Assembly (NCBI GenBank): GCA_947631405.1
Contig: CANRLC010000001.1
Coordinates: 62,001-126,000 of the forward strand
Source of the DNA: an uncultured Clostridia bacterium
Lineage (GTDB): Bacteria; Bacillota; Clostridia; Christensenellales; Aristaeellaceae
Reading direction: 5' to 3'
DNA: 64,000 nucleotides
Part shown: one piece after another, positions 1 through 64,000 of the stretch
How the letters are laid out: the number at the start of each line of letters is the position of its first letter
Position numbering within the stretch: the stretch's first letter is position 1
Made by a program: the position numbers and the translations under genes
The notes under the pieces: model-generated
Seen by the model: only the letters and a program-made list of their open reading frames with translations
Database searches by the model: none
What the model was told of the DNA's origin: nothing

Positions 1-2
1 CG

Positions 3-143
3 CGCGGCATCGGCTTTTCGGTCGGCTTCACGATCTTGGGCGCGCTGCTGCTCTATCTGCTGCGCAACATGGCGATGGCGAATCTGCCCGTCATCGGGCG
101 CTTTATCGCGCAGATCGTGCGCATTGTCGAGCGAAGCTTGTAG
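3..143 (+). CDS. DUF5665 family membrane protein, C-terminal part
   Basis: Only the last 46 residues lie in the window; the reading frame enters from the left edge and stops at TAG 141-143. One hydrophobic segment (about residues 5-20 of the visible part, with GFTILGALLLYLL) is followed by a short loop and an amphipathic tail containing LPVIGRFIAQIV. This pattern recalls the small single-helix DUF5665 proteins of Clostridia, whose function is unknown. It sits directly upstream of lspA, with 4 nt between its stop and the lspA ATG, so the two are probably co-transcribed. The family call rests on memory of the motif and is moderate. Confidence 0.6.
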   Translation, partial: RGIGFSVGFTILGALLLYLLRNMAMANLPVIGRFIAQIVRIVERSL

Positions 144-147
144 CGCC

Positions 148-618
148 ATGGCGCGCAAAAGGGGGCTGCCGGTGAAAACGATGCTCTTGGCGGCGGCCGT
201 CGCCGCGCTCGATCAGGCGATCAAGCGCCTCGTGCGCGCCGCGCCCGCGGGCGCGCTGCTTTGGGACGCCTCGCCCGTGTTCCAGCTCACGCATGTGGAC
301 AATACCGGGGCGGCGTTCAGCCTCTTTCGCGGGAACCCCGCGCCGCTGGCCGTCGTTTCGCTTCTGCTGCTTTTGCTGCTCATGTGGCTGCTTCGCCGCG
401 CGCGCCTCACGCGCGGGGCGCGCATTTCGCTCGCGCTGCTTCTGGGCGGCGGGGCGGGCAACCTCATCGACCGCCTGCTCTTTGGGGGCGTGACCGACTA
501 CGTCCGCCTCGTCTTCATCCGCTTTCCCGTGTTCAATCTGGCGGACGCCGCCGTCACGGCGGGCGTCGCGGCGCTCTTGATGCTGCTGCTCGCGGGCAAG
601 CTGGAGGAAAGGAAATAG
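148..618 (+). CDS. lspA: Lipoprotein signal peptidase (signal peptidase II)
   Basis: Integral membrane aspartyl protease that removes the signal peptide from prolipoproteins after diacylglyceryl transfer. Family signatures are present in order: N-terminal helix with DQAIK, the NTGAAFS block, GNLIDR carrying the first catalytic Asp, and FPVFNLADAAVT carrying the second. About four transmembrane helices can be read and the 156-residue length is normal. The start is uncertain: ATG 148 is used here, but GTG 172 has the better spaced purine-rich site (AAAAGGGGG ending at 165) and ATG 181 is also possible. Followed by rluD after 6 nt, the usual Firmicutes lspA-rluD order. The BMP lipoprotein at 59.7 kb is a plausible substrate. 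Confidence 0.95.
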   Translation: MARKRGLPVKTMLLAAAVAALDQAIKRLVRAAPAGALLWDASPVFQLTHVDNTGAAFSLFRGNPAPLAVVSLLLLLLLMWLLRRARLTRGARISLALLLGGGAGNLIDRLLFGGVTDYVRLVFIRFPVFNLADAAVTAGVAALLMLLLAGKLEERK

Positions 619-624
619 ACCGCT

Positions 625-1554
625 TTGGAACAACGCACACAGCCGGACGCGGAGCGCGTCGTCTCTCGCGTCGCCGGGGAGGAGGACGCGGACAAGCGTC
701 TGGACGCGTACCTGCGCGAGGTCTCGGGCCTGTCGCGCTCTCGCGTCGCGTCGCTGATTGAGGCGGGCGAAGCCCGCGTGGACGGCGAGGTCGAGCGCAA
801 GCCGTCCTGCCGCGTGGAGGCCGGGAGGGCGTATGCCCTGACCGTGCCGCAGGCGAAACCCGTCTCCCTCGAGCCGCAGGATCTGCCGCTGACCATCCTC
901 TATCAGGACGAGGATGTCGCAGTGGTGGACAAGCCCTGCGGCATGGTCGTCCATCCGGCGGCGGGCAATCCCGACGGCACGCTGGTCAACGCGCTGCTCT
1001 ACCATGTGCGCGACCTGTCCGGCATCGGCGGAGAGCTGCGGCCCGGCATCGTCCACCGCCTTGACAAGGACACCTCTGGCCTGCTGCTGATCGCCAAAAA
1101 CGACCGGGCGCACGCCGCGCTCAGCGAGCAGTTCAAGGCCCGCACGATGGAAAAGCACTACCGCGCCGTCGCGCTGGGGCAGATGCCGCAGGACGGCGGT
1201 CTCATCGACGCGCCCATCGCCCGGCATCCGACCGACCGCAAGCGCATGGCGGTCGTCCCCGGCGGCAAGCCCTCCCAGACGGAATGGGCGGTGCTCGAGC
1301 GCCTTCGCGGCGCATGCTATCTGGACGTTCGCCTGCTGACCGGGCGCACCCACCAGATCCGCGTCCACCTGCAATCCGTCGGCCATCCGCTGCTGGGGGA
1401 CGCAATCTACGCGCCGAAGGCGACGCCGCGCGCGCCGCGCCTGATGCTCCACGCGCACACGCTCGCCTTCACGCACCCGGCCACGGGCGAGCGCATGACG
1501 CTTTGCGCGCCGCTGCCGCCGGAGTTTGAGCGCATGCTGCAGGCGCTGCGCTGA
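625..1554 (+). CDS. rluD: RluA/RluD-family 23S rRNA pseudouridine synthase
   Basis: Converts uridines of 23S rRNA to pseudouridine. An N-terminal S4-like RNA-binding domain (about residues 20-75, with KRLDAYL and LSRSRVASLIEAG) precedes the synthase domain, which has the catalytic HRLDKDTSG motif, KHYRAV and the C-terminal GRTHQIRVHLQSVGHPLLGD block. The 309-residue length is typical. The start is a TTG at 625 behind a good SD (GGAGGAAAGGAAA, 604-616) that lies in the end of lspA, so translation is probably coupled. A clear terminator follows at 1580. Exact target positions cannot be read, so the D subtype is by context. Confidence 0.93.
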   Translation: MEQRTQPDAERVVSRVAGEEDADKRLDAYLREVSGLSRSRVASLIEAGEARVDGEVERKPSCRVEAGRAYALTVPQAKPVSLEPQDLPLTILYQDEDVAVVDKPCGMVVHPAAGNPDGTLVNALLYHVRDLSGIGGELRPGIVHRLDKDTSGLLLIAKNDRAHAALSEQFKARTMEKHYRAVALGQMPQDGGLIDAPIARHPTDRKRMAVVPGGKPSQTEWAVLERLRGACYLDVRLLTGRTHQIRVHLQSVGHPLLGDAIYAPKATPRAPRLMLHAHTLAFTHPATGERMTLCAPLPPEFERMLQALR

Positions 1555-1579
1555 CGCCGCCGTTTCCAAAACATGCCTT

Positions 1580-1619
1580 TAGGCCCTTTCTTCCCGCGAG
1601 GACGGAAGAAGGGGCTTTT
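1580..1619 (+). terminator. Rho-independent terminator after rluD
   Basis: An inverted repeat (CCCTTTCTTCC paired with GGAAGAAGGGG, loop CGCGAGGAC) is followed by CTTTTG. It closes the DUF5665-lspA-rluD unit. Confidence 0.85.
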
Positions 1620-1710
1620 GGATTGGCCGCGCCGCCGCGAATTGCCAGCATGCTTTGGCGCGGCGCGGTGAAGGTTAAGCGCAGGCTCACGGGAAGCGGA
1701 GGGACGGACC

Positions 1711-2184
1711 ATGGTGCGGCTGAGCGCGCTGCGCAATCGGCCTGTGATTTGCGAGGGAAAGCCGCTGGGGCTGCTGCAGAGCGTCAGCCTCGACGACGAT
1801 CAGCGCGGAGTCGAGGCGCTGATCGTCTCCTGCGGCTTTCGCGGCAAGCACGTCGTGCTGGGGCGCGACGTGCTCAGCGTGGCGGACGGCTTCATTCTGG
1901 CCGGGCGGGCGATCAAGTATAAGCGCTCGCTGGAGCGGCCCCTGTGCCGGTTTGCGCGGGACACGACCGGGCTGCTCGCCGGGCGCGTGACCGACTTCGC
2001 GATCGACGAGGGCGCGCTTCGGGTCGCCGCCGTTCAGCTCGCGCCGGGTTATCTGCCCGGCGAGCGCGGGCGGCGGATGTGGCTCTACGTCTACGCGCGC
2101 GGGGACGCCGGGACGGGCGAGATCACCGTGCCGGCCCTCCTTGACCGTGGGACGATCTTGTGCAGGGAGGAGAATGGATTCTGA
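1711..2184 (+). CDS. PRC-barrel domain protein
   Basis: 157 residues. The N-terminal half (MVRLSALRNRPVIC then GKPLGLLQSVSLDDDQRGVEALIV) reads as a PRC-barrel, the small beta-barrel also found in RimM and in YlmC/YmxH sporulation-associated proteins. The second half repeats the pattern (GLLAGRVTDFAIDEGALRVAAVQL), which suggests a tandem PRC-like repeat. No enzyme motif is visible. SD GGAGGGA lies just upstream of the ATG. It overlaps the next small gene (TGATG), so the two are probably translationally coupled. Two-barrel PRC proteins of this size are common in Clostridia and uncharacterised; a sporulation link is only inference. Confidence 0.75.
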   Translation: MVRLSALRNRPVICEGKPLGLLQSVSLDDDQRGVEALIVSCGFRGKHVVLGRDVLSVADGFILAGRAIKYKRSLERPLCRFARDTTGLLAGRVTDFAIDEGALRVAAVQLAPGYLPGERGRRMWLYVYARGDAGTGEITVPALLDRGTILCREENGF

Positions 2185-2345
2185 TGCGGATGTCAACGAT
2201 GAAGGGCCTGGCGGCGGGCGGCCTGCTGGGCATGACCGTCGGCGCGGGGCTGATGATGACGCCCCAAGGCAAGCGCATGCGGCGCGTGCTGACCCGGGGC
2301 GGCGCGCAGCTCGCCCGGCAGATTGCCGATTGCTGGATGAGATGA
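2184..2345 (+). CDS. Small Gly-rich membrane-associated protein
   Basis: 53 residues beginning at the ATG that overlaps the stop of the PRC-barrel gene (TGATG at 2182-2186), with an SD (GGGAGGAGAA) inside that gene. A glycine-rich hydrophobic stretch (GLAAGGLLGMTVGAGLMM) is followed by TPQGKRMRRVLTRGG, an arrangement resembling YtxH-type proteins (short membrane helix, then a basic PxxGK segment). Too short to assign a role. The coupling implies that it works with, or is dosed with, the PRC-barrel protein. Confidence 0.65.
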   Translation: MRMSTMKGLAAGGLLGMTVGAGLMMTPQGKRMRRVLTRGGAQLARQIADCWMR

Positions 2346-2351
2346 ACCCTT

Positions 2352-2386
2352 GCCGCAAGGCCACGCGCCCTGCGGCCTCTTTTATT
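2352..2386 (+). terminator. Terminator after the PRC-barrel pair
   Basis: Hairpin GCCGCAAGG / CCCTGCGGC with one mismatch, followed by CTCTTTTATT. Confidence 0.75.
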
Positions 2387-2430
2387 CGCGGCGCGCGAAG
2401 GGCGCGCCGCCCGTCAGGGAGGGGAAAACC

Positions 2431-3459
2431 ATGCCGAACGTCTCTCGCCGCGCGGCGCGCTGGGCGCTTGCGGCGCTCGCGCTGCTGATCGCGTTTGAGA
2501 AGCGCGCGGAGCTTGCGCGCATTTTGGCGGTCTTTCTCATGGCCGCCGCCTTTACGCTGCTGCTGCTGCCGCTGTGCGCCGCGCTGGAGCGGCGCGGGCT
2601 TTCGCCGAGCGGCGCGGCGCTTTGCTCGGTCGGCGCGTTCCTGATGCTGGCGCTCTTGCTGGTGTCGGCGTTTTTGCCGTATCTCGTCTCGCACACGATC
2701 GCGCTCATCCGGCGCGTCACGCCGACGATGAGCGCCCTCCTCGCGCGCGGCGGCGCACTGCTCGCCCAATTGGGGCTTCAGGCGGAGCCGCGCGGCGAGC
2801 TTTCCGATCTGCTGGCGGGCAGCATGTCCGCGCTGACCGCGCTGCTCGCGCGCACGGGAATGAGCGCCGCCGCGCGGGCCGGGCAGGTCGCCTTCGCGCT
2901 GGTGATCGCCTATTACCTGCTGCGGGAGAGGCGGCTCCTTGGCGATCACCTGCTGCTGCTCGTGCCGCTTCAAAGCCGCGCGGCGTTTCTGCGCGCGCTG
3001 CTCGGCTGCAAGAACGCCGTGCTCGGCTACCTGTCCGGCGTGCTCAAGACCAGCCTGTTTGTCGGCGGCGCGACGTTTCTGGGGCTGGCGCTCCTCGGCG
3101 TGCGCGACGCGCCGCTGCTCTCGCTCTTCATGGGCGTGCTAGAGGTGCTGCCCTACATCGGCCCGGTGCTGGCGGCCGCGCCCATCGTGCTGGCCGCGCT
3201 GGGGCAGAGCGCCGCGCGGGCGCTGGCCGCGCTCGCCCTCGTCGTGCTCGTGCAGCAGGTGGAGGGCAATTTCGTCAGCCCGTATTTTACCGCCTCCGCC
3301 ACGTCGGTGCATCCGCTGACGGCGCTGGTGAGCGTGTTCGTTCTGGGCAGCCTGATGGGGCTTTGGGGCATCCTGTTGGCTGTTCCGCTGGTCGTCACCG
3401 CGCGCAGCGTCCTCTGGTCCGCGCGGCAGGCGCGCCTGCTGCGCGAGGGCGCGCCGTAA
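2431..3459 (+). CDS. AI-2E family transporter (YtvI/PerM-like permease)
   Basis: 342 residues starting at ATG 2431 behind AGGGAGGGGAAAACC; an upstream in-frame extension to 2350 lies in the terminator and is discarded. About seven or eight membrane segments are visible. The family core is clear: FMGVLEVLPYIGPVLAAAPIVLAAL, then QQVEGNFVSPYF, HPLTALVSVFVLGSLMGLWGILLAVPLVV. Members export small solutes or act in Na+(Li+)/H+ antiport; YtvI of B. subtilis is a sporulation membrane protein of this family. The substrate cannot be deduced. It sits between a terminator and the ireB promoter, so it is probably monocistronic. Confidence 0.88.
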   Translation: MPNVSRRAARWALAALALLIAFEKRAELARILAVFLMAAAFTLLLLPLCAALERRGLSPSGAALCSVGAFLMLALLLVSAFLPYLVSHTIALIRRVTPTMSALLARGGALLAQLGLQAEPRGELSDLLAGSMSALTALLARTGMSAAARAGQVAFALVIAYYLLRERRLLGDHLLLLVPLQSRAAFLRALLGCKNAVLGYLSGVLKTSLFVGGATFLGLALLGVRDAPLLSLFMGVLEVLPYIGPVLAAAPIVLAALGQSAARALAALALVVLVQQVEGNFVSPYFTASATSVHPLTALVSVFVLGSLMGLWGILLAVPLVVTARSVLWSARQARLLREGAP

Positions 3460-3474
3460 GCCCGTAACTTGCTG

Positions 3475-3503
3475 TTGCAACCTTGCGCTCAATCGTGTAT
3501 AAT
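3475..3503 (+). promoter_or_regulatory. Sigma-A promoter of ireB-ruvX
   Basis: -35 TTGCAA (3475-3480), 17-bp spacer, -10 TATAAT (3498-3503). The start codon of ireB is 30 bp downstream. Confidence 0.85.
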
Positions 3504-3533
3504 AAGGCTGCAACGGGAAGGGGAGGGTTTGCC

Positions 3534-3794
3534 ATGATTAATTCGGATATGGGGACGCAGCACTTTAAGACCATCAGCGAGAACGCGCAGGACGCGCAGA
3601 CCATTCTGCTGTGCGTCTATCACGCTTTATCCGCCAAGGGCTACGATCCCATCACGCAGATCGTAGGCTATCTCATCAGCGGCGACCCCACCTACATCAC
3701 CAGCTACCAGAACGCCCGCGCGCTGATCTGCCGCATCGACCGGGACGAGCTGCTCGAGGAGCTTGTGCAGTTCTACCTGTCCAAGAACGTGTGA
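3534..3794 (+). CDS. ireB: IreB family regulatory phosphoprotein (UPF0297)
   Basis: 86 residues from ATG 3534 (SD GGGGAGGG). IreB in Enterococcus is phosphorylated by the PASTA kinase IreK and modulates cephalosporin tolerance; the homologue in other Firmicutes is YrzL. The family core is recognisable: [44 protein letters not shown], then [13 protein letters not shown]. As in most Firmicutes it is first in an operon with ruvX (5 nt gap) and a DUF1292 gene; here the DUF1292 module is fused to RuvX. No PASTA kinase lies in the window. Confidence 0.95.
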
Positions 3795-3799
3795 GGCGC

Positions 3800-4525
3800 A
3801 TGGAGGAGAGGATCGTCGCGCTCGACGTGGGCGAGCGCCGCGTCGGCGTCGCCGTCAGCGACCCGCTGGGCCTGACCGCGCAGCCCGTGGAGACGTACAC
3901 GCGCGTGGGCTACGGCCCGGACGCGCGGCACATTCTCGAGATCGCCTCGCGCTACGGCACGCGCCGCATCCTCTGCGGTCTGCCGCGCAACATGGACGGC
4001 ACGGAGGGCTTTCAGGTCGAGCGCGTGCGTGAGTTCGCCCGCCAGCTTGAAGCGCAGGGGCTTTCCGTCTCGTATTACGACGAGCGGATGACCACCGTGC
4101 TGGCCGAACAGGCGCTGCTCGAGGCGGACATGCGCCGCGACAAGCGCAAGCAAAAGGTGGACATGATCGCGGCAGTGATGATCCTGCAATCCTATCTGGA
4201 CACCCAGCGCGCCGCGCAGGAGCCGGACGCGCTGCAGGAGTCGGACGCGCCGCAGGCGGCGGAGGACGGCGAGCAGACGGACGAGCTTGAGATGGAGGAC
4301 GAGGACGGAAACGTCGTGCGCTTTCGGCTGGTGTCCGAGATCGAATACAAGGGCGAGCGCTACGTCCTCTTCAGCGCCTTGGAGGACGGCGTGGACATCG
4401 CCGAGGGCGAGACGATCCTCATGCAGCTGACGCAGGACGAGCAAGGCGAAACGGGCTATCGCACATTGGAGGACGATGACCTGATCGCGGCGGTGTACGA
4501 GGCGTATCTGGACGGCGCGCAATAG
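3800..4525 (+). CDS. ruvX: RuvX/YqgF resolvase-like nuclease fused to a C-terminal DUF1292 domain
   Basis: 241 residues from ATG 3800. Residues 1 to about 137 are a complete RuvX: IVALDVGERRVGVAVSD (RNase H-like first strand), LCGLPRNMDGTEG, YYDERMTTVLAE and KVDMIAAVMILQSYL. RuvX acts in pre-16S rRNA 5' end maturation and was first called a Holliday junction resolvase. After an acidic Glu/Ala/Asp-rich linker (about 138-165), residues 166-241 match DUF1292 (MEDEDGNVVRFRLVSEIEYKGERYVLF, then GETILMQL and a C-terminal DDDLIAAVYEAYL). In most Firmicutes these are two genes, yqgF and yrzB, in this order behind ireB. The frame is continuous through the junction. Confidence 0.92.
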   Translation: MEERIVALDVGERRVGVAVSDPLGLTAQPVETYTRVGYGPDARHILEIASRYGTRRILCGLPRNMDGTEGFQVERVREFARQLEAQGLSVSYYDERMTTVLAEQALLEADMRRDKRKQKVDMIAAVMILQSYLDTQRAAQEPDALQESDAPQAAEDGEQTDELEMEDEDGNVVRFRLVSEIEYKGERYVLFSALEDGVDIAEGETILMQLTQDEQGETGYRTLEDDDLIAAVYEAYLDGAQ

Positions 4526-4556
4526 CAAAAGAACAAAGGAAAGGGGGGCGAGGCGC

Positions 4557-4982
4557 GTGGCCGATCTGCTCAAAACCGAGGCCGAGGAATGGGTGGAGGT
4601 CTCCGACGGAGAGGGACACACGGCGGCGCTTCGCCATCTGGCGACGGTGCGCGACGGCGAAAAGGTCTATCATGTGCTGGGCGCGTTCGCCCCGCAGGAG
4701 GACGGAGACGGCGAGGGCGGCCTGCTGCTCATCCGCGAGGACGCGACCGCAGACGGCGCGCATGAATACGTCGTCGCCAGCGACGAGGGCGAGGTCGAGC
4801 GGGTGATCGGCGGCTTCGTGATGCAGGCGCTCTCGCTCCTGACGGGCGGCGAGCTGGAGCAGGACGACGATCTGCTCGAGGAGGCGTTTGAAACCGGACA
4901 GGACGAGGCGGAGTGCGGCTGCGGCCAGACACACGCGCCGGGCGAGTTCTGCGTCTGCGGGCAGGAGGATCTGCTGCAATAG
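4557..4982 (+). CDS. Divergent DUF1292-like protein with Cys-rich tail
   Basis: 141 residues from GTG 4557 behind AAGGAAAGGGGGG. Residues 1-95 follow the DUF1292 beta layout (VSDGEGHTAALRHLATVRDGEKVYHVLGAF, then GGLLLIREDA and HEYVVASDEGEVERVI), although similarity is weak. The tail holds four cysteines as CGCGQTHAPGEFCVCG, a possible zinc-binding knuckle. It is 31 nt after ruvX-DUF1292 and ahead of a strong terminator, so it is third in the ireB operon, the place where yrzB normally stands. The function of DUF1292 is unknown. The relationship is my reading of pattern, not a search result. Confidence 0.75.
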   Translation: MADLLKTEAEEWVEVSDGEGHTAALRHLATVRDGEKVYHVLGAFAPQEDGDGEGGLLLIREDATADGAHEYVVASDEGEVERVIGGFVMQALSLLTGGELEQDDDLLEEAFETGQDEAECGCGQTHAPGEFCVCGQEDLLQ

Positions 4983-5026
4983 TGCGAGGGGATTTTTCGC
5001 AAAGAAATCTCCTTCGCGCGTTTTTT
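4982..5026 (+). terminator. Terminator of the ireB operon
   Basis: Long hairpin (GCGAGGGGATTT paired with AAATCTCCTTCGC, loop TTCGCAAAG) followed by GCGTTTTTT. Confidence 0.85.
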
Positions 5027-5030
5027 ATGC

Positions 5031-5059
5031 TTGCCATGCCGGGGAAAATCCTGTATAAT
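5031..5059 (+). promoter_or_regulatory. Sigma-A promoter of the pheST-aroE transcript
   Basis: -35 TTGCCA (5031-5036), 17-bp spacer, -10 TATAAT (5054-5059), directly upstream of the T-box leader. Confidence 0.85.
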
Positions 5060-5064
5060 ACGCA

Positions 5065-5306
5065 ATACAGGCAAAGAAGGAGACGTCGCCCGCACGGGCG
5101 CGGCCATCAGAGAGGGCGGAACGCGGCTGAAATTCCGCCCGGGCGGCGCGCGGGAAATTCACTCCGGAGCTTCCACGCCGATAGGTAGGCGGGGACGGGA
5201 TCGGCCCGTTATCGCGGCAAAGGTCTTCGCGCGCATCGCGCGGGGCGAATCTGGGTGGTACCACGGGGAGTAGCGGCCTCGTCCCAATGGGGACGGGCTT
5301 TTTTCT
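5065..5306 (+). promoter_or_regulatory. T-box riboswitch leader, Phe (UUC) specifier
   Basis: The leader has the T-box landmarks in order: the AG-bulge motif AGAGAG (5109-5114), the distal-loop motif GGCTGAAA (5125-5132), a return strand ending in GGGAAA followed by TTC at 5158-5160 and then ACTCCGGAGC, where the specifier codon is expected. Farther on is the T-box proper GGGTGGTACCACGG (5253-5266), whose TGGT can pair with the ACCA end of uncharged tRNA-Phe. The terminator hairpin CTCGTCCC / GGGGACGGG with TTTTTTC (5277-5304) competes with the antiterminator. Uncharged tRNA-Phe should therefore switch on pheS-pheT-aroE. The UUC assignment is positional, not from a folded model. Confidence 0.93.
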
Positions 5307-5360
5307 TTGCCGGGTAACGCCGCAAGTTGATCTTAGCCAAATTCTAAAGGAGGCTTTCAG

Positions 5361-6404
5361 GTGGCATTTTCGGACATTCAGGAACAGCTCCGCGCCATTC
5401 GCGAGGAGGCGGAGGCCCAGCTGCAAAAGGTGGGCGACAAGCCCGCGCTGGACGCGCTGAAGCTGAAGCTGCTGGGCAAGAAGGGCGATCTGACCGCGCT
5501 GCTGCGCTCGATGGGCCAGCTTCTGCCCGAAGAGCGCCCTCAGGCGGGCCAGATGATCAACGCCGTGCGCGAGGAGCTGACGGGTAAACTGGAGGAGTTT
5601 GACGCCAAGCTGCGCAAGCTGGAGCAGGAGCGCAAGCTGGAGCGCGAGGCGATCGACGTCACGGAGACGCGCAAGCGCACGCCCATGGGCTGCATCCACC
5701 CGATCTCGCTGGTGCAGGAGGAGCTGATGCGCGTGTTCACAAGCATGGGCTTCGACGTCGTGGAAGGGCCGGAGGTCGAGCTGGATCTGTACAATTTCGA
5801 GCTGCTCAACGTGCCCAAGAACCACCCGGCGCGCGACGCGCAGGATACCTTCTACATTGAGGACAGCATCCTTTTGCGCTCCCAGACCTCTCCCGTGCAG
5901 GCGCGCACGATGCTCACGAAGAAGCCGCCGATCCGCATCATCTGCCCGGGCCGCGTCTACCGCGCGGACGAGGTGGACGCCACGCACTCGCCTGTGTTCC
6001 ACCAGATGGAGGGACTGGTCATCGACGAGGACGTGACGATGGCCGACCTCAAGGGCACGCTCGACGCGTTCGCCAAGGCGCTCTACGGTGAGGACGTGAC
6101 CACGCGCTTTCGGCCCTCGTTCTTCCCGTTCACCGAGCCGTCCGCCGAGGTTGATCTCACCTGCGTGAATTGCCACGGCAAGGGCTGCCGCGTGTGCAAG
6201 GGCACGGGCTGGATCGAGGTACTTGGCGCGGGCATGGTCAACCCCAAGGTGCTGGAGATGTGCGGCATCGACAGCAAGCGCTATCGCGGCTTCGCCTTCG
6301 GGCTGGGCATGGAGCGCATCGCCATGCTGCGCTACGGCATCACGGACATGCGCCTGCTCTACGAGAACGACGTGCGCTTCCTGTCCCAGTTCAGGGACGA
6401 CTGA
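5361..6404 (+). CDS. pheS: Phenylalanine-tRNA ligase alpha subunit
   Basis: Catalytic subunit of the (alpha-beta)2 PheRS that charges tRNA-Phe in the cytoplasm. 347 residues from GTG 5361 behind AAAGGAGG. An N-terminal coiled coil (residues 1-95, LQKVGDKPALDALKLKLLGKKG) that contacts tRNA is followed by the class II core: motif 2 (RVYRADEVDATHSPVFHQMEG) and motif 3 (GFAFGLGMERIAML). FTEPSAEVD and the CVNCHGKGCRVCKGTGWIEVLG insert are typical of bacterial PheS. It lies under the Phe T-box and is followed by pheT after 12 nt. Confidence 0.98.
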   Translation: MAFSDIQEQLRAIREEAEAQLQKVGDKPALDALKLKLLGKKGDLTALLRSMGQLLPEERPQAGQMINAVREELTGKLEEFDAKLRKLEQERKLEREAIDVTETRKRTPMGCIHPISLVQEELMRVFTSMGFDVVEGPEVELDLYNFELLNVPKNHPARDAQDTFYIEDSILLRSQTSPVQARTMLTKKPPIRIICPGRVYRADEVDATHSPVFHQMEGLVIDEDVTMADLKGTLDAFAKALYGEDVTTRFRPSFFPFTEPSAEVDLTCVNCHGKGCRVCKGTGWIEVLGAGMVNPKVLEMCGIDSKRYRGFAFGLGMERIAMLRYGITDMRLLYENDVRFLSQFRDD

Positions 6405-6416
6405 GGAGGGTTGACG

Positions 6417-8810
6417 ATGAAAGTACCTTATGGATGGATGCGGCAATATACGGAGATTCCCGTAACCGCCGGCGAGCTTGCCGACCGGATGGTCATGCAC
6501 GGCACGGGCGTGGAGGGCGTTGAGGATCAGCGCGAGGCCGTGCAAAACGTCGTCGTGGGCAAGATTCTCACCGTCCGCAAGCATGAAAATTCCGATCACA
6601 TGGTCGTCTGCGCCGTGGACGTGGGCGAGGCGGAGCCGCTGCAAATCGTCACCGGCGCGCCGAACGTACACGAGGGCGATCTGGTGCCCGTCGCCAAGGT
6701 GGGCGCGGTGCTGCCCGGCGGCGTCTCCATCAAGAAGAGCAAGCTGCGCGGCGTCGATTCCTACGGCATGTGCTGCTCCGGGCCGGAGCTGGGCGTCCCC
6801 GAGGCGCTCTACCCGTCCGTGGGCGACAAGGGCCTGCTCGTCTTCGCCGAGCCGCACGAGCCGGGCGAGGACGTTCGCCCCATTCTGGGCATCGACGACG
6901 CCGTGCTCGACTTTGAGATTCTCGCCAACCGGCCGGACTGCCTGAGCGTCTGGGGCGTCGCCCGCGAGGCCGCCGCGACGCTGGGGACGTCCTTCAAGAA
7001 GCCCGACATCGAGGTCAAGACCGTGCCGGGCAAGATCGCGGACTATGTGACCATCGACGTGCGGGATTCCACGCTCTGCCCGCGCTACTGCGCGCGCGTG
7101 GTGAAAAACGTGAAGATCGGCCCCTCGCCGATGTGGATGCGCAAGGCGCTGCACGCGGCGGGCGTGCGCCCGATCAACAACATCGTGGACATCACGAACT
7201 ATGTGATGCTGGAGACGGGCCACCCCATGCATGCGTTCGATCTGGCGAAGGTGCGCGACGCGCACATCATCGTCCGCCGCGCGAACGAAGGGGAGACCAT
7301 CGTGACGCTCGACGGAAAGGAGCGCCAGCTCACGCCGAGCATGCTCATGATCGCCGACCAGCAGAACGCCACCGGCATCGCGGGCGTCATGGGCGGCGAG
7401 GAATCCGAGATCACCGAGGGAACCGCGACCGTGCTCTTTGAGATCGCCGCGTTCGACCGCACGAGCATCCGCCTGACCACGCGCGCGCTCGGCCTGCGCA
7501 CCGAGGCGTCCGGCCGCTACGAGCGCGGCGTCTGCGCCGCCACCTGCCGCGAGGCCGCCGACCGCGCCTGCCAGCTCGTGAACCTGCTGGGTGCGGGCGA
7601 GGTGATCGAGGACGTATACGACTGCTATCCGAACCCCAAGCCCGTCCCCGTCATCGAGGCGTCGGTGGAGCGCATCTGCAAGCTGATCGGCATCGACGTG
7701 CCGGGCGAGGAGATGGCGCGCATCCTCACCTCGCTGGACATGCAGGCTTCTCTCTCCGGCGACACGCTCACCGTCACGCCGCCCGCGTACCGCGAGGACA
7801 TGGAGCAGGAGGCCGACGTCGCCGAGGAGGTGCTGCGCATCTACGGCTACGACCATATCGGTTCGACGCTGCTGCGCGGCGAGACCGCGCCCGGCGTGCG
7901 CAGCGAGCGCATCCGCATCGCGGACAAGGTCGCTCAAATTCTGACGGCGAAGGGATTCAGCGAGATCCGCACCTTCTCCTTCATCAGCCCGCGGCTGATC
8001 GACAAGCTGTCCCTCGCGCCGGACGACGCGCGCCGCGACGCGCTGCGCCTGATCAACCCGCTGGGCGAGGACACCAGCGTCATGCGCAGCACGCTCGCGC
8101 CGTCGATGCTCTCCACGCTCGCGCTCAACCAGAGCCGCAACAACGATGCGGCGCTGCTCTACGAGATCGGCCCGGCCTTCCAAAACCACGGCCGCAAGGC
8201 GGGAGAGCTTCCGCACGAGCGCCCCATGCTGTGCGTGGGCGCATACGGCGAAGCAGCCGATTTCTACTTCCTGCGCGACGCGATCCTCGAGATGCTCGCC
8301 CGCTTCGGCGTGGCGGCGGAGGTCGTGCCCGGCGGGGAGCCGTATCATCACCCGGGCCGCGCGGCGACGCTGACGGTCAAGGGCGAGGCGATCGGCACGG
8401 TGGGCGAACTGCATCCCGACGTGATGGCCGCCTTCGAGCTGTCCCGCCGCCCGCTGATCGCCGAGGTCGATCTGGAGCGGCTGGCCGCGCTGCGCACGCG
8501 CATGGAGCATGTGCGCGAGCTGCCGCGCTTCCCGGCGGTCACGCGCGATCTCGCGCTGGTGATGGACGAAAAGACGACCGTCGGCTCCGTGCTTGCGGTG
8601 CTCCGCCGCGCGGGCAGGCCGCTGCTTGACGAGGCCGAGATGTTCGACATCTACCGCGGCGCGCAGCTGCTGCCGGGGAAGAAGAGCGTGGCCTTCTCGC
8701 TCAGCTTCCGCCATCCCGACCGCACCCTGTCCGACGAGGAGGTCAAGCCTGTGATCGACCGCATGCTTTCCGAGTGCGAGAAGCAGTGCGGCGCGAAGCT
8801 CCGTCTATGA
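6417..8810 (+). CDS. pheT: Phenylalanine-tRNA ligase beta subunit
   Basis: 797 residues. ATG 6417 is chosen over TTG 6411 because GAGGAGGG ends at 6410, which gives normal spacing. Domains in order: a tRNA-binding EMAP-like domain (about 40-150, VVGKILTVRKHENSDHMVVCAVDVG), the B3/4 editing domain (about 200-375, including NIVDITNYVMLETGHPMHAFD and GIAGVMGGEESEI), B5 (about 400-470), a catalytic-like domain without active site, and a C-terminal FDX-ACB anticodon-binding domain (from about residue 705, PRFPAVTRDLALVMDE). Length is normal. Its stop overlaps the aroE start as ATGA. Confidence 0.98.
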   Translation: MKVPYGWMRQYTEIPVTAGELADRMVMHGTGVEGVEDQREAVQNVVVGKILTVRKHENSDHMVVCAVDVGEAEPLQIVTGAPNVHEGDLVPVAKVGAVLPGGVSIKKSKLRGVDSYGMCCSGPELGVPEALYPSVGDKGLLVFAEPHEPGEDVRPILGIDDAVLDFEILANRPDCLSVWGVAREAAATLGTSFKKPDIEVKTVPGKIADYVTIDVRDSTLCPRYCARVVKNVKIGPSPMWMRKALHAAGVRPINNIVDITNYVMLETGHPMHAFDLAKVRDAHIIVRRANEGETIVTLDGKERQLTPSMLMIADQQNATGIAGVMGGEESEITEGTATVLFEIAAFDRTSIRLTTRALGLRTEASGRYERGVCAATCREAADRACQLVNLLGAGEVIEDVYDCYPNPKPVPVIEASVERICKLIGIDVPGEEMARILTSLDMQASLSGDTLTVTPPAYREDMEQEADVAEEVLRIYGYDHIGSTLLRGETAPGVRSERIRIADKVAQILTAKGFSEIRTFSFISPRLIDKLSLAPDDARRDALRLINPLGEDTSVMRSTLAPSMLSTLALNQSRNNDAALLYEIGPAFQNHGRKAGELPHERPMLCVGAYGEAADFYFLRDAILEMLARFGVAAEVVPGGEPYHHPGRAATLTVKGEAIGTVGELHPDVMAAFELSRRPLIAEVDLERLAALRTRMEHVRELPRFPAVTRDLALVMDEKTTVGSVLAVLRRAGRPLLDEAEMFDIYRGAQLLPGKKSVAFSLSFRHPDRTLSDEEVKPVIDRMLSECEKQCGAKLRL

Positions 8811-9688
8811 CGGGCGCATCTGGCGGCGCGCTCGACCTGCGCGTCGGCCCCGCGACGCAGCGCTTCGCCGTGCTGGGGGAGTCGCTGGGGCATACATGGT
8901 CGCCCGCCATCCACAATTCGCTCTTTCTGGCGGCGGGCCGCGACGCGATCTATCTTCCCGTCACGGTTCCGCCGGATCGCCTCTCCTCGGCGGCGGACGT
9001 GCTGAGAAGCTGCTTTGGCGGCTTCAACGTCACCATCCCGTACAAGGAGCGCATCCTTCCGCTGCTGGATGAGGTCAGCGACGCGGCGCGCGTCTGCGGC
9101 GCGGTCAACACCGTGACCTGCCGGGACGGGCGTCTGCTCGGCGACATCACCGACGGCGCGGGGATGCTTGCCGCGCTCACAGAGGGCGGCGTACACACCG
9201 AGAACGCCGACGCGCTGATCGTCGGCGGCGGCGGCGCGGCGCGGGCTGCGGCGGTCGCCTTCATAGAAAAAGGGGGCCGCGTCACGTTTGCCGTGCGCGA
9301 CGTGGAGAAGGGCAAGCGCCTCGCGCGCGAGCTGTCCGCCTCGCTGGGCTGCGACGGTGCGCGCCTGTCCGCGCTCTCGCTGGGCGGGCCTCTGGGTACG
9401 CACGATGTGCTCATCCAGTGTACGCCCGTGGGCATGCTCCCGCACGCGGACGCGTGTCCCGTGACAGAGGCGGACATCTCCCGTTGCGGCGCGGTCTTTG
9501 ACGCGGTCTATAACCCGCGCGAGACGCTGCTGCTGCGCACGGCAAAGCGTCTGGGCGTCCCGTGTGTCGAGGGGCTGGGCATGCTCTACTATCAGGCCGT
9601 GGAGGCCGAAAAGCGCTGGTTCGGCGACGTGGGCGTCGCGCCCGGCGTCCAAAGGGACATCTATCGCCAACTGCTGGCGCGCTTCTAG
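8807..9688 (+). CDS. aroE: Shikimate dehydrogenase
   Basis: 293 residues from ATG 8807, which overlaps the pheT stop (ATGA). Reduces 3-dehydroshikimate with NADPH in the chorismate pathway. Motifs: ESLGHTWSPAIHN (shikimate site), FNVTIPYKE with the catalytic Lys, CGAVNT, and GGGGAARA plus FAVRDVEKGKR for NADPH. The C-terminal GLGMLYYQAVEAEKRWFG block is also typical. The tight overlap puts a phenylalanine precursor enzyme under the Phe T-box together with PheRS. The last codons fall in a 22-bp sequence that is repeated exactly 142 bp downstream. Confidence 0.95.
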   Translation: MTGASGGALDLRVGPATQRFAVLGESLGHTWSPAIHNSLFLAAGRDAIYLPVTVPPDRLSSAADVLRSCFGGFNVTIPYKERILPLLDEVSDAARVCGAVNTVTCRDGRLLGDITDGAGMLAALTEGGVHTENADALIVGGGGAARAAAVAFIEKGGRVTFAVRDVEKGKRLARELSASLGCDGARLSALSLGGPLGTHDVLIQCTPVGMLPHADACPVTEADISRCGAVFDAVYNPRETLLLRTAKRLGVPCVEGLGMLYYQAVEAEKRWFGDVGVAPGVQRDIYRQLLARF

Positions 9689-9838
9689 CGCGCATCAGTC
9701 GGCCCAAAGACAGCGTTCCTTTCGACAACCGGGGAAATAAAACTCCACGATTATTGAAGCGAAGAGGGGGCGTTCTTCCTCCCCTTCGAGGGAGAAAGAG
9801 CTTCATTGACAGGATGTGGCGCGCTTCTAGCGCGCATC
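9675..9838. repeat. Stem-loop element flanked by exact 22-bp direct repeats
   Basis: A 22-bp sequence beginning TGGCGCGCTTC and ending AGCGCGCATC occurs at 9675-9696 (spanning the aroE stop) and again at 9817-9838 (just before the ppa SD). Each copy is itself a hairpin (GCGCGCT-TCT-AGCGCGC). The 120 bp between hold ATTATTGAAG, a stem-loop CTTCCTCCCC-TTCG-AGGGAGAAAG and GCTTCATTGACAG. The same architecture recurs at 48672-48841, and its right-hand motif also at 11184-11197. It looks like a small intergenic REP-like element. The 22-bp duplication could come from insertion or from recombination. No coding potential is seen in it. Confidence 0.7.
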
Positions 9839-9855
9839 TCAAAGGGAGGGTCACG

Positions 9856-10407
9856 ATGAATATCTGGCATGACATCGACCCCTCGCTGATCTCCACCGAA
9901 CGGTTCATGGCCGTCATCGAGATCAAAAAGGGCGGAAAGAACAAGTACGAAATGGACAAGGCGACCGGGATGCTGCGCCTCGACCGCGTGCTCTACACGT
10001 CCACGCACTATCCCGCCAACTACGGCTTCATCCCGCGCACCTACGCGGACGACGGCGACCCGCTGGACGTGCTGGTGCTCTGCTCGGAGGCCATCGAGCC
10101 GATGACGCTCGTGCAGTGCCGCCCGATCGGCATGATCGAGATGAACGACGGCGACGCGCGGGATGAGAAGATCATCGCCGTGCCGCTGGGCGATCCCAAC
10201 TACAACTTCATGTTCGACATCGGACAGCTCCCGGAGCATGTGCTCGACGAGATTCGCCACTTCTTCACCGTCTACAAGGCGCTGGAAGGGCGCACGACCG
10301 CCGTCAGCAAGGCGCAGAACCGCGAGGTCGCCACGAAGGTCATCGGCGAGTGCATCGCGCTCTACAATGAAAAGTTTGGAAAAGCGACGGGAGGGGACGC
10401 AAAATGA
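9856..10407 (+). CDS. ppa: Inorganic pyrophosphatase, family I
   Basis: 183 residues from ATG 9856 (SD AAAGGGAGGG). Hydrolyses pyrophosphate and so drives biosynthetic reactions such as tRNA charging. Family I signatures: IEIKKGGKNKYEMDK, YPANYGFIPRTYADDGDPLDVLVL with the metal-binding Asp cluster, GMIEMNDGDARDEKIIAVP and the C-terminal HFFTVYKALEG. Many Clostridia use a membrane or family II enzyme, so a soluble family I enzyme is a useful marker. Its stop overlaps the next start (ATGA). Confidence 0.95.
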   Translation: MNIWHDIDPSLISTERFMAVIEIKKGGKNKYEMDKATGMLRLDRVLYTSTHYPANYGFIPRTYADDGDPLDVLVLCSEAIEPMTLVQCRPIGMIEMNDGDARDEKIIAVPLGDPNYNFMFDIGQLPEHVLDEIRHFFTVYKALEGRTTAVSKAQNREVATKVIGECIALYNEKFGKATGGDAK

Positions 10408-11138
10408 GCATCCCGCTGATCGGCGTCTCCGCCTCGAAGGACGAAGAAGCGCGCCAGCTTGTCGTGCGGGAAAACTACATGACCTCCCTGATGCGCGCGG
10501 GCTGCATGCCCGTGATGCTCGCGCGCACGCAGGATGAGGCCGCGATCGCCTCGCTGCTGGATCGGTTGGACGGCATCCTGTTTTCGGGCGGCGTCGATGT
10601 GGAACCGTCGCGCTACGGCGAGGAGACGCTGCCCTCGTGCGGCGAGATCGACCTGCAGCGCGACGCCTTCGAGCTGATCCTCATCCGCATGGCGCTCTCG
10701 CGCGGCATCCCCGTCTTCGGCATCTGCCGGGGCATCCAGCTCCTCGCCGTGGCGATGGGCGGCACGCTCTATCAGGATGTCGAGGCGCAGCTCGGCATTC
10801 CGCGCATCGTCCATTGGCAGCAGAAGCCCTACGAAGCGCCCACGCACGCCGTTCGCCTGAGCGGCAAGCTCGCGCAGCTGCTGGGGACGGATGTGATCCA
10901 TACCAACAGCATGCACCACCAGGCGGTCAAGGACGCCGGGCCGCGCCTGATCGTCGAGGGCCGGGCGGAGGACGGCGTGATCGAGGCCGTTCGCGCGGCG
11001 GACGGGAGCGACGTGTACGCCGTGCAGTATCACCCGGAGTATATGTCGCATGCCGACGAGCACGCCGCGCGTCTATTCGCCTTTTGGGTGGAGCGCGCAA
11101 ACGCCTACGCGCAGCGCAAGGCCCGCGCGGACGCGTAA
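10404..11138 (+). CDS. Class I glutamine amidotransferase-like hydrolase (peptidase C26, PuuD-like)
   Basis: 244 residues, start overlapping the ppa stop. Related to gamma-glutamyl-gamma-aminobutyrate hydrolase. The fold is shown by DGILFSGGVDVEPSRYGEE, the nucleophile elbow FGICRGIQLLAVAMGG with catalytic Cys, and the His-Glu pair in YAVQYHPEYM. NSMHHQAVKDAG is also typical of the PuuD/YvdE group. The substrate is not certain: polyamine catabolism genes are absent nearby, so it could act on another gamma-glutamyl amide. Co-translation with ppa is probable and unexplained. Confidence 0.88.
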   Translation: MSIPLIGVSASKDEEARQLVVRENYMTSLMRAGCMPVMLARTQDEAAIASLLDRLDGILFSGGVDVEPSRYGEETLPSCGEIDLQRDAFELILIRMALSRGIPVFGICRGIQLLAVAMGGTLYQDVEAQLGIPRIVHWQQKPYEAPTHAVRLSGKLAQLLGTDVIHTNSMHHQAVKDAGPRLIVEGRAEDGVIEAVRAADGSDVYAVQYHPEYMSHADEHAARLFAFWVERANAYAQRKARADA

Positions 11139-11160
11139 ACGTCGACGATCTGGCTCAAAA

Positions 11161-11230
11161 ACCAAGCGATCATTGAAAAAACAGGCTTCTTTGACAGCCC
11201 GCGGGCGTTCGCCTCGCGGGCTGCTTTTTG
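11161..11230 (+). terminator. Repeat-derived segment plus terminator after the C26 hydrolase
   Basis: 11161-11197 (ACCAAGCGATCATTGAA, then GGCTTCTTTGACAG) is a shortened copy of the element at 48.7 kb without its central hairpin. It runs straight into a strong terminator, CAGCCCGCG / CGCGGGCTG (11195-11223) followed by CTTTTTG. Confidence 0.8.
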
Positions 11231-11273
11231 TGGGGCGGGGAAGGGGCCGCGCATCGCTGCCTTTCGCTCCCTG

Positions 11274-11302
11274 TTGAATCCGGCGCACACATTTGCTATA
11301 AT
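11274..11302 (+). promoter_or_regulatory. Sigma-A-like promoter of the spoIID-like gene
   Basis: -35 TTGAAT (11274-11279), 17-bp spacer, -10 TATAAT (11297-11302). This looks vegetative, not sigma-E. Confidence 0.8.
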
Positions 11303-11330
11303 GAATCCATCAAGGGACAAGGAGGCGCCT

Positions 11331-13076
11331 ATGCGCAAGAAAACCCGTCTTTTCGCGGCGCTCGCCGCTCTGCTGGCGCTGCTGTGTGCGCACGCATGGG
11401 CGCAGCAGGTCGAGCAGGTCGAGCCGACCGTGCGCGTGCTGCTGCGCAGCCTGTCGCTCGGCGACGCCGTTCACATCGAATTTGGCGACGACTACGCGCT
11501 GGAGGGCGGCGCGATGGCGATCCGCGCCGGGACGAGCGCGGATGTCGCGCTGCGCGACGGCCGTCTCGTGTGGCAGTCCGGCGGCATCGCGGTGTCGCTG
11601 GGGGAGCGCGCGCGATTCTTGCGCTGCGCAGGCGAGACGCCCGGCGGCGTGACGCTCAACGGCTCCGGGCGATACGAGGGCGATCTGACGCTCTTTGCGC
11701 AGGACGGCGCGCTCGCGCCCGTGCTCTCCATCGACGTGGAGGACTACCTGCGCGGCGTCGTCCCGTATGAGATGGGCGACAGCTTCCCGCTCGAGGCGCT
11801 CAAGGCGCAGGCCGTCGCCGCGCGCACCTACGCGCTGCGCAAGCGTGATCCGTCCAGCGAATACGACCTGCTCGACACGACGGCCGATCAGGTCTTCCGC
11901 GGGATCAGCGGGGATCATCCGCTCTCCTGGCAGGCGGTCTACGAGACGGCGGGGCAGGTGGGCATGGTCGGCGGCGCGCTGGCGCAGTGCTACTACGCGG
12001 CCAGCAACGGCGGGCAGACGGAGCTGGGCGAGCACGTCTGGCCGGACGAGGATCCAAACGCCTACGCCTACATGGACATGCGCGACGATCCCTACGACTT
12101 TGAGAACGAGCAAAGCCCCGTACACCGCTACACCGTGCGCAAGAAGCCGGGGGAGGCGGGCGTGGGCGCGGCGCTGCACAGCGCGCTGGTGGCGGCGCTT
12201 GCCGAGCCGCTCGCGGCGCTCGGCTACGCGGCGGAGGACGACCTCGTGCGCATCGACGAGGTGAAGGCCGTCGAGGCGCTTGCGCCGATGTACGAGGGCG
12301 GCTCGCGGCTGATGACGCAGCTTTCCTTCACGCTGCGCCTGTCCGTGCGGCGCGCTACGTTCAGGGATGCGTCGCCCACGCCGACGCCGCAGCCCGACGC
12401 GGCACTCAGCCCGCAGCCGACGGCGACGCCGCAGCCCGCGCCCACGGCGACGCCCGCGTATTCGCCCTACGAGGAGATCGCGCAGGACGTGACCGTGCGG
12501 CTTCCGATCTTCGGCAACGGCGGCGGCGAGCAGGCGATGGGCCTGAGCATCAACACGAAGCCGAACGAGCTGGTGACGGTGACGGATATCGGCTCGGCGT
12601 TCATGATCGAGGCGCGGCGCTACGGTCACGGCGTGGGCATGAGCCAGCGCGGCGCGGAGCAGATGGCCCGCGCCTACGGCATGACGATGGCGGACATCCT
12701 CGCCTTCTACTATCCGGGCATGCAGATCGCCACGGTCACCTATGAGCGGCAGGCGCTGCCCACGCCCGACGCGCGGCTGCTCGCGACGCCCGCGCCGACG
12801 CCAAGCCCCACGCCGAGGCCGACGCTGATGCCGGTCACCAGCGACGCGTTGGCGCCGGGGGAGTACGTCGCCGTCGTCTCCAACATCGAGGAGGATTCCA
12901 CGCTCAACCTGCGCGAGGGCGCGAGCCTGTCCGCCGAGGTGCTGCGCAGGCTTTACTGGGGGCAGCGGGTGATCGTCGTCTCCGTCTCCGCCGACGGCTG
13001 GGCGCGCGTGCGCACGGACGTGATCGAGGGCTACGTTCGCGCCGAGTTTTTGCAGAGCGCCGAGGACGGCGAATAG
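11331..13076 (+). CDS. Secreted SpoIID/LytB-domain protein with C-terminal SH3b
   Basis: 581 residues from ATG 11331 (SD AAGGAGGCG). A signal peptide (residues 1-24, cut near AWA-QQ) is followed by the SpoIID domain: LSIDVEDYLRGVVPYEMGDSFPLEALKAQAVAARTYAL is the conserved core, and RRYGHGVGMSQRGAEQMA with ILAFYYPGMQI is its C-terminal block. Pro/Thr-rich linkers (about 347-380 and 483-505) surround the last block, and an SH3b-type domain (about 515-575, STLNLREGASLSAEVLRRLYWGQRVIV) probably binds the wall. SpoIID is a lytic transglycosylase acting during engulfment. The sigma-A-like promoter, SH3b tail and lack of SpoIIP/SpoIIM neighbours make a vegetative wall hydrolase or LytB-type amidase enhancer equally possible. 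Confidence 0.88.
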   Translation: MRKKTRLFAALAALLALLCAHAWAQQVEQVEPTVRVLLRSLSLGDAVHIEFGDDYALEGGAMAIRAGTSADVALRDGRLVWQSGGIAVSLGERARFLRCAGETPGGVTLNGSGRYEGDLTLFAQDGALAPVLSIDVEDYLRGVVPYEMGDSFPLEALKAQAVAARTYALRKRDPSSEYDLLDTTADQVFRGISGDHPLSWQAVYETAGQVGMVGGALAQCYYAASNGGQTELGEHVWPDEDPNAYAYMDMRDDPYDFENEQSPVHRYTVRKKPGEAGVGAALHSALVAALAEPLAALGYAAEDDLVRIDEVKAVEALAPMYEGGSRLMTQLSFTLRLSVRRATFRDASPTPTPQPDAALSPQPTATPQPAPTATPAYSPYEEIAQDVTVRLPIFGNGGGEQAMGLSINTKPNELVTVTDIGSAFMIEARRYGHGVGMSQRGAEQMARAYGMTMADILAFYYPGMQIATVTYERQALPTPDARLLATPAPTPSPTPRPTLMPVTSDALAPGEYVAVVSNIEEDSTLNLREGASLSAEVLRRLYWGQRVIVVSVSADGWARVRTDVIEGYVRAEFLQSAEDGE

Positions 13077-13101
13077 CCGCGCTGCCGCCGCTTTCCATGG
13101 A

Positions 13102-13123
13102 GATTGACGAAAATTCGTCAATC
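13102..13123. promoter_or_regulatory. Perfect palindrome upstream of gap (operator candidate)
   Basis: Arms GATTGACGAA and TTCGTCAATC are perfect inverted repeats with 2 bp between them, 35 bp upstream of the gap -35. No T-run follows, so it is unlikely to be a terminator. It does not match the direct-repeat CggR operator. Confidence 0.5.
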
Positions 13124-13158
13124 CTTGCGCATTTCTTTTCAAAATGGCCCGCAAAGGC

Positions 13159-13187
13159 TTGAAAACGGGCGCATTTTAGGGTACAAT
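13159..13187 (+). promoter_or_regulatory. Sigma-A promoter of gap
   Basis: -35 TTGAAA (13159-13164), 17-bp spacer, -10 TACAAT (13182-13187). Confidence 0.85.
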
Positions 13188-13254
13188 ATCCATGTGGGCG
13201 GTTTGGAGCCGCCCGGTCACCCATTGATCAACAGAAATTGAGGAGGAGATTCCC

Positions 13255-14307
13255 ATGGTGAGAGTTGCCATCAACGGTTTTGGCCGCATTGGCCGTCTGG
13301 CGTTCCGTCAGATGTTTGATGCCGAGGGCTACGAGGTCGTCGCGATCAACGATCTGACCAGCCCCAAGATGCTGGCGCATCTGCTGAAGTACGACACGGC
13401 GCAAGGCCCCTACAAGTATAAGGACGCCGTGACCTCCAAGGAGCCTGTCTTCGAGGATGACGGCAAGACTGTGAAGGTTCCCGGCTCCATCACCGTCAAC
13501 GGCAAGGAGATCACCATCTACGCGATGCCCAAGGCCGCCGATCTGCCGTGGGGCGAGCTGGACGTGGACGTCGTGCTCGAATGCACCGGCTTCTACACCA
13601 GCAAGGCGAAGTCCATGGCGCACATCGAGGCGGGTGCGAAGAAGGTCGTCATCTCCGCTCCGGCGGGCAACGATCTGCCGACCGTCGTCTTCTCCGTCAA
13701 CGAGAATATCCTGACGCCTGACGACAAGATCGTCTCCGCGGCGTCCTGCACCACCAACTGCCTCGCGCCGATGGCGAAGGCGCTCAACGACGCGTATCCC
13801 GTCGTCTCCGGCATCATGACCACCGTGCATGCTTACACCGGCGATCAGATGATTCTGGACGGCCCGCATCGCAAGGGCGATCTGCGCCGCGCTCGCGCCG
13901 GCGCGCAGAACATCGTGCCCAACAGCACCGGCGCCGCAAAGGCCATCGGCCTGGTCATCCCGGAGCTGAACGGCAAGCTGATCGGTTCCGCGCAGCGCGT
14001 CCCGGTCGCGACCGGCTCCACGACGATCCTCGTCGCGGTGGTCAAGGGCAAGGACGTCACCGTCGATTCCATCAACGCCGCGATGAAGGCGCAGGCTTCC
14101 GCGTCCTTCGGCTACAACACCGATCCGATCGTCTCCTCTGACGTCATCGGCATGACCTACGGTTCCCTGTTTGACGCCACCCAGACGATGGTCACCAAGA
14201 TCGACGACGACACCTATCAGGTGCAGGTCGTCTCCTGGTACGACAACGAGAACAGCTACACGAGCCAGATGGTTCGCACCATCAAGTACTTCGCGGAGCT
14301 GGGCTGA
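13255..14307 (+). CDS. gap: Glyceraldehyde-3-phosphate dehydrogenase, type I
   Basis: 350 residues from ATG 13255 (SD GAGGAGG). NAD-dependent oxidative phosphorylation step of glycolysis. NAD-binding [17 protein letters not shown], catalytic Cys165 in [10 protein letters not shown], the [14 protein letters not shown] loop, [21 protein letters not shown], and the C-terminal [19 protein letters not shown] are all intact. It is monocistronic, with its own promoter and terminator, not part of a cggR-gap-pgk operon. Codon choice is strongly biased to C-ending codons, as expected for a highly expressed gene. Confidence 0.98.
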
Positions 14308-14322
14308 TCGGCCAAAGCGCAT

Positions 14323-14355
14323 GGGGGAGCTTCCTTTGGGAGGCTCCCTTTTCTT
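14323..14355 (+). terminator. Terminator of gap
   Basis: GGGGAGCTTCC / GGGAGGCTCCC hairpin followed by TTTTCTT. Confidence 0.88.
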
Positions 14356-14392
14356 GCGCGTTTTATACGGCTCGCTTTTTTTGCGCAAACGG

Positions 14393-14421
14393 TTGACAAA
14401 ACGCCCCGGCTGCGCTATAAT
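14393..14421 (+). promoter_or_regulatory. Consensus sigma-A promoter of the tRNA pair
   Basis: -35 TTGACA (14393-14398), 17-bp spacer, -10 TATAAT (14416-14421): a perfect consensus, as expected for stable RNA. Confidence 0.93.
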
Positions 14422-14450
14422 ATCTACTGTTCCGTTTGGAACAATGAGAT

Positions 14451-14535
<85 letters not shown>

Positions 14536-14539
14536 ATTC

Positions 14540-14626
14540 GCGGGAATGGCGGAATTGGCAGACGCGCTAGATTCAGGTTCTAGTGAAGGTTCCTTCATGC
14601 AGGTTCAAGTCCTGTTTCCCGCACCA
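14540..14626 (+). tRNA. tRNA-Leu (CAG)
   Basis: Acceptor GCGGGAA pairs with TTCCCGC (14616-14622). Anticodon stem CTAGA/TCTAG with loop TTCAGGT gives anticodon CAG. Class II variable arm (TGAAGGTTCCTTCA), T-loop GGTTCAAGTCC, encoded CCA. It lies 4 bp after tRNA-Tyr and in the same transcript. Confidence 0.97.
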
Positions 14627-14630
14627 CGTC

Positions 14631-14970
14631 GTCGCGGACTACGCTCTGTTCGCGACGACCTTTTTGTGCTACGCACAAAAAATGTCGCTCACGCGCTCCG
14701 TCGCCATCCTTTCTCCCTCGAAAAACGCTTCGCGTTTTTCGAGGGAGTTACGGGGGTTACGGTCGCGGACTACGCATCGTTCGCGACGATTTTTTGTGCT
14801 TCGCACAAAAACCGTCTCTCGCTCGCTCCGTCGCTCCTCCTTTTCCCTCGAAAACCGCTTCGCGTTTTTCGAGGGAGTTACGGGGAGACGTGCGCGGACT
14901 ACGCACTGCTTACGACGACCTTTTTGTGCTACGCACAAAAAATGTCGCTCACGCGCTCTGGCATCATCCT
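14631..14970. repeat. Tandem repeat (about 130 bp period, 2.6 copies) of three hairpins
   Basis: Begins 4 bp after tRNA-Leu. Units start at 14631, 14762 and about 14890 (offsets 131 and 129 bp measured on GCGGACT). Each full unit has: hairpin 1 (GTCGCG...CGCGAC); hairpin 2 (TTTTTGTGC-TAC-GCACAAAAA); a GTCGCTCACGCGCTCCGTCGCC-like spacer; and hairpin 3, a perfect 16-bp stem in copy 1 (CTCCCTCGAAAAACGC, 14713-14728, with GCGTTTTTCGAGGGAG, 14732-14747). The third copy stops after hairpin 2. All three frames are partly open but no gene-like start or domain is seen. Hairpins 2 and 3 may end tRNA transcription. Confidence 0.85.
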
Positions 14971-15041
14971 TATTCAAACAGCTTTACGATAAACGAAATA
15001 CATTTTGTTCCAACTTCCATCGAAAAAGGGGAGGAGATCGC

Positions 15042-16466
15042 ATGCTCAAACGGCTGATCGGCGTCGGTATTCTGCTCGCGCTGACGTGTGCGTTCGCGCG
15101 GGCGGAGGGGAGAAGCCAGTATACCATCGACGCGACGCTCGACGGCCAGACGGGGCGGCTTGGAACCGTCACGACCGTCAGGTTTGTCAACGACAGCGAG
15201 GACGTGTGGGAGCAGGTCTGCTTCAATGACTACATCCCCGCCGTGCAAGAGCATGTGCAGCCAGGCGCATATGAGGAGCGCGTGTTGTCGGTGACGGACG
15301 CCGGCACGGGCGAAGCGCTTCCTTTTACCGCCGACCGGGACGCATGCCTGATCTGCGTGACGCCGCCCGCGCCGCTCGCGCCGGGGGACGAGATGGCGCT
15401 GACGATCGCCTGCGAGGCCGATGTGCCCGTCGCGGAGGAGGAGCGCTTTCAGGTCTCCAGCTTCGATCACCGCGGCGGCGTCACCTTCAAGCTCTGCCAG
15501 TTCTTTCCCATCCTGTGCGTCTGGGAAGACGGCGCGTGGACGAGCCATCCCTACGACTTTGTCGGCGAGGCGTTTTACAGCGTCTGCGCCGATTACAGCG
15601 TCACGCTGCGCCTTCCAGCAGAAATGACCGTCATCGCCAGCGGCCGGGAGGAGTGCCTGTCCAGCGAGGAGGGCGGCGAGGCCGTCTGGTCGATCGAGGC
15701 GCAGAACATGCGCGATCTGGTCATCCTCGCCAGCAGCGAATACGTCGAGCCGTACACGGGCGAGGCGGGCGGCGTCGAGGTGCGCTGCTTCGGCACGCGC
15801 AACCAGCGCGGTCAGGCGAAGAACATGCTGCAATACGCGCTCGATTCCATCGCGCTCTTTGAGGAGCTGTACGGCGAGTATCCCTACGATCAGCTCGACC
15901 TGTGCGTCACGCGCATGCAGACCAACGCCATCGGCATCGAATATCCCGGGCTGATCGAGATCTGGGAGACCGTCAACCACACGCGCAACCGGCTGGGCGT
16001 GCTGGTCAGCCACGAGGTCGCGCACCAGTGGTTCTACGGCGTCGTGGGCAACGATCAGTACGACGAGCCGTTCCTCGACGAGAGCTTCGCGCAGTTCAGC
16101 CAGTGCGTCTACATGGACAAGACGCTCAACTGGTCGCGCGACAGCATGGCGCGCTACGTCCGCGTAAACGCGCCGCTGCTGCCCGTCGATCTGACGCTGG
16201 GCGACTATCACATGCTCGGCGGCGACGATTACGCGAAGACCTACTATAACGCCGTCTACCTGCACGGCCGCACCTTCCTGTGGGAGGTGAAGGACGCGAT
16301 GGGCGAGGACGCGTTCTTTGAGATGGTGCGCGCGTGGTATCGCGAAAACGCGTTCGGCGTCGCGACGATCGACGGCTTTATCTCGTTCCTGCGCGAGCAT
16401 GCGCAGGGCGCGCCCGAGGTCGAGTCGCTGCTGGGGACGTACTTTAAGCGCTGCGCAGCACAGTAG
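15042..16466 (+). CDS. Secreted M1-family zinc metallopeptidase (gluzincin)
   Basis: 474 residues from ATG 15042 (SD GGGGAGGAG); the in-frame extension upstream runs through the tandem repeat and is rejected. Signal peptide in residues 1-21 (ending FARA-EG). The catalytic signature is complete: His324-Glu325 and His328 of HEVAHQWFYG, then Glu347 of DESFAQFS, exactly 18 residues after the second His. MQTNAIGIEYPGLIEI replaces the usual GAMEN exopeptidase motif, as in the shorter ERAP-like bacterial M1 proteins. Probably acts on peptides outside the membrane; the exact specificity is unknown. No neighbour suggests a pathway. Confidence 0.9.
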   Translation: MLKRLIGVGILLALTCAFARAEGRSQYTIDATLDGQTGRLGTVTTVRFVNDSEDVWEQVCFNDYIPAVQEHVQPGAYEERVLSVTDAGTGEALPFTADRDACLICVTPPAPLAPGDEMALTIACEADVPVAEEERFQVSSFDHRGGVTFKLCQFFPILCVWEDGAWTSHPYDFVGEAFYSVCADYSVTLRLPAEMTVIASGREECLSSEEGGEAVWSIEAQNMRDLVILASSEYVEPYTGEAGGVEVRCFGTRNQRGQAKNMLQYALDSIALFEELYGEYPYDQLDLCVTRMQTNAIGIEYPGLIEIWETVNHTRNRLGVLVSHEVAHQWFYGVVGNDQYDEPFLDESFAQFSQCVYMDKTLNWSRDSMARYVRVNAPLLPVDLTLGDYHMLGGDDYAKTYYNAVYLHGRTFLWEVKDAMGEDAFFEMVRAWYRENAFGVATIDGFISFLREHAQGAPEVESLLGTYFKRCAAQ

Positions 16467-16485
16467 AAACTGGGCAAATCCGCGA

Positions 16486-16514
16486 TTGACGCGCGGGCCT
16501 TCTTCGATTACAAT
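16486..16514 (+). promoter_or_regulatory. Sigma-A promoter of proC
   Basis: -35 TTGACG (16486-16491), 17-bp spacer, -10 TACAAT (16509-16514). Confidence 0.82.
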
Positions 16515-16534
16515 AGAGGAGAAAAGCGGGAGGG

Positions 16535-17335
16535 ATGAGGATGAAGCTGGGTTTCATCGGCGCCGGAAACATGGGCGGCGCGATCATCGAGGGCGCACTG
16601 CGCGGCGGCGTGATCGCGCCCGACGCGCTCTATGTCAGCCGCAAGCATCCGGAAAAGAGCGAGGCGCTCGCCTCGCGCGGCGTACACGTCATGGGCGACA
16701 ATCTGTCGCTTGCGAAGGCGGTCGATGGCGTCGTGCTGGCGGTCAAGCCCGCGTATCTTTCGCAGGTGTTGGAGCCTATCCTCGGCGCGCTGGAAGGCAA
16801 GCTGATCGTCTCCATCGTCGCAGGCTGGACGTTTGAGATGCTGCAGGAGGCGCTTCCGGCGTCCGCGCGCTTTGTCCGCGCGATGCCCAACACGCCGCTT
16901 CAGGTGGGCGAGGGGATGACGCTGCTCAGCGAGCGCGCGACCTGCACTGCGGAGGAGTTTGCCTTTGTGCGCGCGCTCTTTGAGGCCGCGGGAAAGGTCG
17001 CCGTCGTCGAGGATCGCATCTACGAGGCGGCCAGCGGCATCAGCGGCTGCGGCCCGGCGTTCGTCTATCAGTTTATCGAGGCGCTGGCCGACGGCGGCGT
17101 GCGCTACGGCGTCCCGCGCGCGCTGGCTTATGAGTTGGCTGCGCAGACGCTGATCGGCGCGGCGCGCATGGTGCAGGTCACGGGAGAGCACCCCGGGCGG
17201 CTCAAGGACGCCGTCTGCTCGCCCGGCGGAACGACCATCGAGGGCGTGTACGCCCTAGAGCGCGGCGGGATGCGCGCGGCGGTCATCGAGGCCGTCGCGG
17301 CAACGCGCGAAAAGAGCGGAAAGCTCACGAAATAG
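16535..17335 (+). CDS. proC: Pyrroline-5-carboxylate reductase
   Basis: 266 residues from ATG 16535 (ATG 16541 is an alternative; SD GGGAGGG). Last step of proline synthesis, NAD(P)H-dependent. N-terminal Rossmann motif LGFIGAGNMGGAIIEGAL, VVLAVKP, VRAMPNTPLQVGEGMT, and the C-terminal dimerisation helix block SGCGPAFVYQFIEALADGGVRYG with DAVCSPGGTTIEGVYALERGGMRAAVIEAV. Length is normal. No proA or proB nearby. Confidence 0.96.
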   Translation: MRMKLGFIGAGNMGGAIIEGALRGGVIAPDALYVSRKHPEKSEALASRGVHVMGDNLSLAKAVDGVVLAVKPAYLSQVLEPILGALEGKLIVSIVAGWTFEMLQEALPASARFVRAMPNTPLQVGEGMTLLSERATCTAEEFAFVRALFEAAGKVAVVEDRIYEAASGISGCGPAFVYQFIEALADGGVRYGVPRALAYELAAQTLIGAARMVQVTGEHPGRLKDAVCSPGGTTIEGVYALERGGMRAAVIEAVAATREKSGKLTK

Positions 17336-17398
17336 TAAGCATTTATACACTGATATTATGATATATAACGTTAGGAATAATGGGGGAAAGTCGCTTCC

Positions 17399-17845
17399 GT
17401 GAAGGAGATCGTCATGTATACCGATGGCGCTTGCTCCGGCAATCCCGGGCCGGGCGGCTGGGGTACGGTGTTGTTGTTCGGCGAGCATGTCAAGGAGATC
17501 TCCGGCTACATGCCGGAGACCACCAATAACCGCATGGAGCTGTTCGCCGCCGTGCAGGGCTTCACGGCGCTCAAGCAACCGTGCAGCGTGACGCTGTATT
17601 CGGACTCGGCGTATCTGGTCAACGCGTTTCATCAGGACTGGATTGGGAACTGGCAGCGCAACGGCTGGAAGAACGCCGCGAAGAAGCCGGTGGAAAATCA
17701 GGATCTGTGGAAGTGGCTGCTGACGGTGATGCAGCCGCACAGCGTCAAGATCGTCAAGGTCAAGGGCCACGCAAACGACCGCTGGAACAACCGCTGCGAC
17801 GAGCTGGCGACCGGACAGATCAAGGCGAACCGCTCGGGCGACTGA
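17399..17845 (+). CDS. rnhA: Ribonuclease HI
   Basis: 148 residues from GTG 17399 (SD GGGGGAAAG). Degrades the RNA strand of RNA-DNA hybrids. The four metal-binding acids are visible: Asp9 (YTDGACSGNPGPGGWG), Glu47 (NNRMEL), Asp69 (YSDSAYL) and Asp134 (NNRCDELA), plus His124 in KGHAND. The basic-protrusion helix (IGNWQRNGWKNAAKKPVEN) is present, as in the E. coli type. The upstream 60 bp are AT-rich; no convincing -35/-10 pair was found. Confidence 0.96.
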   Translation: MKEIVMYTDGACSGNPGPGGWGTVLLFGEHVKEISGYMPETTNNRMELFAAVQGFTALKQPCSVTLYSDSAYLVNAFHQDWIGNWQRNGWKNAAKKPVENQDLWKWLLTVMQPHSVKIVKVKGHANDRWNNRCDELATGQIKANRSGD

Positions 17846-17936
17846 GCGCGGGGCGGCGGTCGGCTGACCGCGCCGCGTCTGCCGACGGCGACGCGGGCCG
17901 TCAGTGGCTTCATCGACCCCATGGGGAGGGATTTAG

Positions 17937-17970
17937 TAGACTTCGCAAAACTCAGGTTTTACGAAGTCTA
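17937..17970. other. dif-like palindrome upstream of the recombinase gene
   Basis: The centre has the 11+6+11 layout of a Xer site: left arm ACTTCGCAAAA (17940-17950), 6-bp centre CTCAGG, right arm TTTTACGAAGT (17957-17967). The arms are inverted repeats with one mismatch, and three more bases on each side (TAG/CTA) extend the symmetry. The left arm begins ACTTC like Firmicutes dif sites. It lies 36 bp before the GTG of a XerS-like gene; streptococcal dif also lies next to xerS. Alternatives are a leader hairpin (loop TCAG) or an operator; no T-run follows. Confidence 0.55.
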
Positions 17971-18006
17971 TAGCCCCAAAATGGCGCGAAAGGAGGCGTT
18001 TCTGCC

Positions 18007-19104
18007 GTGCCAAACGACTATCACGACCAAGTGCAGCTTGCGCGCACGCGCAGGCTTCGCGCGCTGCTTCGCGAATTGCCGGACGTCTGTTCGGATTATT
18101 TTCTGTCGATCGAGCAGCTCACAAGCCCATTGACGCGCCTCAGTTACGCCTACGATCTCAAGCTGTTCTTTCAGTATCTCTCAAGCGAGCTTCCGAAGTT
18201 TGAGGGCAAACCCATCGCTTCGTTCACTGCGGACGACCTGCACCGCGTGACGAAAAACGATCTGGAGCGCTACGCCCGCTATCTCTCCCTTTACGTCAAG
18301 CCGGAGGGCGCGGGCGGCGACGACGAGCGCGAGGTCGTCAACCACGAGTACGGCATCAAGCGCAAATACGCCTCGCTGCGGGCGTTTTACAAATATCTGT
18401 TCGCCGAGGGCGTCATCGAGAGCAACATCGCGGCGCTGGTGCCGCTGCCCAAGCTGCACGAGCGCGCGATCATCCGGCTGGACGTGGACGAGGTCGCCCG
18501 CATCCTCGATCTCGCGGAGAGCGGCCAGTCGCTGCCCAAGACCTATCAGAAGTACCACCGCGTCACGCAGAAGCGCGATCTGGCGATGCTCTCGCTGTTT
18601 CTGGGCACGGGCATCCGCATCAGCGAGTGCGTCGGGCTGAACATCGACGACTTCGACTTTGAGCAGAACGCGTTCGTCGTCACGCGCAAAGGTGGCAAGG
18701 AGGTCATCCTGTACCTGTCCGACGAGGTCGCGGACGCGCTCAAGGACTACCTCGCCGAGCGTCGCGAGATCGACGCGCTGCCGGGCCACGAGCAGGCGTT
18801 TTTCCTGTCCATCCAGCGGCGGCGCATCACGCAGCGCGCCGTGGAAAACATGGTCAAAAAATACGCGGCCATTGCCGCGCCGCTCAAAAAAAAGATCAGC
18901 CCGCACAAGCTGCGCAGCACCTTCGGCACCAATCTCTACCGCGAAACCGGGGACATCTATCTGGTCGCGGATGTGCTCGGCCACTCGGACGTCAACACCA
19001 CGCGCAAGCACTACGCCGCCATCGCCGAGGATCACCGGCGCATCGCCGCACAGAAGACCGTGCTGCGCGAGGAGCCTGTACACCTCGAAAATCCGGATAT
19101 ATAA
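18007..19104 (+). CDS. Tyrosine recombinase, XerS-like
   Basis: 365 residues from GTG 18007 behind a strong SD (AAAGGAGG). N-terminal SAM-like core-binding domain (about 30-150, with RKYASLRAFYKYLFAEGVIESN), then the catalytic domain. The tyrosine recombinase residues are complete: Arg in LGTGIRISECVGL, Lys in VTRKGGKEV, HKLR in ISPHKLRSTFGTNLY, His in VLGHSDVNTTRKHY and the nucleophile Tyr in that same motif. The length, the long segment between the two domains (KTYQKYHRVTQKRDLAML) and VENMVKKYA recall XerS, the single recombinase of streptococci, more than XerC/XerD (about 300 residues). Likely role: chromosome dimer resolution. An integrase of a lost element is the alternative, but no mobile genes adjoin. 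Confidence 0.85.
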   Translation: MPNDYHDQVQLARTRRLRALLRELPDVCSDYFLSIEQLTSPLTRLSYAYDLKLFFQYLSSELPKFEGKPIASFTADDLHRVTKNDLERYARYLSLYVKPEGAGGDDEREVVNHEYGIKRKYASLRAFYKYLFAEGVIESNIAALVPLPKLHERAIIRLDVDEVARILDLAESGQSLPKTYQKYHRVTQKRDLAMLSLFLGTGIRISECVGLNIDDFDFEQNAFVVTRKGGKEVILYLSDEVADALKDYLAERREIDALPGHEQAFFLSIQRRRITQRAVENMVKKYAAIAAPLKKKISPHKLRSTFGTNLYRETGDIYLVADVLGHSDVNTTRKHYAAIAEDHRRIAAQKTVLREEPVHLENPDI

Positions 19105-19132
19105 TCGTAGTTATGAATTGGAATAGCGCAAA

Positions 19133-19177
19133 ACGCCGCCCTTTCTCCCGTGCTGGGCAGAAAAGGCGGTTTTTTCT
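19133..19177 (+). terminator. Terminator of the recombinase gene
   Basis: CCGCCCTTTCT / AGAAAAGGCGG hairpin followed by TTTTTTC. A-rich sequence on its left arm side could serve the opposite strand weakly. Confidence 0.85.
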
Positions 19178-19231
19178 TCATGAACGCATTTTGAGCATAT
19201 ATTGGCGCATGATTTGACCGCTACATGCGGA

Positions 19232-19438
19232 TCATTCGTCCAGATATTCGTCGATGTCCGGCAGGTCGTCCTCGCGGATGATGCCGTCCACCTTGATCGC
19301 GCGATACTCGACGCTGCCATCGAGGCCGATGCACTTGCCGCAGTTGTCGCAAACCTTTGACGGATCCAGATCGCACAGGTTGCACTCGCCGCACTCGATG
19401 CACGGGCGGTCGTGCAGCACGCAGCGCTTGATCTCCAT
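19232..19438 (-). CDS. Small Cys-rich (CxxC) protein
   Basis: 68 residues from ATG 19438 (SD GGAGGGGAGAAGG). Nine cysteines, most of them clustered in residues 6-36 as CVLHDRPCIECGECNLCDLD then VCDNCGKCIG, which suggests one or two zinc sites or an Fe-S cluster. The acidic C-terminus ends DLPDIDEYLDE. Small proteins with this Cys pattern recur in Clostridia without known function. It is divergent from lexA; the two share a 158-bp regulatory region that contains an SOS box. Confidence 0.8.
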   Translation of the reverse strand: MEIKRCVLHDRPCIECGECNLCDLDPSKVCDNCGKCIGLDGSVEYRAIKVDGIIREDDLPDIDEYLDE

Positions 19439-19470
19439 GCCCTTCTCCCCTCCTCCGCTCGCTTGATGCC

Positions 19471-19499
19471 ATTATAGCACGGCGCGCCGCGCGCATCAA
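19471..19499 (-). promoter_or_regulatory. Sigma-A promoter of the Cys-rich protein
   Basis: Reverse strand: -35 TTGATG (19499-19494), 17-bp spacer, -10 TATAAT (19476-19471). Confidence 0.82.
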
Positions 19500-19513
19500 G
19501 GGGCGCGATATGG

Positions 19514-19525
19514 GAACATATGTTT
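19514..19525. promoter_or_regulatory. LexA (SOS) box
   Basis: GAACATATGTTT matches the Gram-positive LexA core GAAC-N4-GTTC with one mismatch at the end. It is about 10 bp upstream of the lexA -35 and 15 bp upstream of the divergent gene's -35, so LexA may repress both. Confidence 0.8.
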
Positions 19526-19534
19526 GATTTTCTC

Positions 19535-19564
19535 TTGCGTTATGCGACATTTTTGTGGTATAAT
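19535..19564 (+). promoter_or_regulatory. Promoter of lexA
   Basis: -35 TTGCGT (19535-19540), 18-bp spacer, -10 TATAAT (19559-19564). Confidence 0.75.
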
Positions 19565-19596
19565 CGCATCAGAATCAGTGGGAAAGGCGGGATTCG

Positions 19597-20217
19597 ATGG
19601 CGGGTAAGAAGCCTCGCGGCGCGACGCAGGAGCGCGTGCTGGCCTACATCCAGTCCGAAATACGCGAGCGCGGGTATGCGCCCTCTGTGCGGGAGATCGC
19701 GGACGCGGTCGGCCTGCGCTCCACCTCCACCGTACACGGTCACCTCACGCGGCTGGAAAAGAAGGGCCTCCTCTATCGGGACGCGATGAAGCCGCGCGCC
19801 ATCGGCGTGGTCGGCCCAGCCGCGAGCGAAGACCTCGCCGAGCGCGTGCGCGAGATCCCCGTCGTCGGCCACGTCGCCGCCGGTGCGCCCATCCTCGCCG
19901 AGCAGAATATCGAGGAGATGCTCCCGCTCCCCATCGGCCTCACGGGCGACGGCGAGCACTTCATTCTGCGCGTCAAGGGCGAGAGCATGGTCAACGCGGG
20001 CATCCTCAGCGGGGACTACATCGTCGTCCGCAGCCAGCCGGACGCGCAGAATGGCGAGATCGTCGTCGCGCTCATCGACGACGAGGCGACCGTCAAGCGC
20101 TTCTACAAGGAAAACGGCTACTTCCGCCTGCAACCCGAAAACGATACGATGCTCCCCATCATCTGCTCCGAGGTGCGGGTGCTGGGAAAGGTCGTCAGCG
20201 TCCTGCGCAGGCTGTGA
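19597..20217 (+). CDS. lexA: SOS repressor LexA
   Basis: 206 residues from ATG 19597. The winged-helix N-terminus (EIRERGYAPSVREIADAVGLRSTSTVHGHLTRLEKKGLL) binds the SOS box. Autocleavage is expected at Ala95-Gly96 (VAAGAPI), with catalytic Ser130 (KGESMVNAGI) and Lys167 (ATVKRFYK). All residues needed for RecA-stimulated self-cleavage are present. An SOS box in its own promoter implies autoregulation. Confidence 0.97.
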   Translation: MAGKKPRGATQERVLAYIQSEIRERGYAPSVREIADAVGLRSTSTVHGHLTRLEKKGLLYRDAMKPRAIGVVGPAASEDLAERVREIPVVGHVAAGAPILAEQNIEEMLPLPIGLTGDGEHFILRVKGESMVNAGILSGDYIVVRSQPDAQNGEIVVALIDDEATVKRFYKENGYFRLQPENDTMLPIICSEVRVLGKVVSVLRRL

Positions 20218-20495
20218 GGGCTGGCGCATGATGCGCGGAGGCGATCGATCGGCAAATCGGGATTTATGGAAATCATGGATGGGTTCGATGAGCGCGAAAA
20301 TTTGAAGTCTAGGGAGGAATCAAAATGAAATATCTCATCATTCCGCCCAAATTGAACGAAGGCCATGGTCATATTGGAAAATGTGGATTGCATCCACAGA
20401 ACGCCTATGACGATACTCCCTACCGGGGCGTGGATGGAAATCGACTGCGACGTTCCGAGGATAGAAATACTCGAATCGGGCGTATCATAATACCG
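20218..20495 (+). other. AT-richer intergenic stretch with an uncertain short ORF
   Basis: Composition is clearly less GC-rich than its neighbours. An ATG at 20325 has a good SD (AGGGAGGAATC) and opens with MKYLIIPPKLNEGHGHIG, but the frame then runs through a terminator hairpin and on antisense to the hydrolase gene, so any true product would be interrupted. A 20-codon frame at 20266-20328 ends on that ATG. I recognise no protein; a decayed gene or a small leader are both possible. Confidence 0.3.
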
Positions 20496-20544
20496 AAAAA
20501 GGCCGTTGGCTCGCCGTTTCCCGGCGAAAACCAACGGTCTTTTG
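20496..20544. terminator. Bidirectional terminator between lexA and the hydrolase
   Basis: GGCCGTTGG (20501-20509) pairs with CCAACGGTC (20531-20539). It is flanked by AAAAA on the left and TTTTG on the right, so it can end transcription from both sides. Confidence 0.82.
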
Positions 20545-20582
20545 ATTTTGCGCCCAACGTCCTTGCGGGAGCAGCGCTTGCG

Positions 20583-21395
20583 TCACAGCTTGTTCACGAA
20601 CTCCTCGATCAGGGCGTTCACGCGCTCCGGTGCGTCGGTGTTGGAATTGTGCCCCGCCCCTTCGATCCACTCAAGCCGCAGGCCCGTCCGGCGGTTCCAA
20701 GCCCTGTTGTAGCGGATACACGACCCCGCGCGATCCTTTGTGCCGCAGATCAGCAGCGCCGGACACGGGATCTCGTAGGGCAGGTCGGCCTCGATCGCCT
20801 CGGCGAGGATGCGAAAGCCGTGACCCGCCAGCTGCGCGTAGCGCCGCTGGTCGCCGTCGTAGACGCGCATCATTTCGCGCATGAGCGCCCGCCCATAGGC
20901 AGACGTGGCCACGCCGTTTGACCCCGTCTTGAGAAGCGATTTCCACGGATAGCGGCGATAGACCGGCTCCATCCGCTTGAGGAGCCACAGCTCCGCCGCC
21001 GTCAGATACCGCCGTTGCAGCGGCGCGGAGTCGATGGAGATCAGCCCGGCGAGCTGGTTTGGGAAGAGCTGTGCATACGCCTGCGCCAGATAGCCGCCCA
21101 TCGACTGGCCGATCAGCACGGGCGAATGAAGGCGCTCCGCCGTCAGAATCTCGTCCAGCCAGCGCGCCTTGTCCATGAGGCTGAAGGTCATCTCAAACGG
21201 ATACGAGGCGGCGTGCCCCGGCGCGTCCCAGACGAAGACGTTCCACTTTCCCTCAAACGCCTCGATCTGCTTGTCAAACAGGCGATGATCGGCGGTGAGG
21301 CCGGGCAGAAAGATCAGCGGATGCCCCTCCCCTTCCGCGCGGCCTACCCAGTAATGGATCGCGCCGCACGGCGTTTGATAGGTCTTTTCCTGCAT
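20583..21395 (-). CDS. Alpha/beta hydrolase
   Basis: 270 residues from ATG 21395 (SD AAGGAGGG); the longer upstream frame overlaps the MFS gene and is not used. A cytosolic serine hydrolase of the alpha/beta fold: oxyanion region FLPGLTADHRLF, nucleophile elbow LIGQSMGGYLAQ (Ser), acid in ICGTKDRAGSC (Asp) and His in EGAGHNSNTDAPERV. Lid residues between strands 6 and 7 are long (about 145-200). The substrate is unknown. It is 13 nt downstream of an MFS transporter in the same operon, so it may process a compound handled by that transporter. Confidence 0.88.
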   Translation of the reverse strand: MQEKTYQTPCGAIHYWVGRAEGEGHPLIFLPGLTADHRLFDKQIEAFEGKWNVFVWDAPGHAASYPFEMTFSLMDKARWLDEILTAERLHSPVLIGQSMGGYLAQAYAQLFPNQLAGLISIDSAPLQRRYLTAAELWLLKRMEPVYRRYPWKSLLKTGSNGVATSAYGRALMREMMRVYDGDQRRYAQLAGHGFRILAEAIEADLPYEIPCPALLICGTKDRAGSCIRYNRAWNRRTGLRLEWIEGAGHNSNTDAPERVNALIEEFVNKL

Positions 21396-21408
21396 GCAAG
21401 CGCCCTCC

Positions 21409-22716
21409 TTACGTTCGCTCGCCGTCCGTGGGTTCTCTGAACGGATGGCGCGCAAGGGGTCTTCTAAAGATCAGGCAAACAACCACGCTCGCGACGCCCA
21501 GCAGAAACATCACAAACGCCGCGCCGCAGCCCGGCCCGCGACCAAACAGCTGCGCGACAAGCAGACTGCGCTGCGACAGCGCCGCCATCGGGCTATCCAG
21601 CGCGTCGATCAGAAAGCCGCCCAGAAACGTGCCGATGGGGATGGTCAGAAACTGGAACGTGTTGCGGCAGGCGTACACCCGGCCCTGCATCTCGGGCGGA
21701 ACCGAGACGCGCATCACGACGTCGAGGTTCGCGTTCATCACGGGCACGAGCGCCCAGCCCGCGATCTGCGCGACGCACCACCAGACGGGCGAGCGGCAAA
21801 ACGCGAGCAGGAAGTTTTCCGTACCGAGCGACAAGAGCATCGTCGCGAGAATGACCCGCACGCGGTCTCGCGGCGGCGGCAGCACGGTCATCAGCAGGCT
21901 GCCCGCCAGCGTCGCTATCCCCGCGCAGGAGGAGACGACGCCCAGCACCGTCTCGCCGCCGCGCAGGCTAGAGAGCACATACGGCGGCAGCGCCGCGTCG
22001 AACGCGGACGCCACGAGGTTGACGCCCGCCATGAACGCGATCAGCGTCAGCACGAGCGGGTGCGCTTTGAGATACGCCAGCCCCGCGCGCGCCCCGCAGA
22101 GCATGCTCTCGCGCGGTGCGTCCGGCGCGCGCTCGATCTCTGGGATGGCGATAAAGAACAGCAGCGCGCAAAAGGCGACGGCGAACGTCGCCAGATCCAC
22201 GGCGATCACGCCCTCCATCCCCGCAAAGGCGAATAGCGCCGAGGCGAGCATCGGATGCAGGATCGTCACCAGCGAGGAGGAAACGGAGCGCAGAGCGCTC
22301 GCGCGCTGATATTGCGCCTTGGGCGTGATGAGCGTCAGCGCCACGTCCGCGGCGGGCTGTTGCACGGTGTTCATCAGCCCGGCAAACGCGTTGAGCGCGT
22401 ACAGATGCCATGGTCGCAGCGCGCCCGCGCGCAGCAGCGCCAGCACCGCGACGGAGCAGCAGGCCGCCAGCGCGTCGCAGACGAGCAGGGTGCGCTTTTT
22501 GCTCAAGCGGTCGGCGAGCGTACCGGCAAAGAGGCTCATGAGCACATACGGCGCGTAAGAACAGATGGACAAAAGCGCCGTGCGCAGCGCGGAGCCGGTC
22601 TCGCGATACAGCCAGAGCGTCAGGGCGAAGGCCGTCATGGCGCTGCCCAGCTGAGAGAGCGCCTGCGTCGCCCCAAAGATACCGAAGGTTTTAAGGCCCT
22701 TCCAAAACCCTTTCAT
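21409..22716 (-). CDS. MFS transporter (EntS/MefA-like efflux group)
   Basis: 435 residues with twelve predicted membrane helices. The loop 2-3 motif reads LFAGTLADRLSKKRTLLVCDA, matching the MFS_3 drug or macrolide exporter type (GxLADRxxRRxxL). A long cytoplasmic loop follows helix 6 (PEIERAPDAPRESM). Export of an amphipathic drug or a siderophore-like product is the family norm, but the substrate cannot be seen. Upstream gene of a two-gene operon with the alpha/beta hydrolase. Confidence 0.9.
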   Translation of the reverse strand: MKGFWKGLKTFGIFGATQALSQLGSAMTAFALTLWLYRETGSALRTALLSICSYAPYVLMSLFAGTLADRLSKKRTLLVCDALAACCSVAVLALLRAGALRPWHLYALNAFAGLMNTVQQPAADVALTLITPKAQYQRASALRSVSSSLVTILHPMLASALFAFAGMEGVIAVDLATFAVAFCALLFFIAIPEIERAPDAPRESMLCGARAGLAYLKAHPLVLTLIAFMAGVNLVASAFDAALPPYVLSSLRGGETVLGVVSSCAGIATLAGSLLMTVLPPPRDRVRVILATMLLSLGTENFLLAFCRSPVWWCVAQIAGWALVPVMNANLDVVMRVSVPPEMQGRVYACRNTFQFLTIPIGTFLGGFLIDALDSPMAALSQRSLLVAQLFGRGPGCGAAFVMFLLGVASVVVCLIFRRPLARHPFREPTDGERT

Positions 22717-22873
22717 ATGACTTTGCTCCTTTGATTTTATTTCAAATTTGCAAAGTCTGAGGAGCGGGCGTCATGCCCTACGCTCCATGCGGTCTCCTCA
22801 AACCCTGCATGGAGCCTTCGCATTGATGAGCGTCAAAGCCCGTCGCCTCCCTTCTTTTGCCATTTCCCATAAG

Positions 22874-22914
22874 CAAAAGCGGTCAAACGCTTCTGCATCT
22901 GACCGCTTTTTGAT
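22874..22914 (-). terminator. Terminator of the DUF1292 gene
   Basis: On the reverse strand, AAAAGCGGTCA and TGACCGCTTTT form an 11-bp stem ending in TTTTGC. The 22717-22930 interval otherwise shows only a short AT-rich leader near the MFS start. Confidence 0.8.
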
Positions 22915-22930
22915 CGCTGGTTGGTGGGAA

Positions 22931-23230
22931 TCAGTCGTCGAAATCGAACTCGTCGCCCGCCTGCTCCTTGAACAGCTCAAAGACGCTCTGCAGCACCTCT
23001 TCGTCGTCCACGCCGACGTAGGTGACCTCGTCATCCTCCCCGGCGTCCTCGCTCTCGATCACCTGCAGGATGACGACCTCGCCGTCATCGTCGTCCGTCG
23101 GGAGCAGCACCACATACTCGTTTCCTTCGTATTCGATGGAAGCGCAAAACTCGAACTCGACGTCCACGCCATCCTCGTCGGTCAGAACGATGATGTTGTC
23201 GTTTTCCAGCTCCATATTCTCGTCGTCCAT
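22931..23230 (-). CDS. DUF1292 protein (YrzB-like)
   Basis: 99 residues, very acidic. The DUF1292 pattern is clean: NIIVLTDEDGVDVEFEFCASIEYEGNEYVVLLPTDDDDGEVVILQVIESED, followed by a helix DEEVLQSVFELFKEQ. Small acidic beta protein of unknown role, usually encoded after ireB and ruvX. Here it stands alone with its own promoter, while copies linked to RuvX occur at 3.8-5.0 kb. Confidence 0.93.
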   Translation of the reverse strand: MDDENMELENDNIIVLTDEDGVDVEFEFCASIEYEGNEYVVLLPTDDDDGEVVILQVIESEDAGEDDEVTYVGVDDEEVLQSVFELFKEQAGDEFDFDD

Positions 23231-23288
23231 GATTAAAAACCTCGCTTTCGTCGTATGATACAGATGAGGTTTAGATCATCTATTCCAT

Positions 23289-23317
23289 AGATTATCACAA
23301 AAAAGGGACGGATGCAA
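23289..23317 (-). promoter_or_regulatory. Promoter of the DUF1292 gene
   Basis: Reverse strand: -35 TTGCAT (23317-23312), 17-bp spacer, -10 TAATCT (23294-23289). Confidence 0.65.
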
Positions 23318-23358
23318 TCCCTTTTGGGCAATTTTTCGTCGGAAAAGAGGGAAACGGG

Positions 23359-23568
23359 ATGGCGCGCGTATACACGCTCACGCTGATCGGCCCGCTCGCA
23401 TCGCGCGAGCGGGCCAAGCTGCTTCTGGAAAATCAGCCGAAAGTCCGGCGCGTGGACGCCGAGGCGGGGCTGACGCGCCTGCGGCTTTTTTTGTCCGCGC
23501 CGATGCGCGAGGACGAGCTGCTGCCGCTGCTGGAGGGCAGCGGCCTCAACGGGTTCGCCCTGCGCTGA
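23359..23568 (+). CDS. Small protein of unknown function
   Basis: 69 residues from ATG 23359 behind GAGGGAAACGGG. The sequence (ARVYTLTLIGPLASRERAKLLLENQPKVRRVDAEAG, then LRLFLSAPMREDELLPLLEGSG) gives a beta-alpha-beta-beta-alpha-beta order like a ferredoxin-like HMA fold, but lacks the CxxC metal site. Convergent with the helicase gene, 3 bp from its stop. Third-position GC bias supports coding. Function not recognised. Confidence 0.6.
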   Translation: MARVYTLTLIGPLASRERAKLLLENQPKVRRVDAEAGLTRLRLFLSAPMREDELLPLLEGSGLNGFALR

Positions 23569-23571
23569 GCC

Positions 23572-24789
23572 TTACATGTTCTCCAAGAACGGCTTGCCGT
23601 CCTCCTTGTAGCAGAGCGTGCCGAACTCGTCGAACGTCAGCACGGTCGGCTTCATGTGGATGTACTTGAGGATCTCGTCCATGCGGATGCTGTCGCGGAA
23701 GCTGACGAACGAGAAGCTGACGCCCGCGCGCTTGGCGCGGCCCGTGCGGCCGATGCGGTGGACGTAGAACTCCTGCTTGTCCGGCAGGTCGTAGTTGAAC
23801 ACGGCCTCCACGTCGTCCACGTCGATACCGCGCGCGGCGACGTCCGTCGCCACGAGGATCTCGAACTCGCCCTTGCGGTAGCCGCTCATCACCCGGTCGC
23901 GCTGGGACTGGCGCACGTCTCCGTGCAGGCACTCGGCGCTGTAGCCCGCCTTTTTGAGGCGCTCGCACAGGCGCGCGGTCATGTCCTTCGTGTTGCAGAA
24001 GATCATCACGCGCTTATACTGATCGGTATCCAGCAGATAGAGCAGGTGATCGTACTTTTCCTTCTGGTCGGATTCGATGATGTACTGCGTGATGTCCGGG
24101 CGGTTCTCCGCCTCGGCTTGCACGACGATCTCGATCGGGTCGTGCTGGTATTTCCACGAGACGGTCAGCACATCCTGATTCGTCGTCGCGCTGAACATGA
24201 CGAGCTGGCGGTTCGGATCCGCGCTCTCGATGATCTTCTCCACGTCGTCAATGAAGCCCATCTTGAGCATCTCGTCCGCCTCGTCGATGACCATCGTGTG
24301 TACGGCGGTCAGGCGGATGTTCCCGCGCTGCATGTGGTCGAGCAGGCGGCCCGGCGTCGCGACGAGCACCTGCGGCTTGCGCGCGAGCGCGTTCAGCTGC
24401 TTTTGAAACGGCTGTCCGCCGTAGATGACCGCGATCTTGAGGCCCTTGATGAAGTGCGCGAGGTTCGTCAGCTCGTCCGCGATCTGCTGGGCCAGCTCGC
24501 GCGTGGGCGCGAGCACGACCTCCTGCACGGCCGGGTCGTCGAGATTCACATATTCGAGCATCGGCACGCCGAAGCCGAGCGTCTTGCCCGTGCCCGTCGG
24601 CGCGATGCCGATCACGTCGTGCCCCTCCATCATCAGCGGGATGCACTTCTGCTGGATGGCCGTCAGCTCCTTGAAGCCCATCCAGTCGAACGCCTTGACG
24701 ACCTCCTCGCTGATGTCCATCGCCTCAAGCGGATTGGCGGGGCGAACCTCATTTTCCCGCGCATCCATTTCCATTTGCGTGTTATCCAA
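23572..24789 (-). CDS. DEAD-box ATP-dependent RNA helicase
   Basis: 405 residues. All motifs are present: Q motif (FKELTAIQQKCIP), Walker A APTGTGKT, PTRELAQQ, TPGRLLDH, DEAD in VIDEADEML, SAT (MFSATT), then the second domain with IFCNTKD, TDVAARGIDV and HRIGRTGR. There is no C-terminal RNA-binding extension (the sequence ends soon after motif VI), so this is a minimal helicase of the RhlE/CshA type. Likely roles are mRNA decay or ribosome assembly at low temperature. Confidence 0.96.
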   Translation of the reverse strand: MDNTQMEMDARENEVRPANPLEAMDISEEVVKAFDWMGFKELTAIQQKCIPLMMEGHDVIGIAPTGTGKTLGFGVPMLEYVNLDDPAVQEVVLAPTRELAQQIADELTNLAHFIKGLKIAVIYGGQPFQKQLNALARKPQVLVATPGRLLDHMQRGNIRLTAVHTMVIDEADEMLKMGFIDDVEKIIESADPNRQLVMFSATTNQDVLTVSWKYQHDPIEIVVQAEAENRPDITQYIIESDQKEKYDHLLYLLDTDQYKRVMIFCNTKDMTARLCERLKKAGYSAECLHGDVRQSQRDRVMSGYRKGEFEILVATDVAARGIDVDDVEAVFNYDLPDKQEFYVHRIGRTGRAKRAGVSFSFVSFRDSIRMDEILKYIHMKPTVLTFDEFGTLCYKEDGKPFLENM

Positions 24790-24825
24790 GTGCTTCTCCC
24801 CTTTTGCTTATTCTTTCGCAATCCT

Positions 24826-24854
24826 ATTGTAAACCAGAGCGTGACAGGTTTCAA
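24826..24854 (-). promoter_or_regulatory. Sigma-A promoter of the DEAD-box gene
   Basis: Reverse strand: -35 TTGAAA (24854-24849), 17-bp spacer, -10 TACAAT (24831-24826). The -35 overlaps the 3' end of the spoIVFB-like gene. Confidence 0.85.
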
Positions 24855-25756
24855 GGAAAAACGCAAACTTTCGTCGCACTATCCAGTTTTTGCCCCGCGC
24901 TCTTCGCGAACTCGCCCACACTCAGCGCGCTCTCATGCAGCAGCGCACCCAGCGCCGCCGCCTCGCCGAAGGCGCGCTCCCCCGCCTGCGTCGCCACCAC
25001 GAAGCCCGCGGCGTCGCTGTGCTCGATCAAAGGGAGCAGCGAATAGAGCGGCGCGTCCTCCGGCACGGCGTAGAGCGTCAGCCTGCGGGCGGCGCTGGGC
25101 CGCTCGCGGCGCTCCCGCACGACCGAATAGAGGTTTTGCAGCAGCATCGCCTCGCGGCAGCGCGCGGCGCTCGCGATCAAATACGCGCCCACCAGCAGCA
25201 GGGAGACGTTGAGCAGCCCGTAACGCCAAAGGCCGGCGCCGCACAGCGCGATCATCCCAGCGCCCAGACACGCGCCCAGCGCGCAGAGCAGCGCGATGAG
25301 CCGCGACGCGCCCAGCGCAAAGCGGAAGAGGCAAAAGACGATCTGCCCGCCGTCCAGCGGCAGCGCGGGAAGCAGGTTAAACGCCAGCATCACCGCGTTG
25401 GGCAGGGCGAGCTGCCGCGCGAGCGGGTCGCCGAGCATGCCGCGCACGGGCATGGACAGCAGCGCGGCCAGCGCCAAAGCGTTTCCAAGCGGCCCCGCCA
25501 GCGCAATCAGCGCGCCGCGCGGCCCGCCGGGAAACTGGGCGCCCGGCGCGCCGGAGATCACGCCGCCGAAGGGCGTCAATTCCATCTGCGCAAAGCGCGC
25601 GCCCAGCGCGCGCGCCGCGAGCAGATGCCCCGCCTCGTGTACGGCGAGCGCGCAGACCGCGCCCAGACACGCCTCGGGCGAGGCGAGCAGCGCTAGCGTC
25701 GCCAGATACAGCAGGAACGTCGCGCGGATGCGCACGCGCATGCGCCTTGCCGTCAC
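24851..25756 (-). CDS. spoIVFB: Site-2 protease, SpoIVFB-like (M50B)
   Basis: 301 residues from GTG 25756 (ATG 25741 is the alternative). Polytopic intramembrane metalloprotease. Zinc site HEAGH in AVHEAGHLLAARALGARF and the second ligand in NLLPALPLDGGQI; about six membrane segments, then a cytoplasmic CBS-like tail (about 215-295, YAVPEDAPLYSLLPLIEHS). In B. subtilis SpoIVFB cleaves pro-sigma-K in the mother cell. The start overlaps the stop of the spoIVFA-like gene (GTGA), the standard pairing that supports the call. Confidence 0.92.
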   Translation of the reverse strand: MTARRMRVRIRATFLLYLATLALLASPEACLGAVCALAVHEAGHLLAARALGARFAQMELTPFGGVISGAPGAQFPGGPRGALIALAGPLGNALALAALLSMPVRGMLGDPLARQLALPNAVMLAFNLLPALPLDGGQIVFCLFRFALGASRLIALLCALGACLGAGMIALCGAGLWRYGLLNVSLLLVGAYLIASAARCREAMLLQNLYSVVRERRERPSAARRLTLYAVPEDAPLYSLLPLIEHSDAAGFVVATQAGERAFGEAAALGALLHESALSVGEFAKSAGQKLDSATKVCVFP

Positions 25757-26433
25757 AGCGCCGCGAACGCGGGCTGCACGGACAGGCCGTTGCAGCGCAG
25801 CTCAAAGGCGGCGAGGCCGCTGGCCGAGCCGACGCGCTGCCCCGCCTCGACCGGATCGCTCTCGCGCAGATCGACCTGCGTCAGGCCGCTGTAGATCGAC
25901 TCGTAGCCGTTCTCGTGCAGCACCCGCACGGTGTATTCGTCCTCGCGGTTGCGCACGACGGTCATCACCTCGCCGTCCTCGCAGGCGACGACGTCGCCCG
26001 TGCAGGCGTATTCCAGCCACGGCTCCCGCTCGTCCCACGCGTGGGTGAGCTGCGCGGACGTGGGCTGCGTCATCTCGGGCTGCGCGTCCCCGCCGGAGAG
26101 GAACACCATCGCACTCTCAGGCAGGATATTGCTGACGAATTGCAGCCTGCCCAGCGTCTCGTCGTATTCAAAGCCCGCCGTCAGTCGGCTCATCGCCTCG
26201 CTCGCCGGGCCGCCCGGACGCGCGACGGCGTATACGCCCGCGCCGACACAGCAGGCCGCCGCGACCAGCGCGGGCAGATGGCGCGGCAAGCGAAAGCGCG
26301 AGCTGCGCTTCGCGGGCGTCTCCTCTCTCGCCTCTCCCCGCTCGCGCGGGCGCATCGTCGCCACGACGACGCGGCTGACCGCCCTGTCGCCCATCGCTTC
26401 GTTCCTGCCGCCGTTTCGCCCCATGTCCTGCAA
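25753..26433 (-). CDS. spoIVFA: SpoIVFA-like membrane protein with degenerate M23 domain
   Basis: 226 residues; TTG 26433 is used (SD GAGGAGG), ATG 26424 is possible. A basic N-terminal cytoplasmic part, one membrane helix (about 54-72, LPALVAAACCVGAGVYAVA), then an extracytoplasmic LytM-like domain (GDVVACEDGEVMTVV, VRVLHENGYESIYSGL, VEAGQRVGSASG). The final HxH of active M23 enzymes is replaced by FELRCNG, so it should not be a peptidase. SpoIVFA anchors and inhibits SpoIVFB until a forespore signal arrives. Sequence identity to known SpoIVFA is low; the call leans on gene order. Confidence 0.85.
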   Translation of the reverse strand: MQDMGRNGGRNEAMGDRAVSRVVVATMRPRERGEAREETPAKRSSRFRLPRHLPALVAAACCVGAGVYAVARPGGPASEAMSRLTAGFEYDETLGRLQFVSNILPESAMVFLSGGDAQPEMTQPTSAQLTHAWDEREPWLEYACTGDVVACEDGEVMTVVRNREDEYTVRVLHENGYESIYSGLTQVDLRESDPVEAGQRVGSASGLAAFELRCNGLSVQPAFAAL

Positions 26434-26505
26434 AGCGAACCGCCTCCTCGCTCCTCATTCACGGCACTGTATGCGCGAGGCGGGCCTGCGAGAACGGGCA
26501 AAGCG

Positions 26506-27711
26506 CTATTCGCTCTGCTTCTGCGTGAGATCGACGGAACTCTTGTTCTGCGTGACGTTGAGCACGAGCGCAATGCCCGCCATGTTCACCACCAGATTCG
26601 TCCCTCCGTAGCTGATGAACGGCAGCGGGATGCCCGTGATGGGCATGACGCCGATGCACATGCCGATGTTCTGATAGACGTGGAAGAGCAGCATCGCCGT
26701 CACGCCGACGATGATGAGCCGCCCGAAGCGGTCGTGCGTGTAGTACGCCAGCAGCAACATGCGGAAGATCAAAAACGCGTAGAGCGCCAGCAGCACCAGC
26801 GCGCCGACGAAGCCCAGCGTCTCGCCGACGACGGAGAAGATGAAGTCCGTGTGGTTTTCCGGCACATAGTTGAGGTGCGTCAGCGTGCCCTCCGCCCACG
26901 CGCCCTTTCCGTAGAGACCGCCGGAGCCGATCGTCACCTTGGAGTTGGTGATCTGAAAGCTCGTGCCCGTCGGGTCGGAGTCCGGGTTGATGAACGCCAC
27001 CAGACGCAGCCAGCGGAAGTTGTTCGTCGAGGCCAGATAGACGATCACGGGCAGCACCGCCGCCACGGCGAGGCCGCCCATCAGGAACAGCCAGCGCAGC
27101 TCAAAGCCGGACATGAACAGCAGCACCGCGAAGATCACGCAGAAGACCATCAGCGTGCCGATGTCCGGCTGCGCGGCGATCAGCAGCGCCGGGATGCCGA
27201 AGTGGATGCAGATATAGACGAAGTAGCGAAAGTTCGGGATGGCCTTGTCCGCGTGGCGCGTGAGCGCCTTGGAGAGCGTGACGATCAGCGCGATCTTCGC
27301 CAGCTCGGACGGCTGGAACGTGCGGTCGAGGAACTGGAACCAGCCGCTCACGTTGTTGATCTTCGCCGTGCCCAGAACGAGCAGCAGCAGCAGCACGTCC
27401 ACGATGTAGATCATCGGCCAGAGCTGGCCGATGGTGTCGTACTTGAACGCCATGATGATGAACACCGCGATCACGCTCACGCCGACCCACATCAGCTGCA
27501 GGCGGCCGTTGTTCGCGTCCATGACCAGCTGCTGGAGCGAGCGCTCCGCGCCCAGCGTCGGGTTGTAGTTGGCGATGGTGATCGCGAACACGCCGTAAAA
27601 CGCCAGCAGATACGCGGCGATCAGCAGCGGCCAGTCGAAGTGCGGGGCCGCCAGATGGTTCATATCCGAGATGCGCCGCCCAGCGCGCCTCGTCTGCGAG
27701 AGCCGTTGCAT
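26506..27711 (-). CDS. rodA: Peptidoglycan glycosyltransferase RodA (SEDS family)
   Basis: 401 residues with about ten membrane helices. SEDS polymerase that works with PBP2 (mrdA, two genes upstream) in elongation. Characteristic segments: FLDRTFQPSELAKIALIV, AAQPDIGTLMV with the catalytic-pocket Asp, the extracellular loop GSGGLYGKGAWAEGTLTHLNYVPENHTDFIFSVVGE, and the C-terminal TGIPLPFISYGGTNLVVNM. Length and motifs are complete. Position after mrdA and minD matches clostridial elongasome operons. Confidence 0.96.
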   Translation of the reverse strand: MQRLSQTRRAGRRISDMNHLAAPHFDWPLLIAAYLLAFYGVFAITIANYNPTLGAERSLQQLVMDANNGRLQLMWVGVSVIAVFIIMAFKYDTIGQLWPMIYIVDVLLLLLVLGTAKINNVSGWFQFLDRTFQPSELAKIALIVTLSKALTRHADKAIPNFRYFVYICIHFGIPALLIAAQPDIGTLMVFCVIFAVLLFMSGFELRWLFLMGGLAVAAVLPVIVYLASTNNFRWLRLVAFINPDSDPTGTSFQITNSKVTIGSGGLYGKGAWAEGTLTHLNYVPENHTDFIFSVVGETLGFVGALVLLALYAFLIFRMLLLAYYTHDRFGRLIIVGVTAMLLFHVYQNIGMCIGVMPITGIPLPFISYGGTNLVVNMAGIALVLNVTQNKSSVDLTQKQSE

Positions 27712-27743
27712 GCTCCGCCTCCTCTCCTTTTACGCGCGCCCCG

Positions 27744-28451
27744 TCACGGGAGCAGCGCGCGCGTCAGCTTTTCGATCGCGGCGCTCGCCGCGCCGCCGGG
27801 CGTCCAGATGCGCCGCTTGCTCTTCCCCACGTCCGCGGCCATCGCCCCGTCCTCGGGAATGACGGCCAGCGCGGCGGCGTCCAGCGCCGCCTCCGCGGTC
27901 TCGGGCGCGTACTGCCGCCCATGCTTGACCTGCTCGCGGCTGCAGCGCGTCAGCACCGCGTAGCACTCCGCCCGCTCGCCCTGCGCCTGGCGCAGCATCT
28001 GCTCCGCCGCGCGCAGCGACGCGTCGTCCGGCCTGGCCAGCACGAGGCGCGCGTCGCCCTCGCCGAGCAAACCCGCGTCAAGCGCCGGCTCGCCCGCGGG
28101 CAGGTCGATCACCAGCGCGTCGCACAGCGCGCGCAGCGCCAGCACCGCGCCCGTCATCTCGCGCAGGCGCGGCCGCTCTGTCAGCGACGCGCAACACAGG
28201 AAAAGGCCCTTCTGCTGCGGCGCGGGGAGCAGCGCGTGTTCCATATCCGCCTCGCCCAGCGCCACGTCGGTCAGGTCGAGCGCCAGCGCGTTTTGCAGCC
28301 CCAGCAGCAGGTCGCATGCGCGCGACGGGCCGCAGGCGTCCAAGAGGATCGCGCGCTTGCCCGCGCGCGCCGCGCCGAGCGCGAGCGCGACGCTGAGCGT
28401 GGTTCTGCCCACGCCGCCGCTGCCGGAACACACGGCGATCGTCCGGCCCAT
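27744..28451 (-). CDS. MinD-like ParA/MRP ATPase lacking both Walker-A lysines
   Basis: 235 residues from ATG 28451 (SD AAAGGGGGCGG). The P-loop reads CSGSGGVGRTTLS: relative to canonical MinD, GKGGVGKTT, the signature Lys11 is Ser and Lys16 is Arg. The A' strand region ILLDACGPSRACDLLLGL and the VIDLPAGEP Walker-B-like segment are kept, with Asp in both. The C-terminus AIEKLTRALLP could be an amphipathic membrane helix. It lies in the slot where clostridial operons carry minC-minD-minE, but minC and minE are absent. It may bind nucleotide weakly or be a structural remnant; classical pole-to-pole Min function is unlikely. Confidence 0.85.
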   Translation of the reverse strand: MGRTIAVCSGSGGVGRTTLSVALALGAARAGKRAILLDACGPSRACDLLLGLQNALALDLTDVALGEADMEHALLPAPQQKGLFLCCASLTERPRLREMTGAVLALRALCDALVIDLPAGEPALDAGLLGEGDARLVLARPDDASLRAAEQMLRQAQGERAECYAVLTRCSREQVKHGRQYAPETAEAALDAAALAVIPEDGAMAADVGKSKRRIWTPGGAASAAIEKLTRALLP

Positions 28452-28471
28452 CCGTCCGCCCCCTTTTCCCG

Positions 28472-31000
28472 TCAGTACGCCAGAGAGTACGACGGCGCCA
28501 TGAAGTCGTCCTGATCGAGCAGGCGATGATCCATGTAGTAGCCGATGACCTCTTTGATCGTCGTGGAGCACATCGCGCCGCTGTACCCATGCGGGATGTA
28601 CACGCACACGGCGATTTCAGGATTATCGTAGGGCGCAAAGCCCACCATCCACGCGTTGTTCTCGAGATCGATGCGGGTTCGCTCGGCGGTTCCCGTCTTC
28701 GCGCCCATGTCGTTGGTGTAGGCGAAATTCTTGAAGTAGCGTTCCGCCGTGCCGCCGACCGTGCCGTCGGCGCCGGCCACGCCGTGCATCCCTTCCTTGA
28801 TGGCGTTTAGGTAGTCCTGCAAGTGATCGTCCTCCAGTTCGGAGGCCATGATCGGCTGGCCCGTGCTTAGCACCTCGCCGTCCGGGGAGATGATCGAATC
28901 GACCAGCCGCAGGTCGTAGACGTGGCCGCCGTTGGCCACCGCCGCCACATAGCGCGCGACGGCGACGGGCGTCACCGCGGTGATCGACTGTCCGACCGCC
29001 GCCATGATCGCCTCGGAACCGCCCCATTTGATCTCGTTGAGCATGATGTAGGTATCGCCCGCGACCACCTGCAAGTAGACCAGCTCGCGCGGCATGTCCA
29101 GCTCCTCCATGAGGATGGTGCGGATCTCGGGCAGCCAGTCGTCCTGCCTGTAATCGACGGCCATGTCCATCAGGCGCTTGACGCAGCGGTTGAGCTTCTC
29201 CTCGTCGAAGGTCATCTGGTAGTCCTCGCCGATGGCGATCAGGTGGTTCTTGATGCCGTTGAAGACGATGGAGGGACGCCATGTGCTCTGCTCCGCCGCG
29301 CTGATCGCCTTGTTCTTGTCGTAGAGCGTCGTCTGGCTGCCGACGTAGCTTTGCAGCTCGCCCGGCAGGTCGATGCCCGTGCGCGTGGTGAGGCCGTAGA
29401 GCGCGGCGGTCTTGTAGAGCTGGTCGTCCGTATTCTCATACAGGCGGGAGCCGACCTCGTAGAAGAAGTAGTTGCACGAGTGCGTCAGGCCCTCGGAGAC
29501 GGTCTGGTTCGCGTGCGGGGAGAGGTTTTTCTGGTTGATCCAGCAGCGCGGCGGATTGCTCTTGTCGTACTTGTCGAACTTGCCCATATCGCTGATGGTC
29601 TCGCTGAGCGACAGCTGGCCCGTCATCAGGCCCGCCGTCGCCGTGACCAGCTTGAAGATGGAGCCGGGCGTATCGCGCGAACCGATGGCGTAATTGACCA
29701 GCGGGTTGCGCTCGTCCAGCAGGACGTTCGCGGCGGCGTCTCCCCCGACGATGAACGCGTTCGGGTCGTAGGGCGGATAGCTGGCCAGCGCCAGCACGCG
29801 GCCCTGCATATCGACGACGACCACGGCCCCGACCTCCGCCAGCTCGATCGGGCTGGTGTCAAAGTCGCGCGTGGTGCCCTGCAGCTCCGCGCGGTTGTTT
29901 TCAAGCCATGTATCGGTCGCCATGAGATCCTCCTGCTTGTCTCGGATCTCGCTGATATTCTGCTCGAGCGCCGCCTCGGCAACGCGCTGGAGGTTGGTGT
30001 CGATGGTCAGCTTGATGTTGTTGCCGTCCGTCGCCTCGGTCGTGGAGAGCGTGCGGCTGATCGCGCCGTAGCGGTCGATCTCGACGACGCGCTTGCCCAC
30101 GCGCTGGGTGGTGTTGGCGGTGAGCCAATCCTCCATCGTCTGCTCGACGCCGTCCAGTCCAATCAAGTCGGAGAGCGCGTAGCCCTTCGCCTGATAGGAA
30201 TTATAGTAGGTGTCGTAATTCTGAATCTTGCCGACGTAGCCGATCACATGGCTGGCGAGCGTGCCGTTGGGATAGACGCGCTGGCTGCTGACCGACACGC
30301 TGACGCCCTCGAGCGACTGCGCCTTGGCCTCGATCTCGATGACCGTCTCCCAGCTCACGTTGGAAGCGATGGTGATGGGCCGCGAGAGGAAGGCGTTGTT
30401 CTGCATCGTCTCCCAGACGCCGAGCACCTTGATCTTGTCCTCGACGCTCATCTCCTCGGGCAGGTGATAGTTCTCGCACAGGCGGCTAAAAAGCTCCTGC
30501 TGGGGCGCGTTTTGCAGGTAAAAGTTGCTGCGCCACATCGCCTCGCGGGCGTTCTGCTGGGCCTGCGTGTAATCGTTGTTGTTCCACACGAAGAGCCACG
30601 CGCCCGTCATCGGGTCCTGCTTTAGGGAGAAGCTGGTGTCCATCGTGCCGCCGTTGCGCTCCACGATCTCGATCACGTCGATGATTGAGCGCGTGTAGAC
30701 GGCGCTGGAGCGCATCGGGTTCCCCTCCTCGTCCACCTCGGTGGAGACGAAGTTCGGGTCGCGGTAAAACTGCACGTTGTAGATCTGCTTGTCGTAGGCC
30801 AGCGTCAGGGAGTTGGCGTCCATGATCGTGCCGCGCGACCCCTGGCTGGTGATGGTCTTGGTCTTCTTGCTCTCGGCGCTGTTCGCGTTGTCCTCGTAAT
30901 CGACCACTTGAAGGTTGAAGAGCTGCACGATCAGCACGCCGAAGAGCAGCAGCGCGATGATGGCAAAGGACACAAACCGCCCGCGATACCGATTGTTCAC
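28472..31000 (-). CDS. mrdA: Penicillin-binding protein 2 (elongasome transpeptidase)
   Basis: 842 residues from GTG 31000, overlapping the mreD stop (GTGA). One N-terminal anchor (about 9-31), the PBP dimerisation domain (from about 50; RGTIMDANSLTLAYD), and the transpeptidase domain with all three motifs: SxxK in DTPGSIFKLVTATAG, SxN in THSCNYFF, and KTG in GAKTGTAERT. It is longer than the usual 600-700 residues. The extra length lies in the N-terminal domain and in a segment between SxN and KTG (about residues 600-680). Cross-links lateral wall peptidoglycan with RodA and MreBCD. Confidence 0.96.
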   Translation of the reverse strand: MNNRYRGRFVSFAIIALLLFGVLIVQLFNLQVVDYEDNANSAESKKTKTITSQGSRGTIMDANSLTLAYDKQIYNVQFYRDPNFVSTEVDEEGNPMRSSAVYTRSIIDVIEIVERNGGTMDTSFSLKQDPMTGAWLFVWNNNDYTQAQQNAREAMWRSNFYLQNAPQQELFSRLCENYHLPEEMSVEDKIKVLGVWETMQNNAFLSRPITIASNVSWETVIEIEAKAQSLEGVSVSVSSQRVYPNGTLASHVIGYVGKIQNYDTYYNSYQAKGYALSDLIGLDGVEQTMEDWLTANTTQRVGKRVVEIDRYGAISRTLSTTEATDGNNIKLTIDTNLQRVAEAALEQNISEIRDKQEDLMATDTWLENNRAELQGTTRDFDTSPIELAEVGAVVVVDMQGRVLALASYPPYDPNAFIVGGDAAANVLLDERNPLVNYAIGSRDTPGSIFKLVTATAGLMTGQLSLSETISDMGKFDKYDKSNPPRCWINQKNLSPHANQTVSEGLTHSCNYFFYEVGSRLYENTDDQLYKTAALYGLTTRTGIDLPGELQSYVGSQTTLYDKNKAISAAEQSTWRPSIVFNGIKNHLIAIGEDYQMTFDEEKLNRCVKRLMDMAVDYRQDDWLPEIRTILMEELDMPRELVYLQVVAGDTYIMLNEIKWGGSEAIMAAVGQSITAVTPVAVARYVAAVANGGHVYDLRLVDSIISPDGEVLSTGQPIMASELEDDHLQDYLNAIKEGMHGVAGADGTVGGTAERYFKNFAYTNDMGAKTGTAERTRIDLENNAWMVGFAPYDNPEIAVCVYIPHGYSGAMCSTTIKEVIGYYMDHRLLDQDDFMAPSYSLAY

Positions 31001-31617
31001 AGCTTTCTATGCCTCCGATTGTGTTCCGCGAGGGTCGCCGCCATGGCGTCCGCCTCGCCCGTCTCCGGGTACGCGTCGCTTTCCTGCGGCGCGGACGCGC
31101 GCAAAAAGCGCGGGCGCCACGCCATCAGCCTGCCCAGCAGGTAGGCCACGGGCAGCGTCATCACGGCGCTGTAGGCGCAGCAGAGCAGCATGCGCAGCAG
31201 CGTCGTCAGGCTCTGCTCCGAGCCGATGATGAACAGGTAACCGATGTCCACGATCTCGCGCGCCGCCGTCATCAAAAAGCAGACGATCATCATTTCCAGA
31301 TAGCTCTTGTGGCGGAATTTGCGCAGCAGGCCGCTCAGCGCGCCGCGCAGGTACGGGCTGGCCATGCCGATGATCGTGTAGCTGATGACGTTGACGGCCT
31401 TGAGCACCATCTGGTAACCGACGCTCGCGTCGTAGAGCAGCGACATCACAGCGCCCACGCAGTAGCCGCCGTATACGCCGCAGTACGTCGTGACCGCGGC
31501 GAGCAGCGAGCACATCAGGTCGGGCGCGACGCCCGCGATGCGGATGTAGCCGACCAGCGTCGTCTGCGCGACGACGACCGCGACGGCTGCGGCGAGCAGC
31601 CGCAGCGCCTTGGACAT
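30997..31617 (-). CDS. mreD: Rod shape-determining protein MreD
   Basis: 206 residues. ATG 31617 is chosen because GGAGGTGA lies 6 nt upstream of it; TTG 31623 would be too close. Five to six membrane helices; VAQTTLVGYIRIAGVAPDLMCSLLAAV with GGYCVGAVMSLLYDASVG is the MreD signature region. Polytopic partner of MreC. It has a longer basic cytoplasmic tail than usual (about 170-206). It overlaps mrdA. Confidence 0.92.
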   Translation of the reverse strand: MSKALRLLAAAVAVVVAQTTLVGYIRIAGVAPDLMCSLLAAVTTYCGVYGGYCVGAVMSLLYDASVGYQMVLKAVNVISYTIIGMASPYLRGALSGLLRKFRHKSYLEMMIVCFLMTAAREIVDIGYLFIIGSEQSLTTLLRMLLCCAYSAVMTLPVAYLLGRLMAWRPRFLRASAPQESDAYPETGEADAMAATLAEHNRRHRKL

Positions 31618-31646
31618 CCGCAATCACCTCCCGCGCGCGCTTCGCT

Positions 31647-32813
31647 TTACAGGTTCTCGGGGAATTCGTCGTCTTCGGCGGGCCAGTCGGGATCCTCCGG
31701 CCACGCCTCGTCGTCCTCCGGCGGCGCTTCGTCCTCCTCCGGCTGGGGCGTCTCGATCACAAACTGATCGGCCAGATCGCCCAGCGCCTCGTCGTCCACG
31801 ATGAAGTCCAGCGTTTCCGGCGCGGGCGTCGGCGTGGCGCGTCCCGGCGCATCCGGCAGCGGCACCGGCGTGGACTGATTGAGCCGCTCGTCCTCGATGA
31901 CCGCCTGCGGCCTCGCGGTCGCGACCGGGGCGATGATGACCTCGTTGTTGTCGTAGTTTTCGGGCATCTCCTCGACCGGCGCGTAGTAGCGCAGCACGAG
32001 CACGTTTTCGATGTGCTCAAAGTCCGCCGCCGGCTCGATGACGATGTAGTGCTTGTTGTCCTCGATGGCGCGCGTGCTCTCGCGGACGTAGCCGATGAGC
32101 AGGCCGCGCGGAAAGGACACGCCGACGCCGGAGGTGATCACCCGGTCGCCCGGGCGCGGCACGCTGTCAGCGGAAAGGTAGTACATGCGGCAAAGCGGCT
32201 CGCCCGTGCTGGCCAGCGTGCCCTTGACCGCGCCCTGATCGCGGCTGCTCTCAATGAGCGCCGCGAGGCTCGCCTGATCGTCGATGATCGTGATGACCTT
32301 CGAGGTCGAGGAAAAGACCTCGTACACATAGCCGATCAGCCCCTCGGACGTGATGACGGCCATCTGCTCGTCCACGCCGTCGGCGCTGCCCTTGTCGATG
32401 GTGAAGGTGGAAAAGTAATTGCCCGACTCGCTGGCGATCACGCGGGCGAGCAACGGGTTCATCTCGGCGCGCTCCTCGTATTCGCCCAGCAGCGCGCGAA
32501 GCTGCGCGTTCTCCTCTTCCAGCTCCTCGTAGAGCAGGCTGCGCAGGATCAGCTCGTCGTTCTGCGCCTTGAGCTGGTTGTATTCATACTCGATATTGCT
32601 GCGCAGCTTCACCCTTTGCAGATAGCCGCGCACCGCCTGCGCCGCCCGCGAGGTGAGGCTTTGCAGCGGCGTGATGACGCGCGAAAGCGGCCCCTCCGGT
32701 GAGAGCGTGGCGTCGCCCCACTGGTTGTAGGCGGTCAGCGCCATCAGCAGGAAGAGCGCGATCGCGAGCAGCCTGCGCAGCATGGCGTATACGGCCGGGT
32801 GCTTTTTCTTCAT
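31647..32813 (-). CDS. mreC: Cell shape protein MreC
   Basis: 388 residues. N-terminal anchor (about 10-28), periplasmic coiled coil (about 65-115, ELEEENAQLRALLGEY), then the MreC beta-domain (ARVIASESGNYFSTFTIDKGSADGVDEQMAVITSEGLIGYVYE, RVITSGVGVSFPRGLLIGYV). The C-terminus carries an unusual 90-residue Pro/Glu/Asp-rich tail (from about residue 300, TPTPAPETLDF and repeated PEDD blocks) that is not part of the fold and should be extracellular. It scaffolds PBP2-RodA. Confidence 0.95.
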   Translation of the reverse strand: MKKKHPAVYAMLRRLLAIALFLLMALTAYNQWGDATLSPEGPLSRVITPLQSLTSRAAQAVRGYLQRVKLRSNIEYEYNQLKAQNDELILRSLLYEELEEENAQLRALLGEYEERAEMNPLLARVIASESGNYFSTFTIDKGSADGVDEQMAVITSEGLIGYVYEVFSSTSKVITIIDDQASLAALIESSRDQGAVKGTLASTGEPLCRMYYLSADSVPRPGDRVITSGVGVSFPRGLLIGYVRESTRAIEDNKHYIVIEPAADFEHIENVLVLRYYAPVEEMPENYDNNEVIIAPVATARPQAVIEDERLNQSTPVPLPDAPGRATPTPAPETLDFIVDDEALGDLADQFVIETPQPEEDEAPPEDDEAWPEDPDWPAEDDEFPENL

Positions 32814-32831
32814 CGGATGCGGTTTCCTCCG

Positions 32832-33857
32832 TCATTCGCCCTTTTTCATGCTGTCGAGCATGTCGTAGTGATCGGCCAGATAGCCCGCGCCCAGCGTGGT
32901 ACACTCGCCCGCGTCGCGCGCGACGGAGACGGGCACGCCGAACTCGGTGGCGATCATCGCGTCGAGATTGGGCAGCGCGGCGGAGCCACCCGTCAGGTAG
33001 ATGCCGTTTTGCAGCACGTCGGCGGCCAGCTCCGGCGGGATGCGCCCGAGCACCCACTTGATCGCGCCGAGGATCTCGGCGAGCGTGTCCTGAATGGCCT
33101 CGCCGACCTTCTTCATGCTCACGTCCACGGTCAGCGGCATGCCGGTGGCGATGTCGCGCCCGCGCACGACGGCGACGTGGTCGGCGCTTTGCCGGTTGCT
33201 CACGTCGGAGAGATCCATCTTGAGCTGCTCGGCGACGCGCTCTGTGACGAGGATCGCGTGCTGCTTTTTGAGGAAGCCCGCGATGGCCTCGTCGATCTTG
33301 TTCCCCGCCACGCGGATGGACTGCGAGAGCACGATGCCGCCCATCGACACGATGGCGACCTCCGTGGTGCCCGCGCCGATGTCCACGACGAAGTTGCCCT
33401 GCGGCTCGTAGACGGGCAGGCCCGTGCCCAGCGCTGCGGCGAACGCCTGCTCCACGGTGAACGTGGCGCGCGCGCCGATGCGCTCCATCGCGTTGAGGAC
33501 GGTGCGCCGCTCGACCTTGCTGACCTTGCTGGGCATGGTCACCACGACGCGCGGGCGCGCGAAATTGCGCAGGCCGATCGCCTTGCTGATGAAGTAGTGA
33601 ATCATCACCTGCGCCATCTCGTAATCGACGATCACGCCGTCTCGCAGCGGCCGCACGACGCGCATATCGCCCGCGGCGCGGCCGATCAGCTCGTCCGCGC
33701 TGTCGCCGACGGCGATGATATTGCGCGGGCCGTCGCCCCGTGCGATGACCACGGACGGCTCGTTGACGACGATGCCCTTGTCCTTGACGTAGACGCGGGT
33801 GTTGTTCGTGCCCAAGTCCACGGCGATGTCCGGCGAAATCAACTGAAAAGCTGCCAT
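32832..33857 (-). CDS. mreB: Rod shape-determining actin homologue MreB
   Basis: 341 residues from ATG 33857 (SD TTGGAGGAAC); the same frame stays open upstream across maf but that part has no MreB content. Actin fold: phosphate-1 IAVDLGTNNTRVYVKDKGIVVNEPSVVI, FVVDIGAGTTEVAIVSMGGIV, hinge/adenosine YLTGGSAALPNLDAMI. ATP-dependent filaments under the membrane direct wall synthesis. First shape gene of the mreBCD-mrdA-minD*-rodA operon, preceded by maf as in many Firmicutes. Confidence 0.97.
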   Translation of the reverse strand: MAAFQLISPDIAVDLGTNNTRVYVKDKGIVVNEPSVVIARGDGPRNIIAVGDSADELIGRAAGDMRVVRPLRDGVIVDYEMAQVMIHYFISKAIGLRNFARPRVVVTMPSKVSKVERRTVLNAMERIGARATFTVEQAFAAALGTGLPVYEPQGNFVVDIGAGTTEVAIVSMGGIVLSQSIRVAGNKIDEAIAGFLKKQHAILVTERVAEQLKMDLSDVSNRQSADHVAVVRGRDIATGMPLTVDVSMKKVGEAIQDTLAEILGAIKWVLGRIPPELAADVLQNGIYLTGGSAALPNLDAMIATEFGVPVSVARDAGECTTLGAGYLADHYDMLDSMKKGE

Positions 33858-33886
33858 CTGTTCCTCCAAGCGGCATAAGCGCGCTG

Positions 33887-34453
33887 TCAAATCTCGGCGA
33901 GCATCTCGCGCAGCGCCGACATCGGCAGACCGATCACGCCCGAATGGGATCCCTCGATCCTGTCGATGAACATCCCGCCCATGCCCTGTATGCCGTAGCC
34001 GCCCGCCTTGTCGAGCGGCTCCCCGGTCTCGACGTATTCCTCGATCTCGCGCGGCGTGAGGCGCGCAAAGTGAACGCGCGTGTACTCCGCGCGCTGCAGG
34101 AGCTTGTCCGTCGCGGCGTCGTATAGCGCGAGGCCCGTGTAGACGCCGTGCCACCGGCCCGAGAGCCGGGCGAGCATCTGGGCCGCGCGCTCCTTCGTGC
34201 CGGGCTTGCCCAGCACGCCGTCCAGATAGACGATCGTGTCCGCCGCAAGCACCAGACAATCGGGGTGCCTCGGCGCGACGGAGAGCGCCTTGCGCCGCGA
34301 AAGCTCCAGCACGATCTCCTCCGGCGATAGATCGTCCCCCACGCGCTCGTCGGCGTCGGAGGGATCCACCTCGTAGGAAAGGCCCATCAGCGAGAGCAGC
34401 TCTCTTCGCCGTGGGGAGCCGGAAGCGAGGATCAGCGGCCGCTTCGTGTGCAT
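33887..34453 (-). CDS. maf: Maf family nucleotide pyrophosphatase
   Basis: 188 residues from ATG 34453 (SD CAGGAGGACG). Hydrolyses non-canonical or modified nucleoside triphosphates (dTTP/UTP or methylated bases). Signatures: LILASGSPRRRELLSLMGL, LVLAADTIVYLDGVLGKP, VYTGLAL, and KAGGYGIQGMGGMFIDRIEGSHSGVIGLPM. Its Arg and Asp catalytic residues are present. It leads the mreB operon; an A/T-rich -10 TATAAT (reverse, 34493-34488) lies upstream with a poor -35. Overproduction of Maf in B. subtilis blocks septation, which explains the old name. Confidence 0.95.
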   Translation of the reverse strand: MHTKRPLILASGSPRRRELLSLMGLSYEVDPSDADERVGDDLSPEEIVLELSRRKALSVAPRHPDCLVLAADTIVYLDGVLGKPGTKERAAQMLARLSGRWHGVYTGLALYDAATDKLLQRAEYTRVHFARLTPREIEEYVETGEPLDKAGGYGIQGMGGMFIDRIEGSHSGVIGLPMSALREMLAEI

Positions 34454-34565
34454 CTTTGGCGTCCTCCTGTCGGTTTCACGATGTTTCATTATATCACAGT
34501 TTCCCCGCGATTGCATCCGTAAAACGCGGATTTGGTCAAATCGCTGAAAAATCGCGCGCGGGGCC

Positions 34566-34606
34566 GCCGCAAAAGCGGGCCGCGACGGCGAATCGTCGCG
34601 GCCCGA
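34566..34606 (-). terminator. Terminator of xpt
   Basis: Reverse strand: GGGCCGCGAC / GTCGCGGCCC 10-bp stem, then GCTTTTG. Confidence 0.85.
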
Positions 34607-34612
34607 AGGGAA

Positions 34613-35185
34613 TCAGTCGAGGAAGTCGATCCTGCCCGGCGACATCGAGCGAACGCGCGCGAGCGAGAGGACGTCAAGCCCCAGATCGTCAAGCCGCTTG
34701 CGGCCCGCCTGGAACGCCTTCTCGATCACGATGCCCACGCCGCCGACCTGCGCGCCCGCCTGCTCGCAGAGCCGCAGCACGCCGAACGCAGCCTCGCCGC
34801 TGGCCAAAAAGTCGTCGATCAGCAGCACCTTCTCCCCCTCGCGCAGGAAGTCGCGCTTGACGGTGAGCTGGTATTCCGTGCCCTTGGTGAAGGAGCGCAC
34901 GGTGGTTTGAAGCAGCTCGCCCGTCATGATGCGGGAGGTCTGCTTTTTGAGGACGACCAGCGGCAGCTGCATCGCCAAGGCCGTAAACACCGCCGGGGCG
35001 ATGCCGGAGCTTTCGATGGTTGCCACGCGGTCGTAGCCGCCGCCCGCAAAGTGCCGGGCGAACGCCTCGCCGACGTCGCGCATGAGCGCCGGGTCGATCT
35101 GGTGATTGAGAAAGGCGTCTACCAGCAGCACATCCTGATTGATCGCCTTGCCGCGGGTCAAAATCGCGTCTTTGAGCTTTTGCAT
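34613..35185 (-). CDS. xpt: Xanthine phosphoribosyltransferase
   Basis: 190 residues. Converts xanthine and PRPP to XMP in purine salvage. PRPP loop VLLIDDFLASGEAAFGVL, IESSGIAPAVFTALAM, VLKKQTSRIMTGELLQTTVRSFTKG and the C-terminal hood RSMSPGRIDFLD all match Xpt. It is alone: no pbuX follows and no purine riboswitch or PurBox pair is seen in its short leader. Fits functionally with the purine nucleoside transporter at 59.7 kb. Confidence 0.96.
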   Translation of the reverse strand: MQKLKDAILTRGKAINQDVLLVDAFLNHQIDPALMRDVGEAFARHFAGGGYDRVATIESSGIAPAVFTALAMQLPLVVLKKQTSRIMTGELLQTTVRSFTKGTEYQLTVKRDFLREGEKVLLIDDFLASGEAAFGVLRLCEQAGAQVGGVGIVIEKAFQAGRKRLDDLGLDVLSLARVRSMSPGRIDFLD

Positions 35186-35226
35186 CGCTGACCTCCATCG
35201 GTTCGCCGGGTGCTTCCGTCGCCCCT

Positions 35227-35255
35227 ATTGTACCGCAAGCCTGCGCAGGATGCAA
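35227..35255 (-). promoter_or_regulatory. Sigma-A promoter of xpt
   Basis: Reverse strand: -35 TTGCAT (35255-35250), 17-bp spacer, -10 TACAAT (35232-35227). Confidence 0.8.
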
Positions 35256-35286
35256 GACAAAGCGCGCAAAAAGCGCGAAGGCGCGT

Positions 35287-35886
35287 CTATGGGAAGCGGC
35301 GCACGGGCGGCGGATACAGCGGCAGCGGCGTCGGGCAGCGGTCGGGCGGGCAGGGCGGCCTGCCGCCCGTCCACTCCGCGCGGCTGAAGAGCGTCTGCAA
35401 AATCAGCTTGAGCGAGACCTCGAACGCGCCCGGCGCGCAGAAGCGCGAATGTCCGAGATACACCTGCGCGCCGCGGCGAACGCTTAGCCCCTGCCACGGG
35501 TCGCAGGCGCGCGCGCAGCTCTGCACGCAGACGGTCGCGCAGCCCTCGCCGCTGCACCCGCGCGCATCGACCACGCTGCACAGCAGCGTCAGCGAAAGGT
35601 TTTCGCAGCCGCCGGGCGCATACGTTTCGCATGGGCCGCACACATCGCGAGGCGCGGGAGAGGCGGGCTTGATGCTCACGACCTGCACGTCGCACAGCGT
35701 GAGCGGCGGGCACAGGCCGCACGCAAGGCCGCTCAGCGTGAGCAGGCCGTCGTAGCAGAGCGTCTCGCTCTGCCGCTGCACGATGCGCTCGACGATGTAG
35801 CCGCCGTCAAAGCAGGGCGGCGGCGGGGGCGGCCCCTTGCGCGGCGGACGGGGCGGCCTCGTCCCAGACGGCATCCAGTTCTTCAC
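35287..35886 (-). CDS. Cys/Pro-rich protein, possible spore-surface protein
   Basis: 199 residues from GTG 35886 with a strong SD (AAAGGAGGG). Both ends are proline-rich (PPRPPRKGPPPPPPC near the start; PPCPPDRCPTPLPLYPPP at the end). The middle is cysteine-rich, with pairs such as CGLC, CGPC, CVQSCARAC; in total about 18 Cys. No signal peptide or membrane helix is evident. The middle has alternating hydrophobic beta-like strands (LLTLSGLACGL, VEVSLKLILQTLF-like). Cys-rich cross-linked proteins of this sort are typical of spore coat or exosporium, and a sigma-E/K-like promoter lies upstream. The role is inference. Confidence 0.6.
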   Translation of the reverse strand: MKNWMPSGTRPPRPPRKGPPPPPPCFDGGYIVERIVQRQSETLCYDGLLTLSGLACGLCPPLTLCDVQVVSIKPASPAPRDVCGPCETYAPGGCENLSLTLLCSVVDARGCSGEGCATVCVQSCARACDPWQGLSVRRGAQVYLGHSRFCAPGAFEVSLKLILQTLFSRAEWTGGRPPCPPDRCPTPLPLYPPPVRRFP

Positions 35887-36002
35887 GAGAATCCCTCCTT
35901 TCCAAAGGGTTCACCGCATCCTATGCCCACGCGGGATGGGCGGTTAAAGACTTTCGGTCTGTTTAAGGAATACAGACCAAAAGTCTGCTTTAATGCAGAT
36001 GA

Positions 36003-36030
36003 TACTATATGTTGCAGAAACTTCACCTAT
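36003..36030 (-). promoter_or_regulatory. Possible sigma-E/sigma-K promoter
   Basis: Reverse strand: ATA (36030-36028) within GTTATA, 16-bp spacer, CATATAGTA (36011-36003). CATANNNTA fits mother-cell sigma -10 elements. The transcript would run through a hairpin (35949-35987, GGTCTGT/ACAGACC) to the Cys/Pro-rich gene. Confidence 0.4.
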
Positions 36031-36036
36031 AACAAT

Positions 36037-36062
36037 AAAAGCAGGCGAAAGCACCTGCTTTT
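36037..36062. terminator. Bidirectional terminator
   Basis: AAAAGCAGG / CCTGCTTTT with loop CGAAAGCA; mainly ends the GNAT gene (reverse strand). The 35887-36094 interval holds only this, the promoter above and a hairpin at 35949-35987. Confidence 0.75.
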
Positions 36063-36094
36063 GTGTGTAAGGATGCGCTCATCCAGTTGAAGAC

Positions 36095-36544
36095 CTACGC
36101 TTTTGCCATCTTGAGAAGCGGTACCCATTCATCTTCAATGATCTTTTCGCCTGTCAGATGAAATCCGTGCCTTTGATAGAATGCTATGGCTCTCATATTG
36201 TATTCGAGCGCCCAAAGCCAGCGCGCATTCTTCTCGTTCACCGCGAAGTCGAGCAGCGTTGCGCCGATCCCCTGACTTTGAAACTGAGGTTCTACATACA
36301 GCTTTTCAATTTCGTCGCCGCAAAGGCGAACGATGCCTTTGACGACGCCGTCGTCATAGACGAACGTATTGGAAAGCGCATCCGTTCCTTCCCGATATTC
36401 CGACGCCATCTCCACGACGTTCAGCTCTCCAAAATAGAATGGGTCGTTATGAAAGAACGGATAAAAGTTCACGCGGTAATTGGTGACGATGATCTCCGCA
36501 ATGCGCGAGGCATCCGCCGGCGACGCGGGTCTGATGAAATTCAT
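36095..36544 (-). CDS. GNAT family N-acetyltransferase
   Basis: 149 residues. GNAT acetyl-CoA site in KLYVEPQFQSQGIGATLLDFAV (motif A, Q/RxxGxG/A variant QSQGIG) and the C-terminal ALEYNMRAIAFYQRHGFHLTGEK. The N-terminus FIRPASPADASRIAEIIVTNYR is also standard. Substrate unknown. Base composition is visibly lower in GC than the flanking genes and codon choice includes A/T-ending codons, a sign of recent acquisition. Confidence 0.9.
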   Translation of the reverse strand: MNFIRPASPADASRIAEIIVTNYRVNFYPFFHNDPFYFGELNVVEMASEYREGTDALSNTFVYDDGVVKGIVRLCGDEIEKLYVEPQFQSQGIGATLLDFAVNEKNARWLWALEYNMRAIAFYQRHGFHLTGEKIIEDEWVPLLKMAKA

Positions 36545-36631
36545 GGTGTTCTCCTGTTTCTGTCTACGTCATTCGGTTTCATAAAATGCCGGTTCTTTGC
36601 GCTATGCCGTGTCATGATAAATTGGAATTTG

Positions 36632-37075
36632 TCAAGTATCAATACGGTTCATGTCTACAAGCGTTCGGTTGCGATAGTTCAAATCCGAGCGTTGGGTAAA
36701 GCCCATCTTTTCCCAGAAAGCGTTGCCTTTGTCGTTATGAGCAAAAACAACTAAGTTGACTTTATTGATGCCTTGCGCTTTTAAGGCATTTAGCGCTTTT
36801 TCGACCATTTGCTTACCAATACCATGCCTCTGGTGGGCAGGAGATACTGCAGTGTGGCTGATATATCCGCGACGGCCATCATGCCCTGTAAGTATTGCGC
36901 CGATGATATTGCCCTGTTCCTCTGCGACAAAACAGGTATCAGGATTCCGAGCGAGATACTTTGCAAACCCTTCTCGTGAATCATCCAAATTGTTTAATCC
37001 CATACCGGGGCAACTGAGCCACAGGGCATAAACGCTATCATAGTCATCGAGCCGCATATTACGAATTTCCATCAT
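36632..37075 (-). CDS. GNAT family N-acetyltransferase
   Basis: 147 residues. Starts MEIRNMRLDDYDSVYALWLSCPGMGLNNLDDS, as in the YpeA-like branch. Acetyl-CoA loop VSPAHQRHGIGKQMVEKALNAL with Q/RxxGIG, then VFAHNDKGNAFWEKMGFTQRSDLNYRNRTL. Substrate unknown. Like the adjacent GNAT gene it is lower in GC than its surroundings; the two are only 87 bp apart, on the same strand, and share the same odd composition, yet they are not close paralogues. Confidence 0.9.
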   Translation of the reverse strand: MMEIRNMRLDDYDSVYALWLSCPGMGLNNLDDSREGFAKYLARNPDTCFVAEEQGNIIGAILTGHDGRRGYISHTAVSPAHQRHGIGKQMVEKALNALKAQGINKVNLVVFAHNDKGNAFWEKMGFTQRSDLNYRNRTLVDMNRIDT

Positions 37076-37147
37076 TTGTCCCCCATAATTCCCGATTCTC
37101 CGCGCTTATGCCCGATCGGCGCCCTTTCGCGCGCTCATCCGTATCTT

Positions 37148-38095
37148 TTACGCTTCCTGTTCCTTCGCCGCCGCCCAATCCGCCCGGATTGCGCGCTCTA
37201 AGGCGTCTTCCAGCGCCGCCTCGTCGGGATAGTCCGTCACGTCGAACCAGCGGACGCGCTCGTCCCGGCGAAACCACGTCCACTGGCGCTTGGCGTAGCG
37301 ACGCGATCCCTGCTTGACGAGCGCCACGGCGCGCTCCATCGTCGTCTCCCCGCGCAGCGCGGCGGCGATCTCCTTGTAGCCGATGGCCTGCATCGGCCCG
37401 CCCGTCTCCTGCGGCGGGACGCCCTGCGCGAGCAGCGCCTCGACCTCGCCGACCAGCCCGCCTTCGATCATCGCGTCCACGCGCGCGTCGATGCGGGCGT
37501 AGAGCGCCTCCCTCGGCATCGTCAGCCCGTAGACCTCCACATGGTACGGCCCCTCGCGGCGCTCGTCCTGCCCACGCGGCGCGCCCGCCAGCTCCAGCGC
37601 GCGGATCACGCGGCGCGCGTCGTTGGGATGCAGCCGCGCGGCGGCCTGCGGGTCGATCTCGGCCAGCCGCGCGTGCAGCCGCTGCCGGCCGCCCGGCTCC
37701 TCCGCCTCGCGCCGCAGCCGCTCGCGCAGCGCCTCGTCCGCCCCGCGCTCCCCCAACCGCAGTTCATAGCTGACCGCCTGCAAATACAGCCCCGTACCGC
37801 CGACCAGCAGCGGCAGCTTTCCCCTTGCGAGGATGCCGTCAAACGCCGCGAAGGCCATCTCGCGATAGCGCGCGGTGGTGAACGTCTCGCGCGGGTCGGC
37901 GACGTCGAGCAGGTGATGCGGCGCGGCCTGCCGCTCCGAGGCGCTGGGCTTGGCGGTGCCGATGTCCATGCCGCGATAGACCTGCATCGAGTCCATCGAG
38001 ACGATCTCGGCGTTCAGCCGCGCACACAGGCCGATGGCCGCGCGCGTCTTGCCCACGCCCGTCGGCCCCACCAGCGCGGCGATCATCGGCTTCAT
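37148..38095 (-). CDS. miaA: tRNA dimethylallyltransferase
   Basis: 315 residues. Adds dimethylallyl to N6 of A37 in tRNAs reading UNN codons. P-loop [17 protein letters not shown], catalytic Asp in SMDSMQVYRGMDIGTAKP, VGGTGLYLQAVSY, HPNDARRVIRALE, and IGYKEIAAALRGE with RRYAKRQWTWFRRD. Length normal. Last gene of the mutS-mutL-miaA arrangement; miaB, which acts on its product, is 5 kb upstream in the same run. Confidence 0.97.
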   Translation of the reverse strand: MKPMIAALVGPTGVGKTRAAIGLCARLNAEIVSMDSMQVYRGMDIGTAKPSASERQAAPHHLLDVADPRETFTTARYREMAFAAFDGILARGKLPLLVGGTGLYLQAVSYELRLGERGADEALRERLRREAEEPGGRQRLHARLAEIDPQAAARLHPNDARRVIRALELAGAPRGQDERREGPYHVEVYGLTMPREALYARIDARVDAMIEGGLVGEVEALLAQGVPPQETGGPMQAIGYKEIAAALRGETTMERAVALVKQGSRRYAKRQWTWFRRDERVRWFDVTDYPDEAALEDALERAIRADWAAAKEQEA

Positions 38096-38123
38096 CGCGC
38101 CGCCCCCTTTCCTGCGTCCTGCG

Positions 38124-40175
38124 TCAGTTGTTGATTCGCCTGAACTTCTTTTCCAGCTCCGTGCGCGTGAGCGCCACGACGAGCGGGCGGCCGTGCGGGC
38201 AGGTTGGCGGCGCGCCGGAGGCGAGCATGTCCGACAGCAGCGGGCGGATCTCCTCCAGACTCAACTTGTCGCCGCCCTTGACGGCCTTCTTGCAGGCCAT
38301 TTGGAGGATCGCGTCGCGGCGCTTCTGCTGCGTCGCCAGCACGCGAAGCTCGCCCAGCCTGTCGATCAGGTCGAGGAACGCGTCCCTCCCCTGCGGCGCG
38401 CCCAGCACGTTGGGCACCGCGCGCAGCTGCAGCGCGTTGTCGCCGAACGGCTCCACGTCGTAGCCCGCCGCGCGAATCTCCTCGGCGTAGACCTCGATCT
38501 TCGCGCGATCCTGTGGCGTGACGTGGATCACCTGCGGCGGCAGGAGCATCTGCGACCCCACGCCCGCGTCCAGCTCGCGCATCAGCCGCTCGTAGAGGAT
38601 GCGCTCGTGCGCCGCGTGCTGGTCGATCAGCAGGAGCTGCTCGCGGTTTTGCAGGATGATGTAGGTGTCAAACGCCACGCCCACCAGCTGATACCCGGCG
38701 AGCGGATCCGCCTGCTTGGGGGCTTCGCGCTCAAAGAGCGTCTCCTGCACGGGCGCGGCGGGCTTTTCCGCAGCCGCGCTTGGGTTGCGTGTCGCGGCCT
38801 GCTTCGGCGTCTCGCCGGGCATCGGCGCGCTGAGCGGCAAAAAGCCCATGTTCCCTTGGGGCGACGCGGGCACGGCCGACTCGCGCAGCGCGGCCGCGCC
38901 AAAGTGCTTGGCGACCATCGCGCTGAACTGCGCGTGCTCCTGCGCGTCCGGCTTAGCGGGCGGTTTTTCGGGCGGTTTTTCGGGCGACGTCTCAGGCGCG
39001 GGCTGGGGCGCTTTCGCCTCCTCGCGCTGCGCGCGCAGCGCCTCGCGGGCGAGGGCCGCGCCCTCCTCCGTCGCCGTGTCGATCACCCGCACGACCGCCG
39101 GGGCGGGCGTCGGCGGCGCGCTCTGCGCCTCCGGCTCCGGCGCGAGCGTGACGCGCGGCGCGCTCTCCACGGGCGACGCGCCGAGGCTGTCCTCGATCGC
39201 GCCGCGAACGCTCTGGTAGATCAGCCGCTCGTCGCTAAAGCGCACCTCCAGCTTGTTGGGGTGGACGTTTACGTCCACCGCCGAGGCGGGCATCTCGATG
39301 TGCAGCACGGCGATCGGGTAGTGCCCGACGGTGAAGCGCTCGCGGCAGGCATCCTCCAGCGCCGAGGTGAGCAGCGGGCTGCGCACGCAGCGCCCGTTGA
39401 CGATGAACGTTTGCCGCGCGCGGTTGGAGCGCGAGAGCGCGCCCACGCCCACCAGCCCCGTCACCGAGACCGCGCCCTCGGAGCGAATCTCCTGCATGGC
39501 AGAGGCGACCTCGCGCCCGTAGAGCGCGAACGCGGCGCTGCGCAATTCCCCGTTGCCGGAGCTTGAAAGCAGCTGTTTGCCGCCGCTGATAAAGCGGAAG
39601 GCGACGTCGGGCCGCGCCAAAATGAGGCGCGAGATGATCTCGGAGACCTTGCCCGCCTCGGTCACGGGCTTTTTGAGGAATTTGAGGCGCACGGGCGTGT
39701 TGTAAAACAGCTCTCTCGCCACGACGGTCGTGCCCTGCGGGCTGGCCGCCTGCGCGATGCTCGTGATGCGCCCGCCTTCGCAGACGGCGCGCGTGCCCGC
39801 CTCCTCCCCGGCGTGGCGGGTCGTCAGCGTGAGCTTGGAGACCGCCGCGATGGACGCCAACGCCTCGCCCCTGAAGCCGAGCGTGTGCAGGTCGAACAGA
39901 TCCTGCGCGGTGCGCAGCTTGCTCGTCGCGTGGCGCTCGAAGGCGAGGCGCACGTCCCGCTCCGGGATGCCTCGCCCGTTGTCGGTCACGCGCAGGTAGG
40001 AGATGCCGCCGTCGCGAATCTCCACCGTGACGCTCGTCGCGCCCGCGTCGAGGCTGTTTTCCACCAGTTCCTTCACGGCGGACGCCGGGTTTTCCACCAC
40101 CTCGCCCGCGGCGATCTTGCCGACGATCTCCTCGCTAAGCCGGAGGATCGGCCGCTCCTGCGTGCTTTCAGCCAT
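38124..40175 (-). CDS. mutL: DNA mismatch repair protein MutL
   Basis: 683 residues. GHKL ATPase N-terminus: IAAGEVVENPASAVKELVENSLDAGAT, RVTDNGRGI, ATSKLRTAQDL, LGFRGEALASIAAVSKL, GTTVVARELFYNTPVRLKFL, and VDVNVHPNKLEVRF. A Pro/Ala/Glu-rich linker (about 330-480) leads to the C-terminal dimerisation domain. The endonuclease motif DQHAAHERILYE is present (about residue 515), and the zinc-site CPHGRPLVV near the end. So this is a nicking MutL, as expected for a bacterium without MutH. Confidence 0.97.
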   Translation of the reverse strand: MAESTQERPILRLSEEIVGKIAAGEVVENPASAVKELVENSLDAGATSVTVEIRDGGISYLRVTDNGRGIPERDVRLAFERHATSKLRTAQDLFDLHTLGFRGEALASIAAVSKLTLTTRHAGEEAGTRAVCEGGRITSIAQAASPQGTTVVARELFYNTPVRLKFLKKPVTEAGKVSEIISRLILARPDVAFRFISGGKQLLSSSGNGELRSAAFALYGREVASAMQEIRSEGAVSVTGLVGVGALSRSNRARQTFIVNGRCVRSPLLTSALEDACRERFTVGHYPIAVLHIEMPASAVDVNVHPNKLEVRFSDERLIYQSVRGAIEDSLGASPVESAPRVTLAPEPEAQSAPPTPAPAVVRVIDTATEEGAALAREALRAQREEAKAPQPAPETSPEKPPEKPPAKPDAQEHAQFSAMVAKHFGAAALRESAVPASPQGNMGFLPLSAPMPGETPKQAATRNPSAAAEKPAAPVQETLFEREAPKQADPLAGYQLVGVAFDTYIILQNREQLLLIDQHAAHERILYERLMRELDAGVGSQMLLPPQVIHVTPQDRAKIEVYAEEIRAAGYDVEPFGDNALQLRAVPNVLGAPQGRDAFLDLIDRLGELRVLATQQKRRDAILQMACKKAVKGGDKLSLEEIRPLLSDMLASGAPPTCPHGRPLVVALTRTELEKKFRRINN

Positions 40176-40197
40176 CGGGGTCTCCTTCTTTCACGAA

Positions 40198-42786
40198 TCA
40201 GGCGCGTCGCGCCTTTTCCTTCAGGGTAAACAGGGTGTTCATCGCGTCGATGGGCGTCATCGCCATCACGTCGAGGGAACGCAGCTCCTCCACCAGCGCC
40301 ATCGCGGGCGTCTCAAAGAGGTTCACCTGCTGCGGCGCGCGGTCGCCGCCGTCGTCGAGGATGTTCTTGCCGAGGCTGCTCAGGTCGTTCGCCTCCAGCC
40401 GCGCCAGGATCTCGTGCGCGCGCAGGACGACGTCCCGCGGCACGCCCGCCAGATGCGCGACGTGGATGCCGAAGCTCTTGTCCGCCCCGCCGCGCTCGAT
40501 CTTGCGCAGGAAGATGACGTCCTCGCCGTGCTCCAAGACGCTGATGCGGTAGTTGACCACGCCCTCCAAGCGCCCCTCCAGCTCGCTCAGCTCGTGATAG
40601 TGGGTGGCGAAGAGCGTCTTCGCGCCGATCTTCTCTTTATCCACGATGTGCTCGACGACCGCCCACGCGATGCTCAGCCCGTCGAAGGTGCTGGTGCCGC
40701 GCCCGATCTCGTCGAGCACAATCAGCGAGCGCGGCGTCGCGCTGCGCAGGATGTGCGCCATCTCGTTCATCTCGACCATGAACGTCGATTGCCCGCTCGC
40801 CAGATCGTCCGACGCGCCCACGCGCGTGAAGATGCGATCGACGATGCCGATCGTCGCGCTGTCCGCCGGGACGAAGCTGCCCATGTGCGCCATCAGCGTG
40901 ATGAGCGCGACCTGCCGCATGTAGGTGCTCTTGCCCGCCATATTGGGGCCGGTGATGATGAGCATGCGGTTTTCGTCCCCGTCCATCAGCGTGCTGTTGG
41001 GCACGAAGCGCTCCTCGCCCGTCATCTCCGCCTCGACGACGGGATGGCGTCCGTTCTCGATGACGAGCCGCCCGTCCTCGGTGATCGTCGGGCGGACGTA
41101 GCCGCCGCGCGTCGCCGCCGCCGCCAGAGAGAGCAGCGCGTCCAGCGTCTTGAGCACCGCCGCCGTGCGCTGGATGCGCGCGATCTGCCCGGAGAGGAAC
41201 TCGCGAATTTCCGAGAAGAGCGCCTGTTCCAGCCGCACGGAACGCTCCTGCGCGCCGAGCACGGTCTCCTCGATCTCGTGCAGCTCCGGCGTCATGTAGC
41301 GCTCGCAGTTGGCGAGGGTCTGCTTGCGCGTGTAGCGGTAGGGCACCTGATCGTAATTGGACTTGGTGACCTCGATGTAGTAGCCGAAGACCTTGTTGTA
41401 CTGGATGCGCAGGTTCTTGATGCCCGTCAGTTCGCGCTCCTTCGCCTCCAGTTCGGCGATCCACTGCCTGCCATTTGCGGACGCGCTGCGCAGCTTGTCC
41501 AGCTCCGGATTGTACGCCTCGCGGATGTAGTGCCCGTCGCTCATGAGCGCGGGCGCGTCCGGGTCGATGGCGCGGGAGAGCAGCTCGACCACGTCGTCAA
41601 GCGGCGTAAGCGCTGCGAGCAGATCGCCCAGCAGCCCCGAGGGGGCAAGCTCCGAAAGCGCCTTCTGGATGGCCGGAACGTGCGAGAGCGAATCCTCCAG
41701 CGCGAGGCAGTCCTTCGCGGTGATCGTGCGGTAGGATACGCGGCTCAAAAGCCGCTCCACGTCGTAGACGTGCGACAGCTCCTCGCGCAGCAGGTCGCTG
41801 ACCATGTCCGCGTCCTTGAGCGCCTGCACGGCGTCCAGCCGCCTGTCGATGTCGGCCTTGACCGCCAGAGGCTGCTCGATGAAGCCGCGCAGCGTCCTGG
41901 CGCCCATCGAGGTGGACGTGCAGTCGAGGATGCCCAGCAGCGAGCCGCGCTTCTGCCGCGAGCGCATGGACTCGGTCAATTCGAGGTTGCGCCTTGCGGT
42001 GTGGTCGAGCATCATGTAGCGCTCGTCGCGGTATTGGGTGATGTTCGTCATGTGCTCGAGGGCGTTCTTCTGCGTCCTCTCCAGATAGCGCATCAGCGCG
42101 CCCGCCGCGCGCACGCCCGCCTTCATGTCGCCGATGCCGAACGCGTCGAGCGACTGCACGGCGAAGTGCTCAAGCAGCGCGGCGCGCGCCTTGCCGAGAT
42201 GGAATTCCTCCGCATCCAGCACGTCCACGGGCAGCGTCGTCGCCTCGGGCGGCAGCGGCGCGTTGGCGATGATCTCCTTGGGCCGGATGCGCGCCAGCTC
42301 GTCCTGAAGGCGGGCGATGCGCTCGATCTCGTAGACGTAAAACTCGCCCGTGGAGACGTCCACAAACGCCAGCCCCGCGCCCTTTCCCTCCGCGCAGACG
42401 CAGAGCAGGTAGCTGTTGCTCCCCTCCTCAAGCATCGACTGCTCGATCACCGTGCCCGGCGTCACCACGCGGATGACGTCCCGGCGAACGATGCCCTTGG
42501 CCAGCGCCGGATCCTCGAGCTGCTCGCAGATGGCGACCTTGTAGCCCTTCTCGATCAGGCGGTTGATGTACGTCTCCGCGCTGTGGAAGGGCACGCCGCA
42601 CATCGGCGCGCGCTCATCCATGCCGCAGTTTTTGCCCGTGAGCGTGAGTTCCAGCTCCCGTGCGGCGAGCTTGGCGTCGTCAAAGAACATCTCGTAAAAG
42701 TCGCCCAGCCGGAAGAAGAGCAGCATCCCCGGATACTTGCTCTTCATCTCCAGATACTGCCTCATCATCGGCGTCATCGAAGCCAT
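40198..42786 (-). CDS. mutS: DNA mismatch repair protein MutS
   Basis: 862 residues. Mismatch-recognition domain with the Phe-X-Glu motif in FFRLGDFYEMFFDDA, connector, lever (NLELTESMRSRQKRGSLLGILDCTSTSMGARTLRGFIEQPL), then the ABC ATPase: Walker A TGPNMAGKSTYMRQVALI, signature SLIVLDEIGRGTSTFDGLSIAWAVVEHI, and the FATHYHELSELEGRLEGVVN block. C-terminal helix-turn-helix and NTLFTLKEKARRA complete it. It precedes mutL by 22 nt. Confidence 0.98.
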   Translation of the reverse strand: MASMTPMMRQYLEMKSKYPGMLLFFRLGDFYEMFFDDAKLAARELELTLTGKNCGMDERAPMCGVPFHSAETYINRLIEKGYKVAICEQLEDPALAKGIVRRDVIRVVTPGTVIEQSMLEEGSNSYLLCVCAEGKGAGLAFVDVSTGEFYVYEIERIARLQDELARIRPKEIIANAPLPPEATTLPVDVLDAEEFHLGKARAALLEHFAVQSLDAFGIGDMKAGVRAAGALMRYLERTQKNALEHMTNITQYRDERYMMLDHTARRNLELTESMRSRQKRGSLLGILDCTSTSMGARTLRGFIEQPLAVKADIDRRLDAVQALKDADMVSDLLREELSHVYDVERLLSRVSYRTITAKDCLALEDSLSHVPAIQKALSELAPSGLLGDLLAALTPLDDVVELLSRAIDPDAPALMSDGHYIREAYNPELDKLRSASANGRQWIAELEAKERELTGIKNLRIQYNKVFGYYIEVTKSNYDQVPYRYTRKQTLANCERYMTPELHEIEETVLGAQERSVRLEQALFSEIREFLSGQIARIQRTAAVLKTLDALLSLAAAATRGGYVRPTITEDGRLVIENGRHPVVEAEMTGEERFVPNSTLMDGDENRMLIITGPNMAGKSTYMRQVALITLMAHMGSFVPADSATIGIVDRIFTRVGASDDLASGQSTFMVEMNEMAHILRSATPRSLIVLDEIGRGTSTFDGLSIAWAVVEHIVDKEKIGAKTLFATHYHELSELEGRLEGVVNYRISVLEHGEDVIFLRKIERGGADKSFGIHVAHLAGVPRDVVLRAHEILARLEANDLSSLGKNILDDGGDRAPQQVNLFETPAMALVEELRSLDVMAMTPIDAMNTLFTLKEKARRA

Positions 42787-42828
42787 GCTTTCCTCCGTAT
42801 CGCCCGTCGTATCGCGCCGGTCGCGCGC

Positions 42829-43221
42829 TTATTTGCAGCCGCCGCATGCGGCGCAGTTGCCCGTGCAGCCGCCCTGCTCCGGTTCCCCGGCGATCAGGGA
42901 CTCCAATATGCGGTTCACCTGCGTCATCAGCCGCGAAAAGCGCTGCCTCGCCTCGGTCATCGCCTCGGCGGCGGGCATCGCGTTCATCTGCCGCTGCAGT
43001 TCGTCCATCTCCATCCCGCAGCGGGCGATGGCCTCGGCGTCCGGCTCGGGCGCGTGCATGTGCTCGTCCAGCTCGGCCTTGATTTCCAGATAGCGGCCCG
43101 TCGCGGCGGCGAGCGCCGGATCCGCGGTCGCGGCGCGCTCGGCCTTTTGCATGTTTTGAAACTCCTCCGAGGCGACGATCGCCTCGCCTAGCGCCCTCGC
43201 GCAGTCGATCACAGTACCCAT
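42829..43221 (-). CDS. YlbF/YmcA family protein with C-terminal Cys cluster
   Basis: 130 residues. The helical body (ARALGEAIVASEEFQNMQKAERAATADPALAA, then EMDELQRQMNAMPAAEAMTEARQRFSRLMTQVNRILESLIAG) matches the YlbF/YmcA fold. The C-terminus ends in four cysteines, GGCTGNCAACGGCK. In B. subtilis YlbF, YmcA and YaaT form the Ric complex, which binds [4Fe-4S] clusters and directs RNase Y processing; ymcA also adjoins miaB (ymcB) there. The Cys tail here could be a cluster ligand. It is 11 nt downstream of miaB. Confidence 0.88.
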   Translation of the reverse strand: MGTVIDCARALGEAIVASEEFQNMQKAERAATADPALAAATGRYLEIKAELDEHMHAPEPDAEAIARCGMEMDELQRQMNAMPAAEAMTEARQRFSRLMTQVNRILESLIAGEPEQGGCTGNCAACGGCK

Positions 43222-43232
43222 GCGTTTCCTCC

Positions 43233-44648
43233 TTATTTTCTGAGAAGACGCTCGCCGCGCAGCGTGCTCTCGCCCGCCGACGTGACGCGCACCGGGACGA
43301 TCTGCCCGATGAGGCTGCAGTCTCCCCCAAAGTTCACGGTGATGTTTTGCGGGTTCTTGCCCGCGACTTGGTTTTCATCCCGGCGGGACGGCTCGTCCAC
43401 CAGCACGAGCTGCTCGCGCCCGATGTAGCGCGCGAAGCGCTCGCGGGTGATCTCCTTTTGCAGCGCGATCAGCTTCTGGATGCGCCGCGAGGAGACCTCC
43501 TCCGGGATCTGGTCGGGCATCGCCGCGGCGCGCGTGCCCACGCGCGGCGAATAGACGAAGGTGAACGCGCTGTCGTAGCCGACCTGCCGCACCAGCGAGC
43601 AGGTCTCCTCAAAGTCCTCCTCCGTCTCGCCCGGGTAGCCGACGATGAGGTCGGTGGTCAGGCTGATGTCCGGCACCTTTGCGCGCAGCGCCTCGACGCG
43701 GCGCAGGTAATCCTCCCGCGTGTAGCGGCGGTTCATCGAGCGCAGGATGCGATCGCTGCCGTGCTGCACGGGCAGGTGGAGCGCCGGGCAGACGTGCTTC
43801 GCCGTGGCCATCACGTCGATCAGCTCGTCCGACAAGTCCTTGGGATGCGAGGTCATGAAGCGGATGCGATCGATGCCCACGCCGTCAAGCGCCGCGAGCA
43901 GCTGCGCAAAGGACCGCTCCCCCTCCACGTCCAGCCCGTAGGAGTTGACGTTTTGCCCCAGCAGCATGATCTCCTTGACGCCCTCGTCGCGCAGGCGCTT
44001 CGCCTCCTCGAGGATGCGCGCGCTCGCGCGAGAGCGCTCCCGGCCGCGCACATACGGCACGATGCAGTAGGAGCAGAAGTTGTTGCAGCCGTACATGATC
44101 GTGATGTACGCCCGGTGCGGACACGCGCGGTATACCGGCAAATCCTCCGGGATGCCCGCCTCCTCCTCGCCGAGGATCTCGACCACGCGACGGCGGCTTT
44201 GCACCGCCGTGAGCAGCAGTTGCGGGAACCTGTACAGGTTGTGCGTGCCGAAGGCCAGATCGACGAACGGGTACTGGCGCAGCACCTGCTCGCCCATGCC
44301 GCTCTGCTGCATCATGCAGCCGCAGACCGCGACCATCATCTGCGGGCGGCGCTTTTTGAGTTCCTTCAGCCACACCACGTTGCCCAGCGCGCGGCGCTGC
44401 GCGTTGTCGCGCACGCAGCAGGTGTTGAAGATCACAAAGTCCGCGTCCTCGCGGCTCTGCGCCTCGCTCAGGCCCATCTCGCGGAGCATGCCCGCGAGCG
44501 TCTCGCTGTCGTGCGCGTTCATCTGGCAGCCGTAGGTGACCACGCAGTAGGTCTGCGGGCGCTCGGGCAGCTCGGCGAACGCGCGCATCGCCTCGCGCTG
44601 GCGCTCGATCTCGAGCGCGGGCAGCTCCAGCGGCTCTGTTCTTTTCAT
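43233..44648 (-). CDS. miaB: tRNA-2-methylthio-N6-dimethylallyladenosine synthase
   Basis: 471 residues from ATG 44648 (the open frame extends upstream over the RNase gene in another frame). Radical-SAM methylthiotransferase acting on i6A37 of tRNA. N-terminal UPF0004 domain with three cluster cysteines (TYGCQMNAHDSE, FNTCCVRDNAQ, VAVCGCMMQQ), radical SAM CxxxCxxC in YGCNNFCSYCIVPYVRGRERSR, and a C-terminal TRAM domain (about 405-470). Works after MiaA, encoded in the same run. Confidence 0.97.
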   Translation of the reverse strand: MKRTEPLELPALEIERQREAMRAFAELPERPQTYCVVTYGCQMNAHDSETLAGMLREMGLSEAQSREDADFVIFNTCCVRDNAQRRALGNVVWLKELKKRRPQMMVAVCGCMMQQSGMGEQVLRQYPFVDLAFGTHNLYRFPQLLLTAVQSRRRVVEILGEEEAGIPEDLPVYRACPHRAYITIMYGCNNFCSYCIVPYVRGRERSRASARILEEAKRLRDEGVKEIMLLGQNVNSYGLDVEGERSFAQLLAALDGVGIDRIRFMTSHPKDLSDELIDVMATAKHVCPALHLPVQHGSDRILRSMNRRYTREDYLRRVEALRAKVPDISLTTDLIVGYPGETEEDFEETCSLVRQVGYDSAFTFVYSPRVGTRAAAMPDQIPEEVSSRRIQKLIALQKEITRERFARYIGREQLVLVDEPSRRDENQVAGKNPQNITVNFGGDCSLIGQIVPVRVTSAGESTLRGERLLRK

Positions 44649-44650
44649 GT

Positions 44651-46114
44651 CTATGCTCCCTTCGGCGGGGCCAGCCGTGCCGCACCCTGCGGCGGCGGCA
44701 TGCCCTGCCCCAACTGCTCGATGATATAGGGTTCGCCCGCGCGCGCATCGCACAGCGCGTACACGTCGGCGTCGCGCGCCGGGGACGGCAGAGTGGCCAA
44801 CTCGCGCGCGGTCTTCGCGCCGCAACTCACGAGGAACGGCCCCCGCTGCCCGGAAAGCGCCATCCGCCGCACCTCGCGCAGCGCGCGCAGCGCGATCTCC
44901 CGCGCCGAGAGCACCGCGCCCGCGCCGCGGCAGCGGCCGCACGGCGCACACAGGCGGCTGGAGAGCGGCGGCTCCACGCGGCGGCGCGTCAGCTCCACGA
45001 GGCCGAGGCGCGTCATGCCCTCAACCGTCACGCCCGCGCGGTCATTTGCGGTCGCCTCGCGCAGGCAAGAGAGCACCTGTTCGCGGCGCTCCGGCGCGGC
45101 GAGGTCGATCATGTCGATCACGACCACTCCGCCGATGCCCCGCAATCGAAGCTGGCGGGCGATCTCCCGCGCCGCCTCCAGATCGACCCGCAAGGCCGTC
45201 TCCTCTTCGTCGCGTCCTTTGACCATGCGCGCGGAGTTGACGTCGATCACCGTCATCGCCTCGGCGGCGTCGAAGACGATCTCCCCGCCGCATGGCAGCG
45301 GCACGCGCCGCGCGAGGGCCTGCTCGATCCCGCGCTCGACGCCCAGCAAGTCGAAGAGCGCGAGACCGTGCGCGGCCTCGTCGTACAGCTCGATGCGAGT
45401 GCCTGCGGAAATCCCCCCGGCGCTTTGCCGCTCGCGCAGCAGCGAAAGCAGCGCTTCGTCATTGACCGTGACGCGCGCGAGGCGCGACCCGCCCAGATCG
45501 CGCGCGAGGCGCAGCGCGAGCGGCTCGCGGTCCAGCAGCAGCCCGGGCGCGGCGCGGCCCTTGGCCATCTCCAGCGCCCGCGACCAGCGCGCGGCGAGCG
45601 CCTGCGCCTCTTCCATGAGCGGCGCTTCGTCTGCGGCGGCGGTGCGCACGATGAGACCGCAGCCCGCGGGGCAGGCCGCCCCGGCGCGCTCGATCAGCCT
45701 CGCGCGCAGCGCCTCGTCGCTGATCTTCGCGGAGACGCGCACGCCCGCCTCGCCCGGCAGCAGCACCAGCCGCTCGCCCGCGAGCGTCGGCCTGTCCGTG
45801 ACGCGCATTCCCTTGCTGGTCACGCTCTGCCCGGCCGCGCCCTGCACGATCAGCATTTCGCCCGGGCGATAGACCGCGCCCTCGCGCAGCGGCAAAAACG
45901 CGTTGCGCGCCAGACCGATGTCCACAAACGCCGCACAGACCGACGGTCTGACTGCCTGTACGCAGCCCAGATACAGACCTTCGGTCTGCTCCTGCTCTCC
46001 GTCGCGCTCCTCGTGCAGCTCGACCAGCGCGCCTCCCTCGAAGACCGCGGCGCGCGTGCCGCCCAGCGCGCACTCGACGGCGATCTCGCGATCCGCCTCG
46101 CCCGCGCGCTCCAT
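44651..46114 (-). CDS. rng: Ribonuclease E/G family endoribonuclease
   Basis: 487 residues from ATG 46114, 8 nt after the DUF2344 stop. RNase G-like catalytic core without the long RNase E scaffold. S1-type domain (LYLGCVQAVRPSVCAAFVDIGLARNAFLPL), 5'-sensor region (VSAKISDEALRARLIE, GLIVRTAA), catalytic Asp motifs MTVIDVNSARMVKG and GGVVVIDMIDL, and a zinc-link-like CAPCGRCRGAG. Role in rRNA and mRNA 5'-end processing. RNase E/G beside a TIGR03960 radical SAM and DUF2344 is a recurrent clostridial order. Confidence 0.93.
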   Translation of the reverse strand: MERAGEADREIAVECALGGTRAAVFEGGALVELHEERDGEQEQTEGLYLGCVQAVRPSVCAAFVDIGLARNAFLPLREGAVYRPGEMLIVQGAAGQSVTSKGMRVTDRPTLAGERLVLLPGEAGVRVSAKISDEALRARLIERAGAACPAGCGLIVRTAAADEAPLMEEAQALAARWSRALEMAKGRAAPGLLLDREPLALRLARDLGGSRLARVTVNDEALLSLLRERQSAGGISAGTRIELYDEAAHGLALFDLLGVERGIEQALARRVPLPCGGEIVFDAAEAMTVIDVNSARMVKGRDEEETALRVDLEAAREIARQLRLRGIGGVVVIDMIDLAAPERREQVLSCLREATANDRAGVTVEGMTRLGLVELTRRRVEPPLSSRLCAPCGRCRGAGAVLSAREIALRALREVRRMALSGQRGPFLVSCGAKTARELATLPSPARDADVYALCDARAGEPYIIEQLGQGMPPPQGAARLAPPKGA

Positions 46115-46122
46115 GCCGCGCC

Positions 46123-46812
46123 TCACAGGTCGATCAGCGGCACGGCTCGCCCGTCCGCCGCGACGCCCAGCAGTCCCGTGCGCCGGATGCGGCAGACCGG
46201 CATCTCCGCCCCCGCGAAGGTACACAGGCTCGACAAAAGCAGCTCCGGTTTGAGCGTAGCCGCCTCCACAAAGGAGACGCGCATCGTGAGCCGCGCGTCC
46301 TCGCCCGCGGTTTTGGCGGTCAGATCGTGGATCATCGGCCTGATGTCCACCAGCGTCTCGCGCGTCTTGCTCTTGCGCAGCGCCATGATCTGCGATTGCG
46401 CCAGATAATCCGGCACGGCCCCGGCGATGCGCGCGGCGTCCCCGCCTGCGAGTTCCACGCTGTACGCTGCCTGCGCGAGCGCCGCGCCCAGCTTGGGGAA
46501 GCGGTCGTCCACCAGCCGCACGCGCTCGGCGGGCAGCGTCGGCGGGAGCACGGCGTTCATCCGCGCAAGGCACTCCGCCTCCGTCAGCGCGCCCTCCTGC
46601 GCCTCCAGCGCGACGTCCAGCAGCTCCGCATCGCCCGGAACGCCCGTGGAGAGCGCCGAGGCGAAGGACATGACGATGTGCGGGTTAAACCCGCTCGAAT
46701 AGCGCACCGGCAGGCCGCTGCGTCGCAGCGCGCGCTGCATCGTGCGCTGCAGGTCGAGCAGGCCCAGATGGCGCACCGTGTCGGTCTTGGCGAATTGCAA
46801 TAACATCCTCAT
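46123..46812 (-). CDS. DUF2344 / radical-SAM-linked protein (TIGR03936-like)
   Basis: 229 residues from ATG 46812, overlapping the stop of the radical SAM gene (ATGA); GTG 46824 is an alternative. Begins MLLQFAKTDTVRHLGLLDLQRTMQRALRRSGLPVRYSSGFNPHIVMSFASALSTGVPGDAELLDV, the typical opening of this family, in which some members are fused to the radical SAM partner. Function unknown; conserved association with TIGR03960 proteins and RNase E/G suggests a role in RNA modification or processing. Confidence 0.92.
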   Translation of the reverse strand: MRMLLQFAKTDTVRHLGLLDLQRTMQRALRRSGLPVRYSSGFNPHIVMSFASALSTGVPGDAELLDVALEAQEGALTEAECLARMNAVLPPTLPAERVRLVDDRFPKLGAALAQAAYSVELAGGDAARIAGAVPDYLAQSQIMALRKSKTRETLVDIRPMIHDLTAKTAGEDARLTMRVSFVEAATLKPELLLSSLCTFAGAEMPVCRIRRTGLLGVAADGRAVPLIDL

Positions 46813-48662
46813 CGGCCCACGCACGCCCCCTCAAAGCGCTTCAGGCCGCACCCCTGGCAGCCCTTGCGGCAGTCCGGCGTGATCTCGCCGCGCATCGCGC
46901 GCTCGTGCTCGCGCCAGAGATACGCCTCCGTCACGCCCGCGTCGATGAACGACCACGGGAAAAGCTCGCCCCGCTCGCGGCGGCGGTTGGCGTAAAACGC
47001 CGGATCCACCCCGCAGCGCTCGAACGCCTGCATCCACCGCTCGAAGGAGAACTGGTCGCTCCAGCCGTCGAAGCGGCAGCCGAGCCGCCACGCCTCCTCG
47101 ATCACCGCCGCGGTGCGCCGGTCGCCGCGCGAAAACACCGCCTCTAAAAACGAGACGTGCGGCTCGTGCCAGTTGAACTCGACGCCCTTGATGCGCATCG
47201 CGGCGCAGAGCAGGCGTTGCTTCTGCTGGAAGACCTCGATGGTGTCCTGCGGCTCCCACTGGAAGGGCGTGAACGCCTTGGGCACGAAGCACGACGCGCT
47301 GCAGTTGACGCGCAGCCCGCGCGCGCGCACGCCGCGCGGCGTGTCGAAGTACGCGCGCACGACCTTGTTCGCCAGATCGGGGATGCCCAGCAGATCCTCC
47401 TCGGTCTCCGTGGGCAGGCCGAACATGAAGTACAGCTTGACGCTGCTCCACCCGCCTGCGAACGCGTCGCGCACGGAGGAGAGCAGATCCTCCTCGGTGA
47501 TGCCCTTGTTGATGACGTCGCGCAGGCGCTGCGTCCCGGCCTCCATCGCGAAGGTGAGGCCCGTCTTGCGCACGCGCTGCGTCTCCTCCAGCGTCTCCTT
47601 CACGCGGCTGTCCAGCCGCAGAGACGGCAGCGAGAGCGCTACGCGCTCCTTGGCGAAGCGCTCCATCAGCTCGTGGGCGAGCTGCGGCAGGCAGGAGTAA
47701 TCGCCCGTGGAGAGCGAGGAGAGCGTGATCTCCTCGTATCCGGTGCTCCCCACCAGCTTGTCCGCGAGGTCAAGCAGCCTTTCCACGCTGCGCTCGCGCA
47801 CCGGGCGGTAGATCATGCCCGCCTGACAGAAGCGGCAGCCGCGCGTGCAGCCGCGCAGCACCTCGATGTTGATGCGGTCGTGTACGATCTCCATGAACGG
47901 CACGACGATGCTCTCCGGGTACGCGGCGGCGTCGAGATCGGCGACCATGTTCTTGACGACGGTGCGCGGCACGCCCGGCTCCGTCGGCTCAAAGGAGGCC
48001 AGCGTGCCGTCGTCGTGATAGGTCGCGCGGTAGAGCGAGGGCACATACACGCCCGGCAGGCGCGCAAGCCGCCGCAGGCACTCCTCGCGGGAGACGCCCT
48101 CCTGTTTGCACGCCTTGACCACGTCGATGGTTTGAAGCGTGCTGACCTCGCCGTCGCCGAGCGAGAACGCGTCGATGAAGCGGTAGAGCGGCTCGGGGTT
48201 GAACGCGCACGGGCCGCCCGCGATCACGATGGGATCGTCCCATGTGCGCTCCTCGCTGTGCAGCGGGATGCCCGCCAGATCGAGCATCTCCAAAATGTTC
48301 GTGTAGCTCATCTCGTATTGCAGCGTGACGCCCAGCATGTCGAAGCCGCGCACCGGGGAGCGCGTCTCGATGGAAAAGAGCGGCACGCCTTCCGCGCGCA
48401 TCAGGTCGGCCATATCCACCCACGGGGTGAAGACGCGCTCGCACAGCGCGTCCTCCCGGCGGTTGATGACGTCGTAGAGGATGCGCGAGCCGAGGTGCGA
48501 CATGCCCACCTCGTACACGTCTGCGAAGGCGAAGGCGTAGCGGATGGCGACGCGCGACGGATCCTTGATCGTGGCGTTCATCTCGCCGCCCATATAGCGG
48601 GCGGGCTTTTGCACGCGGTCGAGCAGGGCGTCAACGCGCCGGCTAAGCGTCTGTGTCTGCAA
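46809..48662 (-). CDS. B12-type radical SAM protein (TIGR03960 family)
   Basis: 617 residues from TTG 48662 (SD GGAGGGAACG). N-terminal cobalamin-binding-like domain (about 30-190: FADVYEVGMSHLGSRILYDVINRR, SVRGFDMLGVTLQYEMSYTNILEMLDLAG-type segments), then the radical SAM domain with CxxxCxxC in VLRGCTRGCRFCQAGMIYRPVRER, and a C-terminal extra set CRKGCQGCGLKRFEGAC. Substrate unknown. Always found with the DUF2344 protein, so they likely form one enzyme system. Confidence 0.93.
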   Translation of the reverse strand: MQTQTLSRRVDALLDRVQKPARYMGGEMNATIKDPSRVAIRYAFAFADVYEVGMSHLGSRILYDVINRREDALCERVFTPWVDMADLMRAEGVPLFSIETRSPVRGFDMLGVTLQYEMSYTNILEMLDLAGIPLHSEERTWDDPIVIAGGPCAFNPEPLYRFIDAFSLGDGEVSTLQTIDVVKACKQEGVSREECLRRLARLPGVYVPSLYRATYHDDGTLASFEPTEPGVPRTVVKNMVADLDAAAYPESIVVPFMEIVHDRINIEVLRGCTRGCRFCQAGMIYRPVRERSVERLLDLADKLVGSTGYEEITLSSLSTGDYSCLPQLAHELMERFAKERVALSLPSLRLDSRVKETLEETQRVRKTGLTFAMEAGTQRLRDVINKGITEEDLLSSVRDAFAGGWSSVKLYFMFGLPTETEEDLLGIPDLANKVVRAYFDTPRGVRARGLRVNCSASCFVPKAFTPFQWEPQDTIEVFQQKQRLLCAAMRIKGVEFNWHEPHVSFLEAVFSRGDRRTAAVIEEAWRLGCRFDGWSDQFSFERWMQAFERCGVDPAFYANRRRERGELFPWSFIDAGVTEAYLWREHERAMRGEITPDCRKGCQGCGLKRFEGACVGR

Positions 48663-48671
48663 AGCGTTCCC

Positions 48672-48841
48672 TCCATGGGCCGCCGCGCGGCCCTCAGCTT
48701 GTCAAAATCCGTGTTTCGCATCAAAATCCATTTTGATTTGATTCTAAAACCAAGCAACAATTGAAGAATAGGGTTGTCTTTTCTCCCCCCCTCCCGGGGG
48801 AAAAAGGCTTCTTTGACAGTCCATGGGCCGCCGCGCGGCCC
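48672..48841. repeat. Stem-loop element flanked by exact 22-bp direct repeats
   Basis: A 22-bp sequence starting TCCATGGGCCG and ending CGCGCGGCCC is at 48672-48693 (by the radical SAM gene's SD) and again at 48820-48841 (by the queG-like stop); each copy contains a hairpin GGGCCGC/GCGGCCC. Between them are AAAATCCATTTTGATTTG (an imperfect palindrome), ACCAAGCAACAATTGAAGAA, a hairpin CTCCCCCC-TCC-CGGGGG, and GGCTTCTTTGACAG. The same plan as 9675-9838, 39 kb away; ACCAAGC...ATTGAA and GGCTTCTTTGACAG also occur at 11161-11197. Confidence 0.75.
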
Positions 48842-48845
48842 GCGT

Positions 48846-49820
48846 TTAAGACTGTTTCTCTCTCTCCTCGATGCGCCGCACGGCCCAGCGGGCGTGCTCG
48901 CGCACCGCCTCGTGCGCGCTTTCCGACCACTCGCGCAGCGCGGGCAAAAGCGCGGCGTCCCGCAGGTTGCCCGTGAGCAGCGCCGCCTGCGCGCGCACGC
49001 GCTGCGGTCTGGCCATGTTGGGGCCGACCTGCTCGCCGAGCCTGCGCACGGCGGCGGTAAAGGCGGCCTCGTCCGCCGTCACAAGGCATGAAAGCGGCGG
49101 CGCGCCGCTCTCCTCTTCCTCCATGGGCGGCTGCATCGGGCAGACCCGCTGGCACACGTCGCACCCCAGCAGGCGCAATCCCATGCGCTCCCGCAGCGCC
49201 TCGGGCACGACGACGCCCTCCAGCATCGTGTTGCGCAGGCAGCGCTCGGGGAAGCGCGCGCCGCCCGGCTCGATCGCGCAGGCCGGGCAGGCCATCGCGC
49301 AGCGCCCGCAGCGCAGGCAGGTTTCGGCGGGCTGCGCCTCTCGCTCCGGCGCGGGGACGCCGCAGGCGATCAGCTGGATGGCCACGCGCGAGCCGAAGCG
49401 CTTCGTGATGAGCAGACCGTTGTCGCCGATCACGCCCAGCCCGGCGCGCACCGCCGCCTCCCGCGCGGGATAGTTGACGTTCGCGCGCGCGAAGACGCCC
49501 GCCTCCTGCGCGCGGCGCGCGACCTCCTTCGCCGCGCGGTATGCCGCGTTGGAGGCCGCATAATAGCCGTCCACGAACACGCGCCCGCCGCTGGGCGCGC
49601 GCGACGGCCTGTACGCCCAGAGCATCACCAGCAGGCTTCGCGCGCGCGCATCGTCCGCGAGCGGGTCAAAGCGTAGCTGCCGCCGCTCGGCGATGGGCGG
49701 CCCCGATTGTACCCGCCTGCGCTCCGCGTCAAAGGCGTCCGCCCGGCAGAGCGCGGCCTGCGAAAAGCCCGCCTCCAGCGCAAAGCGCACGAGCGCCGCC
49801 GCGTCCGGCGCGCCGCTCAC
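48846..49820 (-). CDS. QueG-like epoxyqueuosine reductase / double 4Fe-4S protein
   Basis: 324 residues from GTG 49820, overlapping the glycosyltransferase stop (GTGA). DUF1730-type N-terminal cobalamin-binding region (REAAVRAGLGVIGDNGLLITKRFGSRV) and two ferredoxin motifs, CLRCGRCAMACPACAI and LLGCDVCQRVCP. A C-terminal helical segment (about 270-320, LLPALREWSESAHEAVREHARWAVRRIEE) resembles a HEAT repeat. QueG makes queuosine in tRNA from epoxyqueuosine; no other que genes are in the window, so a related reductase is possible. Shares its run with other tRNA modification genes. Confidence 0.8.
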   Translation of the reverse strand: MSGAPDAAALVRFALEAGFSQAALCRADAFDAERRRVQSGPPIAERRQLRFDPLADDARARSLLVMLWAYRPSRAPSGGRVFVDGYYAASNAAYRAAKEVARRAQEAGVFARANVNYPAREAAVRAGLGVIGDNGLLITKRFGSRVAIQLIACGVPAPEREAQPAETCLRCGRCAMACPACAIEPGGARFPERCLRNTMLEGVVVPEALRERMGLRLLGCDVCQRVCPMQPPMEEEESGAPPLSCLVTADEAAFTAAVRRLGEQVGPNMARPQRVRAQAALLTGNLRDAALLPALREWSESAHEAVREHARWAVRRIEEREKQS

Positions 49821-50794
49821 GAGGCGCTCGTGCGCGCGGGCTGCGCCGCCTCGCCGCCGTCCAGCGCGCGCTGGCGCTCGCAGACGCGCATGAGCGCAAG
49901 CTCAAAGTCGCGCTTGTCCTTCTCCTGCTGCATGGAGAGCGTCAGCCCGACGGAAAAGAGCTGTAGCGACGCCAGCAGCGAAAAGCAGCAGGCGATCAGC
50001 GTCGGGAAGCGCGGCACCAGCCCGGTCGCGAAGTATTCGGCGAGCACCGGACAGAGGAAGCCCACGCCCAGCGCCGCCAGCAGCAGGGCGAGCAGCCCGA
50101 AGAAGGGCATCGGCCGATAGTTCTTAAACAGCTTGGCGATCGTGCCCAGCACGCGCGCGCCGTCCTTGAAGGTGCTCAGCTTGGAGACGCTGCCCTGCGG
50201 CCTGTCGCGGAAATCCACCACGACGTGCTCGACGCGCATGCGGCGGTAGATTGCGTGGATGGTCATGTCCGTCTCCACCTCGAAGCCGCCGGAGAGCACC
50301 GGGTAGGTCTTCACAAACGCGTAGCTCATCGCGCGATACCCGGTCATGATGTCCTGAATGTCGCTGTCGAACAGCCGGTTGATGCACCCGCGCACGAGGT
50401 TGTTGCCCATGCCGTGCAAGGGGCGCTTGTTCTCCTGATAGTAGGTGCCGGAGAGGCGGTCGCCCACGACCATGTCGGCCTGCCCGCGCAGCACCAGATC
50501 CGTCATCTCGCGGGCCTTTTCGGCGGGATAGGTGTCGTCTCCGTCTACCATCAGGTAGCAGTCCGCGTCGATCTCCCGAAACATCCGCCGGATGACGTTT
50601 CCCTTGCCCTGCGCGCGCTCGCGGCGCACAATGGCCCCCGCGCGCGCGGCCAATTCGCCCGTGCCGTCGGTGGAGTTGTTGTCGTAGACGTAGACGGCCG
50701 CCTCCGGCAGCGCGCGGCGGAAATCGCGCACGACCTTTTCGACCGTCGCGCTCTCGTTATAGCAGGGGATCAGCACCGCGATGGTGTCCTTCAT
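49817..50794 (-). CDS. Family 2 glycosyltransferase, DPM1/GtrB-like membrane enzyme
   Basis: 325 residues; ATG 50794 has the better spaced SD (GGGAGGG) than GTG 50800. GT-A fold: VLIPCYNESATVEKVVRDF, VYVYDNNSTDGT, nucleotide-binding MVDGDDTYPAE (DxD-like), and DIQDIMTGYRAMSYAFVKTYPVLSGGFEVETDMTIHA with FRDRPQGSVSKLSTFKDG. Two C-terminal membrane helices (about 232-255 and 266-290) as in GtrB. Likely transfers a sugar to a polyprenyl phosphate at the membrane. The acceptor and sugar are unknown. Confidence 0.92.
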   Translation of the reverse strand: MKDTIAVLIPCYNESATVEKVVRDFRRALPEAAVYVYDNNSTDGTGELAARAGAIVRRERAQGKGNVIRRMFREIDADCYLMVDGDDTYPAEKAREMTDLVLRGQADMVVGDRLSGTYYQENKRPLHGMGNNLVRGCINRLFDSDIQDIMTGYRAMSYAFVKTYPVLSGGFEVETDMTIHAIYRRMRVEHVVVDFRDRPQGSVSKLSTFKDGARVLGTIAKLFKNYRPMPFFGLLALLLAALGVGFLCPVLAEYFATGLVPRFPTLIACCFSLLASLQLFSVGLTLSMQQEKDKRDFELALMRVCERQRALDGGEAAQPARTSAS

Positions 50795-50863
50795 ATGCAC
50801 GCCCTCCCATCCCGCGCGCCGCGCGGGCGAAAGTCAAAACCGCATGAGCAGGCCGGGCCGCAC

Positions 50864-50896
50864 CGCGAAAGGCCGCGCCTCTGCGGGAAGCGCGGC
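50864..50896 (-). terminator. Terminator of upp
   Basis: Reverse strand: GGGCCGCGC / GCGCGGCC stem, then TTTCG; a weak U-tract. Confidence 0.6.
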
Positions 50897-50918
50897 CCTG
50901 TCCGGCAGGCGCCGGTCG

Positions 50919-51624
<706 letters not shown>

Positions 51625-51765
51625 GAGCGGCGGGAAAAACTTTTCGCCCGCGCCGCCCGCGCCTTGCGACCGGTCAGGGCTTCGGCGGCGCTCGGTTTTT
51701 CCCCGTCCCGTTGCGGCGATCGTGATTGTGCAAATCGCACAATTTTAAGGCGAACGTTCTCCTGT

Positions 51766-51803
51766 TTTGACTATTTACTGACTTTCTTTGACCATGGTAT
51801 ACT
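51766..51803 (+). promoter_or_regulatory. clpB promoter with CtsR-like operator
   Basis: Heptads TTTGACT (51766-51772), ACTGACT (51777-51783) and TTTGACC (51787-51793). The last two are 3 bp apart, as in the CtsR operator (GGTCAAA-NAN-GGTCAAA on the other strand), with two mismatches in the middle heptad. -10 TATACT at 51798-51803; the best -35 is TTTACT (51774-51779) with an 18-bp spacer, so the operator overlaps the promoter. Confidence 0.6.
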
Positions 51804-51874
51804 GTCATCGTCCAAAGCAAATATCCGGGCATGCCGCCAAGCGGCGCGCGCCCGGTCAAACGGGAGGGTTCGCG

Positions 51875-54487
<2,613 letters not shown>

Positions 54488-54513
54488 ATCAGACCGCAAG
54501 TCCAAAAGCGCAA

Positions 54514-54556
54514 AAACAGACCGGCAGTCTTTACGGGCTGCCGGTCTGTTTTTTGC
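54514..54556. terminator. Bidirectional terminator between clpB and the HD-GYP gene
   Basis: AACAGACCGGCAG / CTGCCGGTCTGTT 13-bp stem with loop TCTTTACGGG-like, T-run on the right and A-run on the left. Confidence 0.9.
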
Positions 54557-54572
54557 ATTGATTTTCCGAATC

Positions 54573-56447
54573 TCAGACGACCTCTCTGCGCGCCACGCCG
54601 TAGGTCTCGCAGTAGATGGCGCGGCGCGTCTTGGCGATCCACACGCGCATCCGCTCGCAATAGTCCGGGTCGTCGAAGATGCGCACCACATAGGGCGCGT
54701 AGCGCGTGCCGCGCTGGCTGCGCAGCTCGGAGATCAGCGTGTCCACCGTCTTCGTCTGCGCGAAGCAGCGGCCGATGTCGTCCGTGCCCGCGTCCAGCGA
54801 ATCGGCGACGGTCGCGATGTCGATCACGGCCTTGTCGCGCTTGGGCGGCTCGCTCAGCCCCGCCGGATAGCCGAAGGTGCCGTCGTAGCTCCTGTGGTGA
54901 TAGAGCGCGACCATCTCGCAGTCCGGGTCGGTGCCCAGCGCGCGCAGCAGCTCCCTGCCGTAGGTCGGGTGGTGGCGGACGATCTCAAACTCCTGCCCCG
55001 TCAGCGAGCGGTTGTAGTTGTTGATGGGATCCAGGATCATGCACTTGCCGATGTCGTGATACAGCGCGCAGCGGCCCACGGCCTCCGTGAGCAGATCGGC
55101 GTGGCTGCGCAGCTCCTCCACCGTGGCGACGCCGAGCGCGCCCACAAGGCTCTCCGGGTCGGTCTCGATGAGGCGGCGGAACATCTCCATCGTCAGCGCG
55201 ACGACCATGCGCGAGTGGATGTAGGTCGGCGCGTGCCCGGCGAGGATGTAGTTCATGATCATCTGGCTGTCCACCGCCTGCGTGGGCGCGAGCACCGTCA
55301 TGATCGCGTTCAGGTTAAAGCTCAGGTCGCTGACGAACAGGTTGTTCGGGATGCGGAACAGGTACGCGCGCAGCGTCTCGTGCATGCGGCGCATGCGCGG
55401 CATGTAGCGCGCGGCGGCGGTCGAGTTCAGCTTGCCGAAGGCGTAGCTGATGAGCGTCGGCACATAGGTGTTGAGGAAGAGGCCGTTCTGCGAAAAGTCG
55501 TCCGGCTGCGCCTGATCGTACATTTCAAACACGCGCTCCAGAAACGCCTCGGCGTCCAGCTTGCCCGCCTTGAAGCGCGCAAAGTGGTAGCGAAAGAGCG
55601 TATCGTAGGAGACCTGCGAGCCGTCGCGTTTCGCGCGCGCCTCCTCCGCATGCAGCATGTACTCCGCGGAGGAAAGCACGGCGGCGGAAACCTCGTCGTA
55701 CTGCCGGGGATTTAGGAACTCCGGCTCCAGGAATTGCAGCATCTGCGTCACCGCCTTGTGGCAGGTGAAGACGTAGCGATCCCAGTCCACGCGCGGATCC
55801 TTCGCGCGGTTGACCGGATCCTCGCAGATGGAGAGCACCTCGTTCACAAAGCGCATCGTCACCTTGAACACGCTGTAATAGCGCGCAGGCCCCATGCGCT
55901 CCTCCGGCGTCAGATAGCTGGGGGCCGCCTTGTAGCGGCGCAGCATCGCGCGCAGGATGTAGCCCTTGGTGACCGGGCTTTCGATCTGATCGAATTGCTT
56001 ATAGTAGGACGCGGCGCCGCCAAAGTACGCCTTGTAGCGCTCGGAAAAATCGGAAAAGCTGTAATGGTCGAGGCCCCGCTTGTCGAGGTAGGTGAGCGAG
56101 GAACCCATGTTGTGCAGCGCGACGATCATGTAGTCGACATTCTGCTGCGCCTCGGCGACGCGGTAGAGATAGCGGTACGCCTCGTAGGAGATGGAATAAT
56201 CCAGCCCAAAGAGGGCGTCGGCGAACTCCTTGACCTCCTCCATCTCCTCGCGCGTCAGCGACTTGGGTTCGCGCGAAAAGAAAGCCCGCAGGATGCGATC
56301 GTTGTCGTCGTGATGCTCATACACCGTCGCGGCATGCGCGCGAATGCGCGCAATCAGCTCCTCGTCGTCGAGCTGCGCGGAGGAAAAGCTACGCGTCACG
56401 TCGTCCGGCTGGATATTGGCGATATATCGCTTTAGGTCTTCGTTCAT
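54573..56447 (-). CDS. Large HD-GYP-domain protein with unknown N-terminal module
   Basis: 624 residues from ATG 56447. Residues 1 to about 400 are helical, mostly hydrophilic and of no family I recognise (EEVKEFADALFGLDYSISYEAYRYLYRVAEAQQNVDYMIVALHNMGSSLTYLDKRG and later LNTYVPTLISYAFGKLN suggest a helical-repeat or GAF-like sensor). The C-terminal part is an HD-GYP phosphodiesterase: ALYHDIGKCMILDPINNYNRSLTGQEFEIVRHHPTYGRELL and YHHRSYDGTFGYPAG with the GYP triad, then VADSLDAGTDDIG. Metal ligands look intact. Probable c-di-GMP or related nucleotide hydrolase; no GGDEF protein lies in the window. Confidence 0.88.
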   Translation of the reverse strand: MNEDLKRYIANIQPDDVTRSFSSAQLDDEELIARIRAHAATVYEHHDDNDRILRAFFSREPKSLTREEMEEVKEFADALFGLDYSISYEAYRYLYRVAEAQQNVDYMIVALHNMGSSLTYLDKRGLDHYSFSDFSERYKAYFGGAASYYKQFDQIESPVTKGYILRAMLRRYKAAPSYLTPEERMGPARYYSVFKVTMRFVNEVLSICEDPVNRAKDPRVDWDRYVFTCHKAVTQMLQFLEPEFLNPRQYDEVSAAVLSSAEYMLHAEEARAKRDGSQVSYDTLFRYHFARFKAGKLDAEAFLERVFEMYDQAQPDDFSQNGLFLNTYVPTLISYAFGKLNSTAAARYMPRMRRMHETLRAYLFRIPNNLFVSDLSFNLNAIMTVLAPTQAVDSQMIMNYILAGHAPTYIHSRMVVALTMEMFRRLIETDPESLVGALGVATVEELRSHADLLTEAVGRCALYHDIGKCMILDPINNYNRSLTGQEFEIVRHHPTYGRELLRALGTDPDCEMVALYHHRSYDGTFGYPAGLSEPPKRDKAVIDIATVADSLDAGTDDIGRCFAQTKTVDTLISELRSQRGTRYAPYVVRIFDDPDYCERMRVWIAKTRRAIYCETYGVARREVV

Positions 56448-56538
56448 CGAACGTACCCCCCCCCGCCGCTTTTTTGGGGTTCCCTCGCGGCGGAGCGCTT
56501 CACCAAGTTCCATAAAGTTCCAAAGATATTCACAGTAG

Positions 56539-56567
56539 ATTATAGCATACGCATTCTCTGAAGTAAA
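56539..56567 (-). promoter_or_regulatory. Promoter of the HD-GYP gene
   Basis: Reverse strand: -35 TTTACT (56567-56562), 17-bp spacer, -10 TATAAT (56544-56539), in an AT-rich 150-bp gap. A long leader of about 85 nt precedes ATG 56447, which has only a G-run as SD. Confidence 0.75.
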
Positions 56568-56596
56568 GAAGAATTGCTTCAAATCGAGACAAATTT

Positions 56597-57136
56597 TTAC
56601 CCTTCCCCCTCCGGCGGCCCGCTCTCGCGCCTCTCGTCCAGCGCGAGCAGCATCCGGCCGGAGAGCGCCGGGCGGCCGATTGTCTCGCCGACGGCCGCGA
56701 CCTTGTCGCACAGGCAGATCAGCCAGCCCTCGGCGTAGCGCGGCGGCCTCGGATCGAGCGGGAACATGTGCCGCGCGATCGCGTCCTGCTCGCGCGCGGT
56801 GAGCGCAAAGGCCTTGCGCGCGTTGGCGAGGGCCAGCTGCGGGTGGCGCACGCCGTGCGCGATGCCGTGGCCGCGCTCGTGCCAGTCGTAGAGAAAGTAA
56901 TCGTGGAGCAGCGCCGCGCGCACCAGCGCGCGCGCGTCGATGGCCAGCCGCAGGCGCAGGGCCAGCCGCAGCGCCAGATACGCGACGCACAGCGAGTGCA
57001 GGCAGACGTCCGTATCGCCGTGCTGGATGATTTTCCGCTCCACGTCCATCCCAGGCGAGGCGAGGATGTCCCGCCCGTGGCGCGCGATCGCCCGCCCGGC
57101 GAGCGCGCGGCGCAGCAGCGCGCGAGAACCGTTCAT
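56597..57136 (-). CDS. HD-domain phosphohydrolase
   Basis: 179 residues from ATG 57136, overlapping the stop of the GNAT gene (ATGA). HD motifs: the first His in GDTDVCLHSLCVAYLALRLA, the HD pair in ALVRAALLHDYFLYDWH, and a later ARHMFPLDPRPPRYAEGWLICLCDKVAAVGETIG with His and Asp. Clostridial homologues of about 170 residues with HDYFLYDWH are uncharacterised. Likely acts on a phosphorylated nucleotide or similar. Operon with GNAT and MATE genes. Confidence 0.85.
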   Translation of the reverse strand: MNGSRALLRRALAGRAIARHGRDILASPGMDVERKIIQHGDTDVCLHSLCVAYLALRLALRLRLAIDARALVRAALLHDYFLYDWHERGHGIAHGVRHPQLALANARKAFALTAREQDAIARHMFPLDPRPPRYAEGWLICLCDKVAAVGETIGRPALSGRMLLALDERRESGPPEGEG

Positions 57137-57717
57137 CGCTCCGCCTCCTCCGTTTCCTCCCGCCGCAGGCGCAGGCAGCGGGCGGCCAGCTCTGGGGTGA
57201 GCATGGCCGGGTAGAGCGCGCGCAATTCCTCCTCCACGCCCGCGGGCAGGCCGCCGCCCGCACAAGGCAGGCACAGGATGACGAACTCCACCCCGAAGAG
57301 CGTCGCGCGCAGGCCCGTCTGCAGCGCGCCCGCGCGGGCGTAAAAGCGCAGCCTGCGCCGCGCGGCGTCCGCGTCCGGCGCGTCCTGCGCGCGCTCGCAC
57401 TCGATGAGCAGCGCGTCCGCGTCATGGTAGCGCGCCCTCAATAGGCCCAGCATCGCCCCGCCCACGCCCTGACCTCGCCGCTCGGGCGACACGGCCAGAT
57501 AGTCGAGCAGCGGCATGCGCCCGCCGCGCCGCCTAAAGAGCATCGCGTAGCCGCACAGCGTTTCGCCGTCATACGCGCCCAGCGCGTCGTAGACGCCCTT
57601 GCGCACCAGCCGCATCAGCGTATCGAGGGGCTTGAGTTCGCTTTGCGGAAAGTCCCGGCGCATCAGCGCGTATACGCGCGGGATCGCCTCCTGCGGCAGC
57701 GCGCGCAGCGTCAGCAT
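57133..57717 (-). CDS. GNAT family N-acetyltransferase
   Basis: 194 residues from ATG 57717, overlapping the MATE stop by 7 nt; the longer upstream frame lies antisense to nothing useful and inside the MATE gene. LTLRALPQEAIPRVYALMRRDFP opens the fold; the acetyl-CoA loop is LDYLAVSPERRGQGVGGAMLGLLRARYHD (RRGQGVGG). An extra C-terminal helix (about 155-194) follows. Substrate unknown; GC content is like the neighbours, unlike the two GNAT genes at 36-37 kb. Confidence 0.85.
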   Translation of the reverse strand: MLTLRALPQEAIPRVYALMRRDFPQSELKPLDTLMRLVRKGVYDALGAYDGETLCGYAMLFRRRGGRMPLLDYLAVSPERRGQGVGGAMLGLLRARYHDADALLIECERAQDAPDADAARRRLRFYARAGALQTGLRATLFGVEFVILCLPCAGGGLPAGVEEELRALYPAMLTPELAARCLRLRREETEEAER

Positions 57718-59129
57718 GCGCCCTCCTTGGGCGTCGCGGCGACGATGTTGCGAATCCACACGCCCCGCTTCACCAGCGCGAAGCCGATCACCGCCTTGAT
57801 GAGATCGAGCGACTGCACCGCCAGATACAGCGGCACGATCGGCATCCCCGTGCGGTTGGCCAGCAGCCACGCCAGCGGGATGCTCGCGCACCAGGTGAAC
57901 ATGCTGTCAAAGACGAAGGTGATCCAAGTGCGCCCGCCGGAGCGCAGCGTAAAGTAGCAGCAGTGCGAGAAGGCGAACACGGGCATCATCACGGCGACGA
58001 CGCGCAAAAACTGCGTGGCCATGTGCCGCACGGACGCCTCGGTGTTGTAGAGGTGCGGCAGCATCGGCGCGACGAGGAGCATCAGCGCGCCCATCGCGAC
58101 GCTGGAGGCGACGGCCAGCGCGATCAGCCGCCACGCGGTGCGCTTGGCCCCCTTCATGCGGCCCGCGCCCAGCGCCTGCCCGACCATGATCGCCACGGCG
58201 TTGCCCATGGAGAGGAAGACGACGTTAAACAGGTTGGCGACGGTCGAGGAGATATTCTGCGCGGCGACGACCTCCAGACCGCGCACCGAGTAGCACTGCA
58301 GCAGCATCGCCATCCCGCTCGACCACAGAAACTCGTTGACCAGCAGCGGCGTGCCGCGCACGAGGATGTCGCGAAAGAGCGCGCCGGGGATGCGCAGGCT
58401 GCGGTACGCGCCGATAATAAAGGGGAAGCTCTTGCGCTTCACATGCGTGTAGACGACGATGATCGCCAGCTCCACATAGCGCGAGAGCACGGTCGCGATC
58501 GCCGCGCCGGCGACGCCCAGCCGCGGGAAGCCGCACGCGCCAAAGATTAGAAAGTAGTTGAAGACGAGGTTGACGAAGATCGCCGCGATGCTCGCCAGCA
58601 TCGGCAGGCGCGTCTCGCCGACCTCGCGCAGCGTGCTGGCGTAGACCTGCGACGCCGCGAACGGGAACAGCCCGACGAGCATCACATCGAGGTAATCGAG
58701 CGCGAAGCCCCTCGTGCTCACCGCCTGCGCCTCGGGCGTGCCCTGCGCCAGATACAGGGTCACGAGCCGCTCGGGGATCGTCAAAAACACCGCCAACGCC
58801 AGCGCGAACATCGTCAGCGCGATCAGCCACTTCATGCGGAAGCAGCTGCGCACGCCGCCGTCGTCCCCCGCGCCCGCGAACTGCGTGGCGAAGATACCCG
58901 CGCCCGCGAGGCCGCCAAAGATGCACAGGTTAAACACGAAGATCAGCTGGTTGACGATCGCCACCGCTGACATCTCCAGCGTGCCCACGCGCCCGACCAT
59001 CAGGTTATCGAGCAGGCTGACCACGTTGGAGACCGTGTTCTGAATGATGATGGGCAGCACGATGGCCGCCACCTGCGCGTAAAACGCGCGATCGCCGATC
59101 AGGCGGCTGCGCAGGCTTTCCCGCTCCAT
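57711..59129 (-). CDS. MATE family efflux transporter
   Basis: 472 residues from ATG 59129. Twelve membrane helices in two MatE halves: IVLPIIIQNTVSNVVSLLDNLMVGRVGTLEMSAVAIVNQLIFV in the first, ILVRGTPLLVNEFLWSSGMAMLLQCYSVRGLEVVAAQNISSTVANLFNVVFLSMGNAVAIMVGQALGAGR in the second. Na+- or H+-driven multidrug or metabolite efflux. First gene of the MATE-GNAT-HD operon and preceded by a leader of about 185 nt, long for a transporter of this type, which may hold regulatory structure. Confidence 0.94.
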   Translation of the reverse strand: MERESLRSRLIGDRAFYAQVAAIVLPIIIQNTVSNVVSLLDNLMVGRVGTLEMSAVAIVNQLIFVFNLCIFGGLAGAGIFATQFAGAGDDGGVRSCFRMKWLIALTMFALALAVFLTIPERLVTLYLAQGTPEAQAVSTRGFALDYLDVMLVGLFPFAASQVYASTLREVGETRLPMLASIAAIFVNLVFNYFLIFGACGFPRLGVAGAAIATVLSRYVELAIIVVYTHVKRKSFPFIIGAYRSLRIPGALFRDILVRGTPLLVNEFLWSSGMAMLLQCYSVRGLEVVAAQNISSTVANLFNVVFLSMGNAVAIMVGQALGAGRMKGAKRTAWRLIALAVASSVAMGALMLLVAPMLPHLYNTEASVRHMATQFLRVVAVMMPVFAFSHCCYFTLRSGGRTWITFVFDSMFTWCASIPLAWLLANRTGMPIVPLYLAVQSLDLIKAVIGFALVKRGVWIRNIVAATPKEGAC

Positions 59130-59204
59130 GGTTCGCACCTCTTCAAAAAAGTCCGTCGTTTGAGCGTCCGCCGCCATAGACGGCCGCCGCAATCTGTCGA
59201 AAAC

Positions 59205-59285
59205 CAGCTATGCCCGGTGAAGCATGACGAAACGATGAGGATTATTCCTCCTCCCCTTCGGGGGAGAAAGAACTGGCAAGCTGAG
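59205..59285. repeat. Hairpin segment in the MATE leader, related to the intergenic elements
   Basis: CTCCTCCCCTTCGGGGGAGAAAGAA closely resembles the central hairpin of the element at 9.7 kb (CTTCCTCCCC-TTCG-AGGGAGAAAG). CCAGCTATGCCC and CTGGCAAGC on its flanks can pair. No 22-bp flanking repeats are evident here. Confidence 0.45.
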
Positions 59286-59318
59286 GCGTCCGTCGCCGCG
59301 CGCAAAAGCGCAACGCCC

Positions 59319-59347
59319 ACTATACCATATTTTCCTTCCTTTGTAAA
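59319..59347 (-). promoter_or_regulatory. Promoter of the MATE operon
   Basis: Reverse strand: -35 TTTACA (59347-59342), 17-bp spacer, -10 TATAGT (59324-59319). Confidence 0.78.
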
Positions 59348-59548
59348 CCGCCCATCACGCGGGTTTATCAGCTCGCGCGGCAAACCAAAACTGTACAGAT
59401 TGCACAGACCGCCCGCCGCGGGGCGAGCGCTTTTCGGCTGCGCGCGCGCGAAAGGGACGCCTCCGGCGGCGAAAAGCGCCCTTTTGGGGCGGCTTCGCGC
59501 GCGGGCCGCGCCGAAAAGCGCGCCTCATCCCTCGCCGTCTTGGGGTAC

Positions 59549-59592
59549 CATTCCGAACGATTAACTTGATTTATTTGTTTTCGTTCGGAAAT
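59549..59592. promoter_or_regulatory. PurR operator candidate (two inverted PurBoxes)
   Basis: CCGAAC at 59553-59558 and its inverse GTTCGG at 59583-59588 are the centres of two 14-mers (59549-59562 and 59592-59579), both WWTTCCGAACGA-like, with 16 bp between them. The TTCCGAACGA arms match perfectly over 10 bp. This fits the PurBox layout of Bacillus (AWWWCCGAACWWT pairs, 16-17 bp apart). It lies upstream of a nucleoside transporter promoter. Confidence 0.7.
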
Positions 59593-59628
59593 TTGGCCCA
59601 TTTTCCGCTTTTTGTGGCTTTTTTCGGC

Positions 59629-59657
59629 TTTACAATCCGCCAAATCAGCGATATGAT
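59629..59657 (+). promoter_or_regulatory. Promoter of the BMP transporter operon
   Basis: -35 TTTACA (59629-59634), 17-bp spacer, -10 TATGAT (59652-59657), 37 bp downstream of the PurBox pair. The 59360-59550 stretch upstream is a GC-rich tract with repeated CGAAAAGCGC and no gene. Confidence 0.78.
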
Positions 59658-59707
59658 GTACGCGTCTTCTTTTTCACCCATCAACTGGATCAGGAGGAAA
59701 GAAACAC

Positions 59708-60952
59708 ATGAAGAAACTGCTCGCTCTCGTTCTGGCCGCCGTGCTCTGCCTCGCCGCCTGCGCCGCGCTGGCGGACGACCTGAAGGTCGGCGTCATCCTC
59801 ATCGGCGATGAGACCGAGGGCTACACCCTCGCCCACATGAACGGCATCAAGGAGGCCGCCGCGAACGTCGGCCTTGCGGACGACCAGATCATCTGGAAGT
59901 ACACCATCCCCGAGGATCAGACCTGCTACGACGCCGCTCAGGACCTCATCGGCCAGGGCTGCAACCTGATCGTCTCCAACTCCTACGGCCATCAGACCTA
60001 CATGGATCTGGCCGCCGAGGATTTCCCGGACGTGACCTTCGTCGCGATGACGGGCGACTTCGCCGCCTTCTCCGGCAAGCCGAACCTCAAGAACGCCTTC
60101 ACCAACATCTATGAAGCGCGCTACGTCTCCGGCGTGGTCGCCGGCATGAAGCTCGCCGAGCTGATCGCCGACGGCGTCGTCACCCCGGAAGCGCTGCCCA
60201 CCGCCTTTGACGCGGACGGCAACGTGAAGATCGGCTACGTCGGCGCGTTCACCTACGCCGAGGTCGTCTCCGGCTACACCGCCTTCTTCCTGGGCGTTCG
60301 CTCCATCGTTCCGAACGTGACCATGGAGGTTGAGTTCACCCAGTCTTGGTTCGACATCGACAAGGAGGCCGCCGCCGCTGAGTCCCTGATCGCCAAGGGC
60401 TGCGTCATCATCGGCCAGCACGCCGACTCCACCGGCGCCCCCGCCGCCACGCAGGCCAAGCTCGACGCGGGCAACGTCTGCTACTCCGTGGGCTACAACA
60501 TCGACATGCTGCCCACCGCGCCGACCGCCGCGCTGACCTCCCCGACCAACACCTGGAGCGTCTACTACACCGAGCTGTTCACCATGATGCAGAACGGTGA
60601 GGAAGTCCCGACCGACTGGGCCAAGGGCTTCGCCGACGGCGCCGTGGCCATCACCGAGCTTGGCCCGTCCTGCGCCGAGGGCACCGCTGAGAAGGTCGCC
60701 GAGGTTGAGGCCGCGATCGCGGACGGCAGCCTGAAGGTCTTCGACACCGCCACCTTCACCGTGGGCGGCGAGACCGTGACCTCCTGCCCGGTCGACCTCT
60801 CCTTCATGGACTTCTCGACGAATCCTCCCTCCGTCGTCTACCAGGGCGACACGGTCGAGGCGATCGTGGACGGCGCTTTCTCCGAGTCCACCTTCCGCAG
60901 CGCGCCGTACTTCCTGCTGGACATCGACGGCATCGTCAAGGACGAGCAATAA
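59708..60952 (+). CDS. BMP-family nucleoside-binding lipoprotein
   Basis: 414 residues from ATG 59708 (SD AGGAGGAAAG). Lipoprotein signal with lipobox LAAC at Cys18, so probably lipid-anchored after LspA processing. Mature domain has the BmpA/PnrA pattern: LKVGVILIGDETEGYTLAHMNGIKEA, LIVSNSYGHQTYMDLAAEDFPDVTFVAMTG, IGYVGAFTYAEVVSGYTAFFLGVRSIVP, and GCVIIGQHADSTGAPAA. Binds purine nucleosides in characterised relatives (PnrA, NupN/YufN). First gene of a four-component importer. Confidence 0.93.
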   Translation: MKKLLALVLAAVLCLAACAALADDLKVGVILIGDETEGYTLAHMNGIKEAAANVGLADDQIIWKYTIPEDQTCYDAAQDLIGQGCNLIVSNSYGHQTYMDLAAEDFPDVTFVAMTGDFAAFSGKPNLKNAFTNIYEARYVSGVVAGMKLAELIADGVVTPEALPTAFDADGNVKIGYVGAFTYAEVVSGYTAFFLGVRSIVPNVTMEVEFTQSWFDIDKEAAAAESLIAKGCVIIGQHADSTGAPAATQAKLDAGNVCYSVGYNIDMLPTAPTAALTSPTNTWSVYYTELFTMMQNGEEVPTDWAKGFADGAVAITELGPSCAEGTAEKVAEVEAAIADGSLKVFDTATFTVGGETVTSCPVDLSFMDFSTNPPSVVYQGDTVEAIVDGAFSESTFRSAPYFLLDIDGIVKDEQ

Positions 60953-60984
60953 TCGAGGCTTCCCCGCTGGCGGAAACCTCCTCG

Positions 60985-61018
60985 AAAAGGGAAGTCTCTC
61001 GGCTTCCCTTTTCCTTTC
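60985..61018 (+). terminator. Attenuating hairpin after the binding protein
   Basis: AAAAGGGAAG / CTTCCCTTTT stem followed by CCTTTC. Partial termination here would make more binding protein than ATPase and permease, a usual ratio for ABC importers. Confidence 0.7.
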
Positions 61019-61083
61019 ATTCTTCCCTCCCGGCCCTTATCCCCTTCTCACAGAGCGCCAAGCGCAAGGAGTGAATCGGCGAA

Positions 61084-62634
61084 ATGACCCCATACGCCAT
61101 CGAACTGCACCACATCACCAAGACCTTCGGCAGCGTCGTCGCCAACCGCGACGTGTCGCTGGCCGTCAATAAGGGCGAGATCCTCTCGCTGCTGGGCGAA
61201 AACGGCAGCGGCAAGACCACACTGATGAACATGCTCTCCGGCATCTACTACCCGGACGAGGGCGAGATCTATGTGGAGGGCGAGCGCGTCGAGATTCGCG
61301 ACCCCAAGGACGCCTACGCGCTGGGCATCGGCATGGTGCATCAGCACTTTAAGCTCATCGACGTTTTCACGGCGCTGGAAAACATCGCCCTGGTGCTGGA
61401 CGCACACGAGCGCTACGACCTGAAGGCCGTGCGCGAAAAGGCGCGCGCGATCTGCGAGCGCTACGGCTTTGTCATCGACCTTGACCAGAAGGTCTACGAG
61501 ATGAGCGTCAGCCAGAAGCAGACGCTGGAGATCATCAAGATGCTCTACCGCGGCGCGCGGCTGCTCATCCTCGACGAGCCGACAGCCGTGCTCACCCCGC
61601 AGGAGACCGAGCGCCTGTTCGCCGTGCTGCGCGCGATGCGCGCGGACGGCAAGTCCATCATCATCATCACGCACAAGCTGCACGAGGTGCTGGAGATCTC
61701 CGACCGCGTGTCGATCCTGCGCAAGGGCGAGTACGTCGGCACGGTCGAGACCGAGCGCGCCACCGAGGATTCCCTCACCGAGATGATGGTCGGCCGCAAG
61801 GTGGAATTGAACATCGAGCGCCCGCTCTCCTCCGAGCGCCACCTGCGCCTGAGCGTACACAACCTGAGCGTGCAGAGCGCCGACGGCGTGCGCGTGCTGG
61901 ACGGCGTCACCTTCGACGCGTACAGCGGCGAGATTCTCGGCATCGCGGGCATCTCCGGCAACGGGCAGAAGGAGCTGCTCGAGGCCATCGCCGGGCTGCA
62001 AAAGACGCTCCCCGATTCGAGCGTGCTCTACTACCCCGACGACGACCGCGACTCCTCCGCCGAGCAGCTCATCGGCAAGACGCCGCGCGACATCCGCGAC
62101 ATGGGCGTCCACCTCTCCTTCGTGCCGGAGGATCGGCTGGGCATGGGCCTCGTCGGCTCCATGGGCATGACCGACAACATGATGCTCAAGAGCTACAACG
62201 AGGGCGGCTCGCCCATCGCCGACCGCAGCGCGCCGCGCAAGCTGGCCGAGGAGATTCGCGAGGAGCTGGACGTCGTGACGCCCTCGATCGCCACGCCCGT
62301 CTCGCGGCTCTCCGGCGGCAACGTGCAGAAGGTGCTCGTCGGCCGCGAGATCGCCGCGACCCCGACCGTGCTGATGACCGCCTACGCCGTGCGCGGGCTG
62401 GACATCAACACCAGCTACACGATCTATCACCTGCTCAACGAGCAGAAGCAGCGCGGCGTCGCCATCCTCTACGTCGGCGAGGATCTGGACGTGCTGGTCG
62501 ACCTGTGCGACCGCATCCTCGTGCTGTGCGGCGGCAAGTGCAACGGCGTGCTTGATGCGCGGCACACCACCAAGGAGGAGATCGGCCTGCTCATGACGAG
62601 CCTCAAGCAAGGAAAGGGAGGCGATCAACGATGA
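61084..62634 (+). CDS. Nucleoside ABC transporter, double ATPase subunit
   Basis: 516 residues. Two fused ABC domains as in YufO/NupO. Domain 1 (1-240): Walker A LLGENGSGKTTLMNML, Walker B LLILDEPTAVL, signature degenerate (MSVSQKQTLEI). Domain 2 (from about 255): Walker A GISGNGQKELLEAI without the Lys, signature LSGGNVQKVLVGREI, Walker B degenerate (VLMTAYAVRGLDI). This asymmetric loss is normal for the family: one composite site hydrolyses ATP. Stop overlaps the next start (ATGA). Confidence 0.95.
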   Translation: MTPYAIELHHITKTFGSVVANRDVSLAVNKGEILSLLGENGSGKTTLMNMLSGIYYPDEGEIYVEGERVEIRDPKDAYALGIGMVHQHFKLIDVFTALENIALVLDAHERYDLKAVREKARAICERYGFVIDLDQKVYEMSVSQKQTLEIIKMLYRGARLLILDEPTAVLTPQETERLFAVLRAMRADGKSIIIITHKLHEVLEISDRVSILRKGEYVGTVETERATEDSLTEMMVGRKVELNIERPLSSERHLRLSVHNLSVQSADGVRVLDGVTFDAYSGEILGIAGISGNGQKELLEAIAGLQKTLPDSSVLYYPDDDRDSSAEQLIGKTPRDIRDMGVHLSFVPEDRLGMGLVGSMGMTDNMMLKSYNEGGSPIADRSAPRKLAEEIREELDVVTPSIATPVSRLSGGNVQKVLVGREIAATPTVLMTAYAVRGLDINTSYTIYHLLNEQKQRGVAILYVGEDLDVLVDLCDRILVLCGGKCNGVLDARHTTKEEIGLLMTSLKQGKGGDQR

Positions 62635-63740
62635 CCGCAAAGCACGAAACCGCGCGCGAACCGCTCATCCGCGTGGTGAAGCGCACGTCGATGAGCGCCA
62701 AGGGCAAGCTCGGCGTGCGGCTCGCTGCCGTGCTGCTGGCGCTGCTGGCGGACGCCGCGTTCATCTTTCTGGTGACGGGCCTCAACCCCATCGCCGTCTA
62801 CCGCACGATGTTTTCCGGCACGTTCGGCACGTCGCTGCGGTTCTCCTGGGCGATGCGCGACCTCGCCTCGCTGCTGCTGATCGGCATCGCGCTCGCGCCC
62901 GCGTTCAAGATGCGCTTCTGGAACATCGGCGCGGAGGGACAGGTGCTCATGGGCGCGCTGGCCACCGCCACGGTGATGATCTACTGCGGCGATACGCTGC
63001 CCGCGCCGCTGCTCTTCGCGGCGATGCTGCTCGCCAGCGTCGCGGCGGGCGCGCTCTGGGGCTTCATTCCGGCGTGGTTCAAGGCGCGCTTCTCCACCAA
63101 CGAAACGCTCTTCACCCTCATGATGAACTACGTCGCCATCCAGATCGTCGCCTGCTGCGTCAATATCTGGCGCGGGCAGGCGTCGGGGCTGGGCAAGCTC
63201 AACATGCGCACCAAGGCCGGATGGTTCCCGCAGATCTTCGGCCAGCGCTACACGATCAACCTGATCGTCGTCGTCGCGCTGACCGTCGCGGTCTTCTGCT
63301 ACCTGCGCTACGCAAAGCAGGGCTACGAGATCGCCGTCGTCGGCGAGAGCGAAAACACCGCGCGCTACGCGGGCATCAACGTGGGGCGCGTCGTCGTGCG
63401 CACGATGATCCTCTCCGGCGCGCTGTGCGGGCTGACGGGCTTTCTGATCGTCGGCGGGCGCGACCAGACGATCTCCACCGGCACGGCGGGCGGCAACGGC
63501 TTCACCGCCATCATCGTCGCGTGGCTGGCCAAGTTCAACACGTTCACGATGGCGCTCATCTCCTTCCTGCTGATCTTTCTGGAGAAGGGCGCGGGCGAGA
63601 TCGCCTCGGCCTATAACCTGAACGACTACGCCTCCGACATCATCGCGGGCATCATCCTCTTCTTCATCCTCGGCAGCGAGTTCTTCATCAACTACCGCGC
63701 CGTGCTGCGCGGGCATGGTCATCAGGAGGTGCGCAAATGA
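62631..63740 (+). CDS. Nucleoside ABC transporter permease 1
   Basis: 369 residues, start overlapping the ATPase stop. BPD_transp_2 family (YufP/NupP): about nine membrane helices, with NIGAEGQVLMGALATA, FIPAWFKARFSTNETLFTLMMNYVA, YEIAVVGESENTARYAGINVGRVVVRTMILSGALCGLTGFLIVGG (the cytoplasmic EAA-like loop), and GFTAIIVAWLAKFN. Heterodimer partner of the next gene. Confidence 0.95.
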   Translation: MTAKHETAREPLIRVVKRTSMSAKGKLGVRLAAVLLALLADAAFIFLVTGLNPIAVYRTMFSGTFGTSLRFSWAMRDLASLLLIGIALAPAFKMRFWNIGAEGQVLMGALATATVMIYCGDTLPAPLLFAAMLLASVAAGALWGFIPAWFKARFSTNETLFTLMMNYVAIQIVACCVNIWRGQASGLGKLNMRTKAGWFPQIFGQRYTINLIVVVALTVAVFCYLRYAKQGYEIAVVGESENTARYAGINVGRVVVRTMILSGALCGLTGFLIVGGRDQTISTGTAGGNGFTAIIVAWLAKFNTFTMALISFLLIFLEKGAGEIASAYNLNDYASDIIAGIILFFILGSEFFINYRAVLRGHGHQEVRK

Positions 63741-64000
63741 ACAGCACCCTCATCGCGTGGATCCTGCGCGCCGTCCCCTTCGGCACCATCATCATGTACG
63801 GCGCGCTCGGCGAGATCGTCACCGAAAAGTCGGGCAACCTGAATCTGGGCGTGCCGGGCATCATGTACCTGGGCGGCTTCGCGGGCTTCGCCAGCGCGTA
63901 CCTGTATGAGAACGCCGTCGCCGAGCCGAATTACCTGCTCTGCGTGCTGCTCGCTCTGGTCTGCGCGTTCCTCGCGGCGATGGCGGGCGGGCTGATCTAC
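63737..64000 (+). CDS. Nucleoside ABC transporter permease 2, N-terminal part
   Basis: 88 codons of an open frame that runs off the right edge. ATG 63737 overlaps the permease 1 stop (ATGA); SD AGGAGGTG. PFGTIIMYGALGEIVTEKSGNLNLGVPGIMYLGGFAGF is the YufQ/NupQ N-terminus, with three helices visible. Completes a binding protein-ATPase-two permease importer. Confidence 0.93.
   Translation, partial: MNSTLIAWILRAVPFGTIIMYGALGEIVTEKSGNLNLGVPGIMYLGGFAGFASAYLYENAVAEPNYLLCVLLALVCAFLAAMAGGLIY

Follow-up and report, generated by a model that had tools for sequence, protein, structure and literature searches.

A putative single-recombinase dif/Xer module at the replication terminus of gut Clostridia

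Single-recombinase Xer systems have been described in streptococci and lactococci, epsilonproteobacteria, Legionellales and archaea, with XerS, XerH, XerL and XerA as the systems listed in reviews and surveys, and most other bacteria are regarded as XerCD users (PMC5357621, PMC2731167, PMC9765430). A XerCD dif site was predicted for 97 of 100 Firmicutes (PMC3025954). Subscription papers aside, we found no title on XerS, Clostridia and dif that describes a clostridial one-recombinase system, and no literature linking XerS with Lachnospiraceae. The locus analyzed here lies in a 64,000-nucleotide stretch of DNA (the window) from an uncultured Clostridia bacterium, whose genome is a draft of approximately 2.28 Mb in 68 contigs, 94% complete. 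We estimate from sequence, with a probability of roughly 90%, that a palindrome in this window is the chromosomal dif site, that the adjacent gene encodes the only Xer recombinase of the bacterium, and that dimers would be resolved by this single enzyme. The best reading of this clostridial module is that it represents a variant that is undescribed in the open papers that we searched.

The locus resembles the XerS/difSL system of streptococci and lactococci in its single tyrosine recombinase of about 360 amino acids, in the position of the gene beside the site, and in its location at the terminus, an arrangement that is looser in Lachnospiraceae. XerS is the best NCBIfam model for the recombinase, but the score of 187.6 bits falls short of the cut-off of 267, and the XerS equivalog model was passed by none of 196 genomes of the class compared to 6 of 300 genomes of the phylum. 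Identity to Streptococcus-type XerS is about 32%, and identities to XerS, XerC and XerD are all similar, at about 30-33%. Maximum-likelihood analysis grouped 37 clostridial proteins in a single clade (99/97) and five XerS proteins in another (100/97), with XerC and XerD apart; because the branches are long, a sister relation between the clostridial and XerS clades is unsure and depends on the root. The sites differ as well, with 28 bp, a 6-bp center and near-identical arms in the clostridial hosts compared to 31 bp and an 11-bp center in difSL (PMC5357621). As a positive control, we found difSL directly before xerS in a genome of the phylum that passes the XerS model (L244). The initial annotation had called the protein a XerS-like single recombinase. 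The likeness to XerS in its way of working is retained as an analogy, but its score, its separate clade and the size of the center led us to reject the identification of the protein as XerS.

Other described systems share different subsets of these features. XerH/difH of Helicobacter and Campylobacter likewise has a single recombinase, of 354-362 amino acids, and a site that is often near the gene (PMC5357621, PMC2731167), but it belongs to a different phylum, and the clostridial recombinase is a better match for XerD than for the sequence of the XerH structure. The XerC/XerD-dif system (CodV/RipX in Bacillus) has the same 28-bp 11+6+11 format, and its site likewise occurs once, where the skew shifts. 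Here, in contrast, there is one enzyme rather than two, the site is beside the gene, the arms are alike, and searches in the order gave no orthologue of XerC or XerD. XerL-dif of Legionellales also combines a single recombinase with a long, nearly perfect palindrome at the terminus, but xerL and the site are more than 400 kb apart in Legionella pneumophila, unlike the clostridial pair (PMC9765430).

The putative dif core occupies positions 17940-17967 of the plus strand, and we base its assignment on its uniqueness, its conservation in the genus and the GC-skew switch. Its sequence is as the initial annotation gave it, with a left arm, ACTTCGCAAAA (17940-17950), a CTCAGG center (17951-17956) and a right arm, TTTTACGAAGT (17957-17967), the arms being complementary at 10 of 11 positions. 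The asymmetric 6-bp center, also assigned to the plus strand, is the predicted strand-exchange region by analogy with known Xer systems. The palindrome can be extended to 14+6+14 (TAGACTTCGCAAAA CTCAGG TTTTACGAAGTCTA; 17937-17970, no strand assigned), with 13 of 14 positions paired, and this 14-bp arm length is common to the window and its host and phage relatives (AACTATTCG...CGAATAGTT). The site lies between rnhA, an RNase HI gene (17399-17845, plus strand; Pfam PF00075) that ends at 17845 and is context only, and the GTG start codon of the recombinase gene at 18007. It is upstream of that gene, as annotated initially, at a measured distance of 39 bp rather than 36 bp. Nothing else in the 2,281,385-base draft genome matches the site, even when three mismatches are allowed, and a reversed control pattern had no match. 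A canonical Firmicutes dif pattern had no match in any of 196 genomes, and this pattern is too strict to be informative, because genomes that carry XerD also gave none.

The recombinase gene (18007-19104, plus strand) has AAAGGAGG upstream of its GTG start and encodes 365 amino acids with a Phage_integrase domain and a SAM-like core-binding domain. The initial annotation credited this protein with all catalytic residues, and this was borne out. The open frame is intact, and across 17 orthologues R204, K228, H300, R303 and Y336 are invariant and H326 is nearly so, giving the intact R, K, H-x-x-R, H and Y of a cognate Xer recombinase conserved alongside its site. Orthologues are 76-87% identical within the genus and 45-59% identical across approximately 25 families of the order. 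Directly downstream of the recombinase gene, and also context only, is a LexA repressor gene (19597-20217, plus strand; PF01726, PF00717). In front of it, a GAACATATGTTTG box at 19514-19526 resembles a LexA site when read by eye. Elsewhere in the window, the open reading frames at 14546-14992 contain recurring phrases (FVLRTKN..., FFEGVTG...) and a MAELADALDSGS start of the kind that results when a tRNA is translated, and this segment is likely a repeat region beside a tRNA.

The palindrome has been kept beside orthologous recombinase genes in the genus, in the order and beyond. Of 29 genomes of the genus, 18 have a single copy, which precedes the recombinase gene, and both site and recombinase are present in all nine good genomes (completeness of 90% or more, contamination of 5% or less). 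In the genus alignment, a 32-bp block, AGACTTCGCAAAACTCAGGTTTTACGAAGTCT, is retained except for single substitutions, while its flanks have diverged; the center is constant apart from CTCCGG and CCCCGG variants, and it differs between genera. Elsewhere in the order the site takes the form TATTCGYWAAA-N6-TTTWRCGAATA, and it was located 45-1243 bp upstream of the gene in 13 of 19 further genomes checked. No recognizable site was found near the gene in two members of the genus (G006, G012) or in a few families (G034, G037), some of these genomes or contigs being incomplete. We also examined 80 named loci from public genomes, including Christensenella sp. UBA7703 and several Lachnospiraceae; judging from these named relatives, the window bacterium probably belongs to a Christensenella-like order of Clostridia. 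Just one site is present in 65 of the 80 loci, always upstream of the gene, compared to none of 400 shuffled loci. The distance to the gene is within 300 bp in 39 of these 65 loci, 0.3-1.5 kb in 18 and 1.5-10 kb in eight; in several Lachnospiraceae it is 0.7-8 kb, so linkage is not always tight. The arms are fixed in the host sites of the named loci, and the three bases beyond each 11-bp arm (AAC...GTT) are also conserved, indicating that the arms are 14 bp long. A few genomes have additional sites. One Lachnospiraceae genome (G549) carries the same 28-bp site twice, on separate contigs (G549:C36:7449 and G549:C91:20679), and the two copies perhaps flank an inserted element or reflect a strain mixture. 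In two complete genomes, a weaker second site with another center lies far from the terminus (G131:C1:1776191 and G207:C1:2031904) and could mark an integrated element.

The change in sign of GC skew that the initial annotation had proposed as a check was found at the site. On the 184-kb contig that contains it, cumulative GC skew, measured per contig here and elsewhere, peaks at 79,996, which is 29 bp from the end of the site at 79,967, and a block bootstrap placed the change point at 76.0-85.3 kb. Gene strand flips at the same place, with genes mostly on the plus strand to the left and nearly all on the minus strand for 30 kb to the right. The locus thus has a single-copy palindromic site of about 28 bp at a GC-skew shift point, as do dif/Xer systems. 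In a further ten contigs, which come from other families and from Lachnospiraceae, site and skew switch are separated by 11 bp to 6.5 kb. The distance from peak to site is 46 bp in G049, 0.75 kb in G036, 3.7 kb in G042 and 0.5 kb in G146, and on complete chromosomes it is 1.3 kb in both G207 and G131 and 2.6 kb in G101. Three contigs have a gap of 3-6 kb between site and gene; there the peak-to-site distance is 0.65 kb in G544, 11 bp in G551 and 6.5 kb in G545, and in each case the gene is farther from the peak than the site is. In G544, a mean-shift change-point analysis picks an earlier step at 205.6 kb that is inside positive skew, and the sign changes at 223.7 kb. Coarse sampling of the whole G207 chromosome gave positive skew before the site, mostly negative skew after it, with one positive 20-kb sample at 1.9 Mb, and positive skew again near 2.6 Mb. 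A search for KOPS/SRS-like motifs returned many polarized words, and the GAAGAAG word of the L. lactis type is polarized in most relatives and not in the window genome, but this analysis is confounded by the overall skew. The 28-base palindrome marks the point where chromosome replication ends across an entire branch of gut Clostridia.

The same site is also found in viruses. An exact scan with the consensus found it in 109 viral contigs (L269-L377), while two scrambled control patterns had no match, and the AAC/GTT flanks, which are outside the search pattern, are conserved at the viral sites as well. The presence of the same arms in viral contigs supports the motif as a recombination site. 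Within the stretches fetched, one of the 109 contigs has the recombinase and 108 are without it, which suggests that the phages may use the enzyme of the host. The viral sites have 58 distinct centers, two of which are common to the 26 host centers. The four phage loci examined have terminase or portal genes close to the site, and a single protein family turns up in its vicinity in 38 loci. Many of the 109 contigs have sample numbers that we infer to be of rumen type. We think it somewhat probable that a distinct single-recombinase Xer lineage with a 14+6+14 dif is present in much of the gut Clostridia, and that many phages with the same arms and other centers rely on the enzyme of the host for genome resolution or integration but for the most part do not recombine with the host dif.

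The initial annotation had itself raised the alternative that the palindrome is an mRNA hairpin or an operator that regulates the recombinase gene, rather than a recombination site. The short distance to the start codon could allow autoregulation, and the predicted RNA folds better than all 200 shuffles (z = -4.07). However, the center, which would form the loop, varies freely between genera, the site has no Rfam match and no terminator call, the Lachnospiraceae sites can be kilobases from the gene, and viral sites exist without this recombinase gene. Because the skew switch tracks the site where the gene is 3-6 kb away, we reject regulation as the main role and consider it very improbable. 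Since the hairpin can form, some autoregulation is possible, yet this would leave the sites that are far from or without the gene unexplained.

A second alternative, to which we give equally little weight, is that XerC and XerD are present in the genome and act at the site but were missed through draft gaps or divergence, and that the adjacent recombinase does something else. The draft state of the assembly favors this, as does the co-occurrence of the recombinase and XerD in some Clostridia (G146, G101, G078, G129, G229 and the f36 genomes), including families outside the order. The window genome encodes seven Phage_integrase proteins, six in addition to the site-adjacent recombinase, which has the best score in the genome to the XerC model (152 bits, followed by 90 bits, against a cut-off of 335). 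However, in the search for xerC and xerD that the initial annotation had proposed, none of 60 relatives has a XerC above the family cut-off, and none of nine sampled members of the order has a XerD-grade match (best E-value 5.7e-51, compared to <1e-70 in clear XerD-bearers), and the complete single-contig genomes G131 and G207 of the order agree with this; XerD is above its cut-off in 55 of 196 genomes of the class. The near-identical arms are also what would be expected for one enzyme. XerC and XerD are therefore likely missing from the window genome, although in a 68-contig, 94%-complete draft this is not proven. The Clostridia with both enzymes are possible intermediates between two- and one-recombinase systems. 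Least probable of all is a mobile-element integrase that has the palindrome as its attachment site: the protein has a tyrosine recombinase fold and attachment sites often adjoin integrases, but orthologues with 45-87% identity are in nearly every good genome across families, the protein has no arm-binding domain, its neighbors are housekeeping genes with no element genes adjacent, and its position at the replication terminus is fixed.

The linked one-recombinase dif system proposed initially is thus favored by the skew switch, the conserved pairing of site and gene, and the lack of a XerC or XerD orthologue among the genomes of the order that were searched. FtsK with a gamma domain, as in dif/Xer systems, is encoded in the window genome (G000:C5:64732-64917), and the domain is present in 15 of 15 good relatives. 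By analogy with known Xer systems, from which binding, cleavage, exchange and FtsK control are all inferred, homologous recombination between sister chromosomes would generate a circular dimer, and its two dif copies would meet at the septum. Four copies of the one recombinase would bind the four inverted arms, and the catalytic tyrosine would cut at the edges of the 6-bp center. Strand exchange in two steps via a Holliday junction would then yield two monomers, with FtsK probably delivering and triggering the reaction.

If this reading is correct, a large set of gut Clostridia, namely the order of the window bacterium and Lachnospiraceae relatives, has a single-recombinase lineage of its own, with a dif that is defined and can be searched for. 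Such a site would locate the terminus exactly in many draft genomes, and its consensus would serve to find phages that use the host enzyme. It would also offer a simple Xer reaction with four identical subunits to study. Genomes with both the enzyme and XerD could reveal how one system replaces the other.
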